In this document: piece by piece, positions 1-27,192 of the stretch | Layout: each line of letters opens with the position of its first letter | Numbering within the stretch: the first letter of the stretch is position 1 | IMG/VR virus record: IMGVR_UViG_3300010389_000100 | Span: 1-27,192 of that record | Length of the DNA: 27,192 bases | Direction: 5' to 3' (one strand) | Source: a virus | Program-made: the position numbers and the translations under genes | The notes under the pieces: model-generated | Database searches by the model: none | Seen by the model: the letters and a program-made list of their open reading frames with translations, nothing else | Told to the model about the DNA's origin: nothing

Positions 1-486
1 CCTGACCCCGATCTAGACCTTCCTAACCTACAGTTCTGGAACTGTATGGACTATGGTGTCAGATGTATTGAGAAACAGTTCATTGGATCCATGGACTTTG
101 AGTTGAGAACTCGCAACTATGGCTCAATGAAAGGTGAATATTTGTTTACATTGGACAATTTCCACCCCGATGTGGACATAACTAACTGTAACGTGAGTGA
201 AATTCCAGAAGAACACAAGTCTCATAACTGTATTGAACTTGAAAATGGTCAATTTGCACTCTATCCAAACAATAGAATGCGTATCTTTGACCTTTCTATT
301 ACTCCAGAAGAACCAAAGATTCCTGATTTCAAAGTTTCTACCAAATATTATCAGGTTGAAAACGGTGTGAGATGGGGTAGACTGGGTGATACGGACGAAT
401 ATTTCTGGAAAACACCCGAAGAAAGTGAATTATGTCCAAATTGCGGACAAAATCCTTGTGATCCACGTTGTATAAATGCTGATTAG
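1..486 (+). CDS. Hypothetical phage protein, 5' end cut by window edge
   Basis: The frame is open from base 1 (the first codons read P-D-P-D-L-D-L-P-N-L-Q) to the TAG at 484-486. The Met at base 46 lies inside what looks like continuous coding sequence, so the true start is probably upstream of the window and at least 161 residues are visible. I recall similar proteins upstream of the baseplate genes of T4-like cyanophages, but I know of no function. No signal peptide or membrane segment is seen. The tail of the protein holds a compact Cys cluster, C-x2-C-x4-C-x3-C (bases about 433-471), which could bind a metal such as zinc; this is inference. The body is rich in aromatic and acidic residues and looks soluble. 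The position directly before baseplate genes suggests a virion or assembly role, without direct support. Confidence 0.7.
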   Translation, partial: PDPDLDLPNLQFWNCMDYGVRCIEKQFIGSMDFELRTRNYGSMKGEYLFTLDNFHPDVDITNCNVSEIPEEHKSHNCIELENGQFALYPNNRMRIFDLSITPEEPKIPDFKVSTKYYQVENGVRWGRLGDTDEYFWKTPEESELCPNCGQNPCDPRCINAD

Positions 487-509
487 GGATAGAAACCCCT
501 CTAAAAGTT

Positions 510-530
510 CTGTTTTTCCTATAAAGACAG
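510..530 (+). promoter_or_regulatory. Weak late-promoter-like box inside a small inverted repeat
   Basis: Bases 520-527 read TATAAAGA, a two-base variant of the T4 late promoter TATAAATA, and lie 7 bases before the ATG at 535. This is closer to the start than the other promoter-like sites in the window, so it may not be functional. The same bases fall within an inverted repeat: CTGTTTTT (510-517) can pair with AAAGACAG (523-530) around a five-base loop, with one G-T pair. In mRNA this would be a weak A/U-rich hairpin just before the start codon. Its function is unknown. Confidence 0.3.
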
Positions 531-534
531 AAAA

Positions 535-726
535 ATGGCTCAAAATCCAGTAGATCTAGGTAAAGATTTCATCCAAAAAGGGATGAGATTGATCACTCAG
601 AGGTCATCAGACGCACTTTTGAAGAAGGCTCATGACCAAAAGTATGAAATTCCCGAAGATAGAATGTCAAGACCATGTGGAGGCGCTGGTGGTTTTGATG
701 ACTTCGTTGAACGTTGGCATGAATAG
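535..726 (+). CDS. Small hypothetical protein (63 aa)
   Basis: A 63-residue, charged, soluble-looking protein that I cannot assign to a named family. The first 35 residues look helical and amphipathic (pattern around DLGKDFIQKG, then a Leu/Ala/Lys-rich stretch). The C-terminal part holds a Gly-rich turn (CGGAGG, near residues 48-53) and ends in an acidic/aromatic tail, FDDFVERWHE. It starts at ATG 535 after an A-rich leader and ends with TAG at 724-726, immediately before the late promoter at 727. Its place between an unknown gene and gp25 suggests it is expressed late with the baseplate genes, perhaps as a minor virion or assembly factor. That role is inferred from position only. The dense packing and phage-like neighbours argue that the frame is real. 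Confidence 0.6.
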   Translation: MAQNPVDLGKDFIQKGMRLITQRSSDALLKKAHDQKYEIPEDRMSRPCGGAGGFDDFVERWHE

Positions 727-734
727 TATAAATA
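727..734 (+). promoter_or_regulatory. T4-type late promoter, exact TATAAATA
   Basis: The exact T4 late promoter sequence TATAAATA lies immediately after the stop codon of the 63-aa gene and 23 bases before the gp25 ATG at 758. In T4 this octamer is recognised by the sigma-like factor gp55 with sliding-clamp help (established knowledge). It probably drives the gp25-gp6-gp7 block. Confidence 0.85.
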
Positions 735-757
735 TAGCAGAAAAATTGTATCGGTAG

Positions 758-1162
758 ATGCCTGCGATTCGTCAATCACGTCGTTTTAAGGACATTTCGT
801 TGTCTTTCAAGAGGCATCCTGTAACTAATGATCTGGTTGCGATTACAAATGAGGATGCAATCAAGAGATCGGTAAGAAATCTTGTTGAAACGATCAATAA
901 TGAGAGACCATTTAACTCTCTAATTGGATCTGAAGTCAGAAATAGTCTTTTTGAGACTGCTGATGACAGTATTCTGACAAGATTAGAGGTTGAAATTGAG
1001 ACTTCTATCAAAAACTTTGAACCAAGAGTCTCATTACAGTCTGTTTTGGCGACTTATCCACCAGATACCAATGAAATAACCGTTGATATCAAGTACGATA
1101 TCGTCGGATTGGCAATAGATACACAAGAACTCACGTTTATTCTTCAACCGACTAGAGAATAA
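758..1162 (+). CDS. gp25: Baseplate wedge subunit gp25
   Basis: This protein of 134 residues is close to the 132 residues of T4 gp25. gp25 is a small wedge protein that binds the gp6 core of the baseplate and belongs to the GPW/gp25 family, which includes the type VI secretion protein TssE. The central region has the family pattern: a variable N terminus, then a helix beginning near NEDAIKRSVRNL, the segment ERPFNSLIGS, and the conserved EPR motif at residues 88-90 (E88, P89, R90). In this family EPR contacts the gp6-type partner. The C terminus is beta-rich, as expected. The start at 758 follows an exact late promoter. The stop codon overlaps the gp6 start in a TAATG junction, which suggests translational coupling. 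Nothing is truncated. The first 12 bases of this gene are identical to those of gp8. Confidence 0.93.
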   Translation: MPAIRQSRRFKDISLSFKRHPVTNDLVAITNEDAIKRSVRNLVETINNERPFNSLIGSEVRNSLFETADDSILTRLEVEIETSIKNFEPRVSLQSVLATYPPDTNEITVDIKYDIVGLAIDTQELTFILQPTRE

Positions 1163-3045
1163 TGGCTTTTACTCAATATACAAACCTAGATTTTGAGCAA
1201 ATTAAAGCCTCTTTGCGTGATTATTTGAGGTCAAACTCAAATTTCACGGATTTTGACTTTGAAGGATCCAACCTATCCATTCTTATTGACACGTTAGCGT
1301 ACAATTCGTACATTACGAACTACAATGCTAACATGGTCGCAAATGAAGCGTTCATTGATAGCGCTACTTTGCGTGAAAATGTCGTTGCGTTAGCTAGAAA
1401 TATTGGTTATGTACCCGCTTCAAGACGGTCTGCAACCGCAAACGTCTCATTTACCGTTGATTTGGGGTCAGGAACGACAAAATCAAGCGTAACACTCAGA
1501 GCCGGACTGGTTGCAATCGGTGATGCAGCGAATACTAACTTCACTTTTTCAATTCCAGAGGATGTAACGTCCCCAGTTGTTGATGGAATTGCTAGTTTTA
1601 CAGTTGATATCAAACAAGGGACATATTTGACCAAAGAATATGTCGTTGACACTGCTCAAAACAACCAAAGATTCATTCTTCCAAACCCATTTGTTGACAC
1701 ATCAACAATTAGAGTAAAAATTAAGGACACTTCAAGTTCTTCTACATCAAGAGTTTACTCTCTGGTTGATAATATCGTCGGAATCAAGACAACATCTGAG
1801 AATTATCTGATTCAAGAGATTCAAGATGAAAAATATGAGTTAATTTTCGGTGATGGTGTCATTGGTAAGAAGTTATCAAACGGAAATGTCGTAACTACAT
1901 CATATATTGTCTGTGATGGTCCAAATGGTAACGGTGTTGCCAACTTCGCATTTTCTGGAAAGTTAGTTGACAATGATGGTGGACTGATTACCTCTGGTGT
2001 TTCTGCTGTTTTCACAAACGAACCATCTAGAAACGGTGCGGAGATTGAAAATATCTCAACAGTCAAGAATTTAGCACCTAGAGTCTATGCATCTCAGTAT
2101 AGAGCAGTAACTGCGAATGATTATGAAGCAATCATTCCAACAATTTACTCAAATACTGGAAGTGTAACTGCATATGGTGGTGAAGATGCAACTCCACCTC
2201 AGTTTGGTAAAGTCTTTATCTCTATCAAACCCAAAAATGGTCAATATGTCTCCGATTTTGACAAGAGACAGATTCTGCAGAAGTTAAAAGGTTATAGCGT
2301 AGCTGGAATTCAACCAGAATTGATTGATCTTAAGTATCTTTATGTTGAATTAGACAGTAGTGTCTACTACAACACTAATATGACTGCAAGTGTCTCAGAT
2401 CTGAAGACAAAAATCACAAATTCTCTGACAATTTATAGTAAATCTGACGATCTGAATAAATTTGGCGGTAGATTTAAGTATAGTAAGGTCCAAAGAATCA
2501 TTGATGACACTGATACTTCAATTACATCAAATATTACGAAGGTAATTATTCGCAGAGACCTTGAAACTGACACTGCAAACTTTGCACAATATGAATTATG
2601 TTATGGTAACAAGTTCCATAACCGTCGTGGTGGTTATAACATCAAATCTACTGGTTTCCAAGTTGATGGAATTCGTGGAACTCTTTACTTTGCTGACCAA
2701 TATGTAAGTCCAACAAGAGGTAGGTTGTTCGTCTTTAGATTGGGACAAACTGGAGAACCAGAAGTCGTTATTAAGAACGCCGGCACCGTCAAATATGATG
2801 TTGGTGAAATCCTTATAGATACAATAAGGATTATATCTACTGTGAAAAATAATGACGTTATTGAGATTCAGGCAATACCAGAGTCTAACGATGTCATTGG
2901 GTTAAAAGATCTTTATGTGCAGTTTTCGGTATCAAAAACCACTGTTAGCACAATTGAAGACGTAATTTCTACAGGTGCAGATACTTCTGGTACTAGATTC
3001 ATTTCAACTTCCAGCTTCTTAAACGGAAAATATATTAGACAGTAA
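1162..3045 (+). CDS. gp6: Baseplate wedge subunit gp6
   Basis: This protein of 627 residues is similar in length to T4 gp6 (660 residues). gp6 dimers form the continuous inner ring of the T4 baseplate, and the family is related to baseplate J proteins. The N-terminal 90 residues have the characteristic pattern: NLDFEQIKASLRDYL, then FDFEGSNLSILIDTLAYN, then N-rich helices ending in ARNIGYVP. A baseplate-J-like segment YELIFGDGVIGKKL lies near residues 225-240, followed by a VxGPNGNG-type turn. The middle region (about 290-420) has the helical/beta pattern around RAVTANDYEAII and FGKVFISIKPKNG. The C-terminal part is beta-rich. It begins in the TAATG overlap with gp25 and ends in a TAATG overlap with the gp7-like gene, so the three are probably co-translated and their products meet in the same wedge. 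Confidence 0.93.
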   Translation: MAFTQYTNLDFEQIKASLRDYLRSNSNFTDFDFEGSNLSILIDTLAYNSYITNYNANMVANEAFIDSATLRENVVALARNIGYVPASRRSATANVSFTVDLGSGTTKSSVTLRAGLVAIGDAANTNFTFSIPEDVTSPVVDGIASFTVDIKQGTYLTKEYVVDTAQNNQRFILPNPFVDTSTIRVKIKDTSSSSTSRVYSLVDNIVGIKTTSENYLIQEIQDEKYELIFGDGVIGKKLSNGNVVTTSYIVCDGPNGNGVANFAFSGKLVDNDGGLITSGVSAVFTNEPSRNGAEIENISTVKNLAPRVYASQYRAVTANDYEAIIPTIYSNTGSVTAYGGEDATPPQFGKVFISIKPKNGQYVSDFDKRQILQKLKGYSVAGIQPELIDLKYLYVELDSSVYYNTNMTASVSDLKTKITNSLTIYSKSDDLNKFGGRFKYSKVQRIIDDTDTSITSNITKVIIRRDLETDTANFAQYELCYGNKFHNRRGGYNIKSTGFQVDGIRGTLYFADQYVSPTRGRLFVFRLGQTGEPEVVIKNAGTVKYDVGEILIDTIRIISTVKNNDVIEIQAIPESNDVIGLKDLYVQFSVSKTTVSTIEDVISTGADTSGTRFISTSSFLNGKYIRQ

Positions 3046-6000
3046 TGATAGACACCGCCTCCAAGAAAGTCCAGATCAATCAGATCGTTAGGAGTCAATT
3101 ACCTAGCTTTGTATCTGAAGACAATCCACTTTTTGTTGATTTTCTGAGTGAATATTATAGGTCACAAGAATTTCAGGGTGGACCAATTGATATCATTACT
3201 AATCTGAATGAATATCAGAAATCGGAGTCGTTTTCTGGTCAAAATAGTCTGGTTGGATTTACAACATCCGTTGGAGACACTCAATCTTATGATACAACGA
3301 TCAATGTTGTATCAACTGCTGGATGGCCATCAAAATATGGTCTCTTGAAGATCCGTGATGAGATCATCACCTACACTGGAATCACTACAAACTCATTTAC
3401 TGGTTGTATTCGTGGATTTAGTGGTATTGACAATCTGCATAGTCCTGTAAATTCCGAAAGTTTGGTATTTGCGGAAACAGAAGCTAGTAGCCACCCCGCA
3501 TCTTCAAAAGTTACTAATTTAAGTAACCTATTTCTTCAAGAATTCTGGAAAAAGACGAAGAATCAGTTTTTACCTGGTTTTGAAGACCGTACTCTTACAA
3601 GCGATCTTGATAAGGCTAACTTTTTACGTCAAGCCAAAGATTTTTACGCTTCCAAAGGTACAGATGAAGCAATCAAAATCCTTTTTGCGGTTCTTTTTAA
3701 CAAAAACGCTGAAGTTATCAAGCCAATTGAGTATCTGATCTCTCCATCAGATGCTGATTACGTTGTAACTGATGATATTGTAGCTGAACTCATCAGTGGC
3801 GACCCCAAAAACGTAATTGGTCAGACTTTATATCAAACTGGAGTTGATGGAACTAGTGCATCAATCTTCAATGCTCAAAGATATGAGAAAAATGGGAAAT
3901 CTTACTATCTGATCAGTCTTAGTAAGAATTCTATTATTGGTAACTTCAATGTTACTGGATCTTCCATTCTTGTAGAGAACGTTTCCATTGGATCTACGGT
4001 AATCACCGTAGATTCTACAATTGGATTTGGAAATACTGGTTCTATCTACATTGGTGTTGGTCAAACTGTTGGAATCGCTACGTATACCAACAAATCATCC
4101 ACTCAGTTCTTTGGATTAACTGGTATTACGTCATCTTATACCAATGGTGAGTTTATACGCGGTTCTAGGACCGTATATGCGTATGAGAATGGCGATTTAA
4201 CCAAACCTGTATACTTTAGACTAACCTCTGTTGCGTCTGGTGCAGATATTGGTGATTATCTAAATCTTCAACCTGGTGATGTAGTAAAAGGTAAGCAACT
4301 TGGCGATGTAACCGCCGCAACCAATTATAGACTCAATTCTTGGATTCATAATATCAAGACAAAGAGTGATGTAGCTAAAGCAGTTGAAACAAACAAGTCA
4401 ATTATTGATACTGTAACCAACACAGTAACAACAACGACTCCACACCTCCTGAATCTTGAAGATTCGGTGACTTTACTGGATTTGTCAAGTGCGATTCCTG
4501 CAAATGTCGTTGGAACTGTATCCCAGGTTATTAATAGCAACCAATTTAAGATTTCAATCACTTCTGGGACGATTAATGTCTCAAGAACTTACAAGGTACA
4601 GAAAAATCTCACTTTTGCGTCTAGTAACTCAAATCAGATTGATGTATCTAAGTTTGTTGCAAACGTACAGAACACATACACGTCTCTGGATGACAAATAC
4701 TTCTATGTGACCTCTGGATCTCTTCCATCCTACAAAATTTACGCCACAGACAGAAGAAAGACGTTTGGTTCTGGTGACGTAAGTTCAAATTCCATCACAA
4801 TCAATAATCACGGTTTTTACACTGGTGATTTAGTCACATATTCGCCAGTTTCTGTTGGTGGATCTTCAATTACGGGACTTTCAACAAATACGATCTATGC
4901 AGTCTCTAAAGGAGACGATAATACCATTTCTCTTGCTCGTAGTCCATATGATGCGTTCGTTAAGAGAACAATCACAATTACAGGAGCTGGTACGACTCAT
5001 AGATTAGTACCAACTGAACTTAGTAACAGAAATCTTCAATATCAAAACTATTTGAGACAGTTCCCAGTCAATCAGGAACTCAAGGAGTATGATGTTACTC
5101 TTAAAAATGAAAATGTTGGTATGTTCAGAAACGGTGTGGAAATCGTTTCTAATGTATCTGGTGATTCCATCTATAATGGAAATATTGTCAAGATTGAAGT
5201 TGAGAATGGTGGAAGTGGGTATGATGTAGTTAACAGACCATATATTCACATTAACGACTCTATTGGTGCTGGTGCAACTGCATATGCAGTTGTTGAAAAT
5301 GGTACTTTCAAGTCAATTGAGATCACATATGGTGGTTATGACATTAGACAAACACCATCTATCAGAATTACTGGTGGTAATGGATCTGGTGCAACAGCCT
5401 CTGCAAGACTTCGTTCTATTAGAAACTCTAAGATCTTTAACTCAGATTCTGATGTTAATCTAACAGATGACAGGATTGAATATCCTGCAAATCACCTGTT
5501 CTACAATGGTGAGTCTGTAGTTTACTACAAACCCAATGGATATGCAGCCGTTGGTGGACTTGTTGATGGTTCTCTGTATTATGTCCATAAGGTAAGTGAC
5601 ACTGTACTGCAGTTGATGAACACATACAGTGATGCGCTGAATGGCCTGAACGCAATCAATCTTACTTCTAGATCTGCGGGTGCAAGTAGACTTGTATCTA
5701 CTGTAAGTAGAAATATTCTTGATAGAGTTGTTGTTGAGAATCCTGGATCTGGATATTCAAACAGAAAGGTTCTTGTTACTGGAACTCAGTATCCCCCAAG
5801 CACCCTTGGTGATGTAATTACCAGTGGAATCAATACCTCTAGTAATTACATCTATTTTGAAAAACATGGATTCAAGTCTGGTGATCTAGTAGAGTATAGT
5901 TCTACTGGTACGGCCATTGGTGGTATTTCTACCACACAGAACTACTATGTTGTCAAACTGGACGATAACAGATTTAAAGTCGCTGGTGCAGGTATCGGCA

Positions 6001-9000
6001 CCACTTCTACGACTCTGGACTATGATAAACAGAACACCGTTAATATCACATCTGTAGGTGTAGGAACACATACGTTTAAGTATCCAGATATTCATGTAAA
6101 CATTGATGTTGTTTCTGGATATGCAAGTTCTACAGTTTCATACCCAACTGTAAGACCTGTCTGCACAGGAACGATAAGTAATGTTTATATCACAAGTTCT
6201 GGTGCTGGATATGGTGTAACCAATACCTTCAATGTTCATAGAAGACCTGATGTAACCATTTCAAGTGGAACTGGTGCAATCATTGATGTTATTGTTAGTG
6301 ATGGAAAGATCAGTGAGGGTCTTGTAAAAAATGGTGGATCTGGATATTCAACACCACCTATCTTGACTGTTGTTGGTGATGGTAAGTATGCCAAGGTTGT
6401 TGGCACAATCTCTGGTGGAAAAGTAACCTCAGTCACCGTTATTGATGCAGGAGCAGGCTACACTCAAGAAAAGACAAGTATCAATGTAACACCAGTTGGT
6501 TCTGGTGCTAAGTTTAGAGCTGATGTAAAAGAATGGAAGGTTGATTTCGTTCAGAAACATAAGAAGTCATTCAATCAGAATGATGACGGTATCATCGTTC
6601 CAAGTCAAAATAGTGACTATGGAAATAGATACGTCCACTCATACCTGTCCAGAAAACTGAGACAGATTCTTAATGACAACATTGAGAGTGACTTCAGTGA
6701 AAAGTCAACACTTTCTCACTCACCTATCGTTGGTTGGGCTTATGATGGATCCCCAATCTACGGCCCATATGGATACAGTCTTCCAACTGGAGGATCTGTA
6801 AAGAGACTTGCACCAAGTTATACTTTAACCACAAAATCAAATAGACCTCCAACTTCAGTATTTCCTCTTGGATTCTTCATTAGTGATTGGGAATATACTG
6901 CAGATGGTGATCTTGATCAATATAATGGTAGATTCTGTAAGACTCCAGAATTTCCTGATGGAGTCTATGCATACTTCTGTACAATTGAACAAAGTGATAG
7001 TGCTGACGTTCCTTTTGTTAACAACAGAGAGCCACTGTTCCCATATGTCTTAAATGGGTTTAAGTTTAAGAAGAACACATTTAATGATCAACCAAGCGCT
7101 CTGCAGAATCTGAGTATTCTGAATAGTGGTGAAGTTGTAAGAAACACCTATCCATATAAGTTTGGATTCACAAATTCTGAGTATGACTATCTGATTTCCA
7201 ACAATATCAAGGACACTGAGTTAGTTGTAAGATCTGTTAAGAAGTCTGGAATTTCAACGGTTGATGTAGTTATTGGTGGAAACAACTATAAGGTTGGTGA
7301 AAGAGTCGTCTTCAACAACTCCAACTCTGGTGGATCTGGTGCAGCTGCAAAGGTAGAAACTGTTGTTGGTAGAGGAATCACCGAGATTTCATATACCGAG
7401 GACACGGTTTCTAATATTTCATTCTCTTATGCAAATCAGTTGGTTACTGGAGTTGCAACAGCATCTCACAACTTGGCTAATAATGATCTTGTAATCATCT
7501 CTGGTATTGGAACTGGAGAACTCAAGTTTGTTGAAGGTGTTAGAACAATCGCAGTATCCTCCGTCACTGCAAGACTTGATGTTGGTATTGGTACTAGTGG
7601 CGCAACAGGAATCACCACAACTCTGACACTAGAGACTTCTGGATCTTCTGGAAATATCTTTGTTGATGACACACTGGTTGTTGGTGCGACTAGTGAGAGA
7701 TTAAAGGTTCTTTCAATTGATAGAACTAACAATAAGTACAGAGTATTACGCCAGATTGGTGTTACTACCTTCCACAATGCTGGACAACTGTTGACTGTTG
7801 ATCAGAACAGATTTACATTCACCGTTGGTGTTCAGACTAATCTCTCTATTGAACCAAATAAAAAGATTGTCTTTGATCCACAGAATTCTATTGGTATTGG
7901 AACCACGGTTGTTGTCCAGTCTGTCGCTGGGGTTGGAACAACAACCGTAGTTAGAGTTAAGTCCAATGATGGGACTATCTTGTCTGACCACCAGTTACCC
8001 CCATCTGGTTCAACCGCAGACAATACTATCTCTATCACGAACCATGGACTCAAGACTGGTGATAGGTTGGTTTATAAAGTGGGTGTGGTTGGAGTTGCAC
8101 TCACTGTTTCAAACAATCTGAACCTGAGTGATTCATTTAATCTTGCAAATGGTCAGACCGTCTTTGCAGTTAAGAAAGGTGAGAATCTACTTGGTATCAC
8201 TACAACCAAGGCCGGTATTGGATCCACCTCTACATCACTTTACTTCTTACCAGTTCAAGATAACACTGGATCAGAACATTCGTTCACTACTGCAAATGAA
8301 GAACACATTGGTTCACTTAAGAAGTATACGGTAAATGTAAAAACCGCAAGTGATCACTCTCTCAATACAACCGATAAAGTAACTGTTTCACTGTTACCAA
8401 GTTCTACTCTTTCTAAGTCAGTAGAATACGATTCTACGGCTAGAAAGACTCTTATTGATCCAAAATACTTCAACACCACTAATGTTGGTGTAGGAACTTC
8501 CCTCTCCACAATTACAATTACGGATCACAACTATTCAAGTGGTGATAAGGTTCTGTACGTCTCTTCAAACCCTGCCACACCACTCATCAATAGAGGTGAG
8601 TACTTTGTTCAAAAACTGGATGATAATAGATTCAGACTTTCAACCAACTACAAAGATTCCGTCAGATATGGGGGTCAGTTCGTTGGTATTACAAGTTTTG
8701 GATCTGGAGTACACAAGATTTCAAGAATCAATCCAAACATTGAAGTAATCAGAGGTCAGACAGTTGGATTCGCTGTTTCTGATACAACAGTTTCCGACTT
8801 TAAACTTGAATTCTTTGAGGATCAAGACTTCCTCAACAGATATGATGGTATTGGAATTAGTACAGAAGTTACAAGATCTGGAACACCTGGTTCTTCTGGA
8901 GCTCTTGTCAATCTGAAGATCTCTAATGATTCTCCTTCTGTTCTCTACTACAAGTTGACTCCTACCAACTTAGATACAATCTCAGTTGCTAAGAGAGACG

Positions 9001-12000
9001 CAAAACCAGATGCAAGTGTTGTAAATGGTTCAAAGATTGTTGTGAGATCAAGTGATTACTCTGGAACTTATGCAATCTCCACATCATCTGCAACTTCTTA
9101 TAAGTATCAAGTTCCTAAGAAACCAGAGACTTCATCTTATACTTCTTCTGGAGTAACCACCTTCAGATATGTAACGAATTCACCCACAGCTCTTGGACCA
9201 ATCAATGAGATTGATGTGTCTTTTGGTGGAGTTGATTATGTAAAAACACCTGGTATATCTACTGTTAGAACCACCAATGGGTATGGTTCTGTACTCTCAT
9301 TGCACAACAATGACAGCATTGGTTTACCATCCTTTACAGAAATTACAAAGATTGGATTTGACTATCCATCCGATAGTTCTGTAAAACCAAGAATTGATAC
9401 TCCATCAATTCTTTCAATCTCCAAGAACTACAGAATTTCTTCTGTTGGTGTTGTCACAACTGGTAGAAACTATCTTTCTGCGCCAGATTTGATTGTTGTT
9501 GGTAAACCCGATGCAAATCTCGTTGCAAACATTGAAGGTACATCCGTAACATCAGTAGACGTTCTGACAGTCGTAAGAGGATTGGATAACGTATCCAACC
9601 CAGTGAGAATTGTTCCTATCAGAAACTCAAACGGTGTTGGTATTGTATCCGCATCGTCCAATGGTGATACAAACTTCCTTACACTGACTCAACCTACTAA
9701 TGGTTGGAAGGCTGATGGATCCGACTTCCCATTCAAAGTGGGTGATAAGATCTTTGTTGAAGGAATTGGAATCGCAACCGCATTGACTTCAACTGGTGGT
9801 TATAACTCTGAAGATTATGATTATCAGTTCTTCACGGTTAAAGCAAGAACCCCACTGTCATCTCAGATCACATATTCTATCACTGGTATTGGAACAACTG
9901 GTGGTACATTTGACGCAGACAATAGTGCTGGTAGAGTTATCAGTCAGTCAGATCTGCCAACATTTGACATCAAATTGCAGAAAGAAGAATTCTTTAATGG
10001 TGAAAAAGTTACTTATGGTGCAAATGGTTCTGCGTTAGTTCTTGCTGAAAATGGTTATGATTCCATTTCCAACACCCTTAGAATTAATCAAACCAACTCA
10101 AACGTTTCTGTTGGTAATGTTGTTAAGGGATCCATTTCTGGTGCAGAGGCAACCGTAATTGGTGTCTACTCCGACAAGAAGTTCTTTGAAACAGATTACA
10201 GATCTGAAAGACCAAAAGGTTGGCAAAAAGATACTGGAAAACTCAACAATGACTTCCAGAGAATTGAAGATAGTAACTACTATCAAAGTTTCTCTTACTC
10301 AATCAAGAGTGAGGTTCAAGAGACCAAGTGGAATGATGCAGTAGATAGTATTGTTCACCCATCTGGATATAAGAACTTCTCTGATCTGATTGTTAGTTCT
10401 ACACCCAACACTGGATCTGCTAGAAGTGACAATCTGAGAGTTAGTGCTGGTGCAGCCGCAACCAGTCTGTTTGTTAACATTGATAATGTTAAGTCCTTCT
10501 ACGTCAGAGAAGACTTTGATTATGCATCAGAGACAACACTGAATAATCAGTTATCCAAATATATTACTTTCCAAAACAAAAAGATTACTAATTTTATCAA
10601 CGCAGTTTCTAACAAAGTTGATATCATTGATGACATCTCTAGTAGTTTCACTGGAATTGGAACAACAACAAGCGCATCTATCGTTGGACTGACATCATTC
10701 AGACTTACAACTGACAATGGTCTGATCGTACCATTTACTAAGATCTTTGATGGTTCTAGTTCCTCCGTCATCTCCGTTGGTTCTTCTGTAATTTCTCTGA
10801 ACAACCACAACTTCCAAAATGGTGAAAAGATCAAGTATGATCCTGGTAATGAAGTTTATGGTAACAACAGAGTTGGAATTGAAACATCCAATAAGGTAAT
10901 TGGTGGTGTATCAACTTCATTCTTACCTGCAGAACTCTATGTTATCAAGATTGATAATAATAACTTCTCTCTTGCTGGTTTAAACACTGCGGTAACAAAC
11001 AATGAACCACTCACTTTCCGTGCAGTTGGAACTGGAACAAGTCATTCCTTTGATGTTGTTAATCCAGACAACAGAGTTATTATTGACATTGATGGAATCA
11101 TTCAGTCTCCACTGTATAGAAAAAATGTTTCAGTCTCTCTGAATGCAGCTGTTGGTGTTGGATCAACTACAATTGAAGTTGTTGGTGTCACATCAATCTC
11201 AACCAATAATCTTCTTGAGATTGACAGAGAAATCCTCAGAGTCAAGACTGTTGGATTTGGTTCAACCAATGTTCTGACAGTTGATCGTGGATTGTTTGGA
11301 TCTGTTGCAGCTGCACACACTGTTGGTGCTGCAGTAACGATGAAGGGTGGAGACTTCCACATCATCAAGGATGTCATTCACTTCGTTGATCCTCCATACG
11401 GTGCAGTCGGTGTAACAACACTCCAACCAGGAATTTCAACACAGTCAAGTTTCTCTGGACGTATCTTCAACAGACAAGATCCAAACACTAACTTTATCTT
11501 TGATGATATTTCTGATAGATTCACTGGTGTTGGCAAGACCTTTACTCTTCTGCAGAATGGTCAAGATGTAACTGGTATCGTAACTACTAAGGCTGGTGCT
11601 GGTGGAGATGATGAGGTTATTAACAATGGAATCATTCTTATCAACAATGTATTCCAGAGACCAACGATTGACTACACCATGGATGAACGTCAGAATCCTG
11701 GTATTGGTGCTTCTATCTTCTTCACTGGAACCAATAGAGAGGATCTGCCAAGAGGTGGAATCATCAATGAAGTAACAGTTGGTCTTGGTTCTGGATATCA
11801 AACTCTTGTCGCTGCGGCTGCAACTGCAATCATCAATGGATCTGGTTCTATTGAATCTGTAGTTGTAACTGGTGGTGGTTCTGGTTACAGATCATCAGAT
11901 TCGGTCTCCATTCAGGTTCTGAATCCACTGGGAATTGGTTCCACCGCAGTTCTTACTGCAACTGTTGGATCTGCTGGAACTATCACTGGAATCACAACGA

Positions 12001-14702
12001 CTAGTGGTGGTTCTGGATATGCTTCAACCAATCCTCCTGTGATTGTTGTTGGTATTCCAACCGCATACTCAAATATCACATTTACTGGTGGTCAGGGTAG
12101 TGGACTGGAAGCTACAATCATCGTTGGAGCTGGTGGAAGTGTAATTGATTTCAACATCACTGATAGAGGAATTGGATATGCAAATGGTGATGTACTGACT
12201 GTTGCTGGAATTCCTACAGATCCTAATGTTGGTGCTGGGTTTAGTGCAATCACATTCACAATTGATTCTATCATCAGTGATGAGTTCTCTGGTTACAGTT
12301 TCGGTCAACTGATTGCCCTTGATGATTTCTCTTCTGAGTTTGATGGATTCAAACAAGTCTTTACACTCAGTAGAACGATCACCACAAAGGAGATCATCAA
12401 CATTGGTAGTGATGACACCTCAATCAAACCAGCAAACAATCTGATTGTTGTTCTGAACGGTGTGTTACAAACACCAGGACAAAACTACATCTTCAATGGC
12501 GGAACACAGATTGAATTTACTGAACCTCCTAAGGCCGGAAGTAAGTTACAGATTCTGTACTTCAGAGGATCAAATACCGATGTAAACTCTGGTAATCCAT
12601 TCAAGACTGTTAAGACTGGTGATAAACTCACTTTACAAAGAAATGGTAACTTTGTAAAACAGGGTAGTAGAACTGTAACTGGAATCACTGGAGTAAGTCA
12701 AGTTGAAACTAACCTCTATGGTGGGGCGGGAATCAACACTGATCCTAATTTCAGAAGAATGGTTTCTTGGGAAAAACAAACCAAGGATCTCATTCTTAAC
12801 AATGAAGAACTTGCAAAATCAAGAGATTCGCTGATTGCAAAGGTTGAACCATCAACAAACATTATTCAAAATGTTGGTATCAACTCTAACGTCATTTACG
12901 TTAAGAATGCATTCCCATTCTTCAGTGCATATGACAATCGTTCCGACAGAAATACTGTTCCTGGAACTGGTATCAAGATCATCAGAGAGAACAACGTTGA
13001 AAGAGCAAGAGCAACTATAACAGTTTCTGCTGGTGGAACCGTAAGTTCTGTATCAATCACTGATGGTGGTATCGGATATGAAACAGTACCAACCGTTTCA
13101 TTCTCTTCTACAATCACTCAAATCCAAGAGATTGGTAAGACATGGACTCAATCAACTTCAAACACCGATATTGAGTACAACGATGTCACTTATGCGGCTG
13201 GACTTTTCGTTGCAGTTGGAAGTACATCTGGTGTCAACACATCTAAGGATGGTGTTACTTGGTATGATTCGGGTGTAAGTGGATTTGGAACCTTCTTTGA
13301 TGTATTCTCCAACGCCGATAAGATCATTGCAGTTGGACTTGGTGGTACAGTTGCAATCAGCACCGATGGTTCTACGTTTGATCCTTCCAGAATCTACAGA
13401 AGAACAAGAGATGGATTCCTCACAACCTATGATGATGAAGCAATCACTCAAGACTTGTTCTCCGTAACTGTGGGAACCAACAAGGGTGTTGCAGTTGGTG
13501 CTGGTGGTACTATTCTCTTCAGTCAGAATGGTCCATCTGGATTTGGTACTTCATTCATTGTTGCTGATAAGTTCTCTTCTCAGAATCTGCGTAGTGTTGC
13601 AAACAATGGAACGACCTTCATTATCGTTGGTGACAGTGGAACTCTTCTGAGATCTACTGATGGTGAAACCTGGTCTGGTGTAACAACTACTTCTGTTACA
13701 ACTAGATTGAATGATGTCTACTACGCAGACAACAAGTGGATTGCAGTTGGTGCTGCAGGAACTGTCATCAGATCTACCGATGACGGTCTGAATTGGAGTG
13801 TTGTTTCTTCTGGTTCAACCTTCAGCCTTAACTCAGTTTACTATCAAAACGAAGTTTGGGTCGCTATTGGACAGACTGGAAACGTTCTGAACTCCATTGA
13901 TACTGACAACTGGTATCAGAGATCCGTTGGTGTATCGGAAGATTACAATGGTCTCGCCTTTGGTGATAATAAACTGGTTGCAGTTGGTCTTTCTTCCAGT
14001 ATTGTTTACAGTTCCTTTGAAACTGTCTCTGCCGCAGGAACAGTAACAATTTCGGCTGGAGGAACTGTCACTGGTGTAACGATCAGTGATGGTGGATTTG
14101 GATATGATTCAACCTACTCTGTTGATGCTCTGATTTCTGTTGAACCTGTCACAAGTGAACTCATCACTAGTGTTGATTGTGATGGTGACTTCGGTATTGT
14201 TGTTGGAGTTGGAACAAGTGCAACTGGAATTGGAACTGATAGTCCAATGGTTACCTTTGAACTTGATTCTGATCCATTCTTAGAGAATGCTGGATTTGGT
14301 GTTATTAACAAGAGTGGTATTCAAACTGGTGATTACTTTGTTGTTCACGGATCTGTTGTTGGAAACGGACTTACATCAATCAACGTTGATTCTAGTGTAA
14401 TTGGCATCGGAACAACATTCATTGATAACGTCTATAAAGCGGATCAAGTTGTTTCTTCTTCGTCTGGTATTGTTACCGTTCATTCTAATGTTCAGTCACT
14501 TGCTGGTCTTGGTGAGACAAGTCTTCCAAGAATCGGATACTACAGTTGGGGTAAGTTCTACAACTTCACCAGAGACGTTCTGAATCCAAAATCGTTCACC
14601 ATCAATAATCAAGATGGTTACACTGGACTCTCAACGGCTCCAATCGTGGTTCGTATAAACGGACTCAACGAAAACTACAGTGACTTTGATCAGACAACAT
14701 AA
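3045..14702 (+). CDS. gp7: Giant gp7-position baseplate wedge protein with YHYH-type domain and Asp-box propeller
   Basis: A single uninterrupted frame of 3885 codons (about 0.4 MDa), in the genome position of T4 gene 7 (wedge initiator, 1032 residues). The first ~260 residues form a conserved-looking head (QLPSFVSEDNPLFVDFLSEY; later KGTDEAIKILFAVLFNKNAE) that recalls tail proteins plugged into the baseplate. After this come long beta-rich repeats: about 12 GGxGY-type turns, at least six repeats with the pattern H-G-x3-G-D/E-x-V-x-Y, and LNGV-type domains (residues about 2819-2895 and 3090-3180). A YHYH-type domain lies at about 1225-1340 with YAYF at 1308-1311. A gp7-like conserved patch (SNYYQSFSYSIKSEVQETKW) begins at residue 2410. 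Residues 3363-3661 look like a seven-repeat Asp-box propeller. No signal peptide is seen. It is coupled to gp6 by TAATG. The gp7 assignment rests on synteny and the N-terminal region; most of the length is probably accessory decoration or receptor-facing structure. Confidence 0.85.
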   Translation: MIDTASKKVQINQIVRSQLPSFVSEDNPLFVDFLSEYYRSQEFQGGPIDIITNLNEYQKSESFSGQNSLVGFTTSVGDTQSYDTTINVVSTAGWPSKYGLLKIRDEIITYTGITTNSFTGCIRGFSGIDNLHSPVNSESLVFAETEASSHPASSKVTNLSNLFLQEFWKKTKNQFLPGFEDRTLTSDLDKANFLRQAKDFYASKGTDEAIKILFAVLFNKNAEVIKPIEYLISPSDADYVVTDDIVAELISGDPKNVIGQTLYQTGVDGTSASIFNAQRYEKNGKSYYLISLSKNSIIGNFNVTGSSILVENVSIGSTVITVDSTIGFGNTGSIYIGVGQTVGIATYTNKSSTQFFGLTGITSSYTNGEFIRGSRTVYAYENGDLTKPVYFRLTSVASGADIGDYLNLQPGDVVKGKQLGDVTAATNYRLNSWIHNIKTKSDVAKAVETNKSIIDTVTNTVTTTTPHLLNLEDSVTLLDLSSAIPANVVGTVSQVINSNQFKISITSGTINVSRTYKVQKNLTFASSNSNQIDVSKFVANVQNTYTSLDDKYFYVTSGSLPSYKIYATDRRKTFGSGDVSSNSITINNHGFYTGDLVTYSPVSVGGSSITGLSTNTIYAVSKGDDNTISLARSPYDAFVKRTITITGAGTTHRLVPTELSNRNLQYQNYLRQFPVNQELKEYDVTLKNENVGMFRNGVEIVSNVSGDSIYNGNIVKIEVENGGSGYDVVNRPYIHINDSIGAGATAYAVVENGTFKSIEITYGGYDIRQTPSIRITGGNGSGATASARLRSIRNSKIFNSDSDVNLTDDRIEYPANHLFYNGESVVYYKPNGYAAVGGLVDGSLYYVHKVSDTVLQLMNTYSDALNGLNAINLTSRSAGASRLVSTVSRNILDRVVVENPGSGYSNRKVLVTGTQYPPSTLGDVITSGINTSSNYIYFEKHGFKSGDLVEYSSTGTAIGGISTTQNYYVVKLDDNRFKVAGAGIGTTSTTLDYDKQNTVNITSVGVGTHTFKYPDIHVNIDVVSGYASSTVSYPTVRPVCTGTISNVYITSSGAGYGVTNTFNVHRRPDVTISSGTGAIIDVIVSDGKISEGLVKNGGSGYSTPPILTVVGDGKYAKVVGTISGGKVTSVTVIDAGAGYTQEKTSINVTPVGSGAKFRADVKEWKVDFVQKHKKSFNQNDDGIIVPSQNSDYGNRYVHSYLSRKLRQILNDNIESDFSEKSTLSHSPIVGWAYDGSPIYGPYGYSLPTGGSVKRLAPSYTLTTKSNRPPTSVFPLGFFISDWEYTADGDLDQYNGRFCKTPEFPDGVYAYFCTIEQSDSADVPFVNNREPLFPYVLNGFKFKKNTFNDQPSALQNLSILNSGEVVRNTYPYKFGFTNSEYDYLISNNIKDTELVVRSVKKSGISTVDVVIGGNNYKVGERVVFNNSNSGGSGAAAKVETVVGRGITEISYTEDTVSNISFSYANQLVTGVATASHNLANNDLVIISGIGTGELKFVEGVRTIAVSSVTARLDVGIGTSGATGITTTLTLETSGSSGNIFVDDTLVVGATSERLKVLSIDRTNNKYRVLRQIGVTTFHNAGQLLTVDQNRFTFTVGVQTNLSIEPNKKIVFDPQNSIGIGTTVVVQSVAGVGTTTVVRVKSNDGTILSDHQLPPSGSTADNTISITNHGLKTGDRLVYKVGVVGVALTVSNNLNLSDSFNLANGQTVFAVKKGENLLGITTTKAGIGSTSTSLYFLPVQDNTGSEHSFTTANEEHIGSLKKYTVNVKTASDHSLNTTDKVTVSLLPSSTLSKSVEYDSTARKTLIDPKYFNTTNVGVGTSLSTITITDHNYSSGDKVLYVSSNPATPLINRGEYFVQKLDDNRFRLSTNYKDSVRYGGQFVGITSFGSGVHKISRINPNIEVIRGQTVGFAVSDTTVSDFKLEFFEDQDFLNRYDGIGISTEVTRSGTPGSSGALVNLKISNDSPSVLYYKLTPTNLDTISVAKRDAKPDASVVNGSKIVVRSSDYSGTYAISTSSATSYKYQVPKKPETSSYTSSGVTTFRYVTNSPTALGPINEIDVSFGGVDYVKTPGISTVRTTNGYGSVLSLHNNDSIGLPSFTEITKIGFDYPSDSSVKPRIDTPSILSISKNYRISSVGVVTTGRNYLSAPDLIVVGKPDANLVANIEGTSVTSVDVLTVVRGLDNVSNPVRIVPIRNSNGVGIVSASSNGDTNFLTLTQPTNGWKADGSDFPFKVGDKIFVEGIGIATALTSTGGYNSEDYDYQFFTVKARTPLSSQITYSITGIGTTGGTFDADNSAGRVISQSDLPTFDIKLQKEEFFNGEKVTYGANGSALVLAENGYDSISNTLRINQTNSNVSVGNVVKGSISGAEATVIGVYSDKKFFETDYRSERPKGWQKDTGKLNNDFQRIEDSNYYQSFSYSIKSEVQETKWNDAVDSIVHPSGYKNFSDLIVSSTPNTGSARSDNLRVSAGAAATSLFVNIDNVKSFYVREDFDYASETTLNNQLSKYITFQNKKITNFINAVSNKVDIIDDISSSFTGIGTTTSASIVGLTSFRLTTDNGLIVPFTKIFDGSSSSVISVGSSVISLNNHNFQNGEKIKYDPGNEVYGNNRVGIETSNKVIGGVSTSFLPAELYVIKIDNNNFSLAGLNTAVTNNEPLTFRAVGTGTSHSFDVVNPDNRVIIDIDGIIQSPLYRKNVSVSLNAAVGVGSTTIEVVGVTSISTNNLLEIDREILRVKTVGFGSTNVLTVDRGLFGSVAAAHTVGAAVTMKGGDFHIIKDVIHFVDPPYGAVGVTTLQPGISTQSSFSGRIFNRQDPNTNFIFDDISDRFTGVGKTFTLLQNGQDVTGIVTTKAGAGGDDEVINNGIILINNVFQRPTIDYTMDERQNPGIGASIFFTGTNREDLPRGGIINEVTVGLGSGYQTLVAAAATAIINGSGSIESVVVTGGGSGYRSSDSVSIQVLNPLGIGSTAVLTATVGSAGTITGITTTSGGSGYASTNPPVIVVGIPTAYSNITFTGGQGSGLEATIIVGAGGSVIDFNITDRGIGYANGDVLTVAGIPTDPNVGAGFSAITFTIDSIISDEFSGYSFGQLIALDDFSSEFDGFKQVFTLSRTITTKEIINIGSDDTSIKPANNLIVVLNGVLQTPGQNYIFNGGTQIEFTEPPKAGSKLQILYFRGSNTDVNSGNPFKTVKTGDKLTLQRNGNFVKQGSRTVTGITGVSQVETNLYGGAGINTDPNFRRMVSWEKQTKDLILNNEELAKSRDSLIAKVEPSTNIIQNVGINSNVIYVKNAFPFFSAYDNRSDRNTVPGTGIKIIRENNVERARATITVSAGGTVSSVSITDGGIGYETVPTVSFSSTITQIQEIGKTWTQSTSNTDIEYNDVTYAAGLFVAVGSTSGVNTSKDGVTWYDSGVSGFGTFFDVFSNADKIIAVGLGGTVAISTDGSTFDPSRIYRRTRDGFLTTYDDEAITQDLFSVTVGTNKGVAVGAGGTILFSQNGPSGFGTSFIVADKFSSQNLRSVANNGTTFIIVGDSGTLLRSTDGETWSGVTTTSVTTRLNDVYYADNKWIAVGAAGTVIRSTDDGLNWSVVSSGSTFSLNSVYYQNEVWVAIGQTGNVLNSIDTDNWYQRSVGVSEDYNGLAFGDNKLVAVGLSSSIVYSSFETVSAAGTVTISAGGTVTGVTISDGGFGYDSTYSVDALISVEPVTSELITSVDCDGDFGIVVGVGTSATGIGTDSPMVTFELDSDPFLENAGFGVINKSGIQTGDYFVVHGSVVGNGLTSINVDSSVIGIGTTFIDNVYKADQVVSSSSGIVTVHSNVQSLAGLGETSLPRIGYYSWGKFYNFTRDVLNPKSFTINNQDGYTGLSTAPIVVRINGLNENYSDFDQTT
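3297..3462 (+). other. Beta module A1 of the gp7-like protein (E-I-I-x-Y-T-G type)
   Basis: Residues about 85-139 read as a compact beta module: T-I-N-V-V-S-T-A-G-W-P, then LLKIRDEIITYTG, then FTGCIRG and a His-Ser-Pro end. Related modules occur in the same protein near 11133-11400 (LEIDREILRVKTVG, then VDRGLFG, then AAAHTVG) and in the DUF4815 protein near 22628-22857 (VKINNEILSYTG, then ITRSID, then ETHRVG). The shared order is a strand pair, an E-I-L/I strand, an R-G or R-S turn, and H-x-V/P. The function is unknown; it is probably a structural bead. Confidence 0.55.
4801..10990 (+). repeat. Six dispersed H-G-x3-G-D repeats in the gp7-like protein
   Basis: At least six copies of a roughly 45-60-residue beta repeat occur, starting near bases 4807 (NHGFYTGDLVTYSP), 5490 (NHLFYNGESVVYYKP), 5863 (KHGFKSGDLVEYSS), 8040 (NHGLKTGDRLVYKVG), 8524 (DHNYSSGDKVLYVSS) and 10803 (NHNFQNGEKIKYDPG). 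Each starts N/D/K-H, continues with G-D/E and a V/L/I-x-Y strand, and in most copies later has a Y-x-V strand and D-D-N-x-F/I. The copies are separated by other modules, so the array is dispersed rather than tandem. A weaker relative (SHNLANNDLVIISG) lies near 7467. Confidence 0.7.
6717..7070 (+). other. YHYH-type domain with a YAYF signature
   Basis: Residues about 1225-1342 of the gp7-like protein match the order of elements in the YHYH domain: VGWAYDGSPIYGPYGY, a variable section, then GDLDQYNGRF and a segment ending GVYAYFCTI. The eponymous YHYH tetrad corresponds to Y1308-A1309-Y1310-F1311, so both His residues are absent. The D-G-x-P-I-Y-G-P and L-D-x-x-N-G-R signatures are intact. The function of this domain is unknown to me. 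Loss of the His pair suggests that any metal-binding role it might have had is absent here. Confidence 0.75.
13014..13082 (+). repeat. GGxGY module flanking the propeller on the left
   Basis: This 23-codon module translates as T-I-T-V-S-A-G-G-T-V-S-S-V-S-I-T-D-G-G-I-G-Y-E. It closely matches the module at 14040-14108 on the other side of the propeller region, reading T-V-T-I-S-A-G-G-T-V-T-G-V-T-I-S-D-G-G-F-G-Y-D. Sixteen of 23 positions are identical and the other changes are mostly conservative. Confidence 0.75.
13131..14028 (+). other. Seven-repeat Asp-box beta-propeller domain in the gp7-like protein
   Basis: Residues 3363-3661 contain seven successive repeats, each with a hydrophobic strand ending near V-A-V-G, a G-T-V/I strand, then an Asp-box-like turn. 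The turns read TSKDGVTW, ISTDGSTF, FSQNGPSG, RSTDGETW, RSTDDGLNW, NSIDTDNW, and a final copy that has only the V-A-V-G and S-I-V-Y-S-S strands. The opening TWTQS strand could close the ring with the last repeat. S/T-x-D-x-G-x-T/x-W is the Asp-box signature of BNR/sialidase-like propellers and of the seven-bladed Ycf48/HCF136 photosystem II assembly factors (established knowledge). No catalytic sialidase pattern (Arg triad) is evident, so binding rather than catalysis is more likely. The domain is in frame and continuous with the rest of the structural protein. Confidence 0.75.
14040..14108 (+). repeat. GGxGY module flanking the propeller on the right
   Basis: This is the partner of the module at 13014-13082, in the same orientation and the same reading frame. 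The two copies bracket the propeller-coding stretch, which suggests that the propeller entered between duplicated modules or that the module was duplicated with it. The DNA copies differ at many third-codon positions, so the event is not recent. Confidence 0.7.
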
Positions 14703-14705
14703 ATA
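14698..14705 (+). promoter_or_regulatory. Late-promoter-like CATAAATA before gp8
   Basis: CATAAATA differs from the T4 late consensus by one base and overlaps the TAA stop of the gp7-like gene (14700-14702). It lies 19 bases before the gp8 ATG at 14725. The spacing is like that of the exact site before gp25 and suggests a separate late start for gp8 and the downstream genes. Confidence 0.7.
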
Positions 14706-14724
14706 AAACAAAAAGTCTAATAAA

Positions 14725-16329
14725 ATGCCTGCGATTATCTCAGATCAATTTAGAATATTAAATGCTGCGAATTTTGTCGCTGGTGTAGCTGACACTTCAC
14801 AGTCATATTATACTTTTATTGGTTTATCTAATTCTGGTGACGTTGGTGCTGGATATGGCACTACAGATTGGAATACAAATACTCCGGCTCCTAAAGATGG
14901 GTTCCGTGAGTATAATGATGATTATGACACCATGATTGCAATGAAAAAACTTGCAACTGGTGACGTGAAGAGAATGGTTAGAAAGTACACATGGGCCTCT
15001 GGAACGGTCTATGAGATGTTCAAGAATAACTATTCTAGAACCAACCTGAGTCCACAGACATCATCAACTAATCTGTATGATGCAAAATATTATGTTGTGA
15101 ACAGTCAATACAGAGTATATCTCTGTATCAACAATGGTCAGTCACCAGATAACCCAACTGGTAAACTGTCTCTTGATGAACCAACGTTCACTGATTTGGA
15201 ACCCAGATCCGCAGGCACTAGTGGTGATGGATACGTCTGGAAATATCTTTATACAATTAACCCAAGTGATATCATTAAGTTTGATTCAATTGACTACATG
15301 CCTGTTCCTGAAGGATGGGGAACTGGTGATAGTTTTGATGTAAAGAATAATGCAGTTGACGGAAAAATTGAAACTGCACTGATTGTTAATGCTGGTGGTG
15401 GTTATCAACCAATCAGTACCACATTCACAAATATTCCTATTCTTGGTGATGGAACGGGTGGTAAGGTCAGTGTTAGTGTTGACTCACAAGGAAAGGTATC
15501 CAACGTTTCCGTAACAAACGGTGGTACTGGATACACCAGAGGAACCGTTCAGTTCTACCCAGGTGCTCCTGGTTCTGAAACTGGTGGTCCTATTTCTGGT
15601 CTCTCTGCCGTTGGTGTTGGTACAACATCTGTGGCTGAGTTTGAAGTCATCACTCCTCCTCCTGGTGGACATGGATATGATGTTTATAAGGAGTTGGGTG
15701 CCTTTAGAGTTCTTCTCTATTCCCGTTATGAGAACGATTCGGGTAACCCAGATTTCATCATTGGAAACGACTTCGCCAGAGTTGGTGTTGTAAAGAATCC
15801 ACAAACCCAATCTGGAAGTCTGTTAACACTTTCTCGCGCAAGTGCTCTAACTGCACTTAAGTTGAGATCTCTTACAGGTGGTGACATTTCAAACACCACA
15901 TATACAGTAGATACACCAGTCTATCAGACTATCGGTGTTGGTTCTACGGCCGTTGGTTATGTTGCAAGTTGGGATTCATCAACGGGTGTTCTTAAAGTTT
16001 ATAATCCAGTTGGTCTTGGATCAACTGCTTATGGCTTTAGAATGGTTGACTTTGCATCACAAATTGGTGCTGGTGGAACCTATGTGGTTAGTGGACAAAC
16101 TTCAGGAAACGCTCTGGGAATTGAAACCAGTTTTGGTAGTTCTTCAAATCCAGGAACGGCTACTACGGTTGGATCCGCCTCTGTTCAACTAGGACAGAGT
16201 TTCGTTGAAGGTATTGCTCAACCAGAAGTCAAAAAATATTCTGGTGAGATCTTATACATAGATAACAGGGCAGCGATTCAGCGCAGTGCCACCCAGAAAG
16301 AAGACATCAAAATCGTATTAGAGTTCTAA
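14725..16329 (+). CDS. gp8: Baseplate wedge subunit gp8, enlarged
   Basis: This protein of 534 residues is longer than T4 gp8 (334 residues). gp8 forms dimers that tie gp7, gp6 and gp10 together in the wedge. The recognisable core is split. The N-terminal part (residues 1-200) has YTWASGTVYEMF and YYVVNSQYRVYLCINN, then GYVWKYLYTI. The C-terminal part begins with HGYDVYKELGAFRVLLYSR at residue 316 and ends with GEILYIDNRAAIQR (about 508-521) and KEDIKIVLEF. Between them, about residues 212-290 form an inserted beta section with two GGxGY turns (near 223-229 and 265-270). A second Gly/Ser/Thr-rich stretch at about 380-490 also looks added. The first 12 bases match those of gp25. The gene is preceded by a late-promoter-like site and followed after four bases by the DUF4815 gene, with an AAGAAG Shine-Dalgarno-like stretch spanning the junction. 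Confidence 0.9.
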   Translation: MPAIISDQFRILNAANFVAGVADTSQSYYTFIGLSNSGDVGAGYGTTDWNTNTPAPKDGFREYNDDYDTMIAMKKLATGDVKRMVRKYTWASGTVYEMFKNNYSRTNLSPQTSSTNLYDAKYYVVNSQYRVYLCINNGQSPDNPTGKLSLDEPTFTDLEPRSAGTSGDGYVWKYLYTINPSDIIKFDSIDYMPVPEGWGTGDSFDVKNNAVDGKIETALIVNAGGGYQPISTTFTNIPILGDGTGGKVSVSVDSQGKVSNVSVTNGGTGYTRGTVQFYPGAPGSETGGPISGLSAVGVGTTSVAEFEVITPPPGGHGYDVYKELGAFRVLLYSRYENDSGNPDFIIGNDFARVGVVKNPQTQSGSLLTLSRASALTALKLRSLTGGDISNTTYTVDTPVYQTIGVGSTAVGYVASWDSSTGVLKVYNPVGLGSTAYGFRMVDFASQIGAGGTYVVSGQTSGNALGIETSFGSSSNPGTATTVGSASVQLGQSFVEGIAQPEVKKYSGEILYIDNRAAIQRSATQKEDIKIVLEF

Positions 16330-16333
16330 GAAG

Positions 16334-19300
16334 ATGCCCCAAGAGACTAACCTTAATGTTTCTCCTTATTATGATGATTTTAGTGAAGATAAGAACTTTA
16401 ACAGGATACTTTTTAAGCCTGCCAGTCCAATTCAGGCCAGGGAGTTAACACAACTCCAGTCAATTCTTCAAAATCAAATTGAAAGGTTTGGTCAACACTT
16501 CTTTAAAGAAGGGTCAATGGTCATTCCTGGCCAAATTGCATATGATCCACTGTATTATGCAGTTGAACTCAATGATACTTTCTTGGGTATTCCACTGTCG
16601 GAATATCTTGATAAACTGGTCGGAAAAACAGTTAGAGGTTCTTCTTCTGGGGTAGAAGCTACTGTTGTTAACTACGTTCTCTCAAAGGATTCTGAGAGAG
16701 GAACAAACACGTTATATGTAAAATATTCAAAATCTGGATCCGATTTCCAAACATCTACTTTCCAAGATGGTGAAAATCTGACCGCATCTAGTGATATTGA
16801 GTACGGTCTTTCCCGAATTACTGCAAATAATCCATTTGCATCTTGTATTGCTTCTAATGCAACTTCCACGGGTTGTGCAGCTTCTATTCAAGAAGGTGTA
16901 TACTTCATCCGTGGATTTTTTGTAAAAGTATTATCACAAACGATCATTCTTGATCAGTATGACGCAACTCCAGATTACAGAGTTGGTCTCTTTGTGAGTG
17001 AGAATGTCGTAACCGCATATGACGACTCCTCACTGTTTGATAATGCAGCTGGATATTCTAACTTTACTGCTCCTGGTGCAGACAGATTCCAGATCAAAAC
17101 AACCCTGATTAAGAAGGGACTGACCGAATTCAACGATGAAAACTTCGTTGAATTGATGAGGCTTGAAAATGGAAACTTACAAAAATTTGTTAAGAAAACT
17201 GATTATAATCTCATCCGTGATGAGTTAGCCAGAAGAACTTTTGATGAAAGTGGTGACTATTATGTAAAACCATTCCAGGTTGCTGTCAAGGAGTCTCTGA
17301 ATAACAGAAGAGGAAATGGTGGTGTTTATCTCCAATCCCAGAAGACTGCTCAGGGTGGAACTCCAAGTAGTGATCTGATGTTGTATCAGGTCTCTCCTGG
17401 TAAGGCATATGTCAGAGGATATGATATTGAAAAACTCAACACAACTTATGTTGATGTTGAAAAACCAAGAGATGAAAAGACTATAAGTGCATCATCATTC
17501 AGTTTTGATGGTGTTGGATACGTTAAGATTAATAATGCCTATGGTTCTCCCGTAATTGGATTTGGAACCACTGCAGTAGTAAGTCTCAGAAGTGACAGAA
17601 TTGGAACTCTTGGTGTTCCAGCTGGTATTGAGATTGGAAACGCAAAGGTTTATGACTATAAGTTAGAAGCCTCTGCGTACAGTGATGGCACCAGTAAGTA
17701 TGATGTTTACATCTATGATGTCCAGACATTTACAACTATCACAGTAAGTTCGGATCTTACTCAAACAACTCCTGCATATATTGAAGGTGCTAGAAGTGGT
17801 GCAAGAGGATTCCTTAAGAACAATGTAACTTCCTCAAAGAGTCTGACACTTACCTCTACCAATGGTCGTTTCATTGTTGATGAACCCATCAAGATCAATG
17901 GTATTGATGATAGTAGAGTAATTACTTCCGTAAGGGAATACTCTTTTGACGATGTAAAATCTATTCACCAATCTGTTGGTATCAATACATTCAACGCCGA
18001 TACCGTCCTCTCAAATAGATTCTCCATTGCTCCAGTTGGAACAAACTTTACAATTGGAGTTGCTGGAATTGTAACAGCTCCAGGAAATAGATTCTCTGTT
18101 GGTATTAAGACTGGTGATATTGTAACTTATAGTAGAACTGGATTATCGGATCCTACTTTTAACAGAGTTGGGTCTCTTTCGGCTGATGGATCAACCATTA
18201 CTCTCGTCTCTCTTGGATCTAGTGTAAGTGGAGTTTGTGATGGTGGTCTCACCACAACAGAAATTCAAACAAGTGATTTCGCTCTGATCAAACCAAGACT
18301 GGTCAACGGTGAAAGATCAACACTGGCTACAAGACTTCCAGATTCCTCTATCTCTAATGTTGATCTGAGTAGTTCTGAAATTCAAATCAGAAGACAATTC
18401 AGTCTGAATATTGCAAGTAACAGAGGAACCGTAACTGTTTCTAGTGTCAATCAGTTCTTCCAACCATTTGATGAAGAGAGATACAATCTTGTATATTCTG
18501 ATGGAACTGTAGAACCCTTAACTTCGGAGAAGGTTACATTTAATGCAACCTTCAAAACAGTAACTCTGGTTGGTCTTTCTAAGACTTCAGATACGAATGC
18601 AATCCTTGTTACAACTCTGAAGAAGATCAATGTAGATTCTCAGAGTAAGAGTCTTTCCAAGTGTTCAAAACTTGTTATTACCAGATCTAAGTATGAGCAT
18701 TCTGGAAGTTCTGCGACCAGTTTCAATGATGGTCTGACCTACAACACCATTTACGGAACCAGAGTTCAGGATAAAGAGATCTGTCTGAATGTTCCTGACG
18801 GTCTGAGAGTTCACGCAGTGTTTGAGTCAAACACCACTGGTGCTCCTACTCTGCCAAATATCACTCTTGTAAATAGATCTCAAGATCTCACCAACACACT
18901 TCAAGGTGAACTGTTAGTTGGTTCTACAAGTGGAGCTGTTGCTAGAGTTGTAACATCTGCAGCTTCAAATGTTGATATCGTCTACAAGAACGAACTGAGA
19001 TTCTCCGTTGGTGAAAATGTAACCTTCCAGTCTTCTGGTATTACTGGAGAAGTATCCAGTGTTATCATTGGTGATAAGAACATTGTCAATGACTTTACCT
19101 TTGACAATGGTCAGAGATCGGAGTTCTATGATTATGCAAGAATCATCAGAAAGTCAACTTCATCTGAACCCAAGAAACAGATTGCGGTTATCTTTGATCA
19201 CTACATTGTAGATTCGGGTTCCACTGGTGACTTCTCAACTGTTAATAGTTACTCACCAGATAACTATCAGGATGATCTGACACTCTTCAACCGCGAACCA

Positions 19301-22300
19301 ATCGTTGACTTCATTGATGTTCGTCCAAGAGTTAAGAACTACAATCTTTCAAGTGATACCGCTTCTCCTTTTGAGTATGATTTCAGAGACTTCAGTTCTT
19401 CTGGATCATATGCAAATAACATCATCGTTAAAGATGAGACATTAACATTAGGTTATTCTTTCTATCTTGCTAGAATTGATAAGATTTTCCTTTCTAAGGA
19501 TGGATTCTTTGAGGTTAAGAAAGGTGCATCTTCAGAAAATCCTGTAGCTCCAGATACTCCTGCTGGTGCATTTACAGTTGCGACTGTTTACAACAAACCA
19601 TATCTGCACAACGCATCTCAAGAGAGTTCTGTTGTTCTTGCGAAACACAAGAGATATACAATGTTTGATATCTCCAGACTGGAGACAAGAATCAAGAACA
19701 TTGAATTCTATACACAACTTTCTCTCCTTGAGACCGACACTGCAAACCTGAACATTAGAGACGCTGTTACTGGTCTTGATAGATTCAAGTCTGGTTTCTT
19801 CGTTGATAACTTCAGAGGTCATGGTGCTCATGCAATTACTCATCCAAACTTCAGAGCTTCTATTGACAAAGCAGAGAGTCAGTTAAGACCTCTCCACTAT
19901 ACTCATGGTATTGATCTTCTTCTTGGTTCTGAACAAGTTATTGGTATTGGTACAACCGCAAATCCAGCTGCAGATCTTACTCAGGTATCCGATCTTCAGT
20001 CAAATGCACTGAGAAAAACTGGAGATGTCATTACTCTTGACTATACTGAGAGTGAGTTCATCAAACAACAATTTGCAACCAGAACCGAAAACGTAAACCC
20101 ATTTGCAGTTATCAACTGGGTTGGTGTTGCACAACTGAATCCTGCAAGTGATACTTGGTTGGATGAAAAGAGACTGGATGTTAATAACATCTCTCTTGAG
20201 GGTGGATATCAAACCTTCATGGATGCATTTGCTGTTGATCCAAACACAGGATTTGCACCTATTGATTGGGGTGCATGGGAAGAAGAGTGGAGTTCTGTTG
20301 ATCTGAGTACCAGAGAACTTTCCAGAGAACTTCTTGCCACAGAAGTCACAGGCACTGGTGGTTGGTCTAGAGGTTGGACTGGTGGTGGTCAACAACTTCC
20401 AACAGAAAGTGCTGGTTTGGTTTCAAGAACAAGAAGTGTCACCATGCAGGACAACTTCTTGGTCAACAATGAAGCCACTGTTACCGTTGACAGAGGACTG
20501 ACAAGAACTGGTATTCAACTCCAGGCAAGTGAAAGAATTGATACTCAGTCAATCGGAACCAGACTGATTAGTAAGGAAACGATTCCTTATCTGAGATCTA
20601 GAAATATTGAATTTGTATCAAATAGAATCAAACCAAGAACAAGATTCTATGTATTCTTTGATGATCAAGATGTAACTCAGTATGTAACACCTAAACTCCT
20701 TGAGATCTCAATGGTTCAAGGTGTATTCCAAGTTGGTGAGACAGTACAAGGCAACATGCCTCTTGGAACAGTTGATGGTGAAAACGCAGAAATCACCTTT
20801 AGAGTTGCACAACAGAATCACAAATATGGTGCATATGATTCTCCAACCATTATCTATCAAGTCAATCCATACTCCGATACCGTTGGACTGAGCACAACTT
20901 ATTCTGCAACAAGTTCTGTTCTTAACATTGATACTGCATCTCTGCAACAGGAAGTTCTTGGAACATTCACTGGTTATGTTGCTAAGAATATGAGACTTGT
21001 TGGTCAAACAAGTGGTGCAGAAGCTACAATCAGTGACGTAAGACTTGTCAGTGATGAAAAGGGATCTCTGATTGGATCTCTGTTCATTCCAAACTCAGTA
21101 TTACCAACCGCACCTCAGTTCAGAACTGGTGTTAAGACATTCAGAATTACAAGTAGTTCTGTCAACTCACTGAGTCCTACTGACAACCCATCAACTGCAG
21201 AAACTTCCTTCAGAGCTGAAGGTGTTCTTGATACAGTTCAGGATGACGTAATCTCCATCAGAAACGTTGATGTTCAAAGAGAAACTCTGAGTGATAGTAC
21301 GGTAACTAATCAAACTGTCACCAGAACTCTTCAAACACAAGCTTTTGAAGAGAGAACGGTTGCACAGAACCAGTGGTTTGACCCTCTTGCAGAATCCTTT
21401 GAGGTTGTTGAGGAGAATGGAGTATTTGCTTCATCTTGTGACATTTACTTCCAGACCAAAGATAGTAACATCCCAGTTACTCTTCAGATCAGAACAATGC
21501 AAACTGGTCTGCCAACAAATACTATTCTTCCATTCGGTGAAGTAATTCTGGAACCTTCCCAGGTTGTTACATCAGAAGATGGTACGATTGCAACCAGATT
21601 CACCTTCCCATCCCCAGTTTATCTGGCTGGAAAGAAAGAATATGCAATTGTTCTTCTCTCTGCCTCTAATGACTACAGAGTTTACATCTCTAGAATGGGA
21701 GAAGAGGATCTCTCAACCGCAAATCTTCCAGAGAGTGAGAGGGTCATTGTTTCTCAACAACCATACATGGGATCTCTGTTCAAGTCCCAGAATGGTTCAA
21801 CTTGGGATCCAAGTCAGTTAGAAGACCTCAAGTTTGTTCTTAATAAGTGTGACTTTGTACCTGGTCCAGGCACTCTGAAGTTGTACAACCCAGAACTGGG
21901 TGTTGGTAAGTTTGAACATGCAAGACTGAGACCACAACCTCTTGAGTTCTATTCACAGGAAATCAAGGTTGGATTCGGAAGCACTGTTGCAACTAGAGAC
22001 TTCTCTGTTGGATCTAGATTTACTCAGGTTGGAAATACCAGTGCAGAAGGTAATCTTGTCAAGAGTCTTGGTGCAATCAAGATCAATACAAGTGCAACTG
22101 AAGCTGGTGGTATTACTACAAACAGAGTTGGAACTGGTCTGACTCCATCTGCATCTAACTTCACATACACTGGAATTGCACTTACATCAATCACTGGTAA
22201 TGGTTCTGGTGCGATTGCAAACATTCAGATCACAAGTGGATCTATCGGTGTTGTAACAGTAACCAGTGGTGGTTTTGGATACGCTGTTGGTGATGTCCTT

Positions 22301-23869
22301 GGATGTACTCTTGGTGAGACTGGAACAGGAACAAGATTCAACGTTGGTATTGTTTCTGCAACGAATAGTATTGTTCTTGACAAGGTTCAAGGTGAGTTCA
22401 CAACTTCTGCGGAACTGATGACAATCAACGCAGTTGGTGTTGCATCAACTCTGCCTGGATCACAACCAACCTCAATCAACAATACAGAGACCTACAAGGA
22501 TGGTCTGCATGTCAAGGTCAATCATAGAAACCATGGTATGCACGCTAGAAACAACAGAGTTACAATCTCTGATGTTGTTGGTGTAACCACCACAAGCACT
22601 GTATCCACACAGTATTCAAATACATCAACATCCGATCTTGATGTTTCGTCAGTATCAGTATTCTCAAGTTTTGAGAACATTGGAGTATCCTCAACGAACC
22701 CAGGATATGTCAAGATTAATAATGAAATTCTCTCTTACACTGGTGTAAATGCTGGATCCACCCCACAAAAACTCACTGGTATCACTAGATCTATTGATAA
22801 TAGTGTTGCAGAGACTCATCGCGTTGGTGACATTGTACAAAAGTATGAGGCTTCTGGAATTTCACTCAGAAGAATCAATAAGACACATTCCTTCGCAGAT
22901 GTAAACAACTCCAATGAGATTACTCTTGATAGTTACTTCGTTAAGATTGATACAACTTCGTCTGGAGTTGGAACCGTAAGAGACGGTACTAACAGTTTCC
23001 CTGAACTGAAGATTGCAGAAACTGAAGTAACTGGTGGTACAAGAGCAAAGGCAACTCAGAACATTCAGTTTGAAGCCCTTACGCCTCTGGTTGAGTTCTT
23101 AACACCAAGAGATACATCTCTGGGTGGAAGAGTAAGAACGGTTTCTGGAACAAGTGTAAGTGGTAGTGAGACTTCATTCCAAGATCAAGGTTTTGAGAAC
23201 GTTACTCTGAATGGTGTTAACTACTTCACCACTCCAAGAGTTGTTGCATCCAAGATCAACGAACAGAATCAACTGACAACACTTCCTGGTAGTAAGTCAT
23301 TCACCATGGAACTGTTGATGTCAACGCAGGATCAAAATGTTTCTCCTGTAATTGATGTTGATCGTCTTGCAGTTATCACAACCACAAATAGACTTGATCA
23401 AAGAATCACCAACTATCCAGATGACAATAGAGTCAATGAGAGATTTGATGATCCTAATGCTGCGGTTTACATCACTAAGAGAGTAAATCTGGAAAATCCA
23501 GCTACTTTCCTCCAAGTCAAGTTCGCAGCATTCCGTCATTCCTCTAATGATTTCAGAGTTCTCTATCGTCTACTCAGATCTGATACTCTGGCTCAAGAGT
23601 CTCAGTTTGAACTCTTCCCTGGATATGACAATATGACTGATACCACTGGAGATGGTTTTGGTGATCAAGTTGTTGATCCAAAACTCAACAATGGTAAACC
23701 AGATAGATTTGTTCCTGCCTCACGCAACATTGATGATTTCAGAGATTATCAGTTTACTGCAAGTGATCTCCCAGAGTTCCTTGGATTTGAAATCAAAGTT
23801 GTCATGACTGGAACAAATCAGGCTTATGCGCCTAGACTGAGAGACTTTAGAGCGATTGCGTTTGCATGA
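16334..23869 (+). CDS. DUF4815 virion structural protein (gp9/gp10 position)
   Basis: A giant structural protein of 2511 residues. The N terminus has the DUF4815 pattern found in many T4-like marine phages: NLNVSPYYDDFSEDKNFNRI, then PIQARELTQLQSILQNQIERFG, then KEGSMVIPGQ, and later VSPGKAYVRGYDIEKL near residue 350. A segment FMDAFAVDPNTGFAPIDWGAW follows near residue 1295. At residues 1680-1841 a domain opens QWFDPLAESFEV and continues with DIYFQTKDSNIPVTLQIR, which looks like an adhesin-type or gp10-related beta domain. Beyond it come one GGxGY turn, a His-rich NHRNHGMH patch (near base 22520), an E-I-L-S-Y-T-G module (about 2099-2175) and a conserved-looking C terminus ending LRDFRAIAFA. 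An acidic loop DTTGDGFGD begins at D2436. It follows gp8 and probably bridges wedge and fibres, replacing T4 gp9/gp10; this role is inferred. Confidence 0.85.
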   Translation: MPQETNLNVSPYYDDFSEDKNFNRILFKPASPIQARELTQLQSILQNQIERFGQHFFKEGSMVIPGQIAYDPLYYAVELNDTFLGIPLSEYLDKLVGKTVRGSSSGVEATVVNYVLSKDSERGTNTLYVKYSKSGSDFQTSTFQDGENLTASSDIEYGLSRITANNPFASCIASNATSTGCAASIQEGVYFIRGFFVKVLSQTIILDQYDATPDYRVGLFVSENVVTAYDDSSLFDNAAGYSNFTAPGADRFQIKTTLIKKGLTEFNDENFVELMRLENGNLQKFVKKTDYNLIRDELARRTFDESGDYYVKPFQVAVKESLNNRRGNGGVYLQSQKTAQGGTPSSDLMLYQVSPGKAYVRGYDIEKLNTTYVDVEKPRDEKTISASSFSFDGVGYVKINNAYGSPVIGFGTTAVVSLRSDRIGTLGVPAGIEIGNAKVYDYKLEASAYSDGTSKYDVYIYDVQTFTTITVSSDLTQTTPAYIEGARSGARGFLKNNVTSSKSLTLTSTNGRFIVDEPIKINGIDDSRVITSVREYSFDDVKSIHQSVGINTFNADTVLSNRFSIAPVGTNFTIGVAGIVTAPGNRFSVGIKTGDIVTYSRTGLSDPTFNRVGSLSADGSTITLVSLGSSVSGVCDGGLTTTEIQTSDFALIKPRLVNGERSTLATRLPDSSISNVDLSSSEIQIRRQFSLNIASNRGTVTVSSVNQFFQPFDEERYNLVYSDGTVEPLTSEKVTFNATFKTVTLVGLSKTSDTNAILVTTLKKINVDSQSKSLSKCSKLVITRSKYEHSGSSATSFNDGLTYNTIYGTRVQDKEICLNVPDGLRVHAVFESNTTGAPTLPNITLVNRSQDLTNTLQGELLVGSTSGAVARVVTSAASNVDIVYKNELRFSVGENVTFQSSGITGEVSSVIIGDKNIVNDFTFDNGQRSEFYDYARIIRKSTSSEPKKQIAVIFDHYIVDSGSTGDFSTVNSYSPDNYQDDLTLFNREPIVDFIDVRPRVKNYNLSSDTASPFEYDFRDFSSSGSYANNIIVKDETLTLGYSFYLARIDKIFLSKDGFFEVKKGASSENPVAPDTPAGAFTVATVYNKPYLHNASQESSVVLAKHKRYTMFDISRLETRIKNIEFYTQLSLLETDTANLNIRDAVTGLDRFKSGFFVDNFRGHGAHAITHPNFRASIDKAESQLRPLHYTHGIDLLLGSEQVIGIGTTANPAADLTQVSDLQSNALRKTGDVITLDYTESEFIKQQFATRTENVNPFAVINWVGVAQLNPASDTWLDEKRLDVNNISLEGGYQTFMDAFAVDPNTGFAPIDWGAWEEEWSSVDLSTRELSRELLATEVTGTGGWSRGWTGGGQQLPTESAGLVSRTRSVTMQDNFLVNNEATVTVDRGLTRTGIQLQASERIDTQSIGTRLISKETIPYLRSRNIEFVSNRIKPRTRFYVFFDDQDVTQYVTPKLLEISMVQGVFQVGETVQGNMPLGTVDGENAEITFRVAQQNHKYGAYDSPTIIYQVNPYSDTVGLSTTYSATSSVLNIDTASLQQEVLGTFTGYVAKNMRLVGQTSGAEATISDVRLVSDEKGSLIGSLFIPNSVLPTAPQFRTGVKTFRITSSSVNSLSPTDNPSTAETSFRAEGVLDTVQDDVISIRNVDVQRETLSDSTVTNQTVTRTLQTQAFEERTVAQNQWFDPLAESFEVVEENGVFASSCDIYFQTKDSNIPVTLQIRTMQTGLPTNTILPFGEVILEPSQVVTSEDGTIATRFTFPSPVYLAGKKEYAIVLLSASNDYRVYISRMGEEDLSTANLPESERVIVSQQPYMGSLFKSQNGSTWDPSQLEDLKFVLNKCDFVPGPGTLKLYNPELGVGKFEHARLRPQPLEFYSQEIKVGFGSTVATRDFSVGSRFTQVGNTSAEGNLVKSLGAIKINTSATEAGGITTNRVGTGLTPSASNFTYTGIALTSITGNGSGAIANIQITSGSIGVVTVTSGGFGYAVGDVLGCTLGETGTGTRFNVGIVSATNSIVLDKVQGEFTTSAELMTINAVGVASTLPGSQPTSINNTETYKDGLHVKVNHRNHGMHARNNRVTISDVVGVTTTSTVSTQYSNTSTSDLDVSSVSVFSSFENIGVSSTNPGYVKINNEILSYTGVNAGSTPQKLTGITRSIDNSVAETHRVGDIVQKYEASGISLRRINKTHSFADVNNSNEITLDSYFVKIDTTSSGVGTVRDGTNSFPELKIAETEVTGGTRAKATQNIQFEALTPLVEFLTPRDTSLGGRVRTVSGTSVSGSETSFQDQGFENVTLNGVNYFTTPRVVASKINEQNQLTTLPGSKSFTMELLMSTQDQNVSPVIDVDRLAVITTTNRLDQRITNYPDDNRVNERFDDPNAAVYITKRVNLENPATFLQVKFAAFRHSSNDFRVLYRLLRSDTLAQESQFELFPGYDNMTDTTGDGFGDQVVDPKLNNGKPDRFVPASRNIDDFRDYQFTASDLPEFLGFEIKVVMTGTNQAYAPRLRDFRAIAFA

Positions 23870-24072
23870 TGGAGTACAAAAAAGTTGAAGGTCACTCAGA
23901 TTTCGTAAGAGATCTAGAAACCAATGCAGTTATTAACAACAACAAAACTGCATATCAGGATTATGTGAACCTTAGAGATCAAAAGTTAAAAGAAAAAGAG
24001 AGACTTGATAAGTTAGAGAATGAAATGGGTGAAATCAAGTCTCTTCTTTTGAAATTGGTTGACAAACTTTGA
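23866..24072 (+). CDS. Small coiled-coil protein (68 aa) coupled to the DUF4815 gene
   Basis: A 68-residue protein starting at ATG 23866, in a 4-base ATGA overlap with the stop of the DUF4815 gene; a second ATG at 23869 would give 67 residues. The N-terminal half reads YKKVEGHSDFVRDLETNAV and has a short basic/acidic beta-turn pattern. The C-terminal half (about 33-68) is a strong heptad-like helix with Leu spacing and many Lys/Glu, so a coiled-coil multimer is likely. I recall small proteins beginning Y-K-K-V-E-G widely in T4-like marine phages, but no established function. The translational coupling to a large structural gene suggests a chaperone, trimerisation partner or minor fibre component; this is inference. 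Confidence 0.75.
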   Translation: MMEYKKVEGHSDFVRDLETNAVINNNKTAYQDYVNLRDQKLKEKERLDKLENEMGEIKSLLLKLVDKL

Positions 24073-24075
24073 ATA

Positions 24076-24083
24076 GATAAATA
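24076..24083 (+). promoter_or_regulatory. Late-promoter-like GATAAATA before the fibre block
   Basis: GATAAATA differs from the T4 late consensus at one base and lies 26 bases before the ATG at 24110. It sits within a short palindrome, TAGATA (24074-24079) and TATCTA (24084-24089), around a four-base AATA centre. It probably drives the genes from 24110 onward. The palindrome may be incidental to the A/T-rich promoter. Confidence 0.6.
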
Positions 24084-24109
24084 TATCTAGACGAACTTAA
24101 TTCTAAAGA

Positions 24110-24451
24110 ATGGCCGTATATGTTGTAAATTTGATAATTGACCAGGGTGTTGATTTCAGTCAAACCTTTAATTTAGAGAGCACTTCTACTGATGCTGCAC
24201 TCAATCTGACTGGTTATACTGGTGCTTCACAACTTCGTAAACATTCTGGAAGCAAATCATCATATCAATTTACGGTTTCTTTCCCTGATCGTGAGAATGG
24301 TCAAATCAAACTTGCTTTATCTGACAACATTACGAATAGAATAAAACCTGGAAGATACATTTATGATGTTATATTGACATCTTCTGGTGGATTGAAGGAA
24401 CGTGTTGTTGAAGGTTCAGTCTTAGTGAGAGAAGGAGCCACGAAGGAGTAA
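24110..24451 (+). CDS. Small beta-rich virion protein (113 aa)
   Basis: A 113-residue, predominantly beta protein. The pattern I-I-D-Q-G-V-D-F-S-Q-T-F-N-L, then LNLTGYTGASQLRKH, then ENGQIKLALSDNITNRIKPGRYIYDV, then VVEGSVLVREG is typical of small Ig-like sandwich proteins that accompany phage fibres (similar in style to BppU N-terminal domains). I recognise the style but cannot give a formal family with certainty. It starts at ATG 24110 after a late-promoter-like site. Its end carries AAGGAG (24443-24448), which serves as the ribosome binding site of the next gene. Since it heads the fibre block, it may be an attachment or collar domain between the baseplate and the fibre; this is inference. 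Confidence 0.7.
   Translation: MAVYVVNLIIDQGVDFSQTFNLESTSTDAALNLTGYTGASQLRKHSGSKSSYQFTVSFPDRENGQIKLALSDNITNRIKPGRYIYDVILTSSGGLKERVVEGSVLVREGATKE
24443..24448 (+). promoter_or_regulatory. Strong Shine-Dalgarno AAGGAG for the 75-aa gene
   Basis: AAGGAG lies within the last codons of the 113-aa gene, six bases before the ATG at 24455. It is one of the clearest ribosome binding sites in the window and supports the chosen start of a very short gene. The next gene has GGAGG at 24668-24672, nine bases before the ATG at 24682. Confidence 0.75.
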
Positions 24452-24454
24452 AAC

Positions 24455-24682
24455 ATGCCCGACATTACTGTTCGTGTTGGTCAACAAAACGCCATTAAGG
24501 TAAAATCTTCATCAGCAGCAGGTGGTACTCAAACACTTGCATCTTTAACGGATACCGATGTGAGTTCTGCCGCTAATGGTTCTGTTTTGGTATATGATGC
24601 AAACACTACTACTTGGGTTGCCACAAATACACTGACACCGAGTAATACAAGAAATTTAGACGTTAATGGAGGCACGTTCTAA
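24455..24682 (+). CDS. Short fibre-like protein ending in GGTF (75 aa)
   Basis: A 75-residue protein. The N terminus (PDITVRVGQQNAIKV) looks like a beta strand pair. The middle has TLASLTDTDVSSAANGSVLVYD followed by TTTWVATN, a motif often seen in phage tail fibres (L-x-D-x-D, G-x-x-L-V-Y, W-x-A-T). The last residues are LDVNGGTF. The larger fibre protein encoded next ends in IDGGQF, so the two share a C-terminal tag style. The start at 24455 is supported by a strong AAGGAG. The stop overlaps the next start as TAATG. It could be a miniature fibre tip or cap that co-assembles with the 753-residue protein; this is inferred from sequence style and coupling. Confidence 0.75.
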   Translation: MPDITVRVGQQNAIKVKSSSAAGGTQTLASLTDTDVSSAANGSVLVYDANTTTWVATNTLTPSNTRNLDVNGGTF

Positions 24683-26943
24683 TGGCCAGTAAGATTAGGA
24701 TTTTAAGATCTACTGGTGCGACAGCTCCCAGTTCTCTTGAATATGGTGAGCTCGCTGTAACTATTGAACAAGGAACTGCGGGATCTCAAGCTAACAAAGC
24801 AGGACGTTTGTTCATTGGTAATGCTTCTGGTAATCCAGTAGAACTTGGTGGAGAATATACATACAAACTCATGGATCATGTCCATGGGGAACTGATTAAT
24901 TCTTCTGTCGCTATTGTTGATTCTGCTGGACAAATTAACGGATGGAACGTTGCTGGTATTCTAACCGCAACTAGAACCGCATTTACAGATACTGTAACCA
25001 CCAATCTCAACGTAACTGGTGTATCTACTTTTGCGGGCGATTTCGGTCTGAATGGTAACGTTACCATTGGAGACAGTCACACAGATATTCTCACCGTAAA
25101 TTCGCGTTCTGGTTTTAATACCGATGCGACTTTCAACAGTGCCACTTTAGTTGTAGGTCTCTCTACATTCTCTGGAGCCTCTGACTTCAATGGTGGTGTT
25201 GATGTTTCTGGTGGTGCTGGACTTGTAGTAAGTGCAGATGGTACAAATGTAACTGGTGTTTCTACATTCAATAGTGCAGTATTCTTCCAGTCTGCAATTG
25301 ATGTAGACGGTGGGGCTGAATTTGATGATATCGCTGTATCAGCTGCGTCAACATTTACTGGCGCCGTTGATATGAACGGTGGTCTTGATGTTTCTGGTGG
25401 AGAGACAGTTTTATCGTCTGCTACAGTCAGTGACTTAACAGACAATCGCATTGTTCTTGCTGGTACTTCTGGTGCCCTTGAAGACAGCGCAAACCTCACT
25501 TTTGATGGTACAGTTCTTGCATTAACAGGCAATCAAACCATCACGGGAACTCTTGATGTTGATGCTCAGGCAATCTTTGATGACATCACTGTTTCGGCTG
25601 CTGCAATCATCACTGGTGCTCTGGATGTAAATGGTGGAGCAGACATTTCTGGTGGAGAAACAGTTCTTTCATCCGCCACTGTTAGTGACTTAACAGACAA
25701 CCGTATTGTTCTCGCGGGTACTTCAGGTGCTCTTGAGGACAGTGCAAACCTGACATTTGATGGTTCTGTCCTTGCATTGACAGGTAATCAAACCATCACT
25801 GGAACTCTTGATGTTGACGCTCAAGCAATCTTTGATGACATCACAGTTTCTGCTGCATCAACATTTGCGGGTGTCGTTGACATCAACAACAACGTAACCA
25901 TCAGTGGAACTCTTGATGTTGATGCCCAGGCAATCTTTGATGATGTAACCGTTTCGGCCGCAATGACCGTAACAGGTGCCGTTGATTTCAATGGTGGCCT
26001 CAACGTTTCTGGTGCAGAGACCATTCTTTCTTCTGCAACCGTAAGTGACCTTACAGATAACCGTGTTGTTATTGTTGGTAGTTCTGGTTCTCTTGAGGAT
26101 GATGCGAACTTTACCTTTGACGGTTCTGTTCTTGATGTTAATGGTATCGTTGACGCAGGAACCGCAGTTCGTTCACCAGTTGGTATTGTCACAACCCTGA
26201 CAAGCACCAACGCAACCATCACCGATCTTAACGTCACAACAGACGCTAGAGTTGGTGGTGCGTTGACTGTGACTGGTGACCTCACAGTTGAGGGTACTTT
26301 TACCACTATTGAGTCAACGACTGTCACGGTAGCGGATAAAAACCTTGAACTTGGTACTACCGCAAGTCCAAATGATACTACAGCCGATGGCGGTGGTATC
26401 ACACTGAAGGGTAGCTCCGACTACAGTATTGTTTGGAGAAACGATACGGATTCTTGGGAATTCAACCAACACGTATCTCCAGACGCTGATGATGGTTTTG
26501 ATCTTGGTAGATCTGGTCAGGAGTGGAGAAACCTCTTCGTTGATGGTCTTGCCGAACTGGATGATGTAAACGTATCCGCAGCTGCAACTATCGCAACTGT
26601 TGATATCAATGGTGGTAACATTGATGGTACAACCATTGGTGCTGCATCAACTGCAGCAGGTACATTTACCACACTGACTGCTGGTACAATCGTAACTGGT
26701 GGTCGTCTTGATGCTGGTGAGTCCACGTTCTCTTCCCTGAGAGTAACTGGTGTTTCTACCGTTGCAACACTGTTCTTCTCAACAGGAACCAATACGAATG
26801 GTGTTGGATTCTTTGATGCAAATGGACAACTGCAATCAACCGCAACTCCCTCTGCAGGTATTCAAACATCTAACTTTATTTTAACCACGAACGCTTCTGG
26901 CGTTCCTTCATGGACTGATACAATTGATGGCGGACAATTCTAA
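24682..26943 (+). CDS. Modular tail-fibre protein with tandem repeats (753 aa)
   Basis: A 753-residue fibre-like protein. The first ~70 residues match the phage fibre N-terminal style (RILRSTGATAPSSLEYGELAV, then AGRLFIGNASGNPVELGG), probably a virion-anchoring domain. Residues about 85-500 consist of short beta repeats built from V-D-x-N-G-G, S-G-x-E-T, SDLTDNRIVLAGTSGALEDS and T-L-D-V-D-A-Q-A-I-F-D-D. Two full 85-residue units lie in tandem (25366-25875), followed by a 35-residue half unit and a diverged partial unit. At residues about 540-600 comes a module common in marine phage fibres: TTVTVADKNLELGT, DTTADGGGITLKG, then DSWEFNQHV. The C terminus is Gly/Thr/Ser-rich, ending IDGGQF. No chaperone or peptidase tail is visible. 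It probably mediates host contact; the exact fibre type (short, long or side) cannot be told from sequence alone. Confidence 0.82.
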   Translation: MASKIRILRSTGATAPSSLEYGELAVTIEQGTAGSQANKAGRLFIGNASGNPVELGGEYTYKLMDHVHGELINSSVAIVDSAGQINGWNVAGILTATRTAFTDTVTTNLNVTGVSTFAGDFGLNGNVTIGDSHTDILTVNSRSGFNTDATFNSATLVVGLSTFSGASDFNGGVDVSGGAGLVVSADGTNVTGVSTFNSAVFFQSAIDVDGGAEFDDIAVSAASTFTGAVDMNGGLDVSGGETVLSSATVSDLTDNRIVLAGTSGALEDSANLTFDGTVLALTGNQTITGTLDVDAQAIFDDITVSAAAIITGALDVNGGADISGGETVLSSATVSDLTDNRIVLAGTSGALEDSANLTFDGSVLALTGNQTITGTLDVDAQAIFDDITVSAASTFAGVVDINNNVTISGTLDVDAQAIFDDVTVSAAMTVTGAVDFNGGLNVSGAETILSSATVSDLTDNRVVIVGSSGSLEDDANFTFDGSVLDVNGIVDAGTAVRSPVGIVTTLTSTNATITDLNVTTDARVGGALTVTGDLTVEGTFTTIESTTVTVADKNLELGTTASPNDTTADGGGITLKGSSDYSIVWRNDTDSWEFNQHVSPDADDGFDLGRSGQEWRNLFVDGLAELDDVNVSAAATIATVDINGGNIDGTTIGAASTAAGTFTTLTAGTIVTGGRLDAGESTFSSLRVTGVSTVATLFFSTGTNTNGVGFFDANGQLQSTATPSAGIQTSNFILTTNASGVPSWTDTIDGGQF
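25366..25875 (+). repeat. Two tandem 255-base (85-residue) fibre repeats
   Basis: Unit A is 25366-25620 and unit B 25621-25875. Over the 70-codon core (25393-25602 against 25648-25857) the proteins differ at one residue (T/S) while, by hand count, 27 codons differ at the DNA level. A half unit of 35 residues follows (25876-25980), then a diverged unit beginning at 25981. Confidence 0.9.
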
Positions 26944-27151
26944 TATTGATGCGAATATTGTCATTGAAATCGCATTAAACAAAGTAATTGAATTACAGAA
27001 ACAAGTAATCCTGATGGAGTCAAAATACATAACACTCCAACAGGATTACAAAAAAGTGCAAATGGAATATCAGGTTCTTAAGAGTAAATCTGAAGAATCT
27101 GAGAAGTGGGATGCACCTTCCACTACCACCAGAAAAACGACCACTAAATAG
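26927..27151 (+). CDS. Small coiled-coil protein overlapping the fibre gene (74 aa)
   Basis: A 74-residue protein starting at ATG 26927, inside the last codons of the fibre gene in another frame (17-base overlap). A TTG three bases upstream is in frame but less likely. Residues about 8-55 form a long amphipathic helix (IVIEIALNKVIELQKQ onward, with Leu/Ile/Val at heptad-like spacing and many Gln/Lys/Glu), so a coiled coil is likely. The C-terminal 15 residues are Thr/Lys-rich and probably disordered (TTTRKTTTK). I do not recognise a named family. Coupling to the fibre gene suggests a fibre assembly helper or trimerisation factor. A late-promoter-like site overlaps its TAG stop. Confidence 0.7.
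   Translation: MADNSNIDANIVIEIALNKVIELQKQVILMESKYITLQQDYKKVQMEYQVLKSKSEESEKWDAPSTTTRKTTTK
27143..27150 (+). promoter_or_regulatory. Weak late-promoter-like ACTAAATA at right edge
   Basis: ACTAAATA matches six of eight bases of the T4 late consensus, overlaps the stop of the coiled-coil gene (TAG, 27149-27151) and lies 22 bases before the ATG at 27173. The position is like that of the other late-promoter-like sites. The base match alone is weak. Confidence 0.45.
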
Positions 27152-27172
27152 TAAGAAGCTAGTTGTATATTC

Positions 27173-27192
27173 ATGGCAAAACCTAGCACTAG
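27173..27192 (+). CDS. 5' end of a further gene, cut by window edge
   Basis: Translation from ATG 27173 gives M-A-K-P-S-T and then runs out of the window. A start is credible because it lies 22 bases after a late-promoter-like site and follows the expected gene spacing. I recall structural proteins of T4-like cyanophages that begin M-A-K-P-S/T-T-R-Q, but six residues cannot establish this. Confidence 0.5.

Follow-up and report, generated by a model that had tools for sequence, protein, structure and literature searches.

Genomic context and domain layout

The window, that is, the whole 27,192-nucleotide stretch of the viral record IMGVR_UViG_3300010389_000100, contains a long open reading frame flanked by a gp6-like gene (1162-3045) and a gp8-like gene (14725-16329), an order identical to that of S-CAM9. 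Its product matched the 'baseplate wedge subunit' profile at 3233 bits, and this match together with placement between gp6 and gp8 supports its identification as a T4-type gp7 protein. The Pfam Baseplate_wedge score was 26.2 bits against a cut-off of 27, and a phmmer search (E<=0.1) with the entire protein retrieved no similar PDB chain, including the solved T4 gp7. Near its C-terminus lies a propeller segment, in frame with the remainder of the protein and bordered by two strand-loop-strand repeats. The features are as follows.

3045..14702, + strand: gp7-position baseplate wedge protein, 3885 aa (PHROG 2885 match and gene order)
13005..13109, + strand: strand-loop-strand repeat 1 (aa 3321-3355), upstream flank, strands predicted; ARATITVSAGGTVSSVSITDGGIGYETVPTVSFSS
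13131..14027, + strand: predicted seven-bladed short-Asp-box beta-propeller domain (aa 3363-3661; repeat statistics, AlphaFold2, VIA-align)
13137..13157, + strand: N-terminal closing strand GKTWTQS, completing blade 7 (strand at model residues 48-52, ahead of blade 1)
13176..13274, + strand: blade 1, short Asp-box SKDGVTW (this and all other blades from model and repeat matrix)
13293..13391, + strand: blade 2, short Asp-box STDGSTF
13392..13454, + strand: beta-hairpin excursion between blades 2 and 3, containing R3453 (model, alignment)
13455..13562, + strand: blade 3, without Asp-box
13587..13685, + strand: blade 4, short Asp-box STDGETW
13707..13805, + strand: blade 5, STDDGLNW, the only regular Asp-box
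13827..13925, + strand: blade 6, degenerate short Asp-box SIDTDNW
13944..14027, + strand: blade 7, three strands of its own, without Asp-box
14028..14144, + strand: strand-loop-strand repeat 2 (aa 3662-3700), downstream flank; SAAGTVTISAGGTVTGVTISDGGFGYDSTYSVDALIS

Repeats, Asp-boxes and predicted fold

The seven repeats that the earlier note had placed at residues 3363-3661 proved right to the residue. Blades start at residues 3378, 3417, 3471, 3515, 3555, 3595 and 3634, giving spacings of 39, 54, 44, 40, 40 and 39. Each blade was compared with the other 33-residue windows of gp7 using a position matrix derived from its six counterparts: blades 1-6 each exceeded every other window; blade 7 was weaker and was outscored by one non-blade window. 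None of 2000 shuffles per blade equaled the real score for any blade. Similarly, the strict Asp-box pattern occurred four times within the segment and nowhere else in gp7, whereas shuffled sequences averaged 0.05 occurrences with a maximum of 2, and 0/5000 reached 4. The quoted motifs RSTDGETW and TSKDGVTW are indeed Asp-boxes, but of the short form (S-x-D-x-x-x-W; SxDGxTW) that accounts for most turns of this propeller.

AlphaFold2 predicted a closed toroidal propeller of seven four-stranded blades, in which the N-terminal strand closes the ring, with a pLDDT of about 90 across the domain. The four to five Asp-boxes all fall at C-D turns of the model, so that several blades carry one in the loop between strands 3 and 4, as in Asp-box beta-propellers. 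VIA-align superposed the model on a seven-bladed design with Z 30.2 and an rmsd of 2.4 over 271 aligned residues. The structure prediction proposed as a check thus returned the anticipated fold, and the model supports the presence, within this T4-like cyanophage's gp7-position baseplate protein, of an Asp-box propeller with its full set of seven blades.

Distribution and a probable single gain

The domain recurs at the same position in the gp7 proteins of S-CAM9, S-8S53/55/56 (Kanaloavirus), S-SSM7, DSL-LC03, DSL-LC02, Sf-FS3, S-SCSM2R and about 100 IMG/VR loci. The window's propeller is 56% identical to that of S-CAM9 and about 30% identical to the others where tblastn aligns; the S-SCSM2R propeller was detected by profile only. 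Propellers of the S-SSM7 type exceed the window's by about 25 aa and have fewer Asp-boxes. Annotations of these proteins read only baseplate wedge, YHYH, exoprotein or hypothetical.

For Bellamy, S-SM2, S-B05 and B23, the gp7 match upstream of the site runs up to or into the C-terminal one, leaving gaps of at most about 50 bases, and in the first three the two flanking repeats are joined with nothing between them, repeat 2 belonging to a C-terminal region common to gp7s with and without the propeller. At E<=0.1, a propeller-only profile found no match in these four phages or in SynMITS9220M01, P-SSM2, S-T4 and ACG-2014f, and its scores in P-TIM68, S-SKS1, S-SRM01, S-SCSM1, RN05-S and Sf-CH8 were negligible (2 bits or less). 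The presence/absence comparison suggested earlier therefore yields a same-place propeller in one branch and an empty site in its relatives. In gp8 trees, all carriers lie on one side of one branch (support 90/93 and 95/93), and in the propeller tree the gp7 propellers form one group (87/86). The confinement of carriers to one gp8 branch suggests, at the level of sequence, a single acquisition followed by vertical descent.

Phages with and without the propeller share hosts, namely WH8109 for S-SSM7 (with) and Bellamy (without) and WH8102 for Sf-FS3 (with) and Sf-CH8 (without); thus, infecting those hosts does not in itself require the propeller. As a separate observation, RN05-S, of the S-B43-type phages, has a foreign domain of 310 aa some 40 residues from the propeller site, which indicates that this gp7 stretch tolerates insertions.

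Related propellers

Our literature search returned no description of a cyanophage gp7 propeller. The domain is real and apparently undescribed in cyanophages; phage-baseplate propellers as such are already known. The phiKZ protein gp131C (PDB 4GBF), a seven-bladed propeller at the baseplate periphery, and the propeller platform of the phi11 RBP are proposed host binders (PMC4901313). Both are separate peripheral proteins, whereas the window's propeller sits within the wedge protein itself, and no sequence relation between it and either protein was detected. A blade of the form AVGxxGTIxxSxDGxTW is shared with propellers of Actinomycetia phage DSL-LC01, Limnohabitans phage DC31, Caulobacter phage Percy and a 1156-aa cyanobacterial protein (L200). 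These short-Asp-box propellers group with the gp7 propellers (97/96) but reside on tail-fibre, hypothetical, stand-alone or cell proteins, not on gp7.

Possible roles and origin

The most likely explanation is that the wedge carries the propeller as an accessory binding domain, whether host-contacting or tail-structural. More specifically, we give a probability of roughly 50% to a once-captured, wedge-borne, non-catalytic binding module whose likelier partner is the host surface. Under this proposal, an ancestor of one Kyanoviridae branch would have captured the domain once, presumably from a pool of short-Asp-box propellers common to bacterial and phage proteins, as a self-contained insertion between the two repeats. 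Folding independently and tethered at two neighboring points, it would project from the wedge, its exposure on the virion being suggested by its position, probably once per wedge and, if T4 is a guide, on six wedges in each baseplate. It would then bind a host-surface component met at baseplate landing or, as the main alternative, neighboring tail proteins. The single conserved Arg and the lack of a RIP motif argue for binding without catalysis. Within the window's group, loop identity is 0.83 for B-C and 0.68 for D-A, against 0.51 for A-B and 0.59 for C-D, making the B-C and D-A loops a candidate binding face; conservation of the D-A loops is absent between groups, and structural glycine turns explain part of the B-C value.

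The host glycan or protein binding put forward in the earlier note is plausible by analogy with gp131C and the phi11 RBP (PMC4901313). The analysis located no binding site or ligand, however, and strictly vertical inheritance agrees about as well with a structural part. A structural or assembly domain, a platform docking the neighboring wedge, gp8, gp10-like or folded tail-fibre proteins without host contact, is a serious contender, though less likely than not. The propeller is kept in 8/8 sampled branch members down to about 30% identity, was inherited with gp8, and occurs in phages of both marine and freshwater Synechococcus. Receptor-binding domains usually change fast or are swapped. Here, identity in the propeller keeps pace with that in the remaining C-terminal part of gp7 (56%, against 61% upstream and 52% at the C-terminus, for S-CAM9; 31%, 37% and 33% for S-SSM7) and swapping was never seen, which counts against host binding. 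Conversely, related phages have working baseplates in which the flanking repeats are directly joined, so the propeller does not belong to the core of the structure.

Little is known of how T4-like marine cyanophages contact their hosts. The propeller, a discrete unit able to fold, occurs in one gp7 branch and is cleanly missing from sister branches, some of which infect the same strains. It offers an experimental handle: it can be expressed alone for binding tests, and nature provides pairs of phages that have it and lack it. We also consider, tentatively and as rather unlikely, that the C-terminal repeat pair is a display socket, a fixed exposed wedge site that independently receives unrelated domains and alters the baseplate-host encounter. 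Its inserts would, just as doubtfully, be the propeller in one branch and the 310-aa Syn33/S-RIM-type domain in RN05-S/S-B43.

An enzyme domain, such as a sialidase-, GH74- or F510_1955-like glycosidase trimming a host surface glycan, is improbable. GH33 sialidases are marked by an F/Y-R-I-P motif, an Arg triad and six blades. The propeller has no RIP motif, one conserved Arg and seven blades, making sialidase identity unlikely, as the earlier note had anticipated. The best NCBIfam match was 'F510_1955 family glycosylhydrolase', but at 42 bits against a cut-off of 175, and, outside the Asp-box positions, few charged residues are conserved across groups, R3453 being one. GH74 propellers share the seven blades and Asp-boxes (PMC2716378).

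A tempting error is corrected here: when a cyanophage protein matches 'YCF48/PSII assembly factor', a photosynthesis gene need not have been captured. Domestication of the host's Ycf48, either to engage D1/photosystem II or as mere recruitment of that gene, is disfavored on sequence grounds and highly improbable, although Ycf48 is made by the host, shares the seven-bladed Asp-box architecture, and with HCF136 provides the only solved structures detected by the propeller profile at E<=0.1 (1.6e-9). Against our own Ycf48 profile, gp7 propellers scored only 6-26 bits, whereas family members reached 422-547 and most other bacterial Asp-box proteins 50-120; the window's propeller scored 22 bits against NF010237 (NCBIfam Ycf48/HCF136; curated cut-off 326). 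Ycf48/HCF136 carries a patch of six conserved Arg (PMC10403576), whereas R3453 (codon 13401-13403) alone is conserved across all gp7 propellers in the alignment and three Arg are conserved in the window's group, counted regardless of blade register. Ycf48/HCF136 is also a stand-alone lumenal protein with a signal peptide and usually a lipobox (PMC8038367); the gp7 propeller has neither, lies inside a virion protein and has short rather than regular Asp-boxes. In the tree, the 97/96 branch sets gp7 and other phage propellers apart from Ycf48, although a gp7+Ycf48 clade was not rejected (p-AU 0.158).

A predicted seven-bladed propeller in the gp7-position protein

In this T4-like cyanophage, the gp7-position protein, encoded between gp6-like and gp8-like genes, carries a predicted Asp-box propeller near its C-terminus, between two strand-loop-strand repeats (aa 3321–3355 and 3662–3700). 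The relevant features of the window are as follows.

1–486: ferredoxin-like gene (PHROG 3704, auxiliary metabolic), represented by its C-terminal portion; it immediately precedes the baseplate cluster
3045–14702: ORF of the gp7-position protein, 3885 aa (PHROG 2885 'baseplate wedge subunit', 3233 bits)
6696–6989 (aa 1218–1315): YHYH domain in gp7 (Pfam PF14240, 88 bits)
13131–14027 (aa 3363–3661): propeller, with seven blade repeats starting at aa 3378, 3417, 3471, 3515, 3555, 3595 and 3634

The earlier note described seven Asp-box repeats at residues 3363–3661, and these coordinates hold. When scored with a matrix built from the remaining six blades, each of blades 1–6 exceeded all other gp7 windows; blade 7 was weaker, yet above every one of its own shuffles. 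Strict Asp-boxes numbered four inside the segment and none in the rest of gp7, and four or more were obtained in 0 of 5000 shuffles. The note's view that the segment forms a complete propeller within a baseplate protein was likewise borne out by AlphaFold2, which, from a 33-sequence alignment, predicted a toroid of seven A-B-C-D blades (pLDDT mostly 88–97, pTM 0.82), with the N-terminal strand GKTWTQS completing the last blade. VIA-align matched the model to a designed seven-bladed propeller (Z 30.2, 271 residues, 2.4 Å), with similar results for natural propellers, and Ycf48 was one among many propellers matched by Foldseek. Among viral models, S-SSM7 gp7 ranked second, and many phage tail-type proteins came after it. 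Because the model of the whole gp7 C-terminus (pTM 0.56) is of low confidence except in the propeller and repeats, no orientation is claimed for the propeller.

Distribution and empty site

Using tblastn, the propeller was found in gp7 of S-CAM9 and S-8S53/55/56 at 54–56% identity, and in gp7 of S-SSM7/S-SSM6a, DSL-LC03, DSL-LC02 and Sf-FS3 at about 30%; a propeller-only profile added S-SCSM2R (175 bits). In IMG/VR, the window's type is represented by 28 loci, the longer S-SSM7 type by 74 and the DSL-LC03 type by 2, so an assembly artefact does not account for the junction. In DSL-LC02 (L044, 331–335) and B23 (L040, 1424–1427), gp7 is annotated as two neighboring ORFs, so the giant wedge protein is split in these phages. 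The S-SSM7 genome (L010 1–13749) has two genes annotated as gp7, and the propeller lies in the second.

Comparison with other cyanophage gp7 proteins, as envisaged earlier, revealed the same gp7 domain in carriers, whereas the site is unoccupied in Bellamy, S-SM2, S-B05 and B23. In these four relatives, the sequences matching gp7 upstream and downstream of the propeller meet or overlap, lying no more than about 50 bases apart, and the strand-loop-strand repeats stand back to back with nothing between them. A profile including the flanking repeats picked up propeller-less phages through those repeats, and the final profile comprised the propeller alone. It gave no match at E ≤ 0.1 in these four phages or in SynMITS9220M01, P-SSM2, S-T4 and ACG-2014f, and scored at most 2 bits in P-TIM68, S-SKS1, S-SRM01, S-SCSM1, RN05-S and Sf-CH8. 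Since the flanks of the relatives join directly and the profile finds no propeller in them, the propeller constitutes a clean insertion between two repeats. A 70-aa extra stretch in three sequences (L022–L024) was rejected as an insertion, as the match merely starts earlier.

The eight carriers fall on one side of a branch in gp8 trees of 16 phages (support 90/93) and 24 phages (95/93), with non-carriers on either side of the drawn root, which is a midpoint root. The gp7 propellers form a single group on the propeller tree (87/86), and their identity is near that of the surrounding gp7. A single gain followed by vertical descent is the simplest history, its direction depending on the midpoint root.

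A second, unrelated domain of 310 aa occurs in gp7 of S-B43, RB11-B and RN05-S, about 40 residues upstream of the propeller-equivalent point. It is located at the start of the first strand-loop-strand repeat, in a different loop from that of the propeller. This region of gp7 took up two unrelated domains independently. RN05-S and S-B05 gp7 share 99.7% identity before the domain and 84% beyond it. The domain itself, which contains EHVFHTLHMHG and had no match in a Pfam scan of the RN05-S copy, is 84–91% identical to a domain of Syn33, S-RIM12 and S-RIM2 proteins that have no blastp match to RN05-S gp7 outside it. This looks like a recent transfer between distant cyanophages, and a propeller-like role for the domain is not implied. 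In Syn33, the mobile domain seemingly lies inside a YHYH-like stretch.

Proposed role

We propose that a rigid, non-catalytic propeller would be suspended from the two adjoining repeats close to the end of the wedge protein, presenting its B-C/D-A face. Within the window's group, the loops of this face are more conserved than the opposite loops, and between groups conservation is much lower, which fits each branch having its own partner. Baseplate propellers in other phages, phiKZ gp131C and phi11 RBP, are thought to bind the host, although this is unproven for gp131C (PMC4901313). This precedent and the insertion-tolerant site favor adhesion, and we give a host partner, one of the options offered in the earlier note, a probability of about 0.5. 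Vertical inheritance would suit a structural propeller that binds another tail protein, a reading we hold more tentatively. S-SSM7, with the propeller, and Bellamy, without it, share the host WH8109. Neither the fold nor this kind of location is new, but the carrier is. No cyanophage baseplate propeller was described in the open-licence literature searched. Also new are its seating within a wedge protein, its short type of Asp-box and the comparison with relatives whose site is cleanly empty.

Relationship to Ycf48 and other propellers

Quistgaard and Thirup distinguished the regular Asp-box (S-x-D-x-G-x-T-W) from a short form (S-x-D-x-x-x-W) and considered these turns to be fold stabilizers unlikely to bind ligands (PMC2716378). 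The window's propeller has short Asp-boxes in blades 1, 2, 4 and 6 (degenerate in 6) and a regular one in blade 5 only. Mainly short Asp-boxes also characterize the propellers of the phages DSL-LC01, DC31 and Percy and a cyanobacterial 1156-aa protein, whereas those of Ycf48 and the sampled Chloroflexota proteins are mainly regular.

Derivation from a host Ycf48, suggested in the earlier note, is not the best reading given the profile scores, the Arg patch and the Asp-box type. With a profile built from 14 cyanobacterial Ycf48 sequences, true members scored 422–547 bits, most other bacterial Asp-box proteins 50–120 and gp7 propellers 6–26; the NCBIfam Ycf48 model, whose cut-off is 326 bits, gave 22. 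Ycf48 binds D1 through a six-Arg patch (PMC10403576), which has no counterpart across the gp7 propellers, where R3453 is the sole conserved Arg column. The tree proposed earlier also spoke against this origin, placing gp7 propellers with phage propellers and apart from Ycf48 (97/96), but a constrained gp7 + Ycf48 grouping was not rejected (p-AU 0.158), so that the AU test alone is indecisive. A sialidase, already disfavored in that note, is likewise unlikely given the absent RIP motif, the single conserved Arg and the seven blades.

Scanning genomes with the close gp7 alignment turned up no cellular relative. A whole-genome search of four cyanobacteria also came back empty, but this absence carries no weight here, as its initial stage probably overlooked Ycf48. 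The nearest cellular relative found for gp7 propellers, besides one nominally cyanobacterial contig (L201, G047:C844), is the 1156-aa protein, encoded at 5328–8798 of the cyanobacterial sequence L200 and bearing at least seven short Asp-boxes. In L201, which also bears an rpoB-like gene, the short-Asp-box propeller frame is broken by TAG codons, possibly reflecting contamination or a decayed gene.
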